From: Paucibacter sp. TC2R-5
Lineage (GTDB): Bacteria; Pseudomonadota; Gammaproteobacteria; Burkholderiales; Burkholderiaceae_C
Assembly (NCBI RefSeq): GCF_025717605.1
Contig: NZ_JAJIRQ010000002.1
Coordinates: 143,884-207,883 of the forward strand
Direction of reading: 5' to 3'
Length of the DNA: 64,000 bases
Numbering within the stretch: position 1 is the first letter of the stretch; each line of letters starts with the position of its first letter. Positions 1 through 64,000 of this stretch are shown one piece after another. A model generated the notes under the pieces. That model ran no database searches and had not been told where the DNA came from. It worked only from the letters and a program-made list of their open reading frames with translations. Made by a program: the position numbers and the translations under genes.

Positions 1-2147
1 AGCGCAGCGAGATCAATTTCGTGGCCGGCTACTTCACCCATTTCTGGCTAAAACCTGCCCGCGACACCGAGGCCTATTACCGCACCGCCTTTGACAGCGG
101 CCTGCAGACCGGCGACTTCTTTCACCTGTCCTGCGCGGCCTGCACGCTGCTGGAGAGCCAGTACATCCGCGGCGTCGCGCTGCCCGAACTGCACAAGCTC
201 GGGCGCGACTATCTGGCCTTGATGGAGCGGATCGGCAGCCATGAGCCGGCCGACGCGATCAGGTCTGTCTTGCGCGCTGTCCAGAATCTCGAAGGCATGA
301 CCGAGGGGCCGGCCTCGTTTGGCGACCATCACTTCAGCGAGGCCGAGTTGGTCGGCCGGCTGGAGAAGTTCTCCTCCAAGCACTTCGCGCATTTCTATTT
401 CGTCAACAAGATGCAGACGCTGTATCTGTGGCGCCGGCCCGCCGAGGCGCTGGAGATGGCACGTCAATCGGCGCGCTATCTCAAGCATTCGCTCGCCATG
501 TTGCACACGGTCGAGCACCATTTCTACCATGCACTGATCCTCTGCGCGGCCTTTGAGGCCAAGCCGGACGCGGCGCACCTGCGCCGGGCGCGCAAGATCC
601 TGGCCAAGTTTGAACAATGGGCGCGGCTCAACCCCGCCAACTTCGAGCACAAGGCGCTGTTGATCCGGGCCGAGATCCAGCGCCTGAGCAAACCCGGCTA
701 TGAGGTTGCCGATCTGTACGCACGCGCGATCCGCTCGGCCGACGAACATGGCTACCTGCAAAACAAGGCGCTGGGCAACGAATTAGCCGGTCGCTTCTTC
801 GCATCAACCAGCCTGGTGATGTCGGCCCGCGGCCACTTGCAAGAAGCCTATTACGGCTATCAGCTCTGGGGTGCCAGCGGCATCGCCGACAGGCTGCTGA
901 ACGACTTCCCGCAATTCCTCGGTCGACGCTCAACGCACGGCCTCTCGGAATTGCCCTTGCCGAGCGACGAGGACCTGCCCTACTCCGGCGCCCTGCAGAG
1001 CAAGGGGCAGCTGCGCTCGAATGCCAGCTTGTCGAGCGCCGGCTCGCGCCGCAAGGCCAGCCTGGACATCGAAACCATCATCAAAGCCACGCAGGCCATC
1101 TCGGGGGAAATCCGGCTGTCGACTCTGTTGCAAAAGCTGATGCTCATCATGCTGGAGAACGCCGGCGCCGAAAAAGGCTGCTTCATCCGGGTCGAACGGG
1201 GTGAGCTGACGGTCGAAGCGACGGGCTCGGTGAGCGCCGGGGTGAGCATACTCGGCGGCACGCCGCTGAACGGCGCCGACTTGCCGGTCTCGCTGGTCCA
1301 ATATGTCGCCCGCCTGGGCGTGTCCGTCGTGCTCCATGATGCGCAAGCCGACGCGCGCTTCTGGGACGATGCTTATGTGGTGCAGGCCCGGCCGCAATCG
1401 CTGCTTTGCGTGCCCGTCATCCACCAGGGTGAGTTGATTGGCGTCATCTGCCTGGAGAACAGCCAGACCAGCGGCGCCTTCACCGCCGGGCGGGTCGAAC
1501 TGCTGGGCATCTTGGCCGCACAGGCCGGCATCTCTATCGAGAACTCGCTGCTCTATGCGAACCTGGAGCAGCGCGTACAAGAGCGCACCCAAGAGCTGTC
1601 ACTGGCGACCGAGAAACTCAAGGCCGCCAATGAGGCCTTGGAAAAGCTCACCCTGATAGACACGCTCACGCAAGTCTCCAACAAGCGCCATTTCCAGCAG
1701 GTTTTTGAGGAGGAATGGAAGCGCGCCTTGCGCAACGCCAGCACGCTCACGCTGATGGTGATCGACATCGACTGCTTCAAGCCCTACAACGACAGCTACG
1801 GCCACCTTGAAGGCGACCGCTGCTTGAAGGCGGTGGCGAGCGCGCTCGCAAGCGTCGTCAACCGCGCCAGCGATCTCTTGGCGCGCTTCGGCGGGGAGGA
1901 ATTCGTCATCCTGCTGGCCGACGCCAGCCCCGAGGAAGCCCAGCTGATTGCGGCGCGCCTGCTCGAGGCCGTGCGCCAGCTGCAAATACCGCACAAGAGC
2001 TCGGTGGCGAGCGATATGGTCACTATCAGCCTGGGCCTGGCGCAGGCCGTGCCCCAGCAAGCCGACGGCGCCAACCAGCTCTTCGAAGCGGCCGACCAAG
2101 CGCTCTACCGCGCCAAGACCACGGGGCGCGACCGCTATTGCCTGTGA
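1..2147 (+). CDS. GAF-GGDEF diguanylate cyclase, 5' end outside window
   Basis: The reading frame is already open at the left edge, so the N-terminus is missing; a GTG at 21 is only the first possible internal start. The visible part (about 715 residues) has a long helical, TPR-like region, then a GAF domain near residues 350-510, a short coiled linker, and a C-terminal GGDEF domain. The active-site motif is GGEEF (about 1889-1903), preceded five residues earlier by RASD, which fits the RxxD inhibitory I-site. An active, product-inhibited cyclase making c-di-GMP is therefore expected. The helical region followed by GAF resembles the tail of very large kinase/ATPase/GAF signalling proteins, so the missing part may carry those domains (inference). 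The next gene is 750 bases away, so it is probably the last gene of its transcript. Confidence 0.85.
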   Translation, partial: RSEINFVAGYFTHFWLKPARDTEAYYRTAFDSGLQTGDFFHLSCAACTLLESQYIRGVALPELHKLGRDYLALMERIGSHEPADAIRSVLRAVQNLEGMTEGPASFGDHHFSEAELVGRLEKFSSKHFAHFYFVNKMQTLYLWRRPAEALEMARQSARYLKHSLAMLHTVEHHFYHALILCAAFEAKPDAAHLRRARKILAKFEQWARLNPANFEHKALLIRAEIQRLSKPGYEVADLYARAIRSADEHGYLQNKALGNELAGRFFASTSLVMSARGHLQEAYYGYQLWGASGIADRLLNDFPQFLGRRSTHGLSELPLPSDEDLPYSGALQSKGQLRSNASLSSAGSRRKASLDIETIIKATQAISGEIRLSTLLQKLMLIMLENAGAEKGCFIRVERGELTVEATGSVSAGVSILGGTPLNGADLPVSLVQYVARLGVSVVLHDAQADARFWDDAYVVQARPQSLLCVPVIHQGELIGVICLENSQTSGAFTAGRVELLGILAAQAGISIENSLLYANLEQRVQERTQELSLATEKLKAANEALEKLTLIDTLTQVSNKRHFQQVFEEEWKRALRNASTLTLMVIDIDCFKPYNDSYGHLEGDRCLKAVASALASVVNRASDLLARFGGEEFVILLADASPEEAQLIAARLLEAVRQLQIPHKSSVASDMVTISLGLAQAVPQQADGANQLFEAADQALYRAKTTGRDRYCL

Positions 2148-2420
2148 GTGCAGGCTGGTTTTCGACCCTGTAAAACCTGACAGCTCGGGTTTGCCCCAGA
2201 GACAGGCGCCAAGGCGCTGCTACACACCGAAATAAGCGTTAGTTTCAAAGCTGGCTCCGCGCCCTTGCGCCGGCCCAATTTCAGGCGCCCGGACCAGCTC
2301 GCCGAGTCGTCAAAATGCCCAACCTCGGCACCCATTGGCTAACGCCTTATTCAGTCGCCATAGCGACAGACCGAGCAGCTGCACCGGAGCCCACGAGGCC
2401 AGCGGCCTGACAAGGCAGAA

Positions 2421-2452
2421 GGCCCGCCATGCCTGGCTTGCGGGCCGTTTTT
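2421..2452 (+). terminator. Rho-independent terminator
   Basis: GGCCCGC (2421-2427) pairs with GCGGGCC (2440-2446) and is followed by TTTTT (2448-2452). It lies 270 bases after the GAF-GGDEF gene. It either ends that transcript after a long 3' region or ends an independent small RNA. Confidence 0.75.
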
Positions 2453-2706
2453 GCGTTTGTCCGCAAATATCAAACCGGTGGCCGAAACGGACATGGCGGC
2501 AAGGCCCGGGCCTGCCTAGTATTTGCGCCAACTCAGGTCTTTTCAAGCACCGCTGACCGTTGGCTTGCAGGCGCAAAGCCGGCTGCCCACCAGGCTTCAA
2601 AACCTGTCCAAACTACGCCCCGCCGGGAAATAGCAATGCCCCCAACAGGACTTGAACTGGTATCACTCCTTACAGATGGTTACCGCATCTATAGGGGTTT
2701 ACAACC

Positions 2707-2728
2707 ATACCTGTTGATCAATTGGTAT
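2707..2728. promoter_or_regulatory. Candidate operator upstream of chitinases (22-bp palindrome)
   Basis: ATACC (2707-2711) and GGTAT (2724-2728) form an inverted repeat centred exactly on an inner palindrome TTGATCAA (2714-2721); 18 of 22 positions are symmetric. More GGTAT/GGTTA half-site-like words lie just upstream (2660-2690). GntR-type GlcNAc regulators are thought to bind TGGTAT-type palindromes, so control of chitin use is plausible, but this is inference. Confidence 0.4.
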
Positions 2729-2896
2729 CTACATTTAGGCCGCACAAGTGGTCGATTGTGAATTAATGCCACTTTCAGACCGACCCTGGTCGCAATCGCC
2801 AGGGCGGATGAATGAATGGATGAATGGACAAAGCCCTAGGCGCCCGCATGAGGCGCTCGGAGGCCTTGCTTAGTCACGAGACATGGAGTTCTGAAC

Positions 2897-4588
2897 ATGA
2901 TGCATAAAAAAGCCAATGCGTTTTTGTCCTCGCCTCGCCGGGCGACCCTGCTGCTGGCGCTTGCGGCGGCCGCCGGGCCGGCCTTGGCCGTCGACTGCGC
3001 CGCGCTGCCGCCCTGGGCGGCCAGCACCGTTTACACCGGCGGCAAGCAGGTGCAAGACGCAGGCCAGGCATACGCCGCCAATTGGTGGACGCAGGCGCAG
3101 CCGCCGGCCACCAACTCCGCATCTGGTGGAGTCTGGAAGCCGCTCGGCGCCTGCGATGCGGGGGGCGGCGGCGGGACAAGCGGCAACAAGGCGCCGATTG
3201 CCAATTTCAGCAGCACGACCGATCGCCTCAGCGTCGCTTTCGACGCTTCCGCCTCCAGCGATGCCGATGGCCAGGTCAGTAGCTGGCGCTGGGACTTTGG
3301 CGACGCCAGCAGCGCCGGCAGCGGCGCCAAGATCAGCCACGCTTACGCCAAGCCCGGTACCTATGCCGTTACTTTGACGATCACCGACAACAAGGGCGCC
3401 ACCGGCACCAAGGCGCAAAGCGTCAGTCTGGTCGCCGTGGTCAAGGACCCCATCACCGGCAAATACCTCTTGCGCCAGGCCGATGTGCTGGCGACCGAAG
3501 CCAGTCTGACCAATACGCCCTTGTTCGCCTCGGTCAAGGCCTCGATTGCCACCCGGCCTAATAGCGTCGTCACGGCCGTGGCACCGGGTGCCCCCTCCAA
3601 CCCGCCCAATGTCAAACGGGTTGAGCGCATCTTGCCAGCCAGCCAGTGGGAGTATCTGTTCCCGCTGCGCAACCCGAGCTACACCTATACCGGCCTGCTG
3701 CAGGCGATCGCCAAGTTCTCCGGCGTTTGCGCCGACTACAGCGATGGCCGCGACGCGGAAGCGATATGCCGCAAGACCCTGGCCACGATGTTCGCGCACT
3801 TCACCCAGGAGACCGGCGCACATGATCGCAATAACGCCATCCCTGAGTGGCGCCAAGCGCTCTACTTCGTGCGCGAAGCCGGCTGCAGCGAAGACAGCTA
3901 TGGCTGCCCTTACAACAATGAATGCCTGCCCACGACTTGGCAGGGCCAAGTCTGGCCCTGCGGCAAAGACGCGCAGGGCCGCTACAAGCAATACTTCGGG
4001 CGCGGTGCCAAGCAGCTGTCTTACAGCTTCAACTACGGGCCGTTTTCTGATGCGATGTTCGGCGATGTACGCGTCCTCCTGGACAAACCCGAGCAGGTGG
4101 CCGACACCTGGCTGAACCTCGCCTCCGCCGTGTTCTTCTACGCCTACCCGGCTTCGCCCAAGCCCAGCATGCTGCATGTGGTGGACGGTAGCTGGAAGCC
4201 CAATGCGGTCGACCAAGCCGCCGGCATCAAGCCCGGTTTCGGCGCCACCACCAACGTCATCAACGGCGGCATCGAATGCGGCCAGGGCGCCGAGAAGCCT
4301 CAGTCCGTCAACCGCATCGCCTACTACCGCCAGCATGCCGCCGCCTTGGGTGTGCCCATAGCCCCCACCGAAGAACTGGGCTGCGGCAACCAGAAGCAAT
4401 TCGTCGTCGGCGGCGCCGGCGCACTCGATATCTACTGGGATCAAGACTGGGCCTATTACGCCGACATGCCCGAGGGCAAGTCCTTTGCCTGCAAATTGGT
4501 CGGCTACCAGACCGCCTACTCGGCCCTCAAGAGCGGCGACTACCAAAGCTGCGTGCTGAAGTACTTTGACGTCGTGATCAAGCCTTAG
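2897..4588 (+). CDS. Secreted GH19 chitinase with CBM5/12 and PKD domains
   Basis: Endochitinase (563 aa) cutting beta-1,4 bonds of chitin outside the cell. A Sec signal peptide covers residues 1-31, ending in GPALA. A CBM5/12 chitin-binding module follows (33-86, with NWWTQ and WKPLGAC), then a short glycine linker, a PKD domain (98-182, with WRWDFGD), and a GH19 catalytic domain (about 245-490). The general-acid Glu is E305 in HFTQETG, and YFGRGAKQLSY is the usual GH19 substrate-cleft motif. GGAG ten bases before the ATG supports this start. It is the first of three chitinases in the same direction. GH19 is an inverting family and the two GH18 neighbours are retaining, so the set combines different modes of attack. 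Confidence 0.95.
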   Translation: MMHKKANAFLSSPRRATLLLALAAAAGPALAVDCAALPPWAASTVYTGGKQVQDAGQAYAANWWTQAQPPATNSASGGVWKPLGACDAGGGGGTSGNKAPIANFSSTTDRLSVAFDASASSDADGQVSSWRWDFGDASSAGSGAKISHAYAKPGTYAVTLTITDNKGATGTKAQSVSLVAVVKDPITGKYLLRQADVLATEASLTNTPLFASVKASIATRPNSVVTAVAPGAPSNPPNVKRVERILPASQWEYLFPLRNPSYTYTGLLQAIAKFSGVCADYSDGRDAEAICRKTLATMFAHFTQETGAHDRNNAIPEWRQALYFVREAGCSEDSYGCPYNNECLPTTWQGQVWPCGKDAQGRYKQYFGRGAKQLSYSFNYGPFSDAMFGDVRVLLDKPEQVADTWLNLASAVFFYAYPASPKPSMLHVVDGSWKPNAVDQAAGIKPGFGATTNVINGGIECGQGAEKPQSVNRIAYYRQHAAALGVPIAPTEELGCGNQKQFVVGGAGALDIYWDQDWAYYADMPEGKSFACKLVGYQTAYSALKSGDYQSCVLKYFDVVIKP

Positions 4589-4689
4589 ATCTCGGCACAC
4601 CCCCACCAACCCCCTCCCCCGGCCCGCGCGCCAAGCGCTGGGTCTGGCTTTGTGCACCCTGCTCCTTCTCAGAATCAAGGATTTCAACC

Positions 4690-7590
4690 ATGAGACTCTC
4701 CCTCTCAATCAGCCTGGCGCTTGGCGCCATGGCCGCCGGCAACCCCGCGCTGGCCTATAACTGCAGCGGCGTGGCCGAGTGGTCCAGCGCCACCGCCTAC
4801 CTCAGCGGCGGCATCGTCCAGCAAAACAAACAAGCCTACCAAGCCAAATGGTGGACGCAGAACAATACGCCCGCGACCAACTCAGGCCAATGGGATGTCT
4901 GGAAGCCGCTCGGCGCCTGCGACGGCGTCGTCGTCAACCAGCCGCCGGTGGCGGCCTTCAGCAGCAGCGTCAGCGCGCTAACAGCCAGTGTCAACGGCGC
5001 AGGCTCCAGCGACCCGGACGGCAGCATCGCCAGCTATGCGTGGAACTTCGGCGACGGCTCTTCTGCCAGCGGCGTCAGCGCCAACCGCACTTACGCGGCG
5101 GCTGGCACCTACACGATTAGCTTGACGGTCACCGACAACAAGGGTGCCACCGCCAGCAAGACCGCCCAAGTCACCGTCAGCGCCACCTCCACCAACAAGC
5201 CGCCCACCGTCGCACTGACCGCGCCCGGCGCCAGCGCCACCCCGGCCGCCGGAGACGCAGTCACGCTCAGCGCCAATGCGTCCGATAGCGATGGCAGCGT
5301 CGCCAAGGTCGCCTTCTTCGTCAACGGCGCCTTGGTCGGCGAAGACAGCACGGCCCCCTATTCTTTAAGCTGGACGGCACGCGCCGGTGTCAACGACATC
5401 GTCGCCCGCGCCACCGATGACAAGGGCGCCAGCAGCGACAGCGCCGCCGTGCGCGTCACCGTCAGCGGCCTGCCGCCAGCCGGCGACGAGCGCTGCCGCC
5501 CCGAGGGCATGATCACCAGCCCCGGCACCGCACCCGCCTATTGCAAGGTCTATGACAGCCAAGGCCGCGAGATCATGGGCAGCGACAAACCGCGCCGCAT
5601 CATCGGCTACTTCACCAGCTGGCGCACCGGCAAGAACGGCCAACCGGCCTATCTCGCCAGCCAGATCCCCTGGGCGCAGCTGACCCACATCAACTACGCC
5701 TTTGCCCATATCGATGGTGCCAACAAGGTCTCGATCGGCAACGCCGCCGACCCGAACAACCCGGCCACCGGCATCAGCTGGCCCGGCGTGGCCGGCGCCG
5801 AGCTGGACCCGGCCCTGCCCTATAAAGGCCATTTCAACCTGCTGAACAAGTACAAAAAGCTCTATCCACAGGTCAAGACCATGGTGTCTATCGGTGGCTG
5901 GGCTGAGACCGGCGGCTATTTTGACGACGCCGGCAAACGCGTCGCCAATGGCGGCTTCTACACCATGACGACCAATGCCGACGGCAGCGCCAACGTCGCC
6001 GGCATCAACACCTTTGCCGACTCGGCCGTCGCCTTCCTGCGCCAATACGGCTTCAACGGCGTGGACATCGACTACGAATACGCCACCAGCATGAAGGACG
6101 CCGGCAACCCGGACGACTTCGCGATCTCCAACGCCCGCCGCGCCACGCTGACCAAGAACTTTGCCGTGCTGATGCAAACGCTGCGCGCCAAGCTCGACGC
6201 CGCCGGCCAGGCCGACGCACGCCATTACCTGCTGACGGTGGCCGCGCCTTCTTCCGCCTACCTGCTGCGCGGCATGGAGAACTACCAGGTCACCCAGTAC
6301 CTGGACTACGTCAACATCATGAGTTATGACCTGCACGGCGCCTGGAACCAGTTCGTCGGGCCGAACGCCGCGCTGTTTGATGACGGCAAGGACGCCGAGC
6401 TGGCCGCCTGGAGCTATTACACCAGCGCCCAGTACGCCAATATCGGCTACCTCAATACCGACTGGGCCTACCACTACTTCCGTGGCTCGATGCCGGCCGG
6501 CCGCATCAATATCGGCGTGCCTTATTACACCCGTGGCTTCAAGGACGTGGTGGGCGGAACCAACGGTCTCTGGGGCCAAGCCGCGCAAGCCGACCAGACC
6601 AAATGCCCGGTCGGTACCGGCGGCGGCACGGTGCAGAAATGCGGCGCAGGCGCGATCGGCATCGACAACCTCTGGCATGACCTAGATGTATCCAGCAAGG
6701 AAGTCCCGGCCGGCTCCAACCCGCTCTGGCACACGATGAATCTGGCCGCCGGCCGCCCAGGCAGCTACCTGGCCGCCTACGGCCTGAACCCGGCCACTAA
6801 CCCGGCCGATCAGCTGACCGGCAGCTACGCCAGTTTCTTCGATGCCAAGCTGGTGGCGCCCTGGTTGTGGAACGCGCAAAAGCGCGTCTTCCTGTCGACC
6901 GAGACCGAGCAAAGCCTGGCGCTCAAGGCACAGTACGCGGCCGAGCGTGGCATTGGCGGCGTGATGTTCTGGGAGCTGGCCGGCGACTACGGCTGGGACG
7001 CCGCGCGCGGCGAGTACTTCATGGGCAACACGCTGACCACGCTGCTCTACAACAAGTTCAAGACCGCGCCGGCCTATGGCAACCGCTTGACCAGCGCAGC
7101 CATGCCGACAGAAAGCCTGGACATCGCCGTCAGCATCGCCGGCTTCGCGCTCGGTGACGCCAATTACCCGATCAACCCCAAGCTGACGCTGACCAACAAC
7201 AGCACGCAAACCCTGCCCGGCGGCACGGACTTCAGCTTTGATATCCCGACCGCGATTCCGGCCACGCTGACCGACCAGACCGGCTTTGGCCTCAAGGTCA
7301 TTCAAAGCGGCGCCAACACGGCCGGCAACAACATCGGCGGCCTCACGAACGACTTCCACCGCGCCGCTTTCAAGCTGCCGACCTGGCAAACGCTGGCACC
7401 GGGCCAGAGCGTCACCATCGCGCTGAACTACTACCTGCCTATGCCCATGCCGAGCAACTGGATCGTCAGCTTTGGCGGCAAGTCCTACAGCCTCAAGCAA
7501 GAAGCGCGGCGTGCCGACTTGGCGCCACTAACAGCGACGGCAACCACCACCTCAGCCAAGCTGGCGCCAACAGCGCTGCGCAAGAACTGA
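4690..7590 (+). CDS. Secreted multidomain GH18 chitinase
   Basis: Retaining chitinase of 966 aa. Order: signal peptide (1-22), CBM5/12 (24-77), PKD (about 84-163, WNFGDGS), a bacterial Ig-like domain (about 170-260), GH18 barrel (about 302-790), and a C-terminal beta-rich region (about 800-966) that resembles the ChiC-type domain found after GH18 in other proteobacteria. The catalytic signature is NGVDIDYE: D459, D461 and the acid E463 are present, while the first Asp of the usual DxxDxDxE is Asn456. SxGG is also present (SIGGW, 400-404). AAGGAT lies upstream of the ATG. The gap to the preceding chitinase is about 100 bases with no clear terminator, so co-transcription is likely. Confidence 0.95.
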   Translation: MRLSLSISLALGAMAAGNPALAYNCSGVAEWSSATAYLSGGIVQQNKQAYQAKWWTQNNTPATNSGQWDVWKPLGACDGVVVNQPPVAAFSSSVSALTASVNGAGSSDPDGSIASYAWNFGDGSSASGVSANRTYAAAGTYTISLTVTDNKGATASKTAQVTVSATSTNKPPTVALTAPGASATPAAGDAVTLSANASDSDGSVAKVAFFVNGALVGEDSTAPYSLSWTARAGVNDIVARATDDKGASSDSAAVRVTVSGLPPAGDERCRPEGMITSPGTAPAYCKVYDSQGREIMGSDKPRRIIGYFTSWRTGKNGQPAYLASQIPWAQLTHINYAFAHIDGANKVSIGNAADPNNPATGISWPGVAGAELDPALPYKGHFNLLNKYKKLYPQVKTMVSIGGWAETGGYFDDAGKRVANGGFYTMTTNADGSANVAGINTFADSAVAFLRQYGFNGVDIDYEYATSMKDAGNPDDFAISNARRATLTKNFAVLMQTLRAKLDAAGQADARHYLLTVAAPSSAYLLRGMENYQVTQYLDYVNIMSYDLHGAWNQFVGPNAALFDDGKDAELAAWSYYTSAQYANIGYLNTDWAYHYFRGSMPAGRINIGVPYYTRGFKDVVGGTNGLWGQAAQADQTKCPVGTGGGTVQKCGAGAIGIDNLWHDLDVSSKEVPAGSNPLWHTMNLAAGRPGSYLAAYGLNPATNPADQLTGSYASFFDAKLVAPWLWNAQKRVFLSTETEQSLALKAQYAAERGIGGVMFWELAGDYGWDAARGEYFMGNTLTTLLYNKFKTAPAYGNRLTSAAMPTESLDIAVSIAGFALGDANYPINPKLTLTNNSTQTLPGGTDFSFDIPTAIPATLTDQTGFGLKVIQSGANTAGNNIGGLTNDFHRAAFKLPTWQTLAPGQSVTIALNYYLPMPMPSNWIVSFGGKSYSLKQEARRADLAPLTATATTTSAKLAPTALRKN

Positions 7591-7630
7591 GCCCTCACCT
7601 CGTCATTGACCAGCAACACAGGAGAACCCA

Positions 7631-9670
7631 ATGAAATCACCTCAACGCAGCCTGCTCAGCCTCGCAGCTGTCATCGCGGCCGGTTTGGCCAGCCCCGTCG
7701 CCTACGCTTTTGACTGCAGCGGTGTGCCGGAGTGGAGCGCCCAAGGCACGTACACCGCCGGCCAAAACGTGCAGCAATCCAAACAGGCCTTCCAGGCCAA
7801 ATGGTGGACGCAGAACAACACGCCCGCGAGCAATTCCGGCCAATGGGATGTCTGGAAGCCGCTGGGCGCCTGCGATGGCGTGCAGGTCGACACCACGCCG
7901 CCCACGGTGCCCGCCGGCCTGAGCGCCAGCGGCGCCACGACCAGCAGCATCACGCTGAGCTGGAGCGCCTCGACCGACGCCGGCAGCGGCGTGGCCGGTT
8001 ATGACGTGCTGCGCGGCGGCAGCGTGGTCGCTTCGCCCTCCACCACCAGCCTGGTGGACAGCGGCCTTACCGCCGGCACCGCCTACAGCTATGCAGTGCG
8101 GGCACGTGACAAGGCCGGCAATGTGTCGGCCGCCAGCAGCGCCTTGCTAACCAGCACCGCCAGCGGCGCCTGCGCCTCGGCGCCGGCCGCACCGAGCGGC
8201 CTCACCTCCCCCTCGCAGACCAGCGCCAGCGTCGCCCTGACTTGGACGGCATCCGCCGCTGCGCCCAACTGCACGGTGCAATACCGTGTACAGCAAGCGA
8301 CCACACAAGTCGCCCAGACCAGCAGCACCAGCGCCACCGTCAACAGCCTCGCGGCCGACACCGCCTACAACTTCAGCGTTGTCGCTTTCAACCAGGCCGG
8401 TGCCTCGCCCGCTTCACAGGTGCTCAGCGTGCGCACCGCCAAGGCGGATGTGAGCGGCGCCAAGAACGTGCTGGGCTATTTCGCGCAATGGGGTATTTAC
8501 GACCGTAACTTCAATGTCAAAGACATTGACGCCGGCGGCGCCGCGGCAAGGCTGACCCATATCAACTATGCCTTCGGCAATGTGCGCAATAACCGCTGCG
8601 AAGTGGGGCTGACGGTGCCCGTGAACGAGAGCACCGGCGTCGGCGGCGACGCTTTTGCCGACTACACCAAGTCGATTCAAGCGGCGCAAAGCGTCGACGG
8701 CGTGGCCGACCTGTGGGACCAAAAGCTGCGCGGCAGCTGGGGTCAGCTCAAGAAGCTCAAGGCCAAATACCCCAAGCTCAAGGTCTTGATCTCGCTGGGC
8801 GGCTGGACCTATTCGCGCGGCTTCTCCAGCGCGGCAAGGCCGGAGAACCGGGTCGCTTTCGTCAAGTCCTGCGTTGACGCCTATATCAAGGGTGACTTGC
8901 CGGTCACCGATTACGCCGGCGGCCCCGGTGCGGCGGCCGGTGTATTCGACGGTATCGACATCGACTGGGAATACCCGGTCGCCTGCGGCCTGAGCTGCGG
9001 CGCGCCCGAGGACAAGGCCAATTTCACCGCCTTGCTGGCCGAGTTCCGCAAGCAACTCGACGCCGCCAAGCCCGGCCTACTCTTGACGATTGCCGCACCC
9101 GCCGGCATCGACAAGATCCGCGTGATGGACCCCGCAGCGTTCCATCCCTCGCTGGATTTCATCAATGTGATGACCTATGACTTCCACGGTGCGTTCGAGC
9201 CCACGACCGGCTTCCACTCGGCGCTCTATGCCTCGCCAGCCGACCCCTCTACCGGCGATGTGCGCCTCTACAACAGCAATGACGCGATCCAGGCCTTCCT
9301 GGACCGCGGCGTGCCGGCCAAAAAGCTCAATCTCGGCATCGGTTTCTACGGTCGCGGCTGGACCAATGTGCCCAATGTCGGCAACGGCCTCTACCAGCCG
9401 GGCGTGGGCGCGCCGGGCAAGTACGAGAAAGGCATCGAGGACTACCGCATCCTCAAGACCCTGGGCTACCCGAGCTTTGTCGATGCGGCCTCGCGCGCGC
9501 AGTGGATTTACAACGGCACCACCTTCTGGAGCTTTGACACCCCGGTGCAAATCACCGAGAAGATGAACTACCTGAAGAGCAAGAACCTGGGCGGCGCCTT
9601 CTTCTGGGAGTTCAGCGGTGACGACGCCAACTCGACGCTGCTGAAGGCGATCAGCGACGGGCTGAAGTAA
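7631..9670 (+). CDS. Secreted GH18 chitinase with CBM5/12 and two FnIII domains
   Basis: Chitinase of 679 aa. Signal peptide 1-26 (PVAYA), CBM5/12 (28-82), two fibronectin type III domains (about 89-175 and 184-268), then a GH18 barrel (277-678). The catalytic motif DGIDIDWE is complete, with E447 as proton donor; SLGGW is at 388-392. AGGAG sits seven bases before the ATG, and the gap to the previous chitinase is 40 bases, consistent with one operon. The CBM-coding DNA is nearly the same as in the preceding gene (see findings). FnIII spacers instead of PKD/Ig give a different reach between binding module and catalytic site. The 3' end overlaps the convergent degenerate-GGDEF gene by 20 bases. 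Confidence 0.95.
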   Translation: MKSPQRSLLSLAAVIAAGLASPVAYAFDCSGVPEWSAQGTYTAGQNVQQSKQAFQAKWWTQNNTPASNSGQWDVWKPLGACDGVQVDTTPPTVPAGLSASGATTSSITLSWSASTDAGSGVAGYDVLRGGSVVASPSTTSLVDSGLTAGTAYSYAVRARDKAGNVSAASSALLTSTASGACASAPAAPSGLTSPSQTSASVALTWTASAAAPNCTVQYRVQQATTQVAQTSSTSATVNSLAADTAYNFSVVAFNQAGASPASQVLSVRTAKADVSGAKNVLGYFAQWGIYDRNFNVKDIDAGGAAARLTHINYAFGNVRNNRCEVGLTVPVNESTGVGGDAFADYTKSIQAAQSVDGVADLWDQKLRGSWGQLKKLKAKYPKLKVLISLGGWTYSRGFSSAARPENRVAFVKSCVDAYIKGDLPVTDYAGGPGAAAGVFDGIDIDWEYPVACGLSCGAPEDKANFTALLAEFRKQLDAAKPGLLLTIAAPAGIDKIRVMDPAAFHPSLDFINVMTYDFHGAFEPTTGFHSALYASPADPSTGDVRLYNSNDAIQAFLDRGVPAKKLNLGIGFYGRGWTNVPNVGNGLYQPGVGAPGKYEKGIEDYRILKTLGYPSFVDAASRAQWIYNGTTFWSFDTPVQITEKMNYLKSKNLGGAFFWEFSGDDANSTLLKAISDGLK

Positions 9671-10331
9671 GCGCCTGGCCCGCAGCAGGGTGTGGCAGCA
9701 GATTTGCAGGCTGCCTACCTTGCTTGGCGGCCGCGATCGAACCTTGGCCGAGGGCCACTTCGGCGGCGCGCGTCAGATCAGACGCGCAGATGCGTGGGCA
9801 TTCGCATTTGGCAATGCCGCTGACCAAGCTGGCATAGAGCGGCTGCGGCGCCAACTCATAGGCGCCGCTCAAGACCCGCTGCAGCCGCTCCTGAATCACA
9901 TGCACATTGGCGCGTTCGACGTTTTGCAAGACCACGCCAAAACGTCGCTCGCCAATGCGGGCCACCACATCGGTGCCACGCACCCGGCTGCGCAGGCGCG
10001 CGCCCAGGACATCCAGCAAGCTCGCGGCCTGCGTCTGCTGCTGCACCGGCTGGCCCAGCGGCTCGCGCACCTCCACATCGATCAAAAGCACTGCCGGCCG
10101 GGTGCCGAAGCGCCGCGCATGGTTCAGTTCACGCCCGACCAGCTTGGCAAAGCCTTGGAGGCTGGGTAGTTGAATCATGGCGGGCAGGCCCGCCAGCTCT
10201 ATAGCCTGACGCTCGTTGAACAACAAGGAAATATCGGCTGTCGCTTTGTTTTGCACGGGAATTTGGAGGTGTTGGCGCCAAAAATAACGGGCGGGGTGAG
10301 GATCACAAACGCTCGGCGACAGCCCATACAT
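9651..10331 (-). CDS. Degenerate GGDEF-domain protein with intact I-site
   Basis: 226 aa, no signal peptide or membrane segment. Residues from about 57 onward match a GGDEF fold (FAKLVGRELNHARRF, then VLLIDVE), but the active-site loop reads GERRF at 127-131 instead of GGDEF, so cyclase activity is not expected. The RGTD motif at 118-121 lies exactly five residues before it and matches the RxxD I-site that binds c-di-GMP. It is therefore more likely a c-di-GMP receptor than an enzyme (inference). The start at 10331 is supported by an upstream GGGAGG. An alternative start at the Met near residue 52 would trim a poorly conserved N-terminus. It converges on, and overlaps, the third chitinase. 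Confidence 0.75.
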   Translation of the reverse strand: MYGLSPSVCDPHPARYFWRQHLQIPVQNKATADISLLFNERQAIELAGLPAMIQLPSLQGFAKLVGRELNHARRFGTRPAVLLIDVEVREPLGQPVQQQTQAASLLDVLGARLRSRVRGTDVVARIGERRFGVVLQNVERANVHVIQERLQRVLSGAYELAPQPLYASLVSGIAKCECPRICASDLTRAAEVALGQGSIAAAKQGRQPANLLPHPAAGQALTSARR

Positions 10332-10779
10332 ATGGCCTCCCTGTCATCAACAAGTGTTCATGTCCTCTCTCAATAAAACGGGATCCATCCGCCAAACCCG
10401 ACATCGCTTTGAAAATATTTTGCAGCGCTCGGCGCAAGCTGAATCAGCCAGCCGCAAGGGACCCTCTGCAAAACCCCGGTGGGCCGCGGCGGTATCTTTG
10501 CGGGATGCTGGCCAAGGCGAGGCCCGCCGCCCAGACTCGTGTCTGGGTAAGGGTCGCAACGCCGGCCAGCGCCCGCAAAGACCCGCCCCAAAGGGTTTGC
10601 GAGAGAACAGGCCCTCTCGGTCCTTGCGGTGCTCGGCAGTCGGGCACAAAGCCCGACCTTCGCACCGCGCCTTCGAGCCGGCCTGTTCTCTCGCAAACGC
10701 GACCCACTGGGGATTTGCAGAGGGTCCCTAGAATGCGGGCTGCCGTATGGCTTGAAACCCGCCAATTCCCCAGAGCCAG
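10332..10779. other. Intergenic region occupied by a nested inverted repeat
   Basis: Short open frames exist on both strands, but they simply read the two arms of the inverted repeat at 10458-10728 and look unlike proteins. Outside the repeat lie the promoter regions of the divergent degenerate-GGDEF gene and sigma-factor gene; I cannot assign -35/-10 boxes. Confidence 0.6.
10458..10728. repeat. Cloverleaf-like nested inverted repeat, 271 bases
   Basis: Outer stem: 10458-10485 pairs with 10701-10728 with only a few mismatches. Inside are two long arms. Arm 1: 10491-10513 pairs with 10564-10583 and carries an inner perfect hairpin CCCAGAC/GTCTGGG (10530-10536 / 10541-10547, loop TCGT). Arm 2: an 18-bp perfect stem, 10596-10613 with 10680-10697, then GCGGTGC/GCACCGC (10626-10632 / 10662-10668), then GTCGGGC/GCCCGAC (10639-10645 / 10651-10657, loop ACAAA). 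The result is a three-way junction with two branched arms. It could be a mobile or repetitive palindromic element, a structured RNA, or a cruciform-forming protein target; no transposase is nearby. Confidence 0.8.
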
Positions 10780-11358
10780 ATGAGCGACATCACCGTTTTG
10801 CTACGCGCCGCCGGCCTTGGCGACGCCGCCGCTGCTGAAGCCGTGGTGGCCCTGCTTTATGCCGACTTGCAAAAGATGGCGCACAGCCGCATGCGTCAGT
10901 CCGGCCACCTGACCCTGCTGGACGCGACCGGCCTGGTGCACGAATCGTATTTGCGCCTCTACAGCAAGCTGCACAAAGCCGACGGCGAGCAGCAGCAACA
11001 AGATTTTCCCGACCGCAAGCATTTCCTCGCCTATGCCTCGCGGGTGATGCACAGCATCGTCATCGACATGGTGCGGGCCCGCCAAGCCGCGCGCCATGGC
11101 GGCGAGTTCGAGCATGTGACACTGAACACAGCGGTGGCCGAGCTGCCGCCGCAGGGCGACGACGAGATTCTGCGTGTGCACGAGGCGCTGGCCGAGCTGG
11201 CGGAGATGGACCCGCGCCTGGCGCAGGTGGTGGAAATGCGTTACTTCGGCGGGCTGCTCGAGGCCGAGATCGCCCAGACCCTGGGCGTGACCGAGCGCAC
11301 GGTGCAACGCGACTGGCAAAAGGCGCGGCTGTTTTTGTCCATGGCGCTTCGATCATAA
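10780..11358 (+). CDS. ECF-type RNA polymerase sigma factor (TIGR02999-like)
   Basis: 192-aa sigma-70-family protein with region 2 (about 20-100, LTLLDATGLVHESYLRL and a DRKHFLAYASRVMH stretch) and region 4 (about 125-190, with EIAQTLGVTERTVQRDWQKAR as the helix-turn-helix). The sequence pattern matches the ECF subgroup that is usually encoded next to a Ser/Thr kinase instead of a classical anti-sigma factor. Here the kinase gene starts nine bases downstream. No anti-sigma gene is visible. The target promoters cannot be told from this window. Region 4 is complete and no residue looks damaged. Confidence 0.9.
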   Translation: MSDITVLLRAAGLGDAAAAEAVVALLYADLQKMAHSRMRQSGHLTLLDATGLVHESYLRLYSKLHKADGEQQQQDFPDRKHFLAYASRVMHSIVIDMVRARQAARHGGEFEHVTLNTAVAELPPQGDDEILRVHEALAELAEMDPRLAQVVEMRYFGGLLEAEIAQTLGVTERTVQRDWQKARLFLSMALRS

Positions 11359-11367
11359 AGAACCGGC

Positions 11368-14091
11368 ATGAACGAAACGACGCGCCGCAGTATTGATAAG
11401 TCCCGCTGGCCGCTCTTGAGCCCGCTGCTGGACGAGTTGCTGGACCTGCCCCCCGAACAGCGCCCGGCCCGTTTGCAAACGCTGGAGGCCCAAGACCAAG
11501 AGCTGGCCGCCGACCTGCGCGAGCTGCTGTGGCGCCAGGACGCGATGGACGCGGCCAACTATCTGGCCACGCCCGCGCTGCAAACGATGGAGACGCAGCA
11601 ACAACAAGCCAAGGCCAGCAACAGCGCCGGCCAGCAGCTCGGCGCCTACACGCTGGAGCGCGAGATCGGCCAGGGCGGCATGGGCACGGTCTGGCTGGCG
11701 CGCCGCACCGATGGGCGCTTTGACGGCCTGGCCGCGATCAAATTCCTCAAGGCCGGCTTGCTCGGCCGCGGCGATGCAGGCCGCTTTGCCCGCGAGGGCC
11801 AAATCCTCGCCCGCTTGGCGCATCCGCATATCGCTCGCCTGCTGGACGCAGGTATTACCGAAAGCGGTGAGCAGCCCTATCTGGTGCTGGAATATGTAGA
11901 CGGCCTGCCGCTGGACCAATATTGCGACAGCCAGGCACTGACGGCCCGCGCGCGCGTGGCCTTGTTCCAGGACGTACTCGCGGCGGTAGCGCACGCGCAC
12001 ACGCGGCTGATCCTGCACAGGGACCTGAAGCCGTCCAACATCCTGGTGACGGCAGCCGGCGAAGTCAAATTGCTGGACTTCGGCATTGCCAAACTGCTGC
12101 ATGAAGAAGGCGCCACTGAAGCCGCCGCGACCGAGCTGACCCGCCAGGCCGGCCGCGCCTACACCCCACGTTACGCCGCGCCCGAGCAGGTGCAGGGCTT
12201 TGATGTCAGCACCGCCACCGATGTCTACGCGCTGGGCGTGCTGCTGTACCTCTTGCTGTGCGGTCAGCACCCGACGACGCCGGGCGAGGAAGAACACACC
12301 ACGCCGCTGGAGCGCATGCGCACGCTGGTCGAGGTAGCGCCCAGAAAACTGTCGGATCAGGTGCCTGATAAGGCCCAGGCCCGCGAGCTGCGCGGCGACT
12401 TGGACACCATCGTTGCCAAAGCGCTGAAAAAGCTGCCCGCCGAGCGCTACACCAATGCTGCCGAGCTGGCCGAGGACCTGCGCCGCTGGCTCAGCGATGA
12501 GCCAATTGCCTCCAGGCCGGACAGCCGCGCCTATGTCCTGAGCAAATTCATACGCCGGCACCGGGTGGCGGTCGCGGCAGGCACGGCGGGCGTGCTGGCC
12601 CTGGCCGCGCTGACGACGCTCAGCGTCGCCCAGGCCTGGCGCGCCGAGCGGGCCGAAAAACTGGCGCTGCAGCGCAGCGCCGAAGCCGATGATCTGCTCG
12701 GTTATATGCTCGGCGAGTTTGCCGACAAATTGCGGCCGCTCGGCCGCATGGAGCTGCTCAATGATGTCGGCGCGAAAGCGCTGGCGCATTTGAAGCTCGC
12801 GAACGCGGTCGAGGCCACCGAGGCGGCCGGCCTCACCATGACCCCGAACAGCATCTTGCAACGCGCCAAGGCGCTGACGGTGCTGGGCGAGGTCAGCGTC
12901 AACAAGCGTGAGCTGGACGCCGCCGTCGAGCCGCTGCTGGCTGCCCGCAAGCTGCTGGCCGGCGCCAGCCCCGAGCCCGGCTTGGCCAATGACTGGCGCA
13001 AAGCGCAGGGCACCGCCGCCTTTTGGCTCGGACATGTGTATTTCACCAAGCGGCAATTGGCGCCGGCCAAGCTGGCCTGGGAAGACTATCGCCTGGGCAG
13101 CGAGGCTTGGCTGCGGGACGCGCCTGGCCAGTTTGAGCCCTTGCGCGAGCTGGCTTATGCGCTGACCAATTTGGGCGTTCTGGCACTTGAGCGCGGTGAC
13201 ATCAGCAGCGCGGTTGAGCAGCTTCAGGCTTCGCAAGCGCTGAAGCAAAAGGCTGTAGTCCTTATGCCGCAAGACCAGTCTTTGCGAGCGGACTATGCCG
13301 AGGGCTTCAGTTGGTTGGGTTCGGCCTTGGTGACGCAGGGAGAGTTCCTGGCCGGCAAGCGCAGCTTTGAAGACGGCCTCGAACAGATCGCCAAAGCTCG
13401 AGCGTTGGCGCCGCATGACCTCGACTGGATCGAGCGCGAGGCCACGATGCGTTTTCATCTGGGTCGTGTTTTGCTTAGTCTGAAGGAAAGCAGGCTGGCT
13501 GTGGTGACATTGCAGCAAGCGCAAGTTCAATTTCAGGACCTGTTGCAAACAGACCCTGCACGACGCACATGGCGGCAAGCCTTGATCCGCACAAGGCTTG
13601 CGCTGGCCGAAGCCTCTCCCACGAACGTTGACGCTTCTCTGGCCAAGGCATCTGTCGAACAATTGGTGGCGATGGATCAGGGCACCGGCGCTTCGAGCAG
13701 TTTGCGGCGCCTGCCGCTGCGCACCCAGGCCAGCCTTGCCTTGGCCAAGGACTTACAAGCAAAACATGAGAACGATGCAGCTCGGGAACTACTGACGAGC
13801 CTGCTGCCAAGCCTGGCCCAGGCGCTGAGCAAGCAGCCCGAATATCTGCGCCTGCACATCGCCAATGCCCAACTGCGGCTAGGTCTGGCCGAACTGGCCC
13901 GGCAGCGCCGGGACGAAGCAGCGGCACATGCGCAATGCGTCACGCTAATTGACGAACTACAAGGACAGCGCCGGCTTTTGCAGCTTCATTACGAGATCAC
14001 CGAGGTCTGGGTTCAAGCACATTCCTGCCTGGGTCGCAAGGAGGCCGTGCAGGCGGAGCAGGATTGGTTGCGCAGCAAGCTCGGCACCTGA
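11368..14091 (+). CDS. Transmembrane Ser/Thr protein kinase with TPR-like C-terminus
   Basis: 907 aa. Cytoplasmic N-terminal kinase domain (about 94-375): glycine loop GQGGMG 101-106, catalytic Lys in AAIK (K124), HRDLKPSN with catalytic D219, DFG 237-239 and APEQ 271-274, so an active kinase is expected. One membrane helix lies at about 400-422, followed by a long helical TPR-like region (430-907) outside the membrane. The layout matches PknS of Xanthomonas citri, which activates its partner sigma factor EcfK to induce type VI secretion (established in that organism). The same partner logic is inferred here from the nine-base gap to the sigma gene. No T6SS genes are in the window. Confidence 0.9.
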   Translation: MNETTRRSIDKSRWPLLSPLLDELLDLPPEQRPARLQTLEAQDQELAADLRELLWRQDAMDAANYLATPALQTMETQQQQAKASNSAGQQLGAYTLEREIGQGGMGTVWLARRTDGRFDGLAAIKFLKAGLLGRGDAGRFAREGQILARLAHPHIARLLDAGITESGEQPYLVLEYVDGLPLDQYCDSQALTARARVALFQDVLAAVAHAHTRLILHRDLKPSNILVTAAGEVKLLDFGIAKLLHEEGATEAAATELTRQAGRAYTPRYAAPEQVQGFDVSTATDVYALGVLLYLLLCGQHPTTPGEEEHTTPLERMRTLVEVAPRKLSDQVPDKAQARELRGDLDTIVAKALKKLPAERYTNAAELAEDLRRWLSDEPIASRPDSRAYVLSKFIRRHRVAVAAGTAGVLALAALTTLSVAQAWRAERAEKLALQRSAEADDLLGYMLGEFADKLRPLGRMELLNDVGAKALAHLKLANAVEATEAAGLTMTPNSILQRAKALTVLGEVSVNKRELDAAVEPLLAARKLLAGASPEPGLANDWRKAQGTAAFWLGHVYFTKRQLAPAKLAWEDYRLGSEAWLRDAPGQFEPLRELAYALTNLGVLALERGDISSAVEQLQASQALKQKAVVLMPQDQSLRADYAEGFSWLGSALVTQGEFLAGKRSFEDGLEQIAKARALAPHDLDWIEREATMRFHLGRVLLSLKESRLAVVTLQQAQVQFQDLLQTDPARRTWRQALIRTRLALAEASPTNVDASLAKASVEQLVAMDQGTGASSSLRRLPLRTQASLALAKDLQAKHENDAARELLTSLLPSLAQALSKQPEYLRLHIANAQLRLGLAELARQRRDEAAAHAQCVTLIDELQGQRRLLQLHYEITEVWVQAHSCLGRKEAVQAEQDWLRSKLGT

Positions 14092-14159
14092 AAAACCTGT
14101 CTTCTACCTATTGATTGAACAAAACACAGACCTCCACCGAGGAAGGGATAACGCACACC

Positions 14160-14549
14160 ATGGCCAGCACCACTTACTACGTCAAAGCCTCACTCGACGC
14201 GGCGCAAAAATTCGCCGTCTGCCAATATTTCAAGAACGAGGAAGGCACCGACCCGGTGCCCGAGGGCGAGGCCTTGACCATTTCCAAGACTGCGCCCAGT
14301 TGCACCGTCAACCTGATCCAGTCGCCCGAGCTACTGCTGATCGGCGTGGTCTACAAGACCTTGGGCAATGAACCGGTTTTGACCGCCGGCAATTTTCAGC
14401 CCGCCAGCAATGACAACAGCGTCGAGATCCGGATGCCGACCGACAAGATCGTCACCAAGGGCGTGGTGCTGATGTTCTCCAATAGCGGCGGCTCGGTGGA
14501 ATGCCTTTATCCCAGCGATGATCCCCAAGTCAAGAACGACGCCGAATAA
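14160..14549 (+). CDS. Small conserved-looking protein after the kinase, function unknown
   Basis: 129 aa from the ATG at 14160; a GGAAGGG lies upstream. A TTG at 14115 would add 15 residues, but the ATG is preferred. No signal peptide or membrane helix. The sequence is acidic and beta-rich in pattern (TYYVKASLDAAQKFAVCQYF at the start, two later Cys) without a family I recognise. It follows the kinase by 68 bases in the same direction, so it may be part of the sigma/kinase module, for example as substrate, reporter or output protein. This is inference from position only. Confidence 0.6.
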   Translation: MASTTYYVKASLDAAQKFAVCQYFKNEEGTDPVPEGEALTISKTAPSCTVNLIQSPELLLIGVVYKTLGNEPVLTAGNFQPASNDNSVEIRMPTDKIVTKGVVLMFSNSGGSVECLYPSDDPQVKNDAE

Positions 14550-14598
14550 GCCAGCTCAGGCGCTTTGCTCCGTCCGTTAGCGCACGGAGGCAATGTCA

Positions 14599-15552
14599 TC
14601 AAGACCGCCTCTTCCCCCCCGGCACCACCAGAACCTCGCCGCTGAGCACCCGCTCAATGCTCTCGGACCAGGCGCGGGCGATCTTGAGGCAGCCGCTGTG
14701 GTTGAGGTGGATCTCGTTATGCCAGTCACCGCTGCTGCCGCTGCTGCCGGCCGTCGCCGGGGCCAAGGGCACGGCGGTCGAGTCGAACACATGTAGGCCG
14801 GGGAATTGCTCCTTGTCCGCCGCCATGCTTTTCAGCAGCAGCGCCAGGTGGAAGACCATCAAGCGGCTGACCGCCGCCCAGTCGGCGCTCGGCAAAGCGC
14901 AGGCCTTCAAGGCCGGGTACAGCCAGGGGCCGGACGCGCCTAACTCCGAGTTGGCATTGGCTTCAGCGCCAGCAGGACGGGGCATGGGCACCGCATAGCA
15001 ATGCATGAAGACCGGCTTGCCGGCCGAGGGCCCCTGGTCACGCAGCGTCAGCAGATGGCGCACATTGGTGCGCAGGTACTCGCTGTAGGTGGCCCAGCCG
15101 GGCTCGGAGAAGTAACGCGCTACGCCGGCTGACGGCGGGCCCCACTCGGTCTGGCGGCGCAGCAGACGCAGATGCAGCGGCACGTCGGCGCCGTCGGGCG
15201 TGTGGGCCGGGGTTTGCGCGGCAGATATCAGGTCATTGCCGCCGACCGAGAGCAGCACGCCGTCCCAGACAGGGGCGTCCGGGCTGCTGAGCAGGCGCAC
15301 AAAGTCGGGCGCCGATTCCAGGTCCACCATATGGCTGAGCGCCTCGCCGGAGCCGGCGCAGTTGACCGCGCAGGTGGGCTGCTTGAAGTACATCTCCTGC
15401 AGCAGATTGGCATGCGCATCGAGTTTGGCGGTGGCGGTGGAGAACCAGGAGTCGCCTTGTGCCAGCAAACGCCAGCGGTAAGCAGCCAGGTCGGGCGCCG
15501 AGGCGGAGGACGTGTTGAGGTCCTTCGGGGTAAAGCAGGCCAAATGATCCAA
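14599..15552 (-). CDS. SGNH/GDSL-type esterase-like hydrolase
   Basis: 317 aa. The SGNH blocks are visible: GDSW (Ser35, nucleophile), a Gly in CAGSGE, GGND (Asn106), and a C-terminal HNEIHLNHSG block holding the His. These are the catalytic and oxyanion residues of GDSL esterases/lipases. No signal peptide is visible. The first usable start is a TTG at 15552 with a weak GGAG upstream, so the N-terminus is uncertain. The substrate is unknown. It is transcribed toward the small protein after the kinase and is divergent from the DMT transporter gene. Confidence 0.75.
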   Translation of the reverse strand: MDHLACFTPKDLNTSSASAPDLAAYRWRLLAQGDSWFSTATAKLDAHANLLQEMYFKQPTCAVNCAGSGEALSHMVDLESAPDFVRLLSSPDAPVWDGVLLSVGGNDLISAAQTPAHTPDGADVPLHLRLLRRQTEWGPPSAGVARYFSEPGWATYSEYLRTNVRHLLTLRDQGPSAGKPVFMHCYAVPMPRPAGAEANANSELGASGPWLYPALKACALPSADWAAVSRLMVFHLALLLKSMAADKEQFPGLHVFDSTAVPLAPATAGSSGSSGDWHNEIHLNHSGCLKIARAWSESIERVLSGEVLVVPGGKRRS

Positions 15553-15605
15553 GAGAAGGCACTCCAGTGTTCAGCGTTGCGAAAAGAATTACAAGTTTTC
15601 GAACT

Positions 15606-15619
15606 GGTGCGCGCGCACC
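15606..15619. repeat. Perfect 14-bp palindrome GGTGCGCGCGCACC
   Basis: Lies in the spacer between the SGNH hydrolase and the DMT transporter, 54 bases upstream of the hydrolase start. It could be an operator, or simply an alternating GC tract prone to Z-DNA; no direct evidence separates these. Confidence 0.5.
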
Positions 15620-15660
15620 GCGCGGCGCAGGCGTAGCTTAGGCGATTCAATGGACATTTT

Positions 15661-15674
15661 TGGCAAATTTGCCA
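15661..15674. promoter_or_regulatory. Palindromic operator candidate TGGCAAATTTGCCA
   Basis: A perfect 14-bp palindrome in an AT-rich stretch, followed at once by TATAAA (15679-15684), which could be a -10 box for the DMT transporter. A dimeric repressor or activator site is likely; the protein is unknown. Confidence 0.45.
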
Positions 15675-15739
15675 TGCTATAAACCCTTGGTTTGCTCGCC
15701 AGCTTGGGCCGAGAATCGCCACCCCCTCCCGATCGGCCT

Positions 15740-16615
15740 ATGCCCGCACTTGCCCTGATGTTCAACGCCCTGGTCTGGGGGCTGTCCTGGTGGCCGTTCC
15801 GGCAGTTTCAGGCTGCCGGCCTGCATCCGCTGTGGACCACGGTAACGCTTTACCTCATCTCATTGGGGGTGATCAGCCTGACTCACGGCCGCGCCTGGCG
15901 CGAGTTTGCCCGTTCGCCGGCGCTCTGGGTGGTGATGCTGGCGGCCGGCATGAGCAATACCGCCTTTAACTGGGGCGTGGCGCTGGGCGATGTGGTGCGC
16001 GTGGTGCTGCTGTTCTACCTGATGCCGCCGTGGGCGGTGTTGCTGGCGCGGCTGATCCTGGGTGAGCGGCTGAGCGCCTTGGCCGGCCTGCGCATGCTGC
16101 TGGCGCTGGGCGGCGCGGCGATTGTGCTGATGCCGGCCGGCGGCGGCCTGCCTTGGCCGTCCAGCCTGGCCGATTACCTGGGGCTGGCGGGCGGCTTTGG
16201 CTTCGCGCTCAACAACGTGATGCTGCGGCGCGAGGCCGGCCGCAGCGCCCAGGCGCGGGCGCTGGCCATGTTCAGCGGCGGCGTGCTGGTCGCCGGCACG
16301 GCGGCCAGCATGATGGCGGGCGTCGGCTTCATCACTTGGCCGAGTCTGGCCGGCCCAGGCTGGCTGCTGCCACTGGCCGGCATGGCGCTGCTGTTTTTTC
16401 TCTCCAATATCTCGTTGCAATATGGCGCCGCCCGTCTGCCCGCCAACATCACGGCCATCGTGATGCTGGTCGAGGTGCCGGTGGCGGCTGCGTCGGCGCT
16501 GTGGTGGGGCGGCGGACATCTGGACCTGAAGACCGCGCTCGGTGGTCTGTGCATCGTGGCCGCCGCGATGTTGGCGGCGCTGGAGCGGCGGCCCAAAGCG
16601 GCCGAGGGGCGCTAA
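15740..16615 (+). CDS. DMT-superfamily (EamA) transporter
   Basis: 291 aa from the ATG at 15740, with about ten hydrophobic helices in two EamA repeats of about five each. The start region ALALMFNALVWGLSWWPF is typical of the family's first helix. Members export amino acids or metabolites across the inner membrane; the substrate cannot be read from sequence. An upstream in-frame start at 15692 would add 16 Pro-rich residues, which looks unlikely. The spacer holds a perfect palindrome (15661-15674). The glutathione peroxidase gene follows 30 bases later and may share its transcript. Confidence 0.85.
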   Translation: MPALALMFNALVWGLSWWPFRQFQAAGLHPLWTTVTLYLISLGVISLTHGRAWREFARSPALWVVMLAAGMSNTAFNWGVALGDVVRVVLLFYLMPPWAVLLARLILGERLSALAGLRMLLALGGAAIVLMPAGGGLPWPSSLADYLGLAGGFGFALNNVMLRREAGRSAQARALAMFSGGVLVAGTAASMMAGVGFITWPSLAGPGWLLPLAGMALLFFLSNISLQYGAARLPANITAIVMLVEVPVAAASALWWGGGHLDLKTALGGLCIVAAAMLAALERRPKAAEGR

Positions 16616-16645
16616 TATCCACGCCTGAACTTTTGGAGGGCCGCC

Positions 16646-17155
16646 ATGTCTAACAGCAGCATCAAGGACCAAAGTATTTACGACTTCCATGCCGTGTCCA
16701 TAGACGGCAAGCCGGCCGATTTGGCCAGCCAGCGCGGACGGGTCTTGTTGATCGTCAACACCGCCAGCGCCTGCGGCTTCACGCCGCAGTTCAAAGGTCT
16801 GGAAAAGCTCTGGGAAGACTATGCCGCGCGGGGCCTGGTGGTGGTGGGTTTCCCGAGCAATGAGTTCGGCGGGCAGGACCCGGGCGCGAATGAAGAGATC
16901 GCCTCGTTCTGCGAACTCAACTATGGCGTGTCCTTCCCGATGATGGCCAAGGTCAAGGTCAACGGCGCCGACGCGCACCCGCTGTGGCAATGGCTGCAGG
17001 CAGAGAAGCCCGGCATCCTCGGCTTGAAGGCCATCAAGTGGAACTTCACCAAATTCCTGGTCAGCCGACATGGCAAGGTACTCAAGCGTTATGCGCCGAA
17101 TGACACGCCGGAGTCGATGCGCGCCGATATTGAGGCCGCGCTGCTGGAGGATTAA
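16646..17155 (+). CDS. Glutathione peroxidase family protein
   Basis: 169 aa, thioredoxin fold, reducing H2O2 and organic hydroperoxides. Blocks seen: NTASACGFTPQ with the peroxidatic Cys at 43 (bacterial Cys form, not selenocysteine), PSNEFGGQDPG with the catalytic Gln, and KWNFTKFLV with the Trp/Asn pair. The usual length is about 160-180, so the protein is complete. GGAGGG lies just before the ATG. The stop codon overlaps the end of the convergent Crp/Fnr gene by four bases. In bacteria these enzymes often use thioredoxin rather than glutathione. Confidence 0.93.
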   Translation: MSNSSIKDQSIYDFHAVSIDGKPADLASQRGRVLLIVNTASACGFTPQFKGLEKLWEDYAARGLVVVGFPSNEFGGQDPGANEEIASFCELNYGVSFPMMAKVKVNGADAHPLWQWLQAEKPGILGLKAIKWNFTKFLVSRHGKVLKRYAPNDTPESMRADIEAALLED

Positions 17156-17826
17156 GAGCTTCTCGGCTTGACCCACAGGCTGCGATAGCCGCAGCGCAAC
17201 TCGCCGCGCGCGACCGCCTGGGCCAGCAACTGGTTGACGGTCTGGCGCGATAGATTGGCCAGCGCCGCCAACTCGGCCTGGCTGGCTTTGACACTCACGC
17301 CGCCTTCGGCATCGAGCATCCCAAGGCCACGCTCGCGCGTCAGCTGCGCCAAAGCCAATTGAAAACGCTCGGCCGCCGTGCGGTGGCGCGAGGCCTCGAG
17401 CAAGCGCAAAGTGCCGTCATAGCGCTGCGCAAACTCGGCCAAGAGCGCACGCGCAAATCCCGGCACGCGGTCCATCAACAACTCGTAAGCAGCTGGGCCG
17501 AACACCAGCAGCGCTGTGGGCTGGCGAGCCACCGCCTCGTAGCTGCTGGGCTGGCCGGACGCAAAAGCAGCCAAGCCGAACAGGCGCGGCGGCTGCACAT
17601 GCTCCAACACCGAGACCTCGCCGCCCAGGCCGCAAAAGCGCGCCTCGATTTCGCCACTCAAGACCGCGTAAAAGGCCGGCGCCGCCTGACCCTGCAAAAA
17701 CAAGCTGCGACCGCGCGCCAGCCTAGCCGTGCCGACCAGCTTGGCCAGGGCCGCCAACTCCGGCGCAGGCAGGGCCACATGGGGGAAATTGCTGTGCAGC
17801 AGTTCGCTCAAGGATTCCAGCAACAT
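17152..17826 (-). CDS. Crp/Fnr-family transcriptional regulator
   Basis: 224 aa. N-terminal cyclic-nucleotide-binding-like beta-roll (about 20-140, including GRSLFLQGQAAPAFYAVLSG), a dimer helix, and a C-terminal winged helix (about 150-220) with the recognition segment SQAELAALANLSRQTVNQLL. No N-terminal Cys cluster is present, so it is not an FNR-type iron-sulfur sensor; the ligand is unknown. A 16-bp perfect palindrome lies 24 bases upstream in the divergent spacer with the DUF2332 gene and is a natural candidate for autoregulation. Confidence 0.88.
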   Translation of the reverse strand: MLLESLSELLHSNFPHVALPAPELAALAKLVGTARLARGRSLFLQGQAAPAFYAVLSGEIEARFCGLGGEVSVLEHVQPPRLFGLAAFASGQPSSYEAVARQPTALLVFGPAAYELLMDRVPGFARALLAEFAQRYDGTLRLLEASRHRTAAERFQLALAQLTRERGLGMLDAEGGVSVKASQAELAALANLSRQTVNQLLAQAVARGELRCGYRSLWVKPRSS

Positions 17827-17840
17827 GGGCGGTCACTTTT

Positions 17841-17876
17841 CTGCGAGTTTGTCGGGTACCCGACATTTTGTCGCAG
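17841..17876. promoter_or_regulatory. Operator candidate between Crp/Fnr gene and DUF2332 gene
   Basis: The core TGTCGGGTACCCGACA (17850-17865) is a perfect 16-bp palindrome. It is flanked by CTGCGA (17841-17846) and TCGCAG (17871-17876), an outer inverted pair nearly co-centred with it. It fits a dimer site for the adjacent regulator controlling both divergent genes. Confidence 0.55.
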
Positions 17877-17898
17877 ACCTTGGCGCCACACTTGAGCC

Positions 17899-19020
17899 AT
17901 GGACAAGCACACTCAAACCCGCTGGGCCGAGCAGTTCCGACGTTTTGCCGCCCTCGAGTGCCCGCAAGACCCGCTCTATGTGGCGATCTGCCAAGCGGTG
18001 GCCGAGCAGCCCGAGTTGCTGGCGCTGATGGTTCACGCGCCGGCCACGCAGGCCAAACCCAACCTGCTGTTGGCGGCGCTGCATGAGCGGGTGTTGGCGG
18101 GCATCAAGCATCCGTTTGCCGGCTATTACCCCAGCGTAGACGGCACGCGCTTGCCCGACGAACAACTGCCGGCCTTGCTGCAGGACTTTGCCCGCAGCCA
18201 AGCCGCCGAGTTAAGGATTCATATGCAGACACGCGGCACGCAGACCAATGAGATCGGCCGCTGCGCCATCCTCTGGCCGGCGCTGCAGCAGATCGCGGCA
18301 ATGAGCGGCAAGCCAGACCTGGCGCTGTTCGATCTCGGCAGCAGCGCGGGCTTGAATCTAGGGGTGGACGCTTATCACTACCGCTACCTCACCCATGACG
18401 CCAGCTTCTGTCTGGGCGCTGACCCGCAGCCGCAGCGGCCATCGATGGATTGCCGCTTGCTTGGCGAGTTAGTACTGCCGGCAGCAGGCCGCTGGCGCTT
18501 GAGCCACCGACTCGGCGCCGACCCGGCTCCGATCGATATTCATGATGCAGCGGCCACGCGCTGGCTGGCCGCCTGCCTGTGGCCGCATGACCGCGTGCGC
18601 GCGCAGCGCCTGCAACAAGCGCTGACGCAGGCGCGCCAAAGCCAGCACGCGCTGCAGCAAGCGGATGACTGCCTGGCGCTGCTGGAAGCATGGCTGAGAG
18701 AGCTGCCGGCGCAGGTGCAACCGGTGCTGTTCAATAGCTGGGTGCTGGCTTACTTCGAGCCCGCCGCCTTGGCCGAGTTTCGCCAACGCGTGGCGAGCCT
18801 GCAGCGCCAATATGGCTTGATCTGGCTCAGCGCCGAAGCGCCCGCGCTGCGTCCCAGCGGAATCGCAATGCCAGATCTGGCCCGCAACGCTACAGCCTCA
18901 ACCTTGTGGACCTTGCAATGGGCCGACGGCAACGCGACCAGGCAAGTGGCCTTGGCCTGGTCACATCCGCATGGTGCCTGGCTGCAATGGCTGGGTTCAC
19001 CAGCTGTTGCAGTCAACTAA
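17899..19020 (+). CDS. DUF2332 family protein
   Basis: 373 aa, soluble, no signal peptide. It matches the DUF2332 pattern: N-terminal helical part with CPQDPLYVAICQAVAEQPEL, a middle segment with RGTQTNEIGRC, and FDLGSSAGLNLGVDAYHYRY near 140-165, which looks like the nucleotide-binding loop of class I methyltransferases. A SAM-dependent role is possible but unproven. It is divergent from the Crp/Fnr regulator, with a shared palindromic site in the 72-base spacer, so regulation by that protein is likely. Its 3' end nearly touches the convergent secreted-protein gene. Confidence 0.75.
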   Translation: MDKHTQTRWAEQFRRFAALECPQDPLYVAICQAVAEQPELLALMVHAPATQAKPNLLLAALHERVLAGIKHPFAGYYPSVDGTRLPDEQLPALLQDFARSQAAELRIHMQTRGTQTNEIGRCAILWPALQQIAAMSGKPDLALFDLGSSAGLNLGVDAYHYRYLTHDASFCLGADPQPQRPSMDCRLLGELVLPAAGRWRLSHRLGADPAPIDIHDAAATRWLAACLWPHDRVRAQRLQQALTQARQSQHALQQADDCLALLEAWLRELPAQVQPVLFNSWVLAYFEPAALAEFRQRVASLQRQYGLIWLSAEAPALRPSGIAMPDLARNATASTLWTLQWADGNATRQVALAWSHPHGAWLQWLGSPAVAVN

Positions 19021-19024
19021 GCGA

Positions 19025-19471
19025 TTACTTGCTGAGCAAGGCAATGACTTGATCGCCGCCATTGCCATCCTTGGGCCGAGTGAAATTCACTTCGAAGGCA
19101 TAGAGTTGATTGCCGCCGCTTTTGTCAGCGCAGGCCAGATTACGCACGATGCGGCGGATTGGCTCACGGTATTCGCTTGGGCCGCCATGCGCGGCCACGG
19201 CATTGATCTGATTGCCTTGCACACGGAATTCGACCTTGACCAAGCCGGTGGCTTGGTAGCGATCAAATGCCGAAGTCAATTCGCTCTTCATTTCCTGCGA
19301 GATGGTCGGGCAAGCGGCTTGCACATCAAAACGGGCAATATCGGCCGACTTTTGGCCGGCGATTTCAACGCGTTGCATCTCAACCGGGGCGTTTGCTGCG
19401 GCCATGGCGGTGCCAAAAGTCATGGTGATGGCCAGTGCGAAAGCGGCTTTGATAGATGACGTGTATTTCAT
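19025..19471 (-). CDS. Small secreted protein of unknown function
   Basis: 148 aa with a clear signal peptide (1-26, TMFGTAMAA-type end reading FGTAMAAANA). The mature part has two Cys (in AACPTI and NLACADK), probably one periplasmic disulfide, and a VEFRVQGNQI strand that recalls TonB-C-like folds, but I cannot assign a family. AAGGAG precedes the ATG. It lies 210 bases downstream of the DigH-like gene in the same direction, far enough for its own promoter. Confidence 0.7.
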   Translation of the reverse strand: MKYTSSIKAAFALAITMTFGTAMAAANAPVEMQRVEIAGQKSADIARFDVQAACPTISQEMKSELTSAFDRYQATGLVKVEFRVQGNQINAVAAHGGPSEYREPIRRIVRNLACADKSGGNQLYAFEVNFTRPKDGNGGDQVIALLSK

Positions 19472-19681
19472 GAGTTACTCCTTGTGTTCATCGGGGCTAG
19501 ACGCGACCGCTTGCGCTTTGTTGAAGGCGCCTGGCAGCTGCTGATCTGGGTTCAGAATAGGTGCATGGCGCGACCCTTCCCAGCGACAAATGACGAGCGT
19601 CTGTTTTAGCGGGGTGGAAAGCCGGAATCGGCGATGAACTGCGGCAGCCGCAGGATGCCATACGCCCCCTGGAGACCTGCC

Positions 19682-21214
19682 TTATTGCAGGCGCCAGCCC
19701 AGGCGCGGCCCTTCCAGCCCATTGGGCCCGAGCGCCGACACCACCAGGCCACTCAGGCCGGTGGACGCGACCGTCAGATGCTCGCCGGCCAGGCGCAGCT
19801 CCCAGCGCTCGCCGTAAAGCAGCCAGACCGCATGGCGCTGTGCGCCGCCGAGCTGGATTTGCAGCTGCTGCTCGCCGGCCACCGTCAGGCCCGGCTCGGC
19901 CACCGCAAGGGCTGCCATGCCCTGCGCCCTCAGCCAGGGTGATGCCGGCACCAAGGCGGTCTCTGCATAGGGCCCGGCCATCAAGGCATCGGACAGGCCG
20001 CGACGGTTTTGTAGCAAGGCCACCATGCTGAAGTGCGCATGGCCGCTGCCGGGGCGCTGCTGGCGCAGCAGGGCAATCTGCTGCAGGACTTCCTGCACCG
20101 GCCAACTGTCAGCCTTGTCGGTGACTTTGCTGGTGAACAGGCCAGGCCAGATGTGGCGCCCTTGCGGGTTAAGCCCATGCCAGGCCTCCAAGAGCACGCC
20201 AAAGGCTTGCGGCTTTTGAGCGATCGGCCAATACAGCTGCGGCGCCAGATAGTCCAACCAGCCCTCGCTGAGCCAGCGCTCCACATCGGCGTAGAGCTTG
20301 TCGTATTGGCTGAAGCCGGCGATGCCCGCCGGGCGCAGTGCCGGCTTGGGCAGGCCAAAGGGGCTGATGCCAAAGCGCACCCAGGGCTTGGTCTGGCGCA
20401 GCAGCTGATAGATGTCTTGCACCAAGCGGTCGACATGGCTGCGGCGCCAATCGGCGCGCTCCAAGCTGCCGCCGGCTTGAACATAGCGCGCCCAGGCCAG
20501 CTCGTCGGGGAAGTCAAGCTCCTGCTTGCCATTGGCCTCGACCACAGGATAGGGGTAGAAGTAATCGTCGATATGGACGGCGTCAATGTCATAGCGCCGC
20601 AGCACATCAGCGATGACGGCCAGCGTATGCGCGGCGGCAGCCGGCTCGCTGGGATCTATCCATTGCTGATCGCCATAGCTCTTCACCAAGCCCGGCTGGC
20701 GGCGACTCAGGTGCAGCGGCGCGGTAGCCGACTTGGCGCCGCTTTGGCGGGCACGGAAGGGGTTGAACCAGGCATGCAGCTCCATGCCGCGGCTGTGCGC
20801 CTCGCTGACCCAGAACTCGAGCGGATCATAAAAAGGCTCGGGCGCCTGGCCCTGCGTGCCGCTCAGGTATTCGCTCCAAGGCTCCAGCTCGGAGGCATAA
20901 ATCGCATCCGCGCTGCTGCGCACCTGCAAGATGATGGCATTGAGTTTCAGCGCGGCGGCCTTGTCCAGGATCGCGAGGACTTCGGCCTGCTGCTCGGCAC
21001 TGCTCAGGCCTTTGCGGCTGGGCCAGTCAATGTTTGCAACGGTGGCCACCCAGGCGGCGCGGAACTCTCGTGGCGCGGGCGGCGCCAATGCCGGCAAGGC
21101 CGCCTCCGCCACAAGCTTGGGACCTGACCCGACCCCGGCGCCCAGTCTGGGCAAGGGTGCGCAGGCACTCAGCCCCGCACCGGCCAGCAGCAGTGAGCGG
21201 CGCTGCAAACTCAT
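19682..21214 (-). CDS. DigH/YddW-like glycoside hydrolase (GHL10, DUF187) lipoprotein
   Basis: 510 aa. The start at 21214 is preferred: its ATG overlaps the stop of the permease gene (ATGA), and a lipoprotein signal follows, with lipobox LSAC (Cys about residue 17). The GHL10 barrel covers about 60-400: EFRAAWVATVANIDWPS at the entrance, ILQVRSSADAIY, HAWFNPFRA, and DAVHIDDYFYPYP. E. coli DigH (YddW), of the same family, cuts denuded peptidoglycan strands at the division site (established). A similar wall-remodelling role is inferred. Translational coupling to an AmpG-like permease suggests that the released sugars are recovered. Confidence 0.82.
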   Translation of the reverse strand: MSLQRRSLLLAGAGLSACAPLPRLGAGVGSGPKLVAEAALPALAPPAPREFRAAWVATVANIDWPSRKGLSSAEQQAEVLAILDKAAALKLNAIILQVRSSADAIYASELEPWSEYLSGTQGQAPEPFYDPLEFWVSEAHSRGMELHAWFNPFRARQSGAKSATAPLHLSRRQPGLVKSYGDQQWIDPSEPAAAAHTLAVIADVLRRYDIDAVHIDDYFYPYPVVEANGKQELDFPDELAWARYVQAGGSLERADWRRSHVDRLVQDIYQLLRQTKPWVRFGISPFGLPKPALRPAGIAGFSQYDKLYADVERWLSEGWLDYLAPQLYWPIAQKPQAFGVLLEAWHGLNPQGRHIWPGLFTSKVTDKADSWPVQEVLQQIALLRQQRPGSGHAHFSMVALLQNRRGLSDALMAGPYAETALVPASPWLRAQGMAALAVAEPGLTVAGEQQLQIQLGGAQRHAVWLLYGERWELRLAGEHLTVASTGLSGLVVSALGPNGLEGPRLGWRLQ

Positions 21215-22512
21215 GCGCCCTGCTCCGCCTTTTTGCCGAAGTCGGCCGGAATCTTGACCAGGGCGGCCAAACCGAAGGAGGGCAAGGTCGCCACCAGCAC
21301 CCAGACGAAGAACAAGACGTAACCCATTTGCTGCTGCAGCCAGCCGCTCCACATGCCCGGGATCATCATGCCCAGCGCCATGAAGCCGGTACAGATCGCG
21401 TAATGCGCGGTCTTGTGGGGGCCGTCGGCGACCAAGATCATGAACATCAGGTAGGCGGTAAAGCCCAGGCCATAACCAAATTGTTCGACGGCCAGGGCCG
21501 CGCTGATGACAAGCAAATCGTGCGGCATGCTCAGAGCCATCAGCAAGAACATGACGTTCGGCACATGCATGGACAAAATCAAGGGCCAGAGAGCGCGCTT
21601 CAGCCCGATGCGCGAGATCACCCAGCCGCCCAAGAGCCCACCCAAGGTCAGCGCGATCAGGCCAACCGTGCCATAAGCAATACCAACCTGTTTGGTCGAT
21701 AGGCCCAAGCCGCCGGCCGTCACCGGATCAAGCAAAAAGGGTGTGGCCAGCTTGAGCAACTGCGCCTCGGGGAAACGGTAAAGCAGCAAGAACCCAATGA
21801 TGACCACGATGCCGGGCTTGCGGAAGAACTCGGCGAAGACGGCGATGAAGTCGCGCCAGAAGTCATTGCCACTGCGTCTGGCCTGGCCGCTCACATCGCT
21901 GGCCGGGCGCGGCAGCATCAGATGGTGATAGCTGCCCAGCAACACGAAAATCAGCGCCAGCAAAAAGAACACCGTGCTCCAGGCCTGCGTCATGCTGCCT
22001 GTGCGCTCCTGCAACTCACCAGCCAGATACACCAAGCCCCCCTGACCGCCAATATTGGCCAGGCGATAGAAGGTTGAGCGCACGCCGACAAAAGCGGCCT
22101 GGCTGCGCTGGTTCAGCGCCAACATATAGAAGCCATCTGCCGCGATGTCATGCGAGGCCGAGGCAAAGGCCATCAGCCAGAACATCGCCAGCGTCAACTG
22201 CACATTGCGCGTGCTCGGGATGCTCAGCGCCACCAGCGCCAGCGCCGCACCAATGACGAACTGCAGGGCCACGATCCAGCCGCGCTTGAGGCCCAAGAGT
22301 TCAATCAAGGGCGACCACAGCGGCTTGATCACCCAGGGCAGGTAGAGCCAGCTCGTGTACAGCGCGATCTCGGTGTTGGACAGGCCGAGATTCTTGTACA
22401 TGATGACCGACAGCGTCATCACCACCACATAGGGCAGGCCTTGGCCAAAATAGAGCGTGGGGATCCAGGACCAGAGCCGGCGCTCGGAGTTCAATGTGCG
22501 GTTCTCAGGCAT
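21211..22512 (-). CDS. AmpG-like MFS permease
   Basis: 433 aa from the ATG at 22512 (an in-frame start at 22539 would add nine residues). Twelve or so membrane helices. The start WIPTLYFGQGLPYVVV, then SWLYLPWVIKPLWSPLIE and SHDIAADGFYM, resemble AmpG, the inner-membrane importer of GlcNAc-anhydroMurNAc muropeptides. It overlaps the downstream DigH-like gene by four bases, so both are made from one mRNA. Import of peptidoglycan fragments is the best reading, though other saccharides are possible. Confidence 0.8.
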   Translation of the reverse strand: MPENRTLNSERRLWSWIPTLYFGQGLPYVVVMTLSVIMYKNLGLSNTEIALYTSWLYLPWVIKPLWSPLIELLGLKRGWIVALQFVIGAALALVALSIPSTRNVQLTLAMFWLMAFASASHDIAADGFYMLALNQRSQAAFVGVRSTFYRLANIGGQGGLVYLAGELQERTGSMTQAWSTVFFLLALIFVLLGSYHHLMLPRPASDVSGQARRSGNDFWRDFIAVFAEFFRKPGIVVIIGFLLLYRFPEAQLLKLATPFLLDPVTAGGLGLSTKQVGIAYGTVGLIALTLGGLLGGWVISRIGLKRALWPLILSMHVPNVMFLLMALSMPHDLLVISAALAVEQFGYGLGFTAYLMFMILVADGPHKTAHYAICTGFMALGMMIPGMWSGWLQQQMGYVLFFVWVLVATLPSFGLAALVKIPADFGKKAEQGA

Positions 22513-22598
22513 GAGCCGCACTTTAGCCTGTGCCGGCATCGATGCCGCCCTGCCCGCCGGCGGCTCTTGCGCCTTTATCTACTTGCGCGTTGCCGGCT

Positions 22599-23480
22599 TC
22601 ATAGCCGCGCGTCGTAAGTCGCCGTATGTTTGACCCGGCGCTCGGCCACGATGCTGCTGTGGCGATTCAGGGTCGAAGCGACCGTGCCGGTCTGGCTCAG
22701 CGTCCACTGAAACGTCAAATCGCAAGTCTGCACCAGGGCGTTGTTAGGACTGTTGGGGTTGAAATTGACGCTGGCACGATTCAAGGCCACATCCAAGTCC
22801 AAGGTGCTGATGCGGTAGAAATTGCCTTCAGGCGCGCTGCTGAGCGGCTCGTTTTTGCTGTCGAAGCTGCTGCCATCGGCGCGCTTGCAGGCCATGCTGA
22901 CGCTGAGCCCCATTTGGTTTGTATAGGGCTGGCTCAGTTGCACCAGGAATCTACCGCTTGAGCGGCCAATCATCGGCGTGCCGGTCGGGACCACCACGCT
23001 GAAGGTCTTGGGCATGGTGACGGTGCTGCCGTGCAATTCGCTGCCGCGCACAAAGTTGGCAGTCACTATCGGCTGCTCGCTGGCGTCGGCCAGGAACACG
23101 CTGTAGTTCGTCCGTTTGCCGTCTTGGTCCTCAAGATCACGGCGCTGATTGCCAACACTGGCCGACATATGGTCGTTGCCACTGGGATGCACCACAGTGA
23201 TCAGGTTGGCGCTGTAGCCGAGTCGGCCTTCGACCTTGACTTGGCCGTTCTCCTGCGTGACCGTGAACTTCGGGCTGATCTCATCCACTTTCAGCGTCGC
23301 GGAATCTTTGCAGTTGGTCACGGCGCAGGTCAGGTCATCGACGATGGCATCGACGATGCTGCCGCCGCACGCACTCAGCAGCAAAGTGCTGAGCAAGGCC
23401 GTCACCGTGACCGCGCCGTAAAGCCTGGTCGATACCGAGCTGTCTGCGCCTTGTGAGCGCGCTGCTATACGAACATTCAT
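22599..23480 (-). CDS. Lipoprotein of unknown function
   Basis: 293 aa with a lipoprotein signal: hydrophobic stretch and lipobox LSAC near residue 38, followed by GGS. The mature part is beta-rich in pattern, with pairs of Cys (CAVTNCKD; later two single Cys) that may form disulfides. No recognised domain. AAGGGAGA precedes the ATG. It lies 86 bases upstream of the AmpG-like gene in the same direction, so it could belong to that operon, perhaps as an envelope partner. Confidence 0.7.
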   Translation of the reverse strand: MNVRIAARSQGADSSVSTRLYGAVTVTALLSTLLLSACGGSIVDAIVDDLTCAVTNCKDSATLKVDEISPKFTVTQENGQVKVEGRLGYSANLITVVHPSGNDHMSASVGNQRRDLEDQDGKRTNYSVFLADASEQPIVTANFVRGSELHGSTVTMPKTFSVVVPTGTPMIGRSSGRFLVQLSQPYTNQMGLSVSMACKRADGSSFDSKNEPLSSAPEGNFYRISTLDLDVALNRASVNFNPNSPNNALVQTCDLTFQWTLSQTGTVASTLNRHSSIVAERRVKHTATYDARL

Positions 23481-23772
23481 GCTATGTCTCCCTTGACGAG
23501 TAGGTCGCGGCGGCGAGACATGAGTGCCTCCTTGTTTGCCGCAGCCGGATTTGGCCAGAAGCTCGCCGAGACTTCAAACCCCAAAAAGGAGGTATCGGAT
23601 AAGGCCACCTCGTGGTGCGGAAATCGCCACTTTTTCTCGATTTTTTCGACCAAACTCGCCCGCCTAAGGGTCGGCCCGTGACGAATTTCACGGTTTTTGC
23701 GGCATCATGGCGCGCCGCCGGACTGACGCAAAACCGAGTCCGGCGATTTTCAGCATCTTTAGAGGGAAAAAT

Positions 23773-24465
23773 ATGAAAGCTTACGGCGCAGAGTTTCTGG
23801 GTACGTTCTGGTTGGTGTTTGGTGGTTGCGGTAGCGCCGTTTTGGCGGCCGCATTTCCGGAGTTGGGCATTGGCTTCGTCGGCGTCTCGCTCGCCTTCGG
23901 TCTGACCGTGCTGACCATGGCTTATGCAGTCGGCCATATCTCGGGCGGGCATTTCAACCCGGCCGTGTCGATCGGCTTGTTTGTGGGCGGGCGCTTCCCG
24001 GCCGGCAAACTGCTGCCTTACATCGTCTCGCAAGTGCTGGGCGGCCTGGCGGCCGGCGGCGTGCTTTATCTGATCGCCAGCGGCAAGGCCGGCTTTGATC
24101 TGGCCGGCGGCTTCGCCTCCAATGGCTTCGGCGAGCACTCGCCCGGCAAGTTCAATATGCAGGCCGCGTTGCTGGCCGAAGTGGTGTTGACCGCCTTCTT
24201 CCTGATCATCATCCTGGGCGCCACCGACAAGCGCGCACCGGCCGGCTTCGCCCCTATCGCCATCGGCCTGGGTCTGACGCTGATTCACCTGATCAGCATC
24301 CCCGTGACCAACACCTCGGTCAACCCGGCCCGCAGCACGGCCGTCGCCTTGTATGTGGGCGGCTGGGCTGTTGAGCAGCTGTGGTTGTTCTGGGTCGCAC
24401 CGATCGCCGGCGCGGTGCTGGGCGCGATCGCTTACAAGTTTGTCGGCAGCGACAACAAGCGCTAA
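23773..24465 (+). CDS. aqpZ: Aquaporin Z
   Basis: 230 aa, six membrane helices plus two half-helices. Both NPA boxes are present (HFNPAVS and VNPARS), with the water-selective filter context [10 protein letters not shown] and [10 protein letters not shown] as in E. coli AqpZ. It forms tetrameric water channels in the inner membrane. The start at 23773 follows GAGGGAAAAAT and gives the usual length; an upstream in-frame start at 23707 would add an atypical charged leader. A terminator follows directly at 24487-24509. It stands alone between oppositely oriented genes. Confidence 0.95.
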
Positions 24466-24486
24466 GCCCACATTGTTCCGCATCAA

Positions 24487-24509
24487 AGCCGGCCTTGTGC
24501 CGGCTTTTT
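24487..24509 (+). terminator. Rho-independent terminator after aqpZ
   Basis: AGCCGGC (24487-24493), a five-base loop, GCCGGCT (24499-24505), and a T run through 24509. Confidence 0.85.
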
Positions 24510-24581
24510 GCTTGGCAAGTCGACGGGATGGTCGGGCGGCAGCTCGGGGCCCTCAGCCGAAGTTCGAGACCAAGGTTCAAA

Positions 24582-27365
24582 TCATTCTGCTTTGGCGGCA
24601 GATTCGATCCGCAGAAAGCCGCCTTCCACGGCGCCTTTTGTCGCGTGGGTGAGAGAGTTCAAAGACGGCATAGTCGCCGTTGCGGGCGTGGCGGCCAGGC
24701 CCACCCAAGCATTGCGTCCGCCATGCTTGGCCAAATAGAGCGCCTGATCGGCCAGGCCGACCACCTCTTGCCAAGTCAGCCGATCGGCTTGGCTGGCGAT
24801 GAACGGCAGCGCCGCGAATCCGACCGAACAACTCAAGGCCAGCGGGGCGGCGCCATCGATCTCAAAGGGTCGCTGAGCCACGCTGACCCGAATGCGCTCC
24901 GCGATCACATGCGCTGAGCAGGCGCTGACGGAGCGGGCAACGATCAAGAACTCCTCGCCGCCCCAGCGCACCACGTAGTCGGAGTCGCGGCAGGCTTGTT
25001 GCAAGCGCTCCCGCATTTGCACCAGCACTGCGTCACCGGCCGGGTGCCCCCAGTTGTCATTGACTCGTTTGAAATGGTCAATGTCGACCAGCAAGAACAG
25101 CAAATCCACATCCGCCGGGCCGCTCGTGTGCGGCACTTCACCGGCTTCTTGCCGGCGCTGCCAGTTGACGTAATGGCGCAGGGTCAGGCTGACCTCGGCA
25201 CTGATATTGAGCTCCAAGAAGCGGCGGTTGCGCAGCCCCGTCAAGGGGTCGGTTTGGCTGATATTGGTGAGCGACTGGTAGGCAGACTCCAATTCCAGAT
25301 TCTTCTGATGCACCTCAGCTTGCGCCTGATTCAGGCGCAAGAGCGTGGCCTCGAGCTGGCGGTAGTTGCGCGCATTCGCAATCGCGATGGCCGCGTAGGC
25401 GGCGAGACTGCGGAAGATCAAGCGCTCGCGGTCAGCATAGGCGTGCGCCTGTGTGGACTGAATCGACATCACGCCGAGCAGTTGCTCGCCGGTCAGCAGC
25501 GGAATGAACATCGCGCTGAGCGTCGGCTGGGTGGCCGGCAGCAAAACGCCGGGCCGCTCCGTCGGATCGACATCAATAAAAATATCCTGACGCAGCAAGG
25601 CGCAGCGTACGGTGTGGGCGCTCGGGTGGGACAAGGCCACGTCGTAGGGGGCCAGCCGCAACCCGTCTTCCGAGCCATAGCTCAGGCTCAGCCGCTCGCC
25701 ATCGGGCGTCAGCAAAAACACCGCGAAGTAGTGCGCGCTAAGCAGGCCATGCACATGACGATCCAAGGTTGTGTAGACCGCGCTTTCCTGCAACTGGCAG
25801 GTGATCTCCTGGCCGACCAGGCTCAGGCGCTCCAAGGTTGTGCTGGTTTCGTTCAGCATGGCGGCGCGCTCGGCATGAAACTTGGCCTCCGAGGCCACTG
25901 CATGTTTGGTCGCGTCTTGGCGGTGCACGCTCTCGCTGGCGGCCCGTGCCTCCCGGCCGAAGGCATAGGCTTGATGGCTATCGCCCAGTCGCGCGCATTC
26001 GGCCGCGATGGCGTCGTAGAGGCTGGGCGGCACGCTTTGCCGCAGTTCAGGTGGAAACGCCGATAACGCCAAATGCAGGTAATGCAAGGCCGGGCTGGCG
26101 GCCTGCATGCCCGCCGGTGCGGGCAAAGGATGGCGTCCGTGCAAGATCGCCAGGGTGCTCAGCGCATTCGACAACTGCAGTGGCAATTTGGCTGTTTCGG
26201 CCAGGGCCAGCGCGCTTTGGGCGGCGGCATGCGCTGCATCAGCGCGCCCCAGCTTGGACAGCGCCAGCGCCGCCACCTCCATCGCGCTCAGGCGCAGCTC
26301 GGTGGGGCGAGGCGGCTGATCGGCCTGCTCGAAACGACCCGCAGTTTGCAGCGCGGCTTCGGCAAGGCCTAGGTCGAGCTGCAGCTCCGCCAGGTAAAGC
26401 AGACCAAAGGCATAGGCGCGCGAATTGCTCAGCGGTGCGAGCAGGTTCAGCCCTTCGTCCAAAGCTTGCTGCGCTGCGTCTAGCGCCCCCAGCTTGCGCT
26501 GGGCATGGCCGAACTGCAGCAAGGCCAGGCCCAGCACCAAGGGCCAGCCATGCGGGCGCGCCAAGTCGAGTGCGCGCTGCATCCAGTCGAGCGCTTGGCA
26601 GTGGTCGTCAAGCTTGGAGAATGCCACTCCCATCGTTGTCATCGCCATCGCCACTTGGCGGACCATGCCGGCGCGCGCCAGGCTGCTGACGGTGTGGCTG
26701 CAGAGCTGGAAGACCGTCGCGTAGTCGGACTGCTGCAAGGCCTGAAAAGTCAGGAACTCATTGCACATCAGGTGCAGCGCGGGGTGGGCGGGCTGACTGA
26801 GCAGCCGCCGTACATGGGGCAACCATTGATTGACGGCCGCTACCAAATCCTGGCGCAGCGCGGCGAGGGCACCGCCTAGCTGGGCAAACTCGAGCCGAAA
26901 TTCGTCCCCGCAGCCGGCCGCCAAAGCGGCTGCGGAGTCGAAACCGGCGCGCCGCTGGATCAGGTCGCCGCGGTCGCCAGCGATCATGGCGAGCAGCACA
27001 TAAGCATCGGCCATCACCAGCACCAGCACATCGGCCTGCTCTTTGGCCTGCTGCTGTGCTTGTTGGATCACCGTTAGGGCTTGCGCCTCGGCGGCGTCGA
27101 GATCGGCAAATAACCAGTGGACTTCGGCCCGCAGCAGTTGCAAGCGCAGCACGGCAGACGAGGGCTCACTTGGCAACTCCGCAAGCAGCTGTTCGGCCAT
27201 TCGCAGCGCGCGCTGCGTATTGCGCTCACGCAAATGCCAAGCTAGTGCAATCCGCTCAGGCAAGAGGGCCTTGGCTCCCGCCTGAATGACCTTGGCCTCC
27301 AGCTTGTTGAACACTTCATCGGTCAGGAAAAGTTCCATTGGCGTGACGGATAAGGGATAGGACAT
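24582..27365 (-). CDS. TPR-GAF-GGDEF diguanylate cyclase
   Basis: 927 aa, cytoplasmic. The N-terminal half (about 20-500) is made of TPR-like helices, then a short coiled stretch, a GAF domain (about 520-680, LTGEQLLGVMSIQ), a coiled linker, and a GGDEF domain (about 735-900). The active motif is GGEEF in VVRWGGEEFLI, with RDSD five residues before it as an intact I-site. Active c-di-GMP synthesis with product feedback is expected. The start at 27365 is uncertain; a second Met nine codons later is equally possible, and neither has a clear ribosome binding site. The domain order is like that of the cyclase at the left edge of the window. Confidence 0.88.
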   Translation of the reverse strand: MSYPLSVTPMELFLTDEVFNKLEAKVIQAGAKALLPERIALAWHLRERNTQRALRMAEQLLAELPSEPSSAVLRLQLLRAEVHWLFADLDAAEAQALTVIQQAQQQAKEQADVLVLVMADAYVLLAMIAGDRGDLIQRRAGFDSAAALAAGCGDEFRLEFAQLGGALAALRQDLVAAVNQWLPHVRRLLSQPAHPALHLMCNEFLTFQALQQSDYATVFQLCSHTVSSLARAGMVRQVAMAMTTMGVAFSKLDDHCQALDWMQRALDLARPHGWPLVLGLALLQFGHAQRKLGALDAAQQALDEGLNLLAPLSNSRAYAFGLLYLAELQLDLGLAEAALQTAGRFEQADQPPRPTELRLSAMEVAALALSKLGRADAAHAAAQSALALAETAKLPLQLSNALSTLAILHGRHPLPAPAGMQAASPALHYLHLALSAFPPELRQSVPPSLYDAIAAECARLGDSHQAYAFGREARAASESVHRQDATKHAVASEAKFHAERAAMLNETSTTLERLSLVGQEITCQLQESAVYTTLDRHVHGLLSAHYFAVFLLTPDGERLSLSYGSEDGLRLAPYDVALSHPSAHTVRCALLRQDIFIDVDPTERPGVLLPATQPTLSAMFIPLLTGEQLLGVMSIQSTQAHAYADRERLIFRSLAAYAAIAIANARNYRQLEATLLRLNQAQAEVHQKNLELESAYQSLTNISQTDPLTGLRNRRFLELNISAEVSLTLRHYVNWQRRQEAGEVPHTSGPADVDLLFLLVDIDHFKRVNDNWGHPAGDAVLVQMRERLQQACRDSDYVVRWGGEEFLIVARSVSACSAHVIAERIRVSVAQRPFEIDGAAPLALSCSVGFAALPFIASQADRLTWQEVVGLADQALYLAKHGGRNAWVGLAATPATATMPSLNSLTHATKGAVEGGFLRIESAAKAE

Positions 27366-27799
27366 TCAACCGCGCCACAGCATGTATGGCGACCCTAGAA
27401 CGGGTACCCCATCCGGAATTCCCATTGGCAAGACCAGCTTATCACTTGGCTGAGGCGCTTGGCCTCAGACTTGGCTCAGATATGCGCCTGTGCCTTGCGG
27501 ACCTCAGGGCCATCGGTGATCAATGCGATCAGATTCATTTCAAGCCGTCATTGCCCTCAGTCAGTGCCCTCAAAATGTCCCGGCCTTCACCAGGCCGACA
27601 GTTTGAACAAGCGCCGCATAGCTGACTCTCGGTTCGCCAACCGTTTTGGTCAACGGCGGCTTACTGCCAGAAGTCTCAACCAGGTGGAGGATTCCTTGCC
27701 AAGGGGATTTTTTGGATGGACCAACGGTACCAAGCGGGCATACTTGCTGTGCGGCGGTTGAATTTCCTATCCATAAGACCGCCTGAGGAGATTCCCACA
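27366..27799. other. 434-base intergenic region
   Basis: Divergent spacer between the TPR-GAF-GGDEF gene and the first solute-binding protein gene. The only structure seen is a perfect 7-bp hairpin, CTGAGGC/GCCTCAG (27450-27456 / 27462-27468), without a T run. Short open frames here look random. Confidence 0.5.
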
Positions 27800-28591
27800 A
27801 TGCGATCCGCATGGACTGCCCTGCTGCTTTGCTTGCCTGGTTTGTGCATCGCGGCTTGCTCGCGCACGATTGTGGTGCCGGTGACCACCGTCGGGTTGAG
27901 TGTGACCATCGATGCCGGCAAGGTGGGCGGCGCTTACCCAAGCTTGCTGCGTGAGTTGGGACTTGCAAATGGCTGCCACTTTGACTTCCAGCCTGTGCCC
28001 CGCGCGCGCCTGGAGTTGATGTTCGAGACAGGCCAGGCCGACCTGATCGTGCCCGCCACCCGTTCTGACCGGCGCGACTTGCAGGGGGAGTTCGTCCCGC
28101 TGATTCAAAGCCGCGCCGCCGCGATTTCGCGTGCAAGCGAGCGGCTTGCTGTGCGTTCCCTGGACGACATTCTTCAGCGCAAGGAGTTGCGCGTCGCAGT
28201 GGTGCGCGGCTTTGACTTTGGCGCCGAATACCGCCGTTTTGTCGAGGCGATCAGGGCACAGGGCCGACTGCAGCAGGAGGCCGACCTCGCCAGCCTGGTG
28301 CGCGTACTTCAGGAAGGGCATGCCGATCTGACCGTGCTCAACACCACCAACCTGTATGGCCTGCAAGCCAGCGGCGCAAAGCCACTGCCCGCGCAGTGGC
28401 GCGTCGAGCCCTTGAATGAGATGCCTTGGGGCGAAGCCGGCTTCTATATCTCGAACAAGTCACTCGCCCCCGCCGACCGCCAACACCTGCGCCAAATGCT
28501 TCAAGAAGCCGCACGCAGCGGCGCGGTGTGGAAGGCGCTGAGCCAGGTCTACCCGGCGGCCACCCTGGAAGCGGGAATGAAGCCGCTGTGA
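27800..28591 (+). CDS. Family 3 extracellular solute-binding protein (lipoprotein)
   Basis: 263 aa from the ATG at 27800, chosen because GAGGAG lies ten bases upstream and a lipoprotein signal starts there (lipobox IAAC near residue 20). The mature part follows the two-lobe family 3 binding-protein pattern: PSLLRELG, CHFDFQPVPRARLELMFETG, QADLIVPATRS, and LRVAVVRGFDFG. The ligand is unknown; the family binds amino acids and similar small molecules. No ABC permease or ATPase gene is nearby, so it may act as a sensor or pair with a distant transporter. A second such gene follows 230 bases later. Confidence 0.8.
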   Translation: MRSAWTALLLCLPGLCIAACSRTIVVPVTTVGLSVTIDAGKVGGAYPSLLRELGLANGCHFDFQPVPRARLELMFETGQADLIVPATRSDRRDLQGEFVPLIQSRAAAISRASERLAVRSLDDILQRKELRVAVVRGFDFGAEYRRFVEAIRAQGRLQQEADLASLVRVLQEGHADLTVLNTTNLYGLQASGAKPLPAQWRVEPLNEMPWGEAGFYISNKSLAPADRQHLRQMLQEAARSGAVWKALSQVYPAATLEAGMKPL

Positions 28592-28823
28592 AGACTCGGT
28601 CCGACCTGCGCGCCGTCGCTTGGGCGTTTGAGTGGCTTGGCCCAGCTACTCGGGCCCCATCGACGTGCCGGTGGCCAACAGTGGCTTGATCGTCAGCTTG
28701 AGCCAAGATCAATAGTGTTCTTGGAATCAGTCCGTGAACCTCCGGCCAACCGCTCCCCAAAGAGCAACCAGGACTCAGGTTTGCTTGACTGTCGAGCCAC
28801 TGCGCTCGAGAATTCCTGCCACG

Positions 28824-29600
28824 ATGTTGTCATCCAATGAAGGTTCTTTGCTTCTCGCAAAAGCGAGAATTTTCATCGCTGCAATTGCCGCATCGGTCTG
28901 CTTCAATGTGTGCGCGCAAGAAAAGACCATTCGCTTGGCAATGATGGAGGAGGTGCGGACCATTACAGATAAGCCCCTGGCGACATTGCGTAAGGTTTAC
29001 GCAAATTTAGGCTATGAACTCGTCGTGGTTCCAATGCCATTCGCCCGCTCGATGATGGCTGCAAACAATGGCGATTTTGATGGCGAAGTTGCCCGGCTTC
29101 CATATATTGAAGAATCTGCGAAGAACCTCCTTCGGGTTCCTGTCGCCGTAAATGTGACCGAATATGTTCCCTATATTTTGCAGGGGACATCCACCGATCT
29201 TTCAAGCTGGGACAAGATTAACGCATCGGGCTTATCGATTGGGGCACGTCGCGGCGCCCAGTTAACCGAGAGTTCTGTTCGCCAAGACCGATTGAGGTTG
29301 GTTAACTCCTACGATTCGCTCTTGGCGATGCTGTTGCTTCATCGAATTGATGTAGCCATCGCGCCCAAAGGGCAGTTGGAGGAATACTACTTAAATGTCC
29401 ACGAAAGCAATAAGCCCGACATATCAAAAATTCAGGTGCTGCCAGTGTTTGCCTCGATGCCCGTCTACCATTATCTGCATAAGAAAAATGCCGCCTTAGT
29501 GCCCATGGTTGAAAGGGAAATTAAACGCATTAATTCAGGACAGAGTGAGCTAGTCGAAGGCTCGAAAGTCCAGAAGACTCAGTCGTCAAAAACTCAATAA
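28824..29600 (+). CDS. Second family 3 solute-binding protein, compositionally atypical
   Basis: 258 aa from the ATG at 28824, with a signal peptide (about 1-30, ending FNVCAQ). The typical pattern is seen: TIRLAMMEEVRTITDKPLA, YELVVVPMPFARSMMAANNG, GLSIGARRGAQL and LAMLLLHRIDVAI. Codon use is visibly more AT-rich than in neighbouring genes, with codons such as aat, ata, tta and gaa common, which suggests acquisition by transfer. No transporter partner is nearby. It is only distantly similar to the gene just upstream, so this is not a fresh duplication. Confidence 0.78.
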   Translation: MLSSNEGSLLLAKARIFIAAIAASVCFNVCAQEKTIRLAMMEEVRTITDKPLATLRKVYANLGYELVVVPMPFARSMMAANNGDFDGEVARLPYIEESAKNLLRVPVAVNVTEYVPYILQGTSTDLSSWDKINASGLSIGARRGAQLTESSVRQDRLRLVNSYDSLLAMLLLHRIDVAIAPKGQLEEYYLNVHESNKPDISKIQVLPVFASMPVYHYLHKKNAALVPMVEREIKRINSGQSELVEGSKVQKTQSSKTQ

Positions 29601-29815
29601 TCCCTCGGCAGCCACCATAGGCGAACAAACTTCGGAACTGTGCGAACCCTCAACCCTGGCAAATCCACGAAGGAGCACATTAGGCGCTGGAGTTCAGGCA
29701 CTTAACAGGCTGCTGAAACACCAATCCGGAGCACCTTGAGGGTGAATCTTTTGAGGGTCAGGTCTTGAGTCTGCAGGCCGAATCGCTCCCTGCGACTCCA
29801 TTTTTTTTCTAGCAA

Positions 29816-30211
29816 GTGAATTTCCGGTACGGGCACGGAACTGCCGCCGGGATTGAAGCAGGTGAGGCGCTCCGCGCCCTTACCGATCGGCAAGATGTTC
29901 ATATGCTCGTCTACGAGCTTGGGCAAACTCTTATTGGAACTTGCATGCTTGCGATCATTCCCAATCTTGCATGCGGCGCCAAACCCTTTGGAGCCATTGA
30001 ACATGTATTCACCCTTGCTGCTCATCGCGGCCATGGGTATGGGCGCCTTGTTCTCGAACACGCGCTCGACCTCGCTTGGTCCGCACATTGCTGCAAGGTG
30101 CATCTCTTATCCGGCACGCAGCGAACCGAAGCCCACCGGCTCTACGAGTCCGTGGGCTTCGTGGGCAATGTTGAAAGAGGATTCGTGGTCAAACCAAAGG
30201 GCACTGCCTAA
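29816..30211 (+). pseudogene. GNAT acetyltransferase, apparently N-terminally truncated
   Basis: 131 codons from a GTG, with a stop codon two codons upstream. The acetyl-CoA binding part is intact: FTLAAHRGHGYGRLVLEHAL fits the V-x-x-x-x-RGxGxG loop, followed by HRLYESVGF. The first strand and helix of the fold seem to be missing, as family members are usually 140-170 aa. An eight-T run at 29799-29806 lies just upstream and could mark a frameshift that split the gene. A working short protein from the GTG cannot be ruled out. It lies in the AT-richer patch. Confidence 0.5.
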
Positions 30212-30284
30212 CTCAAAACTCAAGCGGCACAGCGCCGCATAGGCACATACCTCAAGCCTACGCCCTGGCATCAAAAGGAGCACT

Positions 30285-30815
30285 ATGCGCACGCACACCA
30301 GCCCAAACACACCGCACCGCGATCGCGCCGGCGACTCGAACTTCCGCGGGCGCCAATGCCTTGTTGCCGCAGTCCTGGCGGCATCCGCGCCAGTCTGTTT
30401 CGCGCAAGATGACGTGCGCAGCGGGCCGCTTTACGACGGGCTGGCACGCATGGACAGTGCGCTCTTCGAGGCCGCGTTCATTAGCTGCGACGCAGCCAAG
30501 TTCAAAGCAATCTTCACCGAAGACGCGGAGTTCTATCACGACCGTACTGGTGCCAGCTTTGGCAACGAGGTTCGCACCCTGAAATCCTGCCCTCGTGACA
30601 ATGGTGTGACCCGAACTCTGGTGCCCGGTAGTCTGGAGGTCTACCCGATGCAAGGCTACGGCGCCCTACAGATCGGACGACACATATTCGCAAAGGCGGG
30701 TGAGCCCGGATCTGAAGTCGCGCAGTTCGTGCATCTATGGAAACGCGAGGGAGACACCTGGAAGCTGGCCAGAGTGCTGAGTTTTGATCACCGCCCTTCA
30801 GCTCAACAGAAGTAG
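30285..30815 (+). CDS. Exported DUF4440/SnoaL-like (NTF2-fold) protein
   Basis: 176 aa. AGGAG precedes the ATG. A somewhat long N-terminus is followed by a hydrophobic stretch ending APVCFAQ near residue 41, probably a signal peptide. The rest follows the NTF2-like DUF4440 pattern: MDSALFEAAFISCDAAKF, FTEDAEFYHDRTG, and a C-terminal WKREGDTWKLARVLSFDH. The fold serves as small-molecule binding or enzyme domain; the role here is unknown. An unrelated second NTF2-like gene lies at 45775. Confidence 0.75.
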   Translation: MRTHTSPNTPHRDRAGDSNFRGRQCLVAAVLAASAPVCFAQDDVRSGPLYDGLARMDSALFEAAFISCDAAKFKAIFTEDAEFYHDRTGASFGNEVRTLKSCPRDNGVTRTLVPGSLEVYPMQGYGALQIGRHIFAKAGEPGSEVAQFVHLWKREGDTWKLARVLSFDHRPSAQQK

Positions 30816-31115
30816 TTGCTCAAAATATCAACTGCGTGGACGCCAATCTTGCAGCTGAAATGTCCGCCCTGCGTTGCCCATTACCGGCATCAGCCCTGCA
30901 TCGAATTTCAGCCCCCCCCCGGGGACAGCACAAGCTCACAACGCTCAGCCTTCGCGCACAGCTCGTCTGGCCCGAAAAGCTCACGGAACGATTGGAGAAA
31001 TGGCCGCTCCCCCGAGTTGGCGCCCTGACCGGGTAAACCGCCTTTGTGTTTCAGGCTCGCACCCGATAATCCGCCCACAATGATTGCCAGGGGCGCCGAT
31101 CAGCGCCGATCAAGA
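30816..31115. other. 300-base intergenic region
   Basis: Spacer before the AmpG-like permease gene. The only feature noted is a run of nine C (30912-30920) followed by GGGG. No gene or clear promoter is seen. Confidence 0.4.
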
Positions 31116-32855
31116 ATGAGACTCCCCAATCTGCTGGGCAGCAAGAACGGCCGTCTATCGGCCTTTTTCTTTTTGTATATGACCGAGGGCATACCGCTCG
31201 GTTTCGCCGCTACGGCGGTGGCCACCCAGCTGCGACGCATGGGCGTGGGGCCGGCCGAGATTGGCGCTTTTGTGGCGGCGTTTTACCTGCCATGGGCTTT
31301 CAAATGGGCGTTCGGCCCGCTGATCGACGTGTTCCGCTCCAAGCGCTTCGGCCACCGCCGCGCCTGGATCATCGGCACACAGCTGATGATGGCGGCTACC
31401 TTGGCCGTGCTGATCTTCCTCAAGCTGCCCGAGCAGCTACCGCTGTTCACCTTGATTTTGCTGGTGCACAACACCTTCGCGGCGATGCAGGACGTGGCGA
31501 TCGACTCGCTGGCCTGCAATGTGCTGCAAGAAGACGAGCGCGGCTTGGCCAATGGCCTGATGTTTGGCGGCGCGGCCATTGGCCAGGCGGTCGGTGGCAG
31601 CGGGGTGCTGTTCCTGATGTCTTATATCGGCTTTCAGTCCAGCTTCATCTTCGTCGCCCTGTGCATTCTGGCCGTGACGGGCCTGGTGGTGCTGCCGATG
31701 AAAGAAGCCTTGGTGCTGGCCACGGCTGAGACGGCCGCCAAGGCCGGCTCGGGCCTGCGCCACGCCGCCGGCGAGATGCGTGACTTCGCGATGGCCGCCT
31801 TCCGCTCCTTCCTGGGCACCAAGGGCGCATTTGCCGGCGTGTTCTACGCCTTGCTGCCAGCGGGTGCCATGTCTTTGAGCCTGGCGCTGCAATCGAATCT
31901 GTCGGTCGAGTTGGGCCTGGACGATGACCAGGTTGCCTGGCTGCAACTGTTCTCCACCGTCGCCAGCGCCGTCGCCATGGTGATAGGCGGCGTGCTGTCC
32001 GACCACCTGGGCCGCCGGCGCGTGCTGACCGTGTGCACCCTGCTGACGAGTTTGCCGGTGCTGTATCTGATGTGGGTGCTGCAAAAGCATGGCTATGTGA
32101 TGCCGCGCGAAACGGGCAGTGCCAGCGCGCTGGCGGCGGTGCCGCCAGCCTTGGTGTCCGCGCTCTGGGCCTCCACCATCGCCTTCAATATCTTCATGGG
32201 CCTGGGCTATGGCGTGCGCACGGCCTTGTTCATGGACGTGACCAACCCACGCGTGGCCGCCACCCAGTTCACCGCCTATATGGCGCTGAGCAATCTGGCG
32301 ATCGCCTATACCGCCACCTGGCAAGGCCTGGCCATTGAGGCCTGGGGTTATCCGATCACCCTGGCAGCGGATGCGGTTTTGGGTCTGGGCAGCCTGGCCT
32401 TGATGCCGCTGATGAAAAAGGCCAAGTCCGAAGCCGAGCAGCGGGGCGACGCCCATGCCGCCAAGCGCGCCGGCCGCTGCGCTTTTGGCCTGAGCCTGCT
32501 GTGCCTGAGCTGGCTGCCGTTCTGGCTCTTCCGAGCCGAGACCGGCTCGGCCGAGGCAATCTTCAACACCTTCTTCACGTTGGTGTTCGTGGTGGCGGCG
32601 TTGTTCATGCTGGCCGGGCGCGAAGTGCTGGGCGCAGAAGCGAGCAATTCCTTGCGCCGCGCCTGCGTCTGGCTGGCGCCGCTGCTGCTGGCCCTGTATT
32701 TGCGCCGCTATCTGGACGACTTGGCCACCGCCGCCCCTCCGCTGCTACTCAGCCTGGCCCAAGGCCTGATCTATGCCGTGCCCTTGGTCGCGGCGGCGCT
32801 GCTGATGCTGCTGGCGCGGCGAAACTGGGGCAGCTTGCTGGAGACAAGATCATGA
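31116..32855 (+). CDS. AmpG-like MFS permease, long form
   Basis: 579 aa from the ATG at 31116 (ATG at 31080 is an alternative). It has a standard MFS core, opening with FFFLYMTEGIPLGFAATAVA, then FYLPWAFKWAFGPLIDVF and NTFAAMQDVAIDSLA, all reminiscent of AmpG. Two to four extra hydrophobic helices follow at about residues 450-575, recalling the extra helices of AmpG itself. The stop overlaps the start of the penicillin acylase gene (ATGA), so the two are translationally coupled. Import of a compound whose amide bond is then cut by the acylase is one reading, but the acylase is outside the cytoplasm, so the order could also be cut first, import second. Confidence 0.82.
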   Translation: MRLPNLLGSKNGRLSAFFFLYMTEGIPLGFAATAVATQLRRMGVGPAEIGAFVAAFYLPWAFKWAFGPLIDVFRSKRFGHRRAWIIGTQLMMAATLAVLIFLKLPEQLPLFTLILLVHNTFAAMQDVAIDSLACNVLQEDERGLANGLMFGGAAIGQAVGGSGVLFLMSYIGFQSSFIFVALCILAVTGLVVLPMKEALVLATAETAAKAGSGLRHAAGEMRDFAMAAFRSFLGTKGAFAGVFYALLPAGAMSLSLALQSNLSVELGLDDDQVAWLQLFSTVASAVAMVIGGVLSDHLGRRRVLTVCTLLTSLPVLYLMWVLQKHGYVMPRETGSASALAAVPPALVSALWASTIAFNIFMGLGYGVRTALFMDVTNPRVAATQFTAYMALSNLAIAYTATWQGLAIEAWGYPITLAADAVLGLGSLALMPLMKKAKSEAEQRGDAHAAKRAGRCAFGLSLLCLSWLPFWLFRAETGSAEAIFNTFFTLVFVVAALFMLAGREVLGAEASNSLRRACVWLAPLLLALYLRRYLDDLATAAPPLLLSLAQGLIYAVPLVAAALLMLLARRNWGSLLETRS

Positions 32856-35233
32856 AGAAATGGAGCCTGCGGATAGTCGCTGGCTTCTTGCTCGTCTTGC
32901 TAGGCGTCGCCGCCGCGCTGGCCTGGCATGTGCACAGCAAGCAGCCGCAGCGCTCGGGCGAGCTGACCATCAGCGGCCTGCACGCCGCCGTCACCGTTCG
33001 TTATGACGAATTCGGCGTGCCGCATATCGAGGCGCAGAATGAAGTCGATCTGTACCGGGCACTCGGCTTCGTGCATGCCCAGGACCGCTTGTTCCAGATG
33101 GAAATGCTGCGCCGCCTCTCGCGCGGCGAGCTGGCCGCCATCCTTGGACCCAAACTGGTCGAAACCGATCGGCTGTTCCGCACATTAGGCATACGCGCGC
33201 ATGCCGACGCCTATGCGGCGCGCGAATTCGCGCAGATCGACACGCCGGCCAAGCGCGCGCTGCTCGCCTACCTGGACGGCGTCAATCAGTTCCAAGACAC
33301 TCGCCCGGCGCCGCTGGAGTTCGACATCCTCGACATCAAGAAGCGCCCCTTCACGCCGGCCGACACCGTCAGCATAGGCGGTTACCTCGCCTACAGCTTT
33401 GCGGCAGCCTTTCGCACCGAGCCGGCGCTGACGCTGATCCGCGACCAGCTCGGCGCCGGCCATCTGAAGATCTTCGATCAGCCCTGGCAGCCCGATGGCG
33501 TCTTGCGCCAACAGCTGCGCCCCGGCGACTGGCAAGACCTGGGCCGCTTGGCCCAACTCAGTCAAGACGCCTTGGCCGCCGCCGGCCAGCCGCTGTTCGA
33601 AGGCAGCAATGCATGGGCGGTAGCAGGCGCACGTACCGTCAGCGGTAGGCCATTGCTGGCAGGCGACCCGCATATCCAGTTCGCCACACCGGCGGTCTGG
33701 TATGAGGCGCACCTCAAATGCCCCGGCTTTGAGCTTTACGGCCACCACCAGGCGCTCAACCCTTTGGCGTTGCTGGGGCATAACGATAAATTCGCCTGGA
33801 GCCTGACCATGTTCCAGAACGATGATGTGGACCTGGTGGCCGAGAAGCTCAACCCGGCCAATCCGAACGAGGTCTGGCACAAGGATCGCTGGGAGGCGCT
33901 GCAGTCGCGCGAGGAGCTGATCGCGGTCAAGGGCGCCGAGCCGGTCAAGCTGACACTGCGCCGCTCCAGCCACGGCCCCATCATCAATGACGCGCTGGCC
34001 GGCGCCGTGGGCGAAACACCGATCGCGCTCTGGTGGGCTTTTCTGGAGACCGAAAACCCGGTGCTGGAAGCCTTCTACGCCTTGAACCGCGCCGACAGCC
34101 TGGACAAGGCGCGCGCCGCCTCAGCGCAAATCCATGCGCCCGGCCTGAACATCGTCTGGGCCAACGCCGGCGGCGACATCGCCTGGTGGGCGGCCGCCAA
34201 GCTGCCCATCCGCCCGGCCGGCGTCAACCCCAGCTTCATCCTGGACGGCGCCAGCAGCGAGGCCGACAAGCTCGGCTTTTTACCCTTTGCGCAAAACCCG
34301 CAGGAAGAAAACCCGGCGCGCGGTTATGTGGTCTCGGCCAATCATCAGCCGGCCGGCGCCCTGCAAGTACCGGGTTACTACAACCTCTGGGACCGCGCCG
34401 AGCGGCTTGACTCGCTGCTGCGTGACCCGTCGATCAAATGGGCGCCAGCCAATAGCAAGGCCTTGCAGCTCGATGTGCAGACCGGATACAGCCAGCGCGT
34501 GTTGAGGCCGCTTTTGCCGCTCTTGCGGCAAGTGCCGGAACAGGGCTTGGTCGAGGAGATGGCCGCCTGGGACGGCGCCTACAAGACCGAGCTGCGCGCG
34601 CCGGTGCTGTATCAGCAATTCCTGTTCGAGCTGGCAAGGCTGGCTTTGCAAGACGAGCTGGGCGAAAAAGTCTTCAATAATCTGCGCCTGACCCGCGCGC
34701 TCGACCATGCACTGCCGCGCCTGATGGCCGACCCCACTTCGCCCTGGTGGGACAAGCGCGACACACCGGCGGTGGAGACGCAGGCCGAGATCGTCGCCGA
34801 GGCCTGGGGCCTGAGCCTGAGCTACCTGCGCCAGACCTTGGGGGCTGATGCCAAGAGCTGGACCTGGGGCCGCGCCCACACCGTCACCCATGGCCACCCG
34901 CTGGGCCTGCAAAAGCCGCTGGACCGGGTCTTCAATGTCGGCCCCTTCGCGGCGGCCGGCAGCCATGAGACGCCCAACAATATGGCCGCCCGCATCGGCC
35001 CAGCGCCCTGGGCCGTGGTCTACGGCCCGTCGACGCGGCGCATCATTGATCTGGCCAAACCGGCCGAGTCGCTGGGTATCAACCCGGTCGGACAAAGCGG
35101 CGTCCGGGGCGACCGGCACTACGCCGATCAAGCGCAGATGCACGCGCTTGGCCGGTACCGCGCACAGCATTTGGCCGAGGCGGATGTGGCTGCGCACACG
35201 CGCAGCACGCTGAGCTTGCAGCCGGCGCGCTGA
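32852..35233 (+). CDS. Penicillin acylase family protein (Ntn hydrolase)
   Basis: 793 aa from the ATG at 32852, which overlaps the permease stop. N-terminal hydrophobic segment (about 8-28) for export or anchoring. The precursor alpha part includes VRYDEFGVPHIEAQNEVDLYRALGFVHAQDR; the autocleavage site is before Ser252 in EGSNAWAV, which becomes the nucleophile of the beta chain. Conserved downstream blocks GDPHIQF and PGFELYGHHQALNP are present. The family cuts amide bonds in beta-lactams, acyl-homoserine lactones or other N-acyl compounds in the periplasm. Quorum quenching or N-acyl scavenging are both possible; sequence alone does not decide. Confidence 0.9.
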   Translation: MKKWSLRIVAGFLLVLLGVAAALAWHVHSKQPQRSGELTISGLHAAVTVRYDEFGVPHIEAQNEVDLYRALGFVHAQDRLFQMEMLRRLSRGELAAILGPKLVETDRLFRTLGIRAHADAYAAREFAQIDTPAKRALLAYLDGVNQFQDTRPAPLEFDILDIKKRPFTPADTVSIGGYLAYSFAAAFRTEPALTLIRDQLGAGHLKIFDQPWQPDGVLRQQLRPGDWQDLGRLAQLSQDALAAAGQPLFEGSNAWAVAGARTVSGRPLLAGDPHIQFATPAVWYEAHLKCPGFELYGHHQALNPLALLGHNDKFAWSLTMFQNDDVDLVAEKLNPANPNEVWHKDRWEALQSREELIAVKGAEPVKLTLRRSSHGPIINDALAGAVGETPIALWWAFLETENPVLEAFYALNRADSLDKARAASAQIHAPGLNIVWANAGGDIAWWAAAKLPIRPAGVNPSFILDGASSEADKLGFLPFAQNPQEENPARGYVVSANHQPAGALQVPGYYNLWDRAERLDSLLRDPSIKWAPANSKALQLDVQTGYSQRVLRPLLPLLRQVPEQGLVEEMAAWDGAYKTELRAPVLYQQFLFELARLALQDELGEKVFNNLRLTRALDHALPRLMADPTSPWWDKRDTPAVETQAEIVAEAWGLSLSYLRQTLGADAKSWTWGRAHTVTHGHPLGLQKPLDRVFNVGPFAAAGSHETPNNMAARIGPAPWAVVYGPSTRRIIDLAKPAESLGINPVGQSGVRGDRHYADQAQMHALGRYRAQHLAEADVAAHTRSTLSLQPAR

Positions 35234-35263
35234 GTTGCCATTCACCGAGGGTTTGAAGGGACG

Positions 35264-35719
35264 CTAAGCTTTTTGAGAGCGCGGCGGCCGAAAGCTGCGC
35301 TTCAGCACCGCCGCACCTGCGCCGCTGCCGCTGTCGGGCGCGACGGCGTCGTCGGTCACCAGCACGCTCGCGGGCGCGCAGCGCAGCGAGGCAAAGGTGG
35401 CCGCCAACTCGCACTTCAATTGCTGCAGCTGCGCGATATGCGCGTCGATCTGCGCCATCTTGGTCTGCAACTGCTGCTCGATCTCGGGCCGACCGAATTT
35501 GCCCTGCGCCAACAGCGGCAGGATGGCGCGGATCTCCTGCAGCGAAAAGCCCAGCGCCTGCGCACCGCGTATGAAACGCAGCTGCTCCACCTGGGCCGGC
35601 GCATAGCTACGGTAGCCGTTCTCCAACCGCGCCGGCGCCGCCAGCAGGCCTTGCTTCTCGTAATAGCGCACGGTGTCGGCGGAGATGTCGCAGGCTTTGG
35701 CGAGTTGGCTGATGTTCAT
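35264..35719 (-). CDS. MerR-family transcriptional regulator
   Basis: 151 aa from the ATG at 35719; a longer frame from 35770 adds 17 residues not typical of the family. Winged-helix start MNISQLAKACDISADTVRYY with EKQGLL and RSYAPAQVEQLRFI, then the dimer coiled coil. The C-terminal tail has Cys103 and Cys114 but lacks the Cys near position 78 that metal sensors such as ZntR/PbrR use, so metal binding is uncertain. It is divergent from an MBL-fold hydrolase gene, the common arrangement for a regulator and its target. Confidence 0.88.
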   Translation of the reverse strand: MNISQLAKACDISADTVRYYEKQGLLAAPARLENGYRSYAPAQVEQLRFIRGAQALGFSLQEIRAILPLLAQGKFGRPEIEQQLQTKMAQIDAHIAQLQQLKCELAATFASLRCAPASVLVTDDAVAPDSGSGAGAAVLKRSFRPPRSQKA

Positions 35720-35747
35720 CTTGGCTGCGAAAAATGAGGGCGAGGGC

Positions 35748-35777
35748 TTGACCTTGGAGCATAGACCCATCTTTAAG
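35748..35777 (+). promoter_or_regulatory. Candidate MerR-type promoter of the MBL hydrolase gene
   Basis: TTGACC (35748-35753) is followed by TTGGAG, then TTTAAG at 35772-35777, an 18-base spacer longer than the 17-base optimum, as at MerR-controlled promoters. The left half TTGACCTTGGAG looks like metal-type MerR operators, but a matching right half is not evident. Confidence 0.35.
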
Positions 35778-35819
35778 CTTGGCGCTCATCTCCTTCAATA
35801 GCTCTCAGGCAGCCACCCC

Positions 35820-36740
35820 ATGCGCATATTTCTCCTCCTCTTCTTGGCCTCGCTGATGTCCACCCTGCTGCTCGGCCCGGCCGGCGCAGTGCAGGGCCAG
35901 ACAGCTCAGACCGCCCAGCTCCCTGAGATCGGCTTCGCCATCATCAAGACCTCGCGGGTCGCCGTGATGGAGGGGCTCTTGGTGCCGGGCGGCAGCTTTA
36001 GCAAACAGATCGACTCCAACTTCTCGGCTTTTTTGATCAAGCACCGGGACGAATACTTCTTGTTCGACACCGGCATGGGGCGGCAGATCGATGGCCAATA
36101 CCGCGCGGACATGCCGCTGTGGTGGCGGCCGTTTTTCAAATACGAGGCCCCGGTGCTGCCGGCCCGGGAGCAACTGGACCGCGCCGGCATCCCGCCGCTG
36201 AGCCGGGTCATTCTCAGCCACAGCCATTGGGATCATGCGGGTGGCGTTTTGGACTTCCCCGAGGCAAAGATAGGCTTGGCGGCGGCCGAGATGGACTTGA
36301 TCCGCCACCCGACACGCGGGCCTGGCGGCAGCTGGGCCTCGCAAATCGGCAGCGAATCCATCCGATGGGACTTGCTTGAATTCAAGCCGCAGCCTTATCG
36401 CGGCTATGCCCAAAGCCTGGACCTGTTTGGCGACGGCAGCGTCGTGCTGGTACCCATGCCCGGCCATACGCCGGGTTCAACGGGGATGTTCTTGACAGTG
36501 GACAGCGGGCAGGTCTATTTCTTCATCGGCGATGTGGCCTGGACGGTCGACGCGATCAAGGCCGGGGCGCCGAAGTTCTGGGCCGCCGGCGCACTGGTGG
36601 ATGGGCACGCCGAGCAGACGCAAAGCGGCGTCGAGCAGCTGCGCGCCATGATGGGCAAAGACCCGGCGCTGGTGTTGCTGCCGGCGCATGACAGCGCCAC
36701 GCAAGACCGGCTGGGCTATTTTCCGCATTGGGTGAAGTAG
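35820..36740 (+). CDS. Exported MBL-fold metallo-hydrolase
   Basis: 306 aa, signal peptide about 1-27 (LLGPAGAVQG). The metallo-beta-lactamase fold zinc motif is HSHWDH at 134-139, followed by GHTPGSTG and a later GHAEQTQSG with an expected His ligand. The fold hydrolyses lactones, thioesters or beta-lactams; this subgroup resembles N-acyl homoserine lactonase-like enzymes, but the substrate is not decided by sequence. It is divergent from the MerR regulator, which probably controls it. The c-type cytochrome gene follows 58 bases later. Confidence 0.87.
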   Translation: MRIFLLLFLASLMSTLLLGPAGAVQGQTAQTAQLPEIGFAIIKTSRVAVMEGLLVPGGSFSKQIDSNFSAFLIKHRDEYFLFDTGMGRQIDGQYRADMPLWWRPFFKYEAPVLPAREQLDRAGIPPLSRVILSHSHWDHAGGVLDFPEAKIGLAAAEMDLIRHPTRGPGGSWASQIGSESIRWDLLEFKPQPYRGYAQSLDLFGDGSVVLVPMPGHTPGSTGMFLTVDSGQVYFFIGDVAWTVDAIKAGAPKFWAAGALVDGHAEQTQSGVEQLRAMMGKDPALVLLPAHDSATQDRLGYFPHWVK

Positions 36741-36798
36741 GCGAGCTACTGTGATTCAATCACATGCCCATCCAGTTTCTATTGCGGAGCCCGTCACC

Positions 36799-37626
36799 AT
36801 GAGAACCCCCTACTTCTCACGATTGCAAGCGCTGCTGCTGGGCATGGCACTGTGTGGCGTGAGCGCCCTGGCCGAGCCGCTGCCGACACCCGCCGCCTTG
36901 CAAGAATTGCTGAAGGCGCCGCCGCAAGCCGTCAAGGTGATCGAGCCGCACCTGAGCATTCAAGGCGAGCCATCGGTGCAGCGCGCCTACCTGGGCTACC
37001 CGGCCGCGCAAGTATTGCGTCAATTGCTCGGTGTCGACTGGAACAAAGCGCCGGCCAGCGAGATCGAGTTCCGCGCGCTCGATGGCTTTGTGGCCCGCAT
37101 CCCGGCCGAGCGCTTCGCCAAGTACCGCGCCTATCTGGTGTTCGGCTTGGCCGACGCCAAAGCGCCCTTCAGCGTGGACAACAAAGCGCAGGGCGAAAAA
37201 GACGTGCCGCTGGGCCCCTACTACCTGGTTTGGGACAATATCGCCGCACCCGAGTTACTGGCCGAGGGCGGCGCGCAGTGGCCTTATCAAGTCGCGCAAA
37301 TCAGCCTTCGCCAAGCCAGCCCGGTGGTCTTCCTACCTGCGGGCATGAGCAGCGAGCAATGGGGAGAGCAAGCGGCGCTGGTGCAAAAATTCTGCCTCAG
37401 CTGCCATCAGATCAACGGTTTCGGCGGCGACAAGATGCCGCTCAATTTGGCCGTTCGTGCCAAGCTGCTGGATGAGCGCACCTGGCGCGTTTGGCTGCTG
37501 ACCCCGCAGGCGTTCAAGCCGGGAACGAGCATGCCCGCGCTGCCCGACTCGATGGCGCCGGCCGAGCGCGAGGCGATTGCCGCCAAGCTGCACGCTTACT
37601 TGAAGGCACTGCCGGTGCTGCCCTGA
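36799..37626 (+). CDS. Periplasmic c-type cytochrome
   Basis: 275 aa from the ATG at 36799, supported by GGAG upstream. Signal peptide about 1-25 (CGVSALAE). The heme site CLSCH is at 199-203 (C199, C202, H203) and the likely sixth ligand is Met245 in GTSMPAL. The N-terminal 170 residues form a separate domain; segments such as EIEFRALDGFVARIP and YYLVWDN resemble the molybdopterin-oxidoreductase-like domain found in some periplasmic redox proteins. It could pass electrons from a periplasmic enzyme to the respiratory chain. No partner dehydrogenase is adjacent. Confidence 0.82.
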   Translation: MRTPYFSRLQALLLGMALCGVSALAEPLPTPAALQELLKAPPQAVKVIEPHLSIQGEPSVQRAYLGYPAAQVLRQLLGVDWNKAPASEIEFRALDGFVARIPAERFAKYRAYLVFGLADAKAPFSVDNKAQGEKDVPLGPYYLVWDNIAAPELLAEGGAQWPYQVAQISLRQASPVVFLPAGMSSEQWGEQAALVQKFCLSCHQINGFGGDKMPLNLAVRAKLLDERTWRVWLLTPQAFKPGTSMPALPDSMAPAEREAIAAKLHAYLKALPVLP

Positions 37627-37645
37627 GCACAGGGAGGATTTTGGC

Positions 37646-37990
37646 CTATTCGGCGCTGAGCAGCTTCAGGCCCAAGATGCCGACGACGATCAAGCTGATG
37701 CAGCCGATACGGGCCAGCGTCACGGGTTCCTTGAAAAGGAGCATGCCCAAGGCTGCCGCGCCGACCGCGCCTATGCCCGTCCAAACGGCATAGGCCGTGC
37801 CCACCGGCAGAGCCTTCAGTGCTAAGCCCAGCAACGAAAAGCTTGCCCAGGCGGCGCCAAAGGTGATGGCGGTGTAGAGATGACGGGTGAAGCCCTCCGA
37901 GGCTTTCATGCTGATGACCCAGACGATTTCAAGCAGGCCGGCGATGACGAGCAGTGCCCAGGCAGTGGGAGCTGAAATGGATGCAAACAT
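37646..37990 (-). CDS. SMR-family exporter (SugE/Gdx-like)
   Basis: 114 aa with four membrane helices. The sequence follows the SugE/Gdx branch: GLLEIVWVISMKASEGFTR (with the essential Glu in helix 1) and LPVGTAYAVWTGIGAVGAA. Gdx proteins export guanidinium in antiport with protons; other SMR members export quaternary ammonium compounds. I looked for a guanidine riboswitch in the 140-base upstream region and did not find one. The gene converges on the cytochrome gene. Confidence 0.88.
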   Translation of the reverse strand: MFASISAPTAWALLVIAGLLEIVWVISMKASEGFTRHLYTAITFGAAWASFSLLGLALKALPVGTAYAVWTGIGAVGAAALGMLLFKEPVTLARIGCISLIVVGILGLKLLSAE

Positions 37991-38162
37991 GGGGATTAAG
38001 AGTGCCAGTCAGTGCTTTGCGGCAGAGGCGGAATGCCTATGCACTGCAGGCACTTTAGAGCGACTCGGCGCTCGTCAGTGCCCGCTTGCGACGAATGGCA
38101 AGCGAGCGTGACGACTGGCCTCGCATACGATGGCAAGCGCCTCTCCATTTGCCACCGTGCCC

Positions 38163-38606
38163 ATGAATCGCATCAACATCAGCACCGACCAGGCGTTACT
38201 CGATCTGCCGCTGATTCATCGCTTCTTGAGCGAGCAATCCACTTGGGCGCTCGGCATCCCCTTCAGCACCGTGCAGCGCGCGATTGAGGCTTCGCTGTGT
38301 TTTGGCGCTTACCTGGACGGTGCGCAAATTGGCTTTGCCCGCGTCATCACCGACGGGGCAACTTTTGCCTATCTGGTCGATGTGTTTGTGCTGCCCGAGC
38401 ATCGGGGCTGCGGCCATAGCAAACGCTTGATGGCGGCCGTGATGCAGCATCCCGAGCTGCAGGGCCTGCGCCGCTTTTTGCTGGCCACCAGCACCGCGCC
38501 GCAGCTCTACGCGCAATTCGGCTTCACGCCGGCAGGCAAGCCGCAGGCGTTTATGGAGCGCCTGGAGCCGGACATTTACAAACGCCTGCCTCAGACCCAG
38601 GGCTGA
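38163..38606 (+). CDS. GNAT-family acetyltransferase
   Basis: 147 aa from the ATG at 38163; an ATG at 38130 is also possible. The acetyl-CoA loop is in DVFVLPEHRGCGHSKRLMAA, with the later YAQFGFTPAG motif. The family moves an acetyl group onto small amines or protein N-termini; the substrate is unknown. The first 40 residues, with WALGIPFSTVQRAI, match the short GNAT subgroup often annotated only as N-acetyltransferase. The 3' end overlaps the convergent GST gene by 16 bases. Confidence 0.83.
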   Translation: MNRINISTDQALLDLPLIHRFLSEQSTWALGIPFSTVQRAIEASLCFGAYLDGAQIGFARVITDGATFAYLVDVFVLPEHRGCGHSKRLMAAVMQHPELQGLRRFLLATSTAPQLYAQFGFTPAGKPQAFMERLEPDIYKRLPQTQG

Positions 38607-39241
38607 GGTAGCGCCTCGGTCGCCAACATGCGCTGCAGCGCCGGACGCGCCAGCATGCGCTGCAGATAGGCGCTGATAAGCGGGAAGTCACGCGCAGGCC
38701 GGCTGGCGAAACCACGCGTCCAGCGGCACAACATGAAGGCCATCGCGTCGGCCGCGCTGTAGTCCGCTCCCAGCAGCCAAGGCCCGCCATGTGAAGCCAG
38801 TTGCGCCTCGACCTGTGCCAGCAGTTCCACGACCCGCGCCTCGGCCGCCGCCTGCACTTCGGCCGCACCCTCGGTGTTGCCGGCCTTGACCCAGCGATCG
38901 GGGTAGAAGTAAGCAATCAGCGCCGGCTGCAGCGTGTTGGTCAGCCAGATCAACCATTTGTAGGCCTGCGCGCGCTCCGCTGTGCCCAAGGCAGGCAAGA
39001 GTCCAGCGGCCGGGTGCGTGTCAGCCAGATGCAAGAGGATGGCGGCTGTTTCGTACAGCACCATGTCGCCGTCCACCAGCACCGGGATCAGCCCGTTGGG
39101 ATTGAGCTTGAGGTACTCGGCCGACTTGTGCCCATTGTTGGCGCGGTCAACCTGCTTGAGCTCGAAGGGCTGGCCGATTTCTTCCAGCACGATGTGCGGG
39201 GCCATGCTGGCGTTGCTGGGGAAGTAGTGGAGTTGGATCAT
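38591..39241 (-). CDS. Glutathione S-transferase
   Basis: 216 aa, cytoplasmic. N-terminal thioredoxin-like domain (1-78) with MIQLHYFPSNASMAPHIVLE, the NPNGLIPVLVDGD cis-Pro loop and LYETAAILLHLAD glutathione-binding block; the C-terminal domain is all-helical (88-210). Length is standard. It conjugates or reduces substrates using glutathione. The catalytic Ser or Cys near position 9-12 is likely Ser9 or Ser12, as in beta/theta-type bacterial enzymes. No neighbouring gene gives a pathway. Confidence 0.88.
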   Translation of the reverse strand: MIQLHYFPSNASMAPHIVLEEIGQPFELKQVDRANNGHKSAEYLKLNPNGLIPVLVDGDMVLYETAAILLHLADTHPAAGLLPALGTAERAQAYKWLIWLTNTLQPALIAYFYPDRWVKAGNTEGAAEVQAAAEARVVELLAQVEAQLASHGGPWLLGADYSAADAMAFMLCRWTRGFASRPARDFPLISAYLQRMLARPALQRMLATEALPQPWV

Positions 39242-39290
39242 GAGGGCAAGCTTCTCTGCTATTGACGGTTGAGATGAGGTTCAGATCAGA

Positions 39291-41690
39291 TCAGAAGCCA
39301 CGCGAGAGCATGACCCTGAACTCCCAGATATTGACGCCATTCTGACCCAGGCTGAGATAGCCGCCGCCTGCGTCCAACATGGTGTGTTGATCGGGTGCCA
39401 CGCGCATGCCGGCGCGCAAGCTGCCGCGCCAGCTCTGCTTGTGACTACTGATGCTGGCGGCGATTTCACTCGCCCCGCTGCCAAACTGCTCTTGTGTGTC
39501 GCCGCCCGGCAGGTAAACATATTGCAGACCCAACTCGGCGTAGGGCATCACGCGGGTGCCGGCGCTGGTGATCGAGCTGTGATTGAGTTCGAGGGCGGCC
39601 TCCAGGGTGTGGTTGCGGCTGCTGTTCTCGCCCACCGGCAAGCTGACCGCGGTCCCCAGCACAAGCCCGTTCAAGCTATAGGCCAGACCGGTTCGCTCCG
39701 CGTACGACCAAGACAGGCGTGGCCGCAGCAGCACGCGCTCAAACTCGTACTGCCCGCGCGCGCTCACCATGGCCTGCTTGCGCCGGCCGCTTTGCTCGCC
39801 CTCCAGCCCCAAGAGCTGTGTGCGCCCACGGTCCTGTCCAAAGGACAGCGCCGCATCCATAGACCATTGCTCCGTCAGCCTCAAGCCCAAATAGGGCCCG
39901 ATACCCCAGCCGGTGGCCGTGTTGACCCAGTCACGCTCGAACCCTTCGGCTCTGCTGCTGTCCATATTCAGCATCAAGCCCGCGACCCAACCGCCGCCGA
40001 TGCGGCGATCAAGGCCGATGCTGAGCGCCTGAAGGCTGGAGGTGATGGGCGCCAAGCCCCGCAGGTCTTCGGTGTCGCTGACATAGCCGTCGACCCATAT
40101 ATTCCATGGGCTGCCTTCCAGCAAATCGCGGCCTCGAGTCTCGCCCAGGTTTGCCGGCGCGAGCAGCGCTTCGGGAGGGTCGAAGCAATCCACCGCCACG
40201 CTGCCCAGCGTCGCATCCAGACTCTGGCGCTGGCCATGGCAGGGAGGCAAGGCAGCGCGGGGCTGCGAGCCTTTACCGGGCATTTCTGGCATAACGCCGA
40301 TCACCGGCGGGGCGGGTGGCAGCACGCCGATGGGAGGTTTCACGCCCATCGGCAGCTCGGGCATAACGCCAGTTACAGGCGGCGCGGGCGGCAGCACGCC
40401 GATCGGGGGCTTCACGCCCATCGGCAGCTCCGGCATCACGCCGGTCACCGGCGGGGCGGGCGGCAGCACGCCGATGGGAGGTTTCACGCCCATCGGCAGC
40501 TCGGGCATCACGCCAGTTACCGGCGGCGCGGGCGGCAGCACGCCGATCGGCGGCTTCACGCCCATCGGCAGCTCCGGCGTCACGCCGGTCACCGGCGGCG
40601 CGGGTGGCAGCACACCGATTGGCGGCTTCACACCCATCGGCAACTCCGGCATCACGCCGGTCACCGGCGGGGCGGGCGGCAACACACCGTTCGGCGGCTT
40701 CACACCCATTGGCAATTCCGGCATCACGCCTGTCACCGGCGGCGCAGGCGGCAGCACGCCGATCGGCGGCTTCACGCCCATCGGCAGCTCCGGCGTCACG
40801 CCGGTCACCGGCGGCGCGGGCGGCAGCACGCCGATCGGCGGCTTCACGCCCATCGGCAGCTCCGGCATCACGCCGGTCACCGGCGGGGCGGGCGGCAACA
40901 CACCGATCGGCGGCTTCACACCCATTGGCAATTCCGGCATCACGCCTGTCACCGGCGGGGCAGGCGGCAGCACGCCGATCGGGGGCTTCACGCCCATCGG
41001 CAGCTCCGGCATCACGCCCGTCACCGGCGGCGCGGGCGGCAGCACACCGATCGGCGGCTTCACGCCCATCGGCAATTCCGGCATCACGCCAGTCACCGGC
41101 GGAGCTGGCGGCAACACACCGATCGGCGGCTTCACGCCCATTGGCAATTCCGGCATCACGCCTGTCACCGGCGGGGCGGGCGGCAGCACGCCGATCGGCG
41201 GCTTCACGCCCATTGGCAACTCAGGCATTACGCCGATCGGCGGAGGCTTCAAGGGGGGCAAGACCAGCGAAGGCAAGACAATCCCGTCTTTTTGATTTTG
41301 CGTGTCCAGCAGGCATTCCTTGTTGCCGGAGTTGGTGTAAAGCTTGTGGGTGCCGCCATTGCCGTTGGACACCACCAGCGACAGCGAGAGTCGCAAGCCA
41401 GGCCGATTCTTGCTCCAGGCATCCACCGCCTGATTGCCCTGCGCCGCCCGCAACTCGAACGAGGGGCCGGCGCTGGTCTTGGACAGCCAGACCGATCGAC
41501 TGCCCTCGCTGTTGACGCCAACATAGCGCAGACGGCCATCACTGGAGCATTTGTCTCCGGCCCATGCCGTGCCAAGCACGCTCATTGCGGCGGCCGCGCT
41601 GATCAAGCGCAGGGACCAGCTCAGTTGAGGATGCTTGCCTAAGAGGCAGCGATTGGCGGCAGGTGCGTGCATACGAAAAGTACTCTTCAT
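39291..41690 (-). CDS. Autotransporter-like outer membrane protein with 13 Pro-rich repeats
   Basis: 799 aa. Signal peptide (about 1-45, with a long charged leader and end GTAWA), a small N-terminal domain (46-140, two Cys), then 13 copies of a 24-residue unit based on PPIGVLPPAPPVTGV plus MPELPMGVK (about 150-462), a linker, and a C-terminal beta-barrel (about 530-799) ending in Phe with alternating-strand pattern, as in autotransporters. The repeats probably form an extended polyproline stalk holding the N-terminal domain off the surface. The repeats are almost identical at DNA level, so copy number should vary between strains and would stay in frame. The function may be adhesion (inference). 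Confidence 0.85.
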   Translation of the reverse strand: MKSTFRMHAPAANRCLLGKHPQLSWSLRLISAAAAMSVLGTAWAGDKCSSDGRLRYVGVNSEGSRSVWLSKTSAGPSFELRAAQGNQAVDAWSKNRPGLRLSLSLVVSNGNGGTHKLYTNSGNKECLLDTQNQKDGIVLPSLVLPPLKPPPIGVMPELPMGVKPPIGVLPPAPPVTGVMPELPMGVKPPIGVLPPAPPVTGVMPELPMGVKPPIGVLPPAPPVTGVMPELPMGVKPPIGVLPPAPPVTGVMPELPMGVKPPIGVLPPAPPVTGVMPELPMGVKPPIGVLPPAPPVTGVTPELPMGVKPPIGVLPPAPPVTGVMPELPMGVKPPNGVLPPAPPVTGVMPELPMGVKPPIGVLPPAPPVTGVTPELPMGVKPPIGVLPPAPPVTGVMPELPMGVKPPIGVLPPAPPVTGVMPELPMGVKPPIGVLPPAPPVTGVMPELPMGVKPPIGVLPPAPPVIGVMPEMPGKGSQPRAALPPCHGQRQSLDATLGSVAVDCFDPPEALLAPANLGETRGRDLLEGSPWNIWVDGYVSDTEDLRGLAPITSSLQALSIGLDRRIGGGWVAGLMLNMDSSRAEGFERDWVNTATGWGIGPYLGLRLTEQWSMDAALSFGQDRGRTQLLGLEGEQSGRRKQAMVSARGQYEFERVLLRPRLSWSYAERTGLAYSLNGLVLGTAVSLPVGENSSRNHTLEAALELNHSSITSAGTRVMPYAELGLQYVYLPGGDTQEQFGSGASEIAASISSHKQSWRGSLRAGMRVAPDQHTMLDAGGGYLSLGQNGVNIWEFRVMLSRGF
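40306..41241 (-). repeat. 13 tandem copies of a 72-bp repeat inside the autotransporter gene
   Basis: The conserved word GGCTTCAC or GGTTTCAC recurs every 72 bases from 40334 to 41198, giving 13 units. Differences between units are mostly single synonymous changes, with a few coding changes (M to T in two units, I to N in one). The last unit is partly degenerate. All units are adjacent, without unique spacers. Confidence 0.95.
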
Positions 41691-41793
41691 CGAGACTCAC
41701 TTTATCGGACAGCAAGCGTCGAAGCTGAGCGAGCACGGGCTGGCACCTGGCCGCAAGGCAAAATCAAGCCGCCTCATTCCAGCGTCCACACCC

Positions 41794-42390
41794 ATGAAGC
41801 CTTTCGACCTGCCCTGCCCGCCTGATCTGCTATGCACGGAGTTGCAGCTTGAGGACATACCGGCCCTGCAGGTTTTCTTCGACGCCAATCCCGAGTACTT
41901 TCTTGCAGTTGGGGGCGAGCCTGCAGCCCCAAACTTGGCGAATGAGGAATTCCATGAACTTCCGCCGCCCGAACTCAGCTACAAGCGAACCTACTACCTC
42001 GCCTTTGTGCCGACCACAGCGGCCGAGCCTTGGCGCGCGATTGCCCAGCTCACCAGCGATCTGATGGCCGAGGGTGTCTGCCATATCGGCCTGTTCATTG
42101 TCGCCACGTCGCGTCATGGGCAAGGCGACGCGCAAGCCTTGTTCGAATGCATCGAGCGCTGGGCGGCCAGCCAGGGGGCGCGCTGGTTGCGCCTGGGTGT
42201 GGTCGTTGGCAACGTCAGGGCTGAGCGCTTTTGGGCCTCCCAGGGTTTTGTCGAACTGCGTCAGCGCCACGGCGTGCCCAGCGGGTCACGGCTGAACAGC
42301 ATCCGCGTGATGCTGAAGCCCTTGGCCGGCGCCACGCAGGCCGAGTATCTGGCCTTGGTCGCCCGCGACCGGCCCGATGCTCAACTCTGA
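41794..42390 (+). CDS. GNAT-family N-acetyltransferase
   Basis: 198 aa from the ATG at 41794; a longer frame from 41635 runs into the promoter of the divergent autotransporter gene and is not preferred. It has CTELQLEDIPALQVFFDANPEY at the start, the acetyl-CoA region IGLFIVATSRHGQGDAQALF, and RAERFWASQGFVELRQR near the end, all of the GNAT fold. The substrate is unknown. The gene faces the TerB-like gene with 10 bases between the ends. Confidence 0.83.
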   Translation: MKPFDLPCPPDLLCTELQLEDIPALQVFFDANPEYFLAVGGEPAAPNLANEEFHELPPPELSYKRTYYLAFVPTTAAEPWRAIAQLTSDLMAEGVCHIGLFIVATSRHGQGDAQALFECIERWAASQGARWLRLGVVVGNVRAERFWASQGFVELRQRHGVPSGSRLNSIRVMLKPLAGATQAEYLALVARDRPDAQL

Positions 42391-42400
42391 AAGCTGACGG

Positions 42401-42868
42401 CTAATCGCTCAAACCAGCGGCAGCCTGGGCGCGCATACGGGCATGAATATAAGCACCTTGCGGAATGTGCAACAGGTCAGCGATCCGCCACATCACATGG
42501 CGCTCATGCTCGCTGAGGTGGCCGTCGGCATAGGCTACATCCCACATGAATTCGATCATGCGCAGCTTTTGCGGCATCTCGAAATTCTCATTGATGCGGG
42601 AAGTGAAAGCGAACCAGTCGCTGGCGGTCTTGGCCTGGATTTCCGCCAACTCGCTCAGTCGCGCGGCTTCGTCCTCGCTCAATCCGAATTTGGCGCGCAG
42701 CCCGGCCAGCACCGCCGCGCGCTCGGCAGCATGGAAGCTGGCAGCGGCCCGCATCACTTCCACCAACATGACTGCGGTCGCGAGCTGCAAGGCATGTTCT
42801 TCGTCAGCGGCACCGGGCGGCGGCGGCAACAGGCCGTCCAGCAGGTTTTTGAGTGTCTTCATCAACAT
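42401..42868 (-). CDS. TerB-family protein
   Basis: 155 aa from the ATG at 42868; several Met codons upstream make the start uncertain. All-helical, with a TerB-like core: LQLATAVMLVEVMRAAASFHAAER, LSEDEAARLSELAE and MWDVAYADGHLSEHER, in which the DG.L...E pattern is typical of the TerB metal-binding acidic motif. The family name comes from tellurite resistance, but many members have other or unknown roles. It lies downstream of a membrane protein gene in the same direction (76 bases), perhaps in one operon. Confidence 0.82.
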   Translation of the reverse strand: MLMKTLKNLLDGLLPPPPGAADEEHALQLATAVMLVEVMRAAASFHAAERAAVLAGLRAKFGLSEDEAARLSELAEIQAKTASDWFAFTSRINENFEMPQKLRMIEFMWDVAYADGHLSEHERHVMWRIADLLHIPQGAYIHARMRAQAAAGLSD

Positions 42869-42944
42869 GGGCGCCATCATGACATGGGCGCGTATGCTGG
42901 CTCCGTCGCAAGGGCGCTCCACCGGAAAAGCGCGCGCCCTCGGC

Positions 42945-43661
42945 TCACTGCGGATGCAAGCATTCCTCCAGCGTCAAGCCGGTCATCTGCCGAATGCCGC
43001 GCGCGAGGTAGAACAGCACGCCCATGGTCAGCAACATCGAGGGGATGGCGATCATCGGCCAGCTGAGCAAGTTCATACGGCCAAGTTCGGTGTTGAACTG
43101 CTCGCTACCGGCCGGGCTGTGCACGATCCAGACCGCCAGCACATAGTTCATCACGCTGGAGAACGCGAAGCTGCCGGCCAGCATCAGCGTGCCCAGTTTG
43201 AGCCGCCGCTCAAAGGCCGCCGTGGCGCCACGCTCGGCCAGCGCTGCTTCAATATGCGGCACATTCATGATCGCTGGGTTGAACACCATCAAACGCACCA
43301 AGGGTTTTTTTCCGAGCATCGACAGCAAGATCGCAATGGCGATGACCCCCGGCACGGCGGCCTCTTTGATGGCCAACCAGCGTGTATCCAATGCCAGCAG
43401 CGCAATCCCGCCTGTCAGCAAGGTGCTGGCCACACCTAAGGCGGCCATCCAACTGAAACGTCGCTCGCGCAGACCGCTGTAAGCGGCCCAAGCGAGCGGA
43501 AACGCCAAAGCCAGCAGCAGCGCGCCGACATTGCCCAGTCGCTCTGGGTTGCTCGTCCACATCAGCACCAAAGAAGGCAACAGCACGGCAATCAAAAGCT
43601 CGGCCATGGTGTTGCCGGGGCGGGCGGCTGGGGTGGGCGCAGAAGCAGGCTTGGCCGACAT
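42945..43661 (-). CDS. Multi-pass membrane protein, VC0807-like
   Basis: 238 aa with about six to seven hydrophobic helices and a short hydrophilic N-terminus rich in Ala/Pro. The arrangement (NPERLGNVGALLLALAFPL, FSWMAALGVASTLLTGGIAL, then a central loop and LNLLSWPMIAIPS-like end) resembles the VC0807 family, whose function is not known. It precedes the TerB-like gene in the same direction. A CRP/FNR-like site and a terminator for an upstream transcript lie in the region before its start. Confidence 0.7.
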   Translation of the reverse strand: MSAKPASAPTPAARPGNTMAELLIAVLLPSLVLMWTSNPERLGNVGALLLALAFPLAWAAYSGLRERRFSWMAALGVASTLLTGGIALLALDTRWLAIKEAAVPGVIAIAILLSMLGKKPLVRLMVFNPAIMNVPHIEAALAERGATAAFERRLKLGTLMLAGSFAFSSVMNYVLAVWIVHSPAGSEQFNTELGRMNLLSWPMIAIPSMLLTMGVLFYLARGIRQMTGLTLEECLHPQ

Positions 43662-43787
43662 AGATGGGAGCTGAGTAGAGAAAAATAGGAAAGGAGAAGG
43701 TGAAAATCACCAAAACTTGACTCTAAATCATCAAGTCCTATGAGCGCTACCGCACAAACACTGGGGTGGACACACAGCGCACTGAAG

Positions 43788-43814
43788 AAAAAAAGACCGG
43801 CCCCAAGGCCGGTC
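43788..43814 (-). terminator. Rho-independent terminator, minus strand
   Basis: GACCGGCC (43795-43802), loop CCAA, GGCCGGTC (43807-43814); seven A on the + strand (43788-43794) give the U tract of a minus-strand transcript. Confidence 0.85.
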
Positions 43815-43893
43815 CATCTCAACTAGGCACTACCTGCAGCCATCTTCTATTGCGCTTGCTGGCTTCGCATCCCCCTGTCTCAAGGGGGTTTCA
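43788..43893 (-). ncRNA. Candidate small RNA ending in a strong terminator
   Basis: Read on the minus strand: a 5' hairpin (stem CCCCCT/AGGGGG, 43871-43888), about 55 unstructured bases, then the terminator hairpin 43795-43814 and a seven-T tail (43788-43794). A CRP/FNR-like palindrome sits just upstream, and TTGACA (43921-43926, minus) could be a -35 box, though no good -10 follows it. No protein gene explains the terminator. The 5' end is a guess. Confidence 0.35.
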
Positions 43894-43900
43894 AGGCAAA

Positions 43901-43916
43901 CGTGATTTGAATCACA
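43901..43916. promoter_or_regulatory. CRP/FNR-type binding site candidate
   Basis: CGTGATTTGAATCACA: half-sites TGTGA and TCACG spaced by six bases (minus reading), matching nine of ten CRP consensus positions; it also matches eight of ten positions of the FNR pattern TTGAT-N4-ATCAA. Confidence 0.5.
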
Positions 43917-44285
43917 GCTTTGTCAAAGCCAGCAACGAGAAGTGCCTGCCGAAAAGCGAAGCGGCCTTGCGAATTGGATTCTTGCCTAGGGGCAACGCAT
44001 GCAGCCTATCGGGCACCTGCGTCCCCAAGCGGCTACCGCGCTGCGCCAAGGCAGCCATGGCCGCCATGGCGAATTTCATATTTTCTTCAGAACAGATCTT
44101 GCCCAGCGCTCGCACAGTCAAGGCTTGGACGAACAGCCTTGTGTTTGCGATTGGGGCCACTGCCAGGAGCCCGCAAGGCAGGCACTTTTGAAACGTTGAA
44201 ATAGCCCTTCAACGCGTTCAAGCGAGCTCAAGGCCGGGCGCTCAATCGAGCCATTGACCTGTCGACGCATGAAAGGAAAGCCACC

Positions 44286-44549
44286 ATGAATACTGACTCC
44301 GAATTCGGTGACCAAGCCCGCTGGCACCTGACGATCGCGATGGCCCTGGCCGGCGCTGCGGCGCTCTTGCTCATTGCCAGCAACAGCGCGGACGAACCAA
44401 ACCAGAACACGCAGCTATTGCTCGATCCTCCGTCGGCCGGTGCGATCGCAACCGCCTCGGCCATGGACAGCCCGGTGCCCTCGGCCAGCGAGGTGTTCGC
44501 CGTCACAGCATCGGCGCAGACCCCGGATGAGCTGCCCGAGGGCTTTTGA
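44286..44549 (+). CDS. Small single-span membrane protein, unknown function
   Basis: 87 aa. GAAAGGAAAG lies before the ATG. One hydrophobic helix (about 15-32, TIAMALAGAAALLLIAS) follows a short charged N-terminus; the rest is a hydrophilic, Ser/Ala/Pro-rich tail with no Cys. Topology is probably N-in with the tail in the periplasm. I recognise no family. It lies upstream of the ribosome hibernation-like gene in the same direction, 168 bases apart. Confidence 0.6.
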   Translation: MNTDSEFGDQARWHLTIAMALAGAAALLLIASNSADEPNQNTQLLLDPPSAGAIATASAMDSPVPSASEVFAVTASAQTPDELPEGF

Positions 44550-44717
44550 CGCGGGGCTCTTGGTTTTACATGAATCGGCCCAAGTTGAAGTTTGAGCGCT
44601 CAAGCTCTGTTAGTCTGAGGCTGAGCTTAGGCAAGCCGGGCCGGGTGCAAGGAGGGCACAAGCGGCAGCTGTTGGGCAGCCTGTATTTCGCTCGTTCACT
44701 TGAAAGGGAAAGCATTC

Positions 44718-45089
44718 ATGCAAGTTCTGCTCCAAACCGATTCGAATATTGAAGCCAGCCAGCAAATGGCTGACCACCTCAAGAGCGTCGCCAAGGACGC
44801 CCTCGACCGCTTCGGCGAGCGCATCACGCGCGTCGAGGCCCATCTCGCCGATGTGAACGGACACTCGAAAACGGCCGACAACGACATCCACTGCACGCTC
44901 GAAGCCCGCCTGACCGGCCTGGAGCCAGTGATCGTCAAAGAAAGTGCAGGCAGCGCCCATCAAGCCATCGACGGGGCCATGCGTAAACTCAAACGCGCCG
45001 TCGCCGGTGCGCTTGAAAAACACGAGCCGCGCAGCCACCGCACACCGGGCGAGGCGCTCGCCGCAGCGGACGAAGATTTACCCGCCTAA
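44718..45089 (+). CDS. HPF/RaiA-like ribosome-associated protein
   Basis: 123 aa from the ATG at 44718. The sequence follows the HPF/RaiA beta-alpha-beta-beta-beta-alpha pattern, with ADHLKSVAKDALDRFGERITRVEAHLADVNG, a basic helix near the C-terminus, and DGAMRKLKRAVAGALEK. Members bind the 30S decoding region and silence ribosomes in stationary phase or stress. This one is a short form with a charged tail, without the dimerisation domain of long HPF. GAAAGGGAAAG precedes the start, and a strong terminator follows (45102-45126). Confidence 0.82.
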   Translation: MQVLLQTDSNIEASQQMADHLKSVAKDALDRFGERITRVEAHLADVNGHSKTADNDIHCTLEARLTGLEPVIVKESAGSAHQAIDGAMRKLKRAVAGALEKHEPRSHRTPGEALAAADEDLPA

Positions 45090-45101
45090 GCAAACAACAC
45101 C

Positions 45102-45126
45102 AGCCCGCTTCGAGCGGGCTTTTTTT
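45102..45126 (+). terminator. Rho-independent terminator after the HPF-like gene
   Basis: AGCCCGCT (45102-45109), loop TCG, AGCGGGCT (45113-45120), T run to 45126. Confidence 0.9.
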
Positions 45127-45143
45127 CGAAAGCCATTGCATTG

Positions 45144-45749
45144 ATGCTCGAAGACGTCCCCAGCCCGATCGATCTGCGCCAACCCGCCGACGCTCAGCAA
45201 TGGGCGGCCACAGCCTTGAGCAAACGCCCCGACCGGCCCGAGTTTTTTGCCTACTTCGAGCGCTTGATTGGCTCCAAGCCATGCCGCGCGCTGGAACTGG
45301 GCTCGGGCCCCGGCTTTCTGGCCCGACACCTGCTCAGCGCACTGCCCAAGCTTGACTATGTCGCGCTGGACTTTTCAGCCGCCATGCATGACTTGGCGCG
45401 CAAACGCCTGGGGGCTCTCACCGCGCGCGTGCGGTTCGTCGAACGCAGCTTCAAGGAGGGCGACTGGTCGCAAGACCTGAGTCAGTTCGACTTTGTGCTG
45501 ACCCATCAGGCGGTGCATGAACTGCGCCACAAGCGTTATGCCGCCGCGCTTCACAGGCAGGTGCGGGCCTTGCTCGCGCCTGACGGCGCCTATCTGGTCT
45601 GCGATCACTTTGCCGGCGTGGGCGGCATGAGCAATGACCAGCTCTATATGACGATCGACGAGCAAGCCGCGGCGCTGGCAGAGGCGGGCTTTGCGGCGGT
45701 CGAACTTTTGCTGTGCAAAGGCGGTTTGGCCCTGTACCGCGCCAGCTGA
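45144..45749 (+). CDS. Class I SAM-dependent methyltransferase
   Basis: 201 aa from the ATG at 45144 (a TTG one codon earlier is possible). Motif I is LELGSGPGFLARHLL (about 50-64), the acidic end of strand 2 is in YVALDFS, and motif IV lies in FDFVLTHQAVHELRH. This is the Rossmann-fold methyltransferase core with no extra domain, so the substrate is unknown. It begins 18 bases after the terminator of the HPF-like gene, so its promoter must overlap that region or it depends on readthrough. Confidence 0.83.
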   Translation: MLEDVPSPIDLRQPADAQQWAATALSKRPDRPEFFAYFERLIGSKPCRALELGSGPGFLARHLLSALPKLDYVALDFSAAMHDLARKRLGALTARVRFVERSFKEGDWSQDLSQFDFVLTHQAVHELRHKRYAAALHRQVRALLAPDGAYLVCDHFAGVGGMSNDQLYMTIDEQAAALAEAGFAAVELLLCKGGLALYRAS

Positions 45750-45774
45750 GAGCCGCTGCGGCTATGCTGCCTCT

Positions 45775-46170
45775 ATGCCAAGAAGAATTCCTATCGACTC
45801 AGTTCAAGAAACGCTGCAAGCGCTTGAATGCGAGCTGCATCAACCCAAGGCCAGGGCCGACGCCGGGCGTTTGGCTGAGTTGCTGCACGCCGACTTCCGC
45901 GAGTTCGGCCGCTCCGGGCGGGCCTACAACCGCGCCGAGATAATGGCCAGCTTGACGGCCGAAACAAAGCCGGTCACGGTACAAGCGCAGGATTTCAAGC
46001 TGACGGTACTCGGCCTTGACGTCTATTTACTCAGTTATCGATCGGCGCATCTGACGCCGGACGGCGGGCTGGTGCATCACACAAATCGCAGCTCGATCTG
46101 GCGGCTGACAGCTGCCGGCTGGCAGATGGTGTTTCATCAAGGCACGCCGACCGCTGAGTTTGGCGCTTAG
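45775..46170 (+). CDS. DUF4440/NTF2-like protein
   Basis: 131 aa from the ATG at 45775, 26 bases after the methyltransferase stop. An in-frame upstream start would overlap that gene and is not preferred. Segments ALECELHQPKARADAGRLAELLHADFREFG, GRAYNRAEIMASL and the closing SIWRLTAAGWQMVFHQGTP match the short cytoplasmic DUF4440 proteins. The fold binds small ligands; the role is unknown. Likely co-transcribed with the methyltransferase. Confidence 0.8.
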   Translation: MPRRIPIDSVQETLQALECELHQPKARADAGRLAELLHADFREFGRSGRAYNRAEIMASLTAETKPVTVQAQDFKLTVLGLDVYLLSYRSAHLTPDGGLVHHTNRSSIWRLTAAGWQMVFHQGTPTAEFGA

Positions 46171-46208
46171 CCCCCGAGCAGCAAACAAGCAAGCGATCGG
46201 GCGCACGC

Positions 46209-47417
46209 ATGTCCCAAGCATCCGAACCGGCACCACACCCCCGTCCGCGCTTGCCCGCCGCCATCTGGATGCTGGGTTTTGTCAGCCTGTTGATGGATGT
46301 CTCCTCCGAGATGATCCACAGCCTGCTGCCGCTGTTCATGGTCGGCAGCTTGGGCGCCTCGGCCTTCACGGTCGGGCTGATCGAGGGCGCCGCCGAGGCC
46401 ACGGCGCTGATCGTCAAGGTCTTCTCCGGGGTCTTGAGCGACTATCTGGGGCGCCGCAAGGGCCTGGCCTTGTTGGGCTATGGCCTGGGTGCGGCCACCA
46501 AGCCCGTCTTTGCGCTGGCCGGCGGCGTCGGCTGGATCATCGCGGCGCGCCTGACCGACCGGGTCGGCAAGGGCATTCGCGGTGCGCCACGCGACGCGCT
46601 GGTGGCCGATCTGGCGCCAGCCGCCTTGCGCGGCGCGGCCTTTGGCCTGCGCCAATCGTTGGACTCGATCGGCGCGGTGCTGGGGCCGCTGCTGGCGGTG
46701 GGCTTGATGCTGCTGTGGGCGAATGATTTCCGGGCGGTGTTCTGGGTGGCGGTAATTCCGGGCGTTATGGCCGTCGCCTTGCTGGCTTTCGGCGTCCACG
46801 AACCAAAGGCCGTCGCCAGCGAGAAGCGCCACAACCCGATCAGTCGGGCCAATCTGCGCCAACTCTCCCCGGCCTATTGGTGGGTGGTATTGATAGGCGC
46901 GCTGTTCACCTTGGCGCGTTTCAGCGAGGCCTTTTTGGTCTTGCGGGCGCAGCAGAGCGGCCTGACGCTGGCCTTAATCCCGCTGGTGATGGTGGCGATG
47001 AACCTGATTTACTCGGCCAGCGCCTACCCCTTCGGCAAGTTGTCCGACCGCGTCAGCCACAGGGCGCTGCTGGCGCTCGGTTTGCTGGTTTTGCTGGCGG
47101 CCGATTTGCTATTGGCCAGCAGCACGCAGCTGGCGGCCTTGCTGGGCGGCGTGTTGCTCTGGGGCGTACACATGGGCATCACGCAAGGCCTGCTGGCCAC
47201 GCTGGTGGCTGACACCGCACCGGCGCATTTGCGCGGCACGGCCTACGGCTTTTTCAACCTGCTCAGCGGCGTTGCCATGCTGCTGGCCAGCGCCTTGGCG
47301 GGCCTGCTGTGGGATGGCTGGGGTGCGGAAGCGACGTTTTATGCAGGCGCCGTGATGTGCGTGCTGACGCTGCTTGTTTTGTTGGTTAGGCAGCCAGCGG
47401 CCGTCAAGCCCGGCTAA
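46209..47417 (+). CDS. MFS transporter
   Basis: 402 aa, about twelve membrane helices. Helix 1 and the following loop read MLGFVSLLMDVSSEMIHSLLPLF, and the cytoplasmic loop 2-3 motif is SDYLGRRKGLALLGYGLG, close to the MFS signature. RLTDRVGKGIRGAPRDALVAD is typical of a drug/metabolite efflux subgroup seen in many proteobacteria. The substrate is unknown. It follows the DUF4440 gene in the same direction by 38 bases. No ribosome binding site is obvious. Confidence 0.83.
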   Translation: MSQASEPAPHPRPRLPAAIWMLGFVSLLMDVSSEMIHSLLPLFMVGSLGASAFTVGLIEGAAEATALIVKVFSGVLSDYLGRRKGLALLGYGLGAATKPVFALAGGVGWIIAARLTDRVGKGIRGAPRDALVADLAPAALRGAAFGLRQSLDSIGAVLGPLLAVGLMLLWANDFRAVFWVAVIPGVMAVALLAFGVHEPKAVASEKRHNPISRANLRQLSPAYWWVVLIGALFTLARFSEAFLVLRAQQSGLTLALIPLVMVAMNLIYSASAYPFGKLSDRVSHRALLALGLLVLLAADLLLASSTQLAALLGGVLLWGVHMGITQGLLATLVADTAPAHLRGTAYGFFNLLSGVAMLLASALAGLLWDGWGAEATFYAGAVMCVLTLLVLLVRQPAAVKPG

Positions 47418-47420
47418 CAA

Positions 47421-48194
47421 TTACTGCGGGCCGCGATGCAACATCAAGCCGGCAATCGCACAAGTCATCACCTCACGCTGGGGCGCAGGCAGGCGCTCAT
47501 GCAGCCAAACGGTGCCGGGGTAGTTGAGGCCCAACGCAGCCACAGCGCCTTGCGGGCCATCGACGCGGTAGCCATGGAAGGGCTCATCGGCTGGGATCAA
47601 TTGCCCCCGGTCGCCATAACGCCCCACCCGGTAGGACTGGCCGTCCACATGGATGGCCAGGCTCAGCGAGGTCGAGCTGCTGCGCCCTTGAACGGACTGA
47701 TCACCGGCAATGCTCAGCTTGGACTCGTGCCCATCACTGTTGCTGCCGCCGCCATTGCACACGCAGCTGAACAAGCTACGCCCCTGCTCTTGCTCCATGC
47801 CGAACTTGGGGGTGCTGCTGCGCTCTTGGCTGCGGCTTTCGCAACGGCCGATCAACTCGGTCTGGCCGCTAGGCCCGCCGACGAGGCGGTAGCTGAAGCC
47901 GCTGCGCTTGTTTTCGGTCTTGACCCCATTGATGGTTGTCGAGTTGGCGGAGCTGCTGCCCTTGCCCTGAACACCTGTCACGCGGTAGGGCCCCAGGTCG
48001 AAGGACTCATCCACCAGCACGCCGGTCAGGCGGCTGCGGTTTGCCGCCGGCAAGACCTGGCTCTGGCCGGCAAAGTCATGCGGCGTGACCAAAGGGGCGG
48101 TGCTGGCGCATGCCGTCAGCAGCATCAGGCTCATGACCATGGTCGATCCCAAGGCCGAAGCCGAGAACTTGTGGTGTTTCGCGATGTTCTTCAT
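47421..48194 (-). CDS. Lipoprotein, paralogue of the next gene upstream
   Basis: 257 aa from the ATG at 48194, with lipobox LTAC near residue 30 (an upstream start at 48206 or 48230 is possible). Shared with the neighbour: FAGQSQ/FDGHSE, ESFDLGPYRVT-/ESFDLGPYRVA-, a Cys-rich centre (GRCE and CVC), an NGQSL/DGQSYR block, and GTVWLHERLPAPQREVMTCAIAGLMLH at the end. These look like surface or periplasmic lipoproteins of unknown fold, probably beta-rich with disulfides. It converges on the MFS gene with three bases between the stop codons. Confidence 0.72.
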   Translation of the reverse strand: MKNIAKHHKFSASALGSTMVMSLMLLTACASTAPLVTPHDFAGQSQVLPAANRSRLTGVLVDESFDLGPYRVTGVQGKGSSSANSTTINGVKTENKRSGFSYRLVGGPSGQTELIGRCESRSQERSSTPKFGMEQEQGRSLFSCVCNGGGSNSDGHESKLSIAGDQSVQGRSSSTSLSLAIHVDGQSYRVGRYGDRGQLIPADEPFHGYRVDGPQGAVAALGLNYPGTVWLHERLPAPQREVMTCAIAGLMLHRGPQ

Positions 48195-48312
48195 TGGGAG
48201 ACTCATAAAGAGGGGCTGATGGGCAGGCACTGTAGCGACCGCGGCCCGTTCAGGCCAAGCCCACGCCAGAAGTATCGAAATGCGCCCCCCGGCATGTCAA
48301 AACCCAGACCTT

Positions 48313-49053
48313 TCATGAGCCTGCGTGCAAGAGCAGGCCCGCCAGCGCGCAGCTCACCGCTGCTCTTTGCGAGGCCGGCAAGTTGTCGTGCAGCCAGACT
48401 TGGCCTGGAGAGAAAAGCCCCACCGCCGCCGCCGGCCCGCCCGCTGAGTCGAAACGGAAGCCGACAAAGGCGCGTCCGTCCTCAGAGGTGTCACCCATCA
48501 GGTCAAAAGGCCGGCCGGTGAGGCTCTGTCCATTGACCCTGAGCTGAACCCGCTCGGGCAACCAAGCATCCTCGATCTGCCAGCTGGAGGCGCTCGCCAG
48601 CTCCAGCTGCGCATGGGTTTGCGGGCCTTGGCAATCGCATTTCAGCCCAAAGCTCGCCTGCAGCGGGATCTGATTGCCCCACACCGGCAGCCGGGTTTCG
48701 CCTTCCCTGCGCTCGCAGCGACCCTGCACCCGCTCCTGCGGGCCTTGCAGCTGGAAGGAAAAGCCGTCCGCCGTTTTACCCCAGCTCAAGGGTCCCAGGC
48801 TCAGGCTGCTTTGGCTGCTCGCCAGATCGCGTCGGACCTCGGCCACGCGATAAGGGCCCAGGTCGAAAGATTCATTGGTGAACAAGCCGCTGCCCGCTTG
48901 GCGCTGGCTCGCCGCCCAGGCCTCGCTATGCCCGTCAAACCCTCGCGGTGCGTTGACGGCGATCGGGGCCACGGTGCCGCAGGCGCTCAACAGCAGGGGC
49001 GCGACAAGGCCAATCCATAGGATGGGGCCGGAAAAGCGTGCGGTTGTCTTCAT
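48313..49053 (-). CDS. Lipoprotein, paralogue of the gene downstream
   Basis: 246 aa from the ATG at 49053, lipobox LSAC (Cys about residue 25, followed by GTV). The same plan as the 47421-48194 gene: NESFDLGPYRVAEVRR, QGRCERREGE, CDCQG, and GQVWLHDNLPASQRAAVSCALAGLLLH. The two differ at most positions between these blocks, so the duplication is old. They are 118 bases apart, same direction. Function unknown. Confidence 0.72.
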   Translation of the reverse strand: MKTTARFSGPILWIGLVAPLLLSACGTVAPIAVNAPRGFDGHSEAWAASQRQAGSGLFTNESFDLGPYRVAEVRRDLASSQSSLSLGPLSWGKTADGFSFQLQGPQERVQGRCERREGETRLPVWGNQIPLQASFGLKCDCQGPQTHAQLELASASSWQIEDAWLPERVQLRVNGQSLTGRPFDLMGDTSEDGRAFVGFRFDSAGGPAAAVGLFSPGQVWLHDNLPASQRAAVSCALAGLLLHAGS

Positions 49054-49252
49054 GGTGAATGTTCTTTGGCTGGGCCAAGCAACTGACTGTGGCGCCATCC
49101 TAGGCCGGCCGTCATGCCGGCCCTAGCGCCCTCTTGCAGGTCGCATTTGCCGGCGCCGACGGTAGCGCTTGACGAGACTTTTGGCCGGGGCTGGGCCGAT
49201 CGACCGTCCGCCCGACAGACATATGGGCGCAACAAAAAAATTGCAGAATTCA

Positions 49253-49270
49253 TTTTGCTGCGCTGCACAA
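49253..49270. promoter_or_regulatory. TGC-rich site upstream of DUF3141 gene, PhaR-like
   Basis: The minus-strand reading is TTGTGCAGCGCAGCAAAA. TGC-rich sites of this type are bound by PhaR, the polyhydroxybutyrate regulator, in betaproteobacteria. It lies 50 bases before the DUF3141 start. The assignment is from resemblance only. Confidence 0.3.
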
Positions 49271-49320
49271 TAGCGTGGCCACCGCTTCTTTTTCTGGCTG
49301 GCTGCATGACTGGAATACCG

Positions 49321-51558
49321 ATGTTCAATCAGAATTTTTTCGCCGCCACGGGCCCGAGCTGGGTCGAGAACCTGCCTGCGAAGCACGCGCTAACTTATTG
49401 GATTGACGCATGGCAGCGCTCGGTGCTGACGCTGGACGTGCTGCGCGAACGCGGCAATGTCTACGCCCAGCATGCCAAGTCGGGCAAGCCGCCGGTGCTG
49501 GTGTTCGACTTTGAAACCATCCTGGACGCGCGCGACTTCGAGCTGCCGGCCAACTACGCGTTGGTGCGCATCACGCCGCCGGCCGAACACCCGACTGATC
49601 CCGCCAAGCGGCCATTTGTTGTCATCGACCCGCGCGCCGGCCATGGCCCCGGCATCGGCGGCTTCAAGCCCGACAGTGAGATCGGCATAGCCCTGCAGGC
49701 GGGCCACCCCTGCTACTTCTTCAGCTTCTTCCCCGAGCCCATGCCGGGCCAGACCATTGAGGCAGTGGCGCGTGCCGAGCTGAAGTTTCTGCAGCATGTA
49801 GGCGAGCTGCACCCAGGGGCCGAAGGCAAGCCCTTTGTGATTGGCAACTGCCAGGGCGGCTGGGCCTTGATGCTGCTGGCCGCCGCACAGCCGGAGTCCG
49901 TCGGGCCGATTCTGTTGGCCGGCGCGCCGGTGTCCTACTGGGCCGGCGTCGAGGGCAAGCATCCCATGCGTTACTCCGGCGGGCTGATGGGCGGCTCTTG
50001 GCTGGCCTCCTTGACGGGCGACCTCGGCAACGGCAAGTTCGATGGTGCGCATCTCGTCAGCAACTTCGAAAAACTCAACCCGGCCAACACCTACTGGAGC
50101 AAGCTCTACAACTTGTATGCGCAGGTCGACACCGAGCGCGAGCGCTTTCTGGACTTCGAGCGCTGGTGGGGTGGGCATTACCTGATGAACAAGGCCGAGA
50201 TGGACTGGATCGTGCAGAACCTGTTCGTCGGCAACCGGCTCGCGCGCGGCGGCGTGCAGACGGCCGATGGCGCGGTGCAAATCGACCTGCGCAAAATCCG
50301 CGCGCCCATCATCGTGTTCGCCTCCTGGGGCGACAACATCACGCCGCCGCAGCAGGCGCTGAACTGGATTGCCGACCTCTACGCCGATACCAGCGAGATC
50401 CGCGCCCACGAGCAGACCATCGTCTACTGCTTGCATGAGAAGGTCGGCCATCTCGGCATCTTTGTGTCCGCCGGCGTGGCCAAAAAAGAAACGACCGAGA
50501 TCGCCGCCGCGCTGGATCTGATCGATATGTTGCCGCCGGGCTTGTATGAAATGACCATCGAAGACACGGCGCCGGAGATGAGCCATCTGGAGCTGACCGA
50601 CGGGCGCTATTTGTCGACCTTTCACCCGCGCGAGGTCAGCGACATTCTGGCGCTGGACGATGGCCGCGAAGATGAGCAGGCCTTTGACGTGGCACGCCGC
50701 GTGGCCGAAATCAACCAGGCCAATTACGACAAATTCCTCTCGCCGGTGGTGCGGGCCGTGGCCAACGAGCCCAGCGCCAAGCTGGCCCGCAAGCTCAACC
50801 CGGCGCGCATGGAGCGCTGGCTGGTGTCGGACAAGAACCCGGCACTGTGGCCGGTCAAGGCGGTCGCTGAGGCCGTGCGCCAGCAGCGCCGTCCGGTCGC
50901 CCCGGACAACCCCTTTGTGCTGGCCGAACAAGCTGGCTCGGCCTGGATCGAGCAGACGCTCAACAGCTACCGCGACGCACGCGACGCCGTGCAGGAGCAG
51001 TTGTTCCTGAGCATCTACAACTCGCCGCTGCTGAGCGCAGCCCTGCCGCAAGCAGAGCAGGCGCCTGAGCGGGCTGCCGTTCCCGCCCACACGCATGCAT
51101 CCGATGAGGCCTGCATCGAGCAAGGCAGCGCGCTGGACGCCGGCATGCGCATGTTGATCCATATCGCCTCGGACGGCTCAGGGCTGGACGAGCGCCCGCT
51201 GCGCATGATGCAGCTGCTCTTGCAAGAAGCCCATGCCGCCGGCGAGACCTCGCTGACGCTGGCCGATCTGAAACGCTCGGCTAAAACCCAGCACCGCGCC
51301 TTGCTGCTCGACCGCAGCCGTGCCATCGCGGCGCTGCCGCAGATGCTGCCCGACCCCGCGCAGGCGCACAGCGCATTTGCCTTGGTGCGCAAGATTGCCC
51401 GCGCCCAAGGACCGCTCAGCGAGGCCCATGCGAAGCGCTTGGCGCAGCTGGAGCAAGCCTTGCACTTGCAGCCGGTCGTCGAGGCTTCAAGCGCATCAGC
51501 AGAGGCTGTGAGCGCGACCGAACCCACGCCAAACACAGGAGCAGCAGCACATGAGTGA
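49321..51558 (+). CDS. DUF3141 protein with PhaC-like alpha/beta hydrolase core
   Basis: 745 aa from the ATG at 49321; an open frame extends back to 49114, but the family start and a GGAA word favour this ATG. The N-terminal half is an alpha/beta hydrolase fold with the nucleophile elbow GNCQGGWA, Cys177, as in polyhydroxyalkanoate synthases, where a Cys replaces the lipase Ser. A His-containing block, CLHEKVGHLGIF, lies downstream as the likely catalytic His. The C-terminal 250 residues are helical with no known domain. The next gene overlaps by eight bases, and DUF3141-pta-ackA-fabI is a recurring gene order in PHA-producing proteobacteria (from general knowledge). A role in acyl-CoA or PHA metabolism is inferred. 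Confidence 0.85.
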   Translation: MFNQNFFAATGPSWVENLPAKHALTYWIDAWQRSVLTLDVLRERGNVYAQHAKSGKPPVLVFDFETILDARDFELPANYALVRITPPAEHPTDPAKRPFVVIDPRAGHGPGIGGFKPDSEIGIALQAGHPCYFFSFFPEPMPGQTIEAVARAELKFLQHVGELHPGAEGKPFVIGNCQGGWALMLLAAAQPESVGPILLAGAPVSYWAGVEGKHPMRYSGGLMGGSWLASLTGDLGNGKFDGAHLVSNFEKLNPANTYWSKLYNLYAQVDTERERFLDFERWWGGHYLMNKAEMDWIVQNLFVGNRLARGGVQTADGAVQIDLRKIRAPIIVFASWGDNITPPQQALNWIADLYADTSEIRAHEQTIVYCLHEKVGHLGIFVSAGVAKKETTEIAAALDLIDMLPPGLYEMTIEDTAPEMSHLELTDGRYLSTFHPREVSDILALDDGREDEQAFDVARRVAEINQANYDKFLSPVVRAVANEPSAKLARKLNPARMERWLVSDKNPALWPVKAVAEAVRQQRRPVAPDNPFVLAEQAGSAWIEQTLNSYRDARDAVQEQLFLSIYNSPLLSAALPQAEQAPERAAVPAHTHASDEACIEQGSALDAGMRMLIHIASDGSGLDERPLRMMQLLLQEAHAAGETSLTLADLKRSAKTQHRALLLDRSRAIAALPQMLPDPAQAHSAFALVRKIARAQGPLSEAHAKRLAQLEQALHLQPVVEASSASAEAVSATEPTPNTGAAAHE

Positions 51559-52534
51559 ACTCAAGCCGGGCGAAAAATACGAACGCCTGATTGCAGCCGT
51601 CAAAGACCTCCCGCCGGCCCTGACGGCCGTGGTCCATCCGGTTGACGCCGCTTCTTTGGCCGGCGCCATCGACGCAGCCAAGCTCGGGCTGATCACGCCC
51701 ATCCTGGTCGGGCCACGCGATCGCATCGAAGCGGCTGCACGCGCCGCCGATCTGGACATCTCGCCTTACGACATCGTCGACGCACCGTTCAGCCACGCGT
51801 CCGCCGAGTTGGCCGTGGCCTTGTTGCGCGACGGCCGCGCCGAGCTGCTGATGAAGGGCAGCTTGCATACCGACGAGCTGATGGCCGCAGTGGTCAAACG
51901 CGACAGCGGCCTGCGCACCGAGCGGCGCATCAGCCATTGCTTCGTCATGGATGTGCCGCGCCACGCCAGCGCCTTGTTCATCACCGATGCGGCCATCAAT
52001 ATCGCGCCCAGCTTGCAGGACAAGGTTCATATCGTGCAGAACGCGATCGAGCTGGCCCATGCCCTGGGCATTGCCTGCCCCAAGGTGGCGATTCTGTCGG
52101 CGATGGAAACCGTCAACCCGAACGTGCCTTCCACCATCGAAGCGGCTGCCCTGTGCAAGATGGCCGATCGCGGCCAAATCACCGGCGGCCTGCTTGACGG
52201 CCCCCTGGCGCTGGACAACGCGATCAGCCCCGAGGCCGCCGCCATCAAGAAGATCGGCGGCCCGGTCGCCGGCAATGCCGACATCCTGGTCGTGCCCAAT
52301 CTGGACGCCGGCAATATGTTGGCTAAAAGCCTGTCCTTTCTGGCCGAATCTGACGCCGCCGGCATCGTGCTGGGCGCCCGCGTGCCCATCATCCTGACCA
52401 GCCGCGCCGACTCCCTGCTGACTCGGCTGGCCTCCTGCGCGGTGGCGGTGCTGCTGGCGCGGCACAACAAGGCGCTGCAGGCTCAACAAACACAACAAAG
52501 CCTGCCCGGCTTGCCCGTGAAGGTCGCGCCATGA
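51551..52534 (+). CDS. pta: Phosphate acetyl/acyltransferase
   Basis: 327 aa. The PTA/PTB fold is visible: AGAIDAAKLGLITPILVGP, MKGSLHTDELMAAVV, TERRISHCFVMDVP, ITDAAINIAPSL, and NPNVPSTIEA. It interconverts acyl-CoA and acyl-phosphate. This short form lacks the N-terminal DRTGG domains of enteric Pta and resembles the C-terminal catalytic part found in bifunctional enoyl-CoA hydratase/phosphotransacetylases. It overlaps both neighbours (eight bases upstream, four downstream), so it is translationally coupled. AGGAG precedes the ATG. Confidence 0.9.
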   Translation: MSELKPGEKYERLIAAVKDLPPALTAVVHPVDAASLAGAIDAAKLGLITPILVGPRDRIEAAARAADLDISPYDIVDAPFSHASAELAVALLRDGRAELLMKGSLHTDELMAAVVKRDSGLRTERRISHCFVMDVPRHASALFITDAAINIAPSLQDKVHIVQNAIELAHALGIACPKVAILSAMETVNPNVPSTIEAAALCKMADRGQITGGLLDGPLALDNAISPEAAAIKKIGGPVAGNADILVVPNLDAGNMLAKSLSFLAESDAAGIVLGARVPIILTSRADSLLTRLASCAVAVLLARHNKALQAQQTQQSLPGLPVKVAP

Positions 52535-53793
52535 GCCTGCCGCACGGCAGCAGCCACGATGCACTGCTGGTGCTGAATGCCGGCTCGTCGAGCCTGAAGT
52601 TCAGCGTCTACCGGGTCGATGCTGACGAACAACTGCATCTGCTGGCCAGCGGCGGCATCGAGGAGCTGGGGGCGGCCGCGCATTTTTGGGCCAAGAATTC
52701 ACGTGGCGAATTGCTCGGCGAGCAGCGCTGGCCCGGCCCCGCGCCAGCACCTGCACCTGGCCCCTTGGGGCATAGCGGCGCGATCGACTTCCTGACCGAG
52801 TGGCTGCGCGAGCACAACGGTGGCGGCATGCGTTTGATCGGCGTCGGTCACCGGGTCGTGCATGGCGGCCTCAGCCATTCGGCGCCCGAGCTCGTCACCA
52901 CTGAACTGCTCAGTTATTTGCAGTCCCTGGTGCCGCTGGCGCCGCTGCATCAGCCACACAATTTGCTGGCGATTCGCTTGATTGCGCAGCGCCTGCCGGG
53001 CCTGCCCCAAGTGGCCTGCTTCGACACCGCCTTTCACCGCACGGCGCCTGCCGTATCGCAAGCTTTTGCGCTGCCGCCCACGATCACGGCCAAGGGAGTG
53101 CGGCGTTATGGCTTCCACGGCCTGAGCTATGAGTACATTGCACGCGCGCTGCCCGACTATGACGCGCAAGCGGCCGCCGGCAGGACCGTCGTGCTGCATC
53201 TGGGCAATGGCGCGAGCATGTGCGCGATGCAAGCCTGCAAGAGTGTTGCCAGCTCTATGGGCTTCACTGCCGTGGACGGCCTGGTGATGGGCAGCCGCTG
53301 CGGCAGCCTGGACCCCGGCGTGCTGCTCTATCTGATGGACGAGCTGAAGATGGATGCGCGCGCGGTGGAGCGCCTGCTGTACAAGGAGTCGGGCTTGCTG
53401 GGCGTATCCGGCATTTCCAGCGATATGCGCGCCTTGAGCGAAAGCCAAGACCCGCGCGCGATCGAAGCCATCGAGCTTTTTGTTTACCGCATAGGCCGCG
53501 AGTTAGGCTCGCTGGCCGCCGCACTGGGCGGGCTGGACGCCATCGTCTTCACCGCCGGCATCGGCGAGCACAGTGCACCGGTACGCGCAGCCATCTGCCG
53601 CGCCGCCGCCTGGCTGGGCGTCGAGCTGGATGAGGCCGCCAATCTGGCCGGCGGCCCGCGCATCAGCACAACAGGCAGCCGCTGCGCTGCCTGGGTCATC
53701 CCGACCAACGAAGAGCTCACCATCGCGCGCCACTGTCTGGCGCTGCTCAGCCAACAAGAGGAAGGCACCCGCCATGAACAACAGCACGCATGA
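52531..53793 (+). CDS. ackA: Acetate kinase
   Basis: 420 aa. N-terminal LVLNAGSSSLKFSVYRV is the acetate kinase signature 1; GHRVVHGGLSHS holds signature 2; the phosphate site is in LHLGNGASM; and FTAGIGEHSAPVRAAIC is the nucleotide end. Length is slightly above the usual 400. It makes ATP and acetate from acetyl phosphate or runs in reverse. The start overlaps the pta stop by four bases, and its 3' end overlaps the fabI start by 20 bases. The three-enzyme cluster probably works under low oxygen or carbon excess (inference). Confidence 0.93.
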   Translation: MSLPHGSSHDALLVLNAGSSSLKFSVYRVDADEQLHLLASGGIEELGAAAHFWAKNSRGELLGEQRWPGPAPAPAPGPLGHSGAIDFLTEWLREHNGGGMRLIGVGHRVVHGGLSHSAPELVTTELLSYLQSLVPLAPLHQPHNLLAIRLIAQRLPGLPQVACFDTAFHRTAPAVSQAFALPPTITAKGVRRYGFHGLSYEYIARALPDYDAQAAAGRTVVLHLGNGASMCAMQACKSVASSMGFTAVDGLVMGSRCGSLDPGVLLYLMDELKMDARAVERLLYKESGLLGVSGISSDMRALSESQDPRAIEAIELFVYRIGRELGSLAAALGGLDAIVFTAGIGEHSAPVRAAICRAAAWLGVELDEAANLAGGPRISTTGSRCAAWVIPTNEELTIARHCLALLSQQEEGTRHEQQHA

Positions 53794-54571
53794 ACACGCC
53801 GGCATCAACCAACCATTGGCCGGCAAAAAGGCCTTGGTGGTGGGCATCGCCAATGATGCTTCGATTGCCTGGGGTTGTGCCCAAGCCTTTAAGGAACTGG
53901 GCGCCGAAGTCGCCGTGACCTTTTTGAACGAAAAGGCTCGCCCCCATGTCGAGCCCTTGGCGCGCGCCATCGAAGCGCCGCTGTGTTTGCCACTGGACGT
54001 CACCCAGCCGGGCCAGCTGGAGGCCGTTTTTGAGCAGATCGATGCGCGCTGGGGCCAGCTCGACATCGTCCTGCATTCAATCGCCTTTGCACCCAAAGAC
54101 GATCTGCAAGGCGGCCTACTGAACTGCTCGGCCGAGGGCTTCGGCAAGGCGATGGATGTCTCCTGCCACTCCTTCATCCGCATGGCCAAGCTGGCCGCGC
54201 CCTTGATGACCGAGGGCGGCACTCTGTTTGCGATGAGCTATCACGGCGCCAACAAGGTCGTGCCGAACTACAACGTGATGGGCCCGGTCAAAGCCGCGCT
54301 GGAGGCCGCTTGCCGCTACCTGGCCTATGAGTTGGGCCACCAAGGCATCCGCGTACACGCCATCTCGCCCGGCCCGCTGAAGACCCGTGCGGCCTCGGGG
54401 CTGAAGGACTTTGAGGCGCTGCTGCACGACACAGAGCAGCGCGCGCCACTGGGCGAGCTGATAGACATCATGGACGTCGGCTACGCCTGCGCCTATATGG
54501 CCACCCGCTATGCGCGCCATATCTCGGGCAACACCAGCTATATCGATGGTGGGGCGAACATCATGGCGTGA
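53774..54571 (+). CDS. fabI: FabI-type enoyl-ACP reductase
   Basis: 265 aa. SDR fold: KALVVGIANDASIAWGCAQAF is the FabI-type NAD-binding start (broken GxxxxxSxA form), HSIAFAPKDDLQGG is the substrate region, and the catalytic Tyr-x6-Lys is in YNVMGPVK. It reduces trans-2-enoyl-ACP with NADH, or in this context perhaps an enoyl-CoA. GAGGAAGG precedes the ATG. As the last gene of the DUF3141-pta-ackA cluster it is probably a second, specialised FabI, distinct from the housekeeping copy. A terminator follows. Confidence 0.92.
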   Translation: MNNSTHEHAGINQPLAGKKALVVGIANDASIAWGCAQAFKELGAEVAVTFLNEKARPHVEPLARAIEAPLCLPLDVTQPGQLEAVFEQIDARWGQLDIVLHSIAFAPKDDLQGGLLNCSAEGFGKAMDVSCHSFIRMAKLAAPLMTEGGTLFAMSYHGANKVVPNYNVMGPVKAALEAACRYLAYELGHQGIRVHAISPGPLKTRAASGLKDFEALLHDTEQRAPLGELIDIMDVGYACAYMATRYARHISGNTSYIDGGANIMA

Positions 54572-54614
54572 GGGCCGCTCAAGGCCCGTCGCCCGATGGT
54601 TTTAGAAATGAGCG

Positions 54615-54638
54615 CGCCGCCCAAAAGGCGGCGCTTTT
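54615..54638 (+). terminator. Rho-independent terminator after fabI
   Basis: CGCCGCC (54615-54621), loop CAAAA, GGCGGCG (54627-54633), C, then TTTT to 54638. Confidence 0.75.
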
Positions 54639-54690
54639 CAATCACTCCATCGCCCGCCAGCAGCGTTGGCGGGCACATTCACTGCATCAA

Positions 54691-55848
54691 TCAGTCTTGC
54701 CGGCGGCGGCGTGTCACAAAGCCGATCACAAACAAACCGCTGAGCAGCATCGCGTAGGTTTCTGGCTCGGGTATCGGCGGTGTTCCGCCCCCACCACCGC
54801 CCATGCAGGACGACGTCGTGCACAAGCCACCGCCGCCGGTCACCACCCCGCCATAGTCGGCACCGGATTGCGCCAGAATCCGGATGCCGGTCGGCACTAC
54901 AACCTTGGTCAGCATGACAGTGTTCTCGGCATCGGATATGCCATTGCCCGAAACCCAAGACTGCGCAAAAGAATCGACGTAGACGATCTCGCCGGTAGCG
55001 AAAGCTCGGTTGCCGCTGATTTCACCGGAGAAGCTGACGCCATCCGAGGAAACCAAAGTCATGCCAGCTGCGCCGCCCACGGTCAACGAGCCGGTGCCCA
55101 AGTAAGTGTGCCAACCGAACAAACTGCTGGACGCGTCATTCGAAAATGTTTGCGCCCACCAGCTGTCACTGCCGGCGTCATAGCCGCCATAAAACTGGGC
55201 GACGGTGTTGTTGCCGAAGTCCCGCTCATGCCAATAGAAGGTTGAGGTGCCATATGGCGCGCCGCTGCCACTGGTGCTCGCGCCCAGCGAGGCATGGATG
55301 TTGTAGCCCATGGTCAAGGCGCCGGCGCCACCGGCCGTTTGATAAATTTCCTCCCAGCGCGACTGCGAGTTGGCGTAGGCGCTGTTGTAGGACGAGAACG
55401 TTTGGGTCTGCTCAGGCGCGCCAGGAATGCAGTTGCCTGTGCCCGGGATGGTGGGGCAAAGTGTGGTGGAAGAGGAAGTGCTGGTTTGATCGAAGCCAGA
55501 GATCGACGCGTAAGTGTGATTGGCCCCCCAGGTCGTGCCTGCACGGGCATCAATTTGCACCGTCCATGGGCTGGTGATGTCACTGCCATAACGGCTCTGG
55601 CTGATCACCGCCGGCGCCGGCACAGCGGCTGTGGAAGTCCCGCTGTTGCCATCACCGCCGGAGTAAAACCACTGCGTGCTGTTGTACGTCGGCAGGGGAT
55701 TGCCACCAATCGAAATATCAAGGCTGGTATTGGCGAAATACTCTCCCCACACATTGTTGCTGACGCGCGCCACTTGCGCCGAAGCATTGGCGCCAAGCAC
55801 CAGCAACGCAGCGACCGTGATGATTTGAACCTTGAACCGTCGAGACAT
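54691..55848 (-). CDS. PEP-CTERM sorting-domain exported protein
   Basis: 385 aa from the ATG at 55848, with AAAGGAAACAGT upstream. Signal peptide about 1-24 (LGANASAQ). The long body is Ser/Thr/Tyr/Gly-rich and beta-like, with few Lys and four Cys. The C-terminus has the full PEP-CTERM tail: PIPEPETYAML, hydrophobic LSGLFVIGFV, then TRRRRQD. Such proteins are processed by exosortase (XrtA/B) and linked to exopolysaccharide or surface layers. No exosortase gene is in the window. Confidence 0.9.
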   Translation of the reverse strand: MSRRFKVQIITVAALLVLGANASAQVARVSNNVWGEYFANTSLDISIGGNPLPTYNSTQWFYSGGDGNSGTSTAAVPAPAVISQSRYGSDITSPWTVQIDARAGTTWGANHTYASISGFDQTSTSSSTTLCPTIPGTGNCIPGAPEQTQTFSSYNSAYANSQSRWEEIYQTAGGAGALTMGYNIHASLGASTSGSGAPYGTSTFYWHERDFGNNTVAQFYGGYDAGSDSWWAQTFSNDASSSLFGWHTYLGTGSLTVGGAAGMTLVSSDGVSFSGEISGNRAFATGEIVYVDSFAQSWVSGNGISDAENTVMLTKVVVPTGIRILAQSGADYGGVVTGGGGLCTTSSCMGGGGGGTPPIPEPETYAMLLSGLFVIGFVTRRRRQD

Positions 55849-56172
55849 ACTGTTTCCTTTCAAAACGCTGCGCCACACAGCAGAAAAAAGTTCGGCGGAG
55901 CGATCATAGGTACGCCAAGCGTAGACGCCCCCCCCTAGAACATAGGAGTTTGTCTTGGGTCAAGTCGAAGCCCAGGCTCGGCTAAACCTTCGTTGCTTGA
56001 GCTACAAGCGTGGCAGGGCAATGGTGCGCATCGTGGCCGGACTTTCGCCCATCGCTGTGCCTCTTCATAAGCTCAGTTGTTCTCCGTATATCGAGCGGCC
56101 CTGCCAGGCCGCACAATGCCGCCACCACTCTTTTTCAAATGGCCGCCCGACCCGGGTCGCCTGGACACGCGC
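55849..56172. other. 324-base divergent intergenic region
   Basis: Between the PEP-CTERM gene and the thioredoxin-like gene. It has a run of nine C near 55928-55936 and a hairpin GCGGCC/GGCCGC (56095-56100 / 56107-56112). Nothing else is assigned. Confidence 0.4.
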
Positions 56173-57762
56173 ATGAAGCTCTATTTGTCGACGCCCCGCA
56201 CGGCCACCGCCGCCGCAGCTCTCAGCCTGGCTGCCCTGTTCTGCCAAGCACCCACCGTTCACGCGGCGGCTGCCGCCACCAGCCCCGGTGTGGCCTGGCA
56301 GGCCGCCAGCGCCGACGCCGATATTGAAAAGGCCTTCGCCCAGGCCCGCGCCGAGAAGAAGCCAGTGCTGCTCTACTGGGGCGCCAAATGGTGCCCACCT
56401 TGCAATCAATTGAAGGCGACGCTATTCAACCGGCAAGACTTCATCGAGCAAACCCAGGCCATAGTGCCGGTGCATATCGACGGTGACTCGCCCGGCGCGC
56501 AAAAGCTAGGCACTCGCTTCAAGGTGCGCGGCTACCCGACGATGATTTTGTTCAGCGCCGATGGCCGCGAAATCACGCGCCTGCCGGGCGAGATCGATGC
56601 GCCGCAGGTGATCAAGGTCTTGCAGCTGGGTCTGGCTGGCGGCCGGCCCGTTGGTGATGTCTTGGCCGACGCCAAGGCGGGCAAAAAGCTCAGCGCCAAT
56701 GAATGGCGCTTGTTGGGCTTCTATTCCTGGGAAACGGGCGAGTCGCAACTGGTGCCTGCGGCCGAGCTACCGGCCTTGCTGGCGCAGCTGGCAGCGGCGT
56801 CCCAGGGGGTTGACGCTGAAACGACGACGCGGCTGTGGCTGAAGGCCTTGAGCGCCAGCAATGAAGGCAAGGGGCTGAAGCCCGACGCCAAGCTGGCGGA
56901 CTTGGTGCACGGTGTGCTGGTCAGCCCAGCCGAGTCGCGCGCACAAATGGATGTATTGACCAACGGCGCGGCCGACATCGTCAAGACGCTAACGCCAGAA
57001 GCCGGCGCCGCCAGAACCAAGCTGCTGGGCGAGTTCGAAGTGGCGCTCAAACGCCTGGAAGCCGACACCGGCTTGTCACGCGCCGACCGCCTCGGTGCGC
57101 TGGGCGCCCGCCTGGACTTGGCTCGCCTGGACACGGCCAAGACCGAGCTGCACCCCAAACTCAGCCCGGCCCTGGTCAAGGAAGTCAAGGAAGCCGCAGC
57201 CAAAGCCGACCGCGAAATCACTGACGGCTACGAACGCCAAGCGGTGATCAGCTCGGCCGCCTATCTGCTGGGCCAGGCCGGCCAGTGGAAAGACAGCGAC
57301 GACTTGCTCAAGAGCAGCCTCGCCAAGAGCCACTCGCCCTACTATCTGATGAGCCAGCTCGGCGGCAATGCCAAAAAGCAGGGCCGCAAAGACGAGGCGC
57401 TACGCTGGTACGAAGAGAGTTTCAACAAGAGCGAAGGCCCGGCCACTCGCTTGCAATGGGGGTCGGGCTATGTGGCCGCGCTGACCGAACTGGCGCCGCA
57501 AGACACCGCCCGCATCGAGAAAACCGCCGCGCAATTGTTAAGCGAGGCCGCGCAGGACAAGGGATCTTTCTACGAGCGCAGCGCCCGCTCTCTGCAAAAG
57601 GTCGGCAGCTCATTGGTCAAGTGGAACGCCGACGGCAAGCATGACGCGAGCATCGCCCGCCTGAAAACGCAGTTAGACGGCATCTGCACCAAGGTCGACA
57701 CGGCTGACAAGCAGCGCGCTACCTGCGAGAGCTTGCTGAAGGCCCCGGGCAAGAAGGCCTGA
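56173..57762 (+). CDS. Exported thioredoxin-like protein with helical repeat C-terminus
   Basis: 529 aa from the ATG at 56173. Signal peptide about 1-32 (TVHAAAAA). A thioredoxin domain (about 40-150) contains WCPPC in YWGAKWCPPCNQL, followed by the usual cis-Pro in GYPTMILF. The last 370 residues are Ala/Lys-rich helices with TPR-like character (EALRWYEESFNKSEGP). The periplasmic place and the reducing-type Cys pair suggest disulfide handling of exported proteins. Most thioredoxin-like proteins lack this long tail, which may bind partners. Confidence 0.82.
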   Translation: MKLYLSTPRTATAAAALSLAALFCQAPTVHAAAAATSPGVAWQAASADADIEKAFAQARAEKKPVLLYWGAKWCPPCNQLKATLFNRQDFIEQTQAIVPVHIDGDSPGAQKLGTRFKVRGYPTMILFSADGREITRLPGEIDAPQVIKVLQLGLAGGRPVGDVLADAKAGKKLSANEWRLLGFYSWETGESQLVPAAELPALLAQLAAASQGVDAETTTRLWLKALSASNEGKGLKPDAKLADLVHGVLVSPAESRAQMDVLTNGAADIVKTLTPEAGAARTKLLGEFEVALKRLEADTGLSRADRLGALGARLDLARLDTAKTELHPKLSPALVKEVKEAAAKADREITDGYERQAVISSAAYLLGQAGQWKDSDDLLKSSLAKSHSPYYLMSQLGGNAKKQGRKDEALRWYEESFNKSEGPATRLQWGSGYVAALTELAPQDTARIEKTAAQLLSEAAQDKGSFYERSARSLQKVGSSLVKWNADGKHDASIARLKTQLDGICTKVDTADKQRATCESLLKAPGKKA

Positions 57763-57764
57763 GC

Positions 57765-58025
57765 GAGCGCCAGGGTCGGGTTGGCCTGCACCGTCGGGCA
57801 AATCTTCTGGGCTAGCTCGACGGTTGAGCGCACCATTCGTGCGTCGCCCAAATCGGCTTCCATCGCCAGCACAAAGCTCTTGTCGATCTTCAACTCGTCG
57901 ACCGGCAGCCCCTTCAAATTAGCCAAAGAAGGGTAGCTGGCGCCATGCTGTGCCGGCATCGCAGTGATTCTGCAAGGCATCAATGCAAACTCATCTCCGC
58001 TCAAGCGCAGCAGCAATATGTCGCT
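57765..58025 (-). pseudogene. Relic of a GGDEF-EAL c-di-GMP enzyme gene
   Basis: On the minus strand one open frame reads LLLRLSGDEFALMPCRIT directly followed by SYPSLANLKGLPVDELKIDKS and FVLAMEADLGDARMVRSTVELAQ. The first piece matches the GGDEF active-site strand (RLGGDEFAL); the second matches the EAL block around DDFGTGYSSL-LPVDELKIDKSFV. In intact proteins these blocks are about 200 residues apart, so the middle has been deleted. No start or complete domain remains. It lies between the ends of the thioredoxin-like and VOC genes. Confidence 0.75.
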
Positions 58026-58056
58026 GCAAACGCAATTCTGATCGGGCACAGCGCCC

Positions 58057-58443
58057 TCAGGCCAGCCACTCCCGCAGTTGCAGCACATTGCCTTCCAGAT
58101 CGTAAGCATTGCGCATCTGAAAGCCCGGCCCCGCATAGACCGGGCCGAACAGGCCGCCGCCCAGCGCACGCGCCCGCTCGGCCGCTGCTGCCAGGCTGTC
58201 CACACTGAAGAAGAGCTTAATCGCCTGATCCTCTCGCTGCACGGGCGGCACAGCAATGCTGAAACTCGCCGCAACCGAGGCGGGCAAGGCATGGATGAGC
58301 AGCTGAAAGTCAGCCGAAACCATCACATGAAGTTCGGTGCTTGTATGCAGCAAGCGCATGCCCAGCACTTGCTGATAGAAGGCCGAGAGCTTGTCCAGGC
58401 TGTGGGCGTAAATGAGCGCACCGGCGCGGGCGGGTCCTGCCAT
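58057..58443 (-). CDS. VOC (glyoxalase/bleomycin resistance) family protein
   Basis: 128 aa, one VOC module with two beta-alpha-beta-beta-beta halves: IYAHSLDKLSAFYQQVLGMRLLH and the closing FQMRNAYDLEGNVLQLREWL, where the Glu in DLEGN is the usual metal ligand. AGGAG lies upstream of the ATG. The family includes metal-dependent lyases, dioxygenases and resistance proteins; the substrate is unknown. It is placed immediately after the GGDEF-EAL relic. Confidence 0.85.
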   Translation of the reverse strand: MAGPARAGALIYAHSLDKLSAFYQQVLGMRLLHTSTELHVMVSADFQLLIHALPASVAASFSIAVPPVQREDQAIKLFFSVDSLAAAAERARALGGGLFGPVYAGPGFQMRNAYDLEGNVLQLREWLA

Positions 58444-58532
58444 GGGGCCAACTCCTGAGTTGAGCGCTGATTATCAGCTCCCAACCCAGCACAATCAAAC
58501 CCAATCAGCGAAGGCAGCAGCTCGCGGCGTGC

Positions 58533-59408
58533 TCAGAAGACCTTGTTCATCGCCGCCTTCAGCTCGGCCGGCGTGACGGTCCGGCTCGCGCTGGGTGTGC
58601 CGGCGCCGGTCGGCCGCAGTTCCAACAGCACATTGTTGCCCAACTCCGACACACTGAGCACAGAGCCATCGGCCGCGGTGATCGTATCGGCCCGCGCATC
58701 GCTGTAGACGCTGATCTTCAGGGGTTGGGCGAATTTGGCGGTCTTGATCGTCACGGTGGCCGATACCAGCACCTCGCCGAAACCTTGCGGGGTCTGGCGG
58801 TTCTCGACATTGTCAACAAAGGTGACGCTGATCTGCTGACCGTTCTTGCTGGCAATGTAGTCGGCCGTGCGGCTCAGCATGTTTGTGCCGGTGCTGCGCT
58901 CAGCCACCTTGCCGGTGAGGGAGATGGTGTCCAGCGCGGCACCTTCCAAGGGGTTGTGCAGCGACGAAACCCAGTCCTTGTAGCTCAAGTCATAGTCATT
59001 GCCGGCGGCACTGGCGACCTTGGCTGTGCTGACCGTACCCGAGCTGAGCAAATAGTCCTTGCCCACATAGGCATGCTTGCAAGCGCTGGCGCTGAGGCTG
59101 AAGTCACTGCCGGTCTGGCTGTAGTTCACCGAGCCGGTGCTTGAGCAGTTGCTGCTGGCGCTGCCGTTCTGTCCGGTCGAGAACCAAAGCGGCAACAGGC
59201 GGTAGCCATTGGCCACCAATTGGCTCTGCGCGCGCTCGTAGCCGGCAAGTGCCGCTACATCGACCATATTGGCTGCATTGATTTGCGTGGGCGCCGGCGC
59301 CGGTGGATCGACCGGGTCAGAGCCGTCTCCGCAGGCGGTTAAGGCGAGTGTGGCGGCCAGTACGGCGGCACTCAAAGAGAAGGATTTGCTTGTGGCAAGG
59401 GCGTTCAT
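58533..59408 (-). CDS. Lipoprotein of unknown function
   Basis: 291 aa. GGGAG precedes the ATG. Lipoprotein signal with lipobox LTAC near residue 26 and a Pro-rich spacer (DPVDPPAPAPT). The mature part is Ser/Thr-rich with two Cys (SNCSS and SACKHAY) and a repeated beta-strand pattern; no family is recognised. It probably sits in the outer membrane or periplasm. No neighbour hints at its role. Confidence 0.68.
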   Translation of the reverse strand: MNALATSKSFSLSAAVLAATLALTACGDGSDPVDPPAPAPTQINAANMVDVAALAGYERAQSQLVANGYRLLPLWFSTGQNGSASSNCSSTGSVNYSQTGSDFSLSASACKHAYVGKDYLLSSGTVSTAKVASAAGNDYDLSYKDWVSSLHNPLEGAALDTISLTGKVAERSTGTNMLSRTADYIASKNGQQISVTFVDNVENRQTPQGFGEVLVSATVTIKTAKFAQPLKISVYSDARADTITAADGSVLSVSELGNNVLLELRPTGAGTPSASRTVTPAELKAAMNKVF

Positions 59409-59556
59409 ATCGGATTGCTCCCTGGTTGTGTGAACGGAGCGGATTGTGCGAATCCGATCCGTACATCGCCACTGCCATCACCCAAGTAGCAAAATTCGAA
59501 ACCGACGGTAGCTTTTGCCACTACCGCAGGCGAGCCTGACCCCTGGCAAGGCTAGC

Positions 59557-59919
59557 TCAGCGCCCTGCGCGCCGCTTCAGGGCCATCCAAGTCCAGATGG
59601 CACCGGCCAGATCGACCGCGCCAAAGGCCACCAACATCGGCGGAGCAAGGCCCAGCAGCGCAAAATCCAAGAAGGCCAGAAAGACCAAGGCGCGCGTCAA
59701 CACCGAGGCCCGAAAGGCCGACTCGGCTTCTGCCTGGGCGGCAAAAAGGTAGTACACGCCGATATTGAAAACCAAGACACCGACGACCCGAATCCACACC
59801 TCCTCGGTCGGCGGGATGAAAAACAGGCGCAGGAGCAGATTGGGAAAGGCCGTCAAGACCGCCCCCAAACCCAGCAAGTAAAAGCCGAAGACTCGAATCG
59901 AAATCGCTGCTTTGGACAT
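59557..59919 (-). CDS. Small four-helix membrane protein
   Basis: 120 aa, four hydrophobic helices: FGFYLLGLGAVLTAFPNLLL, VVGVLVFNIGVYYLFAA, ALVFLAFLDFALLGL and MLVAFGAVDLAGAIWTWMAL. AGGTG lies before the ATG. It resembles small membrane proteins annotated as hypothetical in related bacteria. No catalytic residue stands out. The GNAT gene lies 88 bases upstream in the same direction. Confidence 0.75.
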   Translation of the reverse strand: MSKAAISIRVFGFYLLGLGAVLTAFPNLLLRLFFIPPTEEVWIRVVGVLVFNIGVYYLFAAQAEAESAFRASVLTRALVFLAFLDFALLGLAPPMLVAFGAVDLAGAIWTWMALKRRAGR

Positions 59920-60006
59920 GAACGCTACACCTGTGAGAAGGACTTGCTCTGCATTCTATTGAGCCACGACTGGCCTGAGCAGGGGTCCAGCTCTCAGTCA
60001 CTCACG

Positions 60007-60528
60007 TTAGGCAGCTCTGAGTGCATAAAGCATCAGCTGCCGCTCGCTGCCGTCCGGATGCGGCATCAGGCGCTCGAACTGCAGGCCGAGCTTTTCCAGC
60101 AGCTTTTGGGAGCGCAGATTGTCCGGCCGCGTGGTGGCCAGCACGCATTTGAGGCCCAGCTCACCCTGCGCATAACGCAATACTTCGGCGGCAGCCTCGT
60201 AGGCAAAGCCCTGGCCGCCATGTTCGGGCAAAAAAGCGAAACCCAGATCGGGACTGTCTAAATAGTCGCGCTGCGAAATGCCGCAGATGCCCAAGCGCTG
60301 TCCTGCCGAGTGCTTGCTTTCGACCATGCAAAAGCCAAAGCCCAAACGGCCATACATCTCGACCGGACCGTTTTCGATATAGGCTTGGGCGTCTGCGAGC
60401 GTACGCACGCCTCTGTCGCCGATAAAACGCAGCCAACTGGGATCATTCAGCAAGCTCAACATAAAGGCCGCGTCTTCGGCGGCCGACATGCGGCGAATGC
60501 GCAGGCGTTCAGTCAGAAGTGTTCTCAT
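60007..60528 (-). CDS. RimJ/RimL-type GNAT acetyltransferase
   Basis: 173 aa from the ATG at 60528; the longer frame to 60654 would add 42 residues with no family character. MRTLLTERLRIRRMSAAEDA is the typical RimJ-like start, LGFAFLPEHGGQGFAYEAAA is the acetyl-CoA loop, and TRPDNLRSQKLLEKLGL is the standard end motif. The family acetylates ribosomal protein N-termini or small amines; the target is unknown here. Confidence 0.87.
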   Translation of the reverse strand: MRTLLTERLRIRRMSAAEDAAFMLSLLNDPSWLRFIGDRGVRTLADAQAYIENGPVEMYGRLGFGFCMVESKHSAGQRLGICGISQRDYLDSPDLGFAFLPEHGGQGFAYEAAAEVLRYAQGELGLKCVLATTRPDNLRSQKLLEKLGLQFERLMPHPDGSERQLMLYALRAA

Positions 60529-60592
60529 GTGCGGCTTGGTGATTTCTGGCGTGTCTAGAAGGCGGCCATTTGAGCTCAAACGCTTGCTACAT

Positions 60593-61657
60593 TCACTGAG
60601 CAATCGACGACTTCTGCTGCGCAATACCCAGCAATAGCCGTTGCTGCGCCTCAATCAGCGCGGGGTTGGGATCATGGCCGGCCAAGGGCACGACGGTGAG
60701 TGATTTTTCGGGGGCCTGGATGCTGTCCACAAAGCCCCGCGTGACGACGAGCGGCGTCAGCAGATCCTGCTCACCTTGGATGAAATGCATGGGGACGCGG
60801 TACTCGGGGCCCAGCGCTGGCAGATCGATCTTGGACAACATGCCGTCACCGGCCAAGCCGACGAACTGCAGGAAAGAATACTCTTCGCCCTCTTCCGTGG
60901 CCGCCTGTGCCTCGGCACTCTGATAGCGAGCCTCGGCCTGCCACCAATCGCGGGGAGCGGGCGCGGAAGTTTTGGATTCGTAAACCTTGATGGCGCGGCG
61001 CAACACGCCGAAAGCGCGCGGGTCGCGGTGTGGCGGCGGGCCGATGGCTTTCAACGCGGCGACCGTGCCAGCATCGCCGGCCGCCTCGGCCAAGGCCAAG
61101 GTCTGCGTGAAGCTCGCCTTGCCATTGGCCTGCGCGCTGACCAATTGCCCCGTGCCCACATAGGCGGCAAACAAGTCGGGCCGGCGCTTGGCCATGTGCA
61201 CGCCCAGCACCGAGCCCCAGGAGCTGCCCATCAGCAAGACCTTGCGCGGGCCGAGTTGCTGCTGCAACTGCTCCGTCAGCTCAATGCCGTCGGCCACCAT
61301 GCGCTCCAGCGTCAGTGATTCTTGCGCCTGCGCGGGGTTCTTGCCAAAGCTGAGCCCGGCGCCGCGCTGATCCCATTGCACCAGGACGAAGTCGCGGCTC
61401 CATGTGCCGTAGATGTTTTTGGCAAAAGGGCTGAGCGGGTTGCCGGGGCCGCCATGCAAAAAGAGCAGCACCGGTTTGCTGCTGTCTTGGCCATGGATAG
61501 TGACCCATTGCTCGATGCCGCCTATGCGCCTAAAGCCCTCTTGGTCGACCGCCGTTGCGGCCTGGGCCGAGCCCACGGCGCTGAAAAATCCGAGCGTCAC
61601 AACAAGGCTAAAGCTCAGAACGCCGATCAAACGGCGGCGGGATTTTGTACGGTTCAT
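60593..61657 (-). CDS. Exported alpha/beta hydrolase (proline iminopeptidase-like)
   Basis: 354 aa with signal peptide about 1-33 (GSAQAA). The oxyanion motif is HGGPG in LLFLHGGPGNPLSPFA, WDQRGAGLSFG is typical of S33 peptidases, and the nucleophile elbow is GSSWGS. The catalytic His is probably in PLAGHDP near the C-terminus. It may cut proline-containing peptides or esters in the periplasm; S33-like hydrolases vary in substrate. AAGG precedes the ATG. Confidence 0.85.
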   Translation of the reverse strand: MNRTKSRRRLIGVLSFSLVVTLGFFSAVGSAQAATAVDQEGFRRIGGIEQWVTIHGQDSSKPVLLFLHGGPGNPLSPFAKNIYGTWSRDFVLVQWDQRGAGLSFGKNPAQAQESLTLERMVADGIELTEQLQQQLGPRKVLLMGSSWGSVLGVHMAKRRPDLFAAYVGTGQLVSAQANGKASFTQTLALAEAAGDAGTVAALKAIGPPPHRDPRAFGVLRRAIKVYESKTSAPAPRDWWQAEARYQSAEAQAATEEGEEYSFLQFVGLAGDGMLSKIDLPALGPEYRVPMHFIQGEQDLLTPLVVTRGFVDSIQAPEKSLTVVPLAGHDPNPALIEAQQRLLLGIAQQKSSIAQ

Positions 61658-61833
61658 AAGGCTGGCCTTGGATTCGCGACAAGGCCAATTCCAACGATTG
61701 GCCAGTGTGGCCGCACTGTAGGCCAGGCGCCCGCCTTACTCAAGCCAACAGGGACAGACTGCAAATCGGTCTGACAGGCCGCACAAAAACCGCAAGGCCC
61801 GAAGTTTGCGGCCCAGCCTCAAGAACAAATCAC

Positions 61834-62385
61834 TTACTTGCGCAGTTGCAGGGACCAAGCCGCGAGTGCGGCCAACTGCGCCTTGACGCCGTCTTTGATC
61901 TTGTCGTCGGTGAGGTTGCCATCGGCATCAAACTGGCCAGCGAAGGCATTGGCGAAAACCTCGGGTTTGTTCAGCGGGTGCACGTCAATGAACACGCAGA
62001 CCTGGCGCAAATGGTATTGCGCCCGCGAGGTGCCCATGCCACCGCCGGCGCCCATGATGGCGGCCGCTTTGCCGCCTAGCAAGGCGTTGTTCGGCGCACG
62101 CGAAGCCCAATCCAATGCATTCTTCAAGGCCGGCGAAATCGAATAGTTGTATTCGGGGCCACCGAAGATAAAAGCATCGGCAGCGCCAAACTGCGCCAGC
62201 AATTGCGTGACGGCCGCCGGCACCTCGGTGATGTCCGCGTTGTAGAAAGGAATTGCCGACAAATCGGCAATCTCAATACTCATGCCCTCGGGCGCATGGG
62301 CTTGCGCAAAGCGCAGCAGCCCTTTGTTCGAAGATTTGGCGCGCAGGCTGCCGCACAGGGCCAGAACTTTGGTGCTTTGAGTCAT
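61834..62385 (-). CDS. NADPH-dependent FMN reductase family protein
   Basis: 183 aa from the ATG at 62385, chosen because TGGAGA precedes it and the fold begins there. Flavodoxin-like: LCGSLRAKSSNKGLLRFA binds FMN phosphate, FGGPEYNYSISPALKNALDW is the signature of the family, and GAGGGMGTSRAQ follows. It reduces FMN, quinones or chromate-like acceptors. It starts 28 bases after the nagB stop in the same direction, so the two genes are probably co-transcribed, though no functional link is obvious. Confidence 0.87.
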   Translation of the reverse strand: MTQSTKVLALCGSLRAKSSNKGLLRFAQAHAPEGMSIEIADLSAIPFYNADITEVPAAVTQLLAQFGAADAFIFGGPEYNYSISPALKNALDWASRAPNNALLGGKAAAIMGAGGGMGTSRAQYHLRQVCVFIDVHPLNKPEVFANAFAGQFDADGNLTDDKIKDGVKAQLAALAAWSLQLRK

Positions 62386-62413
62386 CGAAAATCTCCAGGT
62401 TGCGGAGCGAAGA

Positions 62414-63205
62414 TCAGACCGAATACTTGTTGAGAATTTTTTGGTTCTCGGCTTCGATGTGCTTGAAGAACTCGACGTCCGACAACTTGCTGGCGGCCGC
62501 CTCATCCACAATCACGATCGCATTCTCATGCAATTGCAGCGCCGAGGCCGGGCAGGCTGCAGACAAAGGGCCTTCCACCGTCGCCTTGATCGCCTCGGCC
62601 TTGCTTTCGCCGGTGGCCAGCAGCACGATCTTCTTGGACTCCAGGATGGTGCCAATACCCATGGTCAGCGACAAATGCGGCTGAAATTCATCGGGGCCAA
62701 AAAAACGCGCGTTGTCTTCAATGGTCGCGCGCGTCAAGGTTTTGACGCGGGTGCGCGAGCGCAGCGAGGAGGAAGGCTCATTGAAGCCGATATGGCCGTT
62801 GCGCCCGATGCCCAGCAGTTGAACATCGACGCCGCCCTTGGCGACAATCGCCGCTTCATAGGCGGCACAGGCCTTCAGCGGATTAACGGCGTCGCCGGCC
62901 GGCACGGCTGTGCGGGCCTTGTCGATATCGATATGGTCAAACAGCTGTTGATTCATAAAGTAGCGATAGCTTTGCGGATGGGTGCCGGCCAGGCCCAGAT
63001 ATTCGTCCAGATTGAAGGTGCTGACCTGGCTGAAAGAAACCTTGTTCTCCTTGCGCGCAGCGATCAATTCTTTGTACAGCGCCAGTGGCGTTGAGCCGGT
63101 CGCCAGACCCAAGACAGCATTAGGCTTGGCCGCAATAGTCTTGATGAATATCTGCGCGCCATAAGCAGCCACCTCGGCGGCATTTTTCAAAATCACAACT
63201 TTCAT
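62414..63205 (-). CDS. nagB: Glucosamine-6-phosphate deaminase
   Basis: 263 aa from the ATG at 63205 (AAGGA upstream), converting GlcN-6-P to fructose-6-P and ammonia. Blocks seen: [16 protein letters not shown] (phosphate loop), FNLDEYLGL with the catalytic Asp67, and [17 protein letters not shown] with His138 and Glu143; the residue matching E. coli Asp141 is Asn136, as in other NagB branches. Length matches the family. No nagA, regulator or transporter gene is adjacent. It completes the chitin-to-glycolysis route that the chitinases near the left of the window would start. Confidence 0.93.
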
Positions 63206-63452
63206 AGCGCGTCCTTGGTAACAAAATTTATGCACGGCACCGTCGCATCGCCAAGCGCGGGCCAGTCTCAGCTGCAGGCGCACAGCGCCATCGCGCGTAA
63301 GTATTGCATGCAGGGCTCGTAACCGTTTTGTACCTTGGCAGGCTTGAGTGCTTGCCGAGGCGCGGGCAAATGCCCTGTGCAGCCATCGACTATGCTGCAG
63401 GCGCTGCTGCTGCCAGAACAAAGGCGTACTGGGTCGGCACTGGAGGATCTAG

Positions 63453-64000
63453 ATGGCTCGTCGGACGTGGGAGAAGCCTGGACTGGGCCTGGCGATAGTC
63501 CTTGCTTGGAGCATCAGCTTTGGCGCCATGAGCGCTGCTCCGCCCTTGAACTTTGTGACCGAGTCTTTCCCGCCCTATACCTATGCCCAAGGCGGCCAAG
63601 CTGCTGGGCCTATGGTGGAAGTCTTACATGAGGTCTGCGCGCAGCTCAAACGCGAGTGTCGGGTCGAGTTGCTGCCTTGGCGGCGGGCGCTGCGATCCGC
63701 CGAGCGCGGCGAGGTCGATGGCATCCTGGCTTTTGTAGATTTGCCGGCGCGGCGCAAGCTCTTCTACATTTCGGCACCTGTGATTGATGCCCGCTATGTG
63801 TTCTTCGCCCGCGCTGGCCAGGAGTTCAATTACCAAGGGCCGAATTCCCTGCGGGGTCATACCGTTGGCGTGTACGGCCCCTCAGGTGCCAGCCTGGTGC
63901 TGGCCGATCTGACCCAGGGACTGGACGTGAAGACGGTCCTGGAGCCCGACAACCCGACCGTGTTGCGCAAACTGCTGGCCGGCCGCTACGGCGAGCAGGG
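63453..64000 (+). CDS. Family 3 extracellular solute-binding protein, 3' end outside window
   Basis: 182 codons visible, open to the right edge. The ATG at 63453 follows GGAGG by eight bases. Signal peptide about 1-28 (FGAMSA). The mature start is LNFVTESFPPYTYAQGG, followed by MVEVLHEVCAQLKRECRVEL, LPWRRALRSAERGEVDGI, FYISAPVIDARYVFFAR and HTVGVYGPSGASL, the two-lobe binding-protein pattern. It is divergent from nagB with about 250 bases between. It is the third orphan protein of this type in the window; transporter genes might lie beyond the edge. Confidence 0.82.
   Translation, partial: MARRTWEKPGLGLAIVLAWSISFGAMSAAPPLNFVTESFPPYTYAQGGQAAGPMVEVLHEVCAQLKRECRVELLPWRRALRSAERGEVDGILAFVDLPARRKLFYISAPVIDARYVFFARAGQEFNYQGPNSLRGHTVGVYGPSGASLVLADLTQGLDVKTVLEPDNPTVLRKLLAGRYGEQ

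Follow-up and report, generated by a model that had tools for sequence, protein, structure and literature searches.

MITEs are usually regarded as decayed transposons with an unimportant interior. By ends and target, the nearest described relative that we met is MITEPsy1 of Pseudomonas syringae, which, as far as the available text of its description goes, is 100 nt long, has no coding sequence, carries IS5-type ends (GGAAGGTCTGAAAAAGCC), uses a CTAG or YTAA target and transposed in vivo, with the IS5-family transposase ISPsy2 favoured by the authors as its mover (PMC3189936). The same text reports well conserved copies in P. syringae pathovars only, and remoter homologues elsewhere. MITEPsy1 is thus like the element considered here in being small and gene-free with IS5-type ends; however, it measures only 100 nt, and no two-armed cloverleaf is described for it in the text available (PMC3189936). 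REP units, as described in the accessible portion of one account, are 20-40 bp long with GTAG or CGTC tags, and some REP dimers lie within longer palindromes (PMC3733652). REP/BIME sequences share with the present element the inverted hairpin pairs and the mostly intergenic location, but the latter is set apart by its arms of about 100 nt and its IS5-type ends. In QMITE2 of Coxiella burnetii, terminal repeats of 23-29 bp enclose a non-coding core of 113-145 bp, flanked by direct repeats of 7-9 bp, according to the available text (PMC10969869). The likeness here extends to the terminal repeats, the non-coding core and a stable predicted transcript fold; QMITE2 differs in its direct repeats of 7-9 bp and in that, in the text available, no covarying architecture across many genera is described. 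No description of the two-armed core was found in a full-text literature search that included the accessible text of PMC4666352, ISfinder and subscription journals lying outside its scope.

Architecture of the element and its two inverted arms

The element lies in a 64,000-nt stretch of Paucibacter sp. TC2R-5 DNA (contig NZ_JAJIRQ010000002.1, positions 143,884 to 207,883), hereafter the window, and is a member of a widespread gene-free family of about 270 bases. An earlier note on this DNA had read a large cloverleaf-like nested inverted repeat here; this is confirmed, and its coordinates are exact for an element that runs GGGACCC...GGGTCCC. The note had also placed it between a GGDEF gene and a sigma-factor gene, where it does lie, although it takes 271 of the 448 bp and not the whole space. 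The neighbours are a GGDEF-domain gene on the minus strand (9651-10331, start codon at 10331) and, beginning 51 bp downstream of the element, an ECF sigma gene on the plus strand (PF07638, 10780-11358) followed by a large protein-kinase gene, the pair spanning 10780-14091. Next to the GGDEF gene stand two adjacent GH18 chitinase genes (4690-7590 and 7631-9670), which carry CBM 5/12 modules together with PKD/Ig or fibronectin-III domains. The parts of the element are as follows.

10456..10457, no strand: left copy of the target dinucleotide, now AA (TA in the empty sites of three relatives)
10458..10728, no strand: whole element, 271 bp, non-coding
10458..10488, plus strand: left arm of the outer stem, equal to the left terminal inverted repeat (GGGACCCTCTGCAAAACCCC...), from inverted repeat and fold
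10488..10587, plus strand: arm 1, bulged hairpin of about 100 nt, from the fold
10513..10519, plus strand: 5' half of the arm motif, CAAGGCG (family consensus CAAGGCGC), from the arm alignment
10556..10564, plus strand: 3' half of the arm motif, GCAACGCCG, from the arm alignment
10587..10595, no strand: central mini hairpin CCC-AAA-GGG, from the fold
10595..10698, minus strand: arm 2, homologous to arm 1 in inverted form, from fold and arm alignment
10698..10728, minus strand: right arm of the outer stem, equal to the right terminal inverted repeat, from inverted repeat and fold
10729..10730, no strand: right copy of the target dinucleotide, TA, from the empty-site comparison

Folded as RNA, 10458-10728 reaches -205.6 kcal/mol on the plus strand, as against -120.4 +/- 5.6 for 200 dinucleotide shuffles (z -15.3; 0/200 as good), and the minus strand is equally remarkable in its stability at z -15.8, so that folding of both strands, as had been proposed, gives a stable structure on each. 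By inverted-repeat comparison the outer arms (10457-10488 and 10698-10729) are complementary at 91% over 32 nt; the predicted fold gives 28 pairs over 31 positions, in agreement with the outer stem of about 28 bp seen earlier. The stem of arm 2 (10595-10619 with 10674-10698) is 92% complementary over 25 nt and opens with the perfect stem previously described, which is 19 bp long rather than 18, and that of arm 1 (10495-10504 with 10572-10581) is perfect over 10 nt. Because the short central hairpin is also present, the predicted structure contains a four-way junction. The open reading frames at the element are overlapping ones of 87-131 aa in several frames, none of transposase size, by which a protein gene is ruled out; its size, its copies and its ends rule out a simple terminator or REP.

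When arm 2 is reversed it can be aligned with arm 1: the two are inverted copies of one bulged hairpin of about 100 nt. Across 112 arms from 56 elements (an alignment made without L201 and L221, whose fold is non-standard, without L195, and without 7 of the 15 first-set elements) the kept motif is CaAGGCGC....CGc.G - tip - cAaG....GCAACGccG, with capitals marking at least 80% conservation, while the stems vary. The fold of L143, for example, leaves the motif with an AA bulge on one side and an AAC bulge opposite. The window copy deviates from the motif at one base per arm, and has A where the consensus CAAGGCGC has its last C. Since the arms are inverted copies, each strand presents one arm in each sense, and since the core consists of two inverted hairpin copies plus a tiny hairpin, either strand can form the same four-way cloverleaf. 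The core can also be rearranged, as is seen from an extra insert of about 70 bp between the arms of L025 and L026 and from the one-armed copy L014. In genome G007, where the former two are found (L026 at 1309-1649, L025 at 1501-1843), the insert has hairpins of its own, as if a small palindrome had entered the junction.

Insertion at TA and dispersal among relatives

The window element is an insertion. Comparison with empty sites, as proposed in the earlier note, found an uninterrupted TA at this position in three relatives (Paucibacter sp. B2R-40, P. oligotrophus CHU3 and Roseateles MAG_41), which read CCGC-TA-GAGTG where the window reads CCGC-AA-[element]-TA-GAATG. Among 80 sigma-gene loci fetched from other genomes none holds a complete core (0/80), and one, L080, holds a half-core broken off by the contig end. 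The target duplication, AA on the left and TA on the right in the window, is TA/TA in L011, L015 and L026 and mismatched in some other copies; it is clear for part of the copies only, and other end types look like TNA or are ambiguous. Because the element stands upstream of the sigma/kinase pair and is absent there in the three relatives, expression of this pair may differ from that in those relatives.

When the rest of the genome and the relatives were searched, the former held no second copy (single copy by blastn) and the latter held homologues. Within the genus, 5 of 18 genomes gave matches, the window's own included, and G007 alone holds six copies with both ends as well as four partial copies at contig ends. 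In the family, blastn at E 0.001 matched 26/299 genomes in 18/141 genera, with two candidates scored per genome and the weakest matches merely 22-37 nt long. A covariance model of the core, R2 (217 positions, built from 15 elements, ends excluded), matches the window at 10485-10701 with 230 bits; it reaches 181/399 genomes and 85/141 genera of the family and 44/369 genomes and 36/272 genera of the class, the 44 including the window's genome and one other of the same family. In these two large searches 5-6 candidates were scored per genome and the model E-values are rough. With 150 candidates scored in each of 12 chosen genomes, from 2 to 51 matches were obtained per genome (G314 51, G124 18, G209 15), a tally in which many places count twice, the element being almost identical to its reverse complement. 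The single-contig genome G164 has two cores of the same score, 227.1 bits.

Possible vehicles were sought among replicons and viruses. Neither the window element nor L167, L147 or L181 had a match in 72,556 plasmid records, and the window's end gave there a single weak hit, inside a gene. The L149 type is present with its full core in one plasmid record (Comamonas odontotermitis NZ_CP083452.1), and a further core, found via its end, is carried by a Variovorax paradoxus replicon. No match to L186 or to the window element was found in 50,697 phage records, nor to one relative, L202, in E. coli. In IMG/VR the motif pattern found 13 contigs, of which 3 have a full-length core, one a weak match; the full-length cores filed there as viral (L312, L321 and L322) possibly lie in prophages or host flanks.

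The dispersed copies, empty sites, transposon-type ends and lack of an internal gene support the suggestion, made in the earlier note, of a mobile palindromic repeat that may be moved in trans. Which enzyme might move it bears on a further reading, that of a giant REP/REPIN-like element whose arms would be hairpin sites for a RAYT/Y1 tyrosine transposase. Two inverted imperfect hairpins, a bulged motif and dispersion do recall REP dimers, and Y1 genes (PF01797) occur in 9 of 12 element-bearing genomes tested. However, no Y1 match was found in the other three, G314, G124 and G209, which hold 51, 18 and 15 model matches, and by strict pattern the arm motif is present at 0/8 RAYT loci, with one loose hit (L325). 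The arms, at 95-104 nt and with a different conserved motif, are unlike REP units of 20-40 bp with a GTAG or CGTC tag, and both the TA insertion site and the terminal repeats resembling those of DDE elements argue against such a mover. Two Y1-type (RAYT-like) matches are found in the window's own genome, at G000:C34:207912-208238 (L328) and G000:C42:239426-239749, and the arm motif does not flank L328. A RAYT is not required as the mover of the element, and the REP/REPIN-like reading appears highly improbable.

Conservation of the fold

An alignment of 15 sequences (A1, made without L148-L152, L170, L150, L014 and the inserted copies L025 and L026; L014, with its truncated arm, was also left out of model R1) keeps pairing in 96.7% of cells and has two-sided changes at 41 of 96 pairs, a result equalled by none of 500 shuffles, with a pairing score of 0.297 as against 0.041-0.064 for slid versions. 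Relatives with nothing but remnants lacking conserved pairing would, by the earlier note, have refuted its reading; the pairing is instead kept, with compensatory changes. When 66 elements of 254-280 bp were folded singly (the 15 aligned plus 51 model hits out of the 52 ranked highest among those with loci, L228 being excluded for lack of an outer repeat), 61 shared the four-way architecture and 5 departed from its exact form. In the 61 standard folds each side of the outer stem spans 24-34 positions and each arm 95-104 nt, and the central mini hairpin is CCCGAAGGG in 29 and CCCTTCGGG in 11. The outer repeats lay outside the search model, R2 selecting for arms and not for the outer stem, and an outer inverted repeat scoring at least 17 was found at 51/52 model hits (all save L228), whereas 0/206 control placements within these loci had one, the best of them scoring 12.

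An ordinary IS5-derived MITE with a functionless cloverleaf might produce a similar appearance, if quasi-palindrome correction, a switch of template at the replication fork, kept its palindromes perfect. Inverted repeats are common in MITEs, the stems are near-perfect and the outer stem co-varies too. However, differences between close copies are mostly one-sided (56, as against 8 two-sided) and those between the most distant mostly two-sided (48 one-sided, 164 two-sided), the reverse of what instant correction would give, although the sequence pairs are not independent. The two-sided share of pair differences accordingly rises with divergence, from 0.12 through 0.37 and 0.65 to 0.77, a trend that is descriptive for the same reason; it suggests that pairs are broken first and compensated later, which fits selection and not immediate templated repair. 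The recurrence of the bulged motif in both arms of 56 elements and the constant architecture of 61/66 copies despite sequence change also speak against a functionless cloverleaf, which we regard as quite unlikely. That the fold is under selection is well supported by these comparisons of sequences, and its retention across many bacteria while the sequence changed suggests that the fold itself matters.

Such a fold might act as a structured RNA (a terminator, an RNase III substrate or a regulatory RNA) that spreads as an insertion and works on read-through transcripts. The very stable RNA fold on both strands is compatible with this, the dyad would suit transcription arriving from either direction, and the elements lie mostly between long ORFs. 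A simple ORF call gives 50 of 62 an ORF neighbour on both flanks, the neighbours being in line for 22, convergent for 17 and divergent for 11; another 6 fall within an ORF and the last 6 lack an ORF neighbour on one flank, whereas 788 of 982 control intervals fall inside ORFs. These figures indicate a tendency only, because an insertion breaks the ORF that it enters, and some insertions may yet be intragenic. However, divergent spacers are used too (11 of the 50 with two ORF neighbours), and G-U pairs, which make up only about 5% of pairs, are in excess on neither strand: 87 versus 82 in 15 elements and 269 versus 269 in 51. This equality speaks against an RNA of one strand. An apparent excess of G-U over A-C of about 2:1, counted by eye, was an artefact of the strand used for folding, and the strand-balanced count is unbiased. 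At the gathering score, Rfam recognized in nine relatives a neighbouring tRNA only, and at a relaxed threshold Rfam 15 gave two hits below cut-off in the window, the better a viral element with 26.5 bits where 55 are called for; a known RNA family is ruled out by the lack of an Rfam match at cut-off. The structured RNA offered as one option in the earlier note is thus weakened by the equal G-U counts, and we hold it to be unlikely.

Variable ends and a proposed mode of propagation

The ends are less conserved than the core. When different end types are aligned, the ends are 34-68% identical and their cores 70-89%; L167 and L145, for example, share 89% of the core and 57% of the ends. Over 66 copies the outer 30 nt have a mean identity of 29%, a figure that is too low, as the comparison was ungapped and the starts were unaligned. 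At least two end types occur in one genome, G164. The end type AGGGCCTGTTNACRCTA is present in 72 of 250 genomes, and its reversed control gave 0 in the genomes listed. At least 46 facing pairs of this end were found among the places listed, 31 of them 264-272 bp apart, one at 298 bp, 7 of 99-182 bp (the size of a one-armed element) and 7 of 48-85 bp, with little beyond the ends. Derivatives of 48-52 bp that are almost ends alone are seen at L238 (1501-1549), G118:C144:469-520 and G247:C6:7388-7435.

At two loci, L236 and L244, the partner end lies at 825 and 828 bp, and these are insertion sequences, presumably of the group named IS427, in which one frame matches PF13340 and another a DDE domain (DDE_Tnp_1, DDE_Tnp_1_2), the DDE match passing the curated cut-off in L244 and falling short of it in L236. 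Each has one end that agrees exactly with the AGGGCCTGTTNACRCTA pattern, while its opposite end shows 1 mismatch in L236 and 2 in L244, so that at the sequence level one end type of the family matches IS5-family insertion sequences, and only for this type are the terminal repeats shared with an autonomous element. The insertion sequence in L244 is 77% identical to plasmid elements of Variovorax and Polaromonas annotated 'IS5 family transposase'. These IS5-family insertion sequences are like one end type of the element in their ends, and are flanked by TA, but differ in having transposase frames and no cloverleaf core. The element-bearing genome G276 has a similar insertion sequence with CTAGGGCGTGTTAACAC ends (L297). 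The window's end type resembles, without being the same, the end of another IS5-type locus, TAGGGATGTCCTGCAAAAC (L294); an insertion sequence with the window's own ends was not found in the genomes searched. IS630/Tc1, a first guess from the TA target, was dropped, insertion sequences with such ends being of the IS5 family. PF13340 was found in 0/10 element-bearing genomes, and PF01609 in 5 of 9 (none in G164, G247, G124 or G567). Since several genomes rich in the element gave no match to an IS5-type transposase, the enzyme may have been lost there, or another enzyme may be at work.

Taken together, these observations allow a model to be proposed in which the element is, probably, a non-autonomous transposon of the MITE kind whose ends are of IS5 type and whose folded core is under selection and works in either orientation. 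It is short, it lacks the capacity to code for a transposase, and its dispersed copies have empty counterparts in relatives. The two sides of the outer stem would represent terminal inverted repeats like those of the IS5 family, and a transposase acting in trans, most probably an IS5-family enzyme, would join them before inserting the element at TA. The core, two inverted bulged hairpins of about 100 nt and a tiny hairpin, would not be a decayed transposase gene; as single-stranded or extruded (cruciform) DNA, the latter named in the earlier note as a possible protein target, it would fold, bringing both ends side by side and offering the bulged motif to a protein, whatever the orientation of the insertion. 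We infer that selection keeps the fold for its help in propagation, the folded form most likely being single-stranded or cruciform DNA; its role would then lie in transposition, and not in transcription or in toleration by the host. More tentatively, and with some doubt, the superfamily may be defined by its fold and not by its transposase, a common factor reading the cloverleaf through the motif with its AA and AAC bulges while the ends are swapped among IS5-group types. Were this true, ends could be borrowed from any IS5-group transposase at hand, which would account for multiplication in genomes without a detected IS5 transposase.

In this family the interior is the better-conserved part of the element, its four-way fold being retained through compensatory change in many genera of a single class even as ends and stems change. 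The natural variants make a role of the folded core in transposition or host tolerance directly testable, and annotators gain a model for a repeat family that was found, among 399 genomes sampled from one family of bacteria, in 181.
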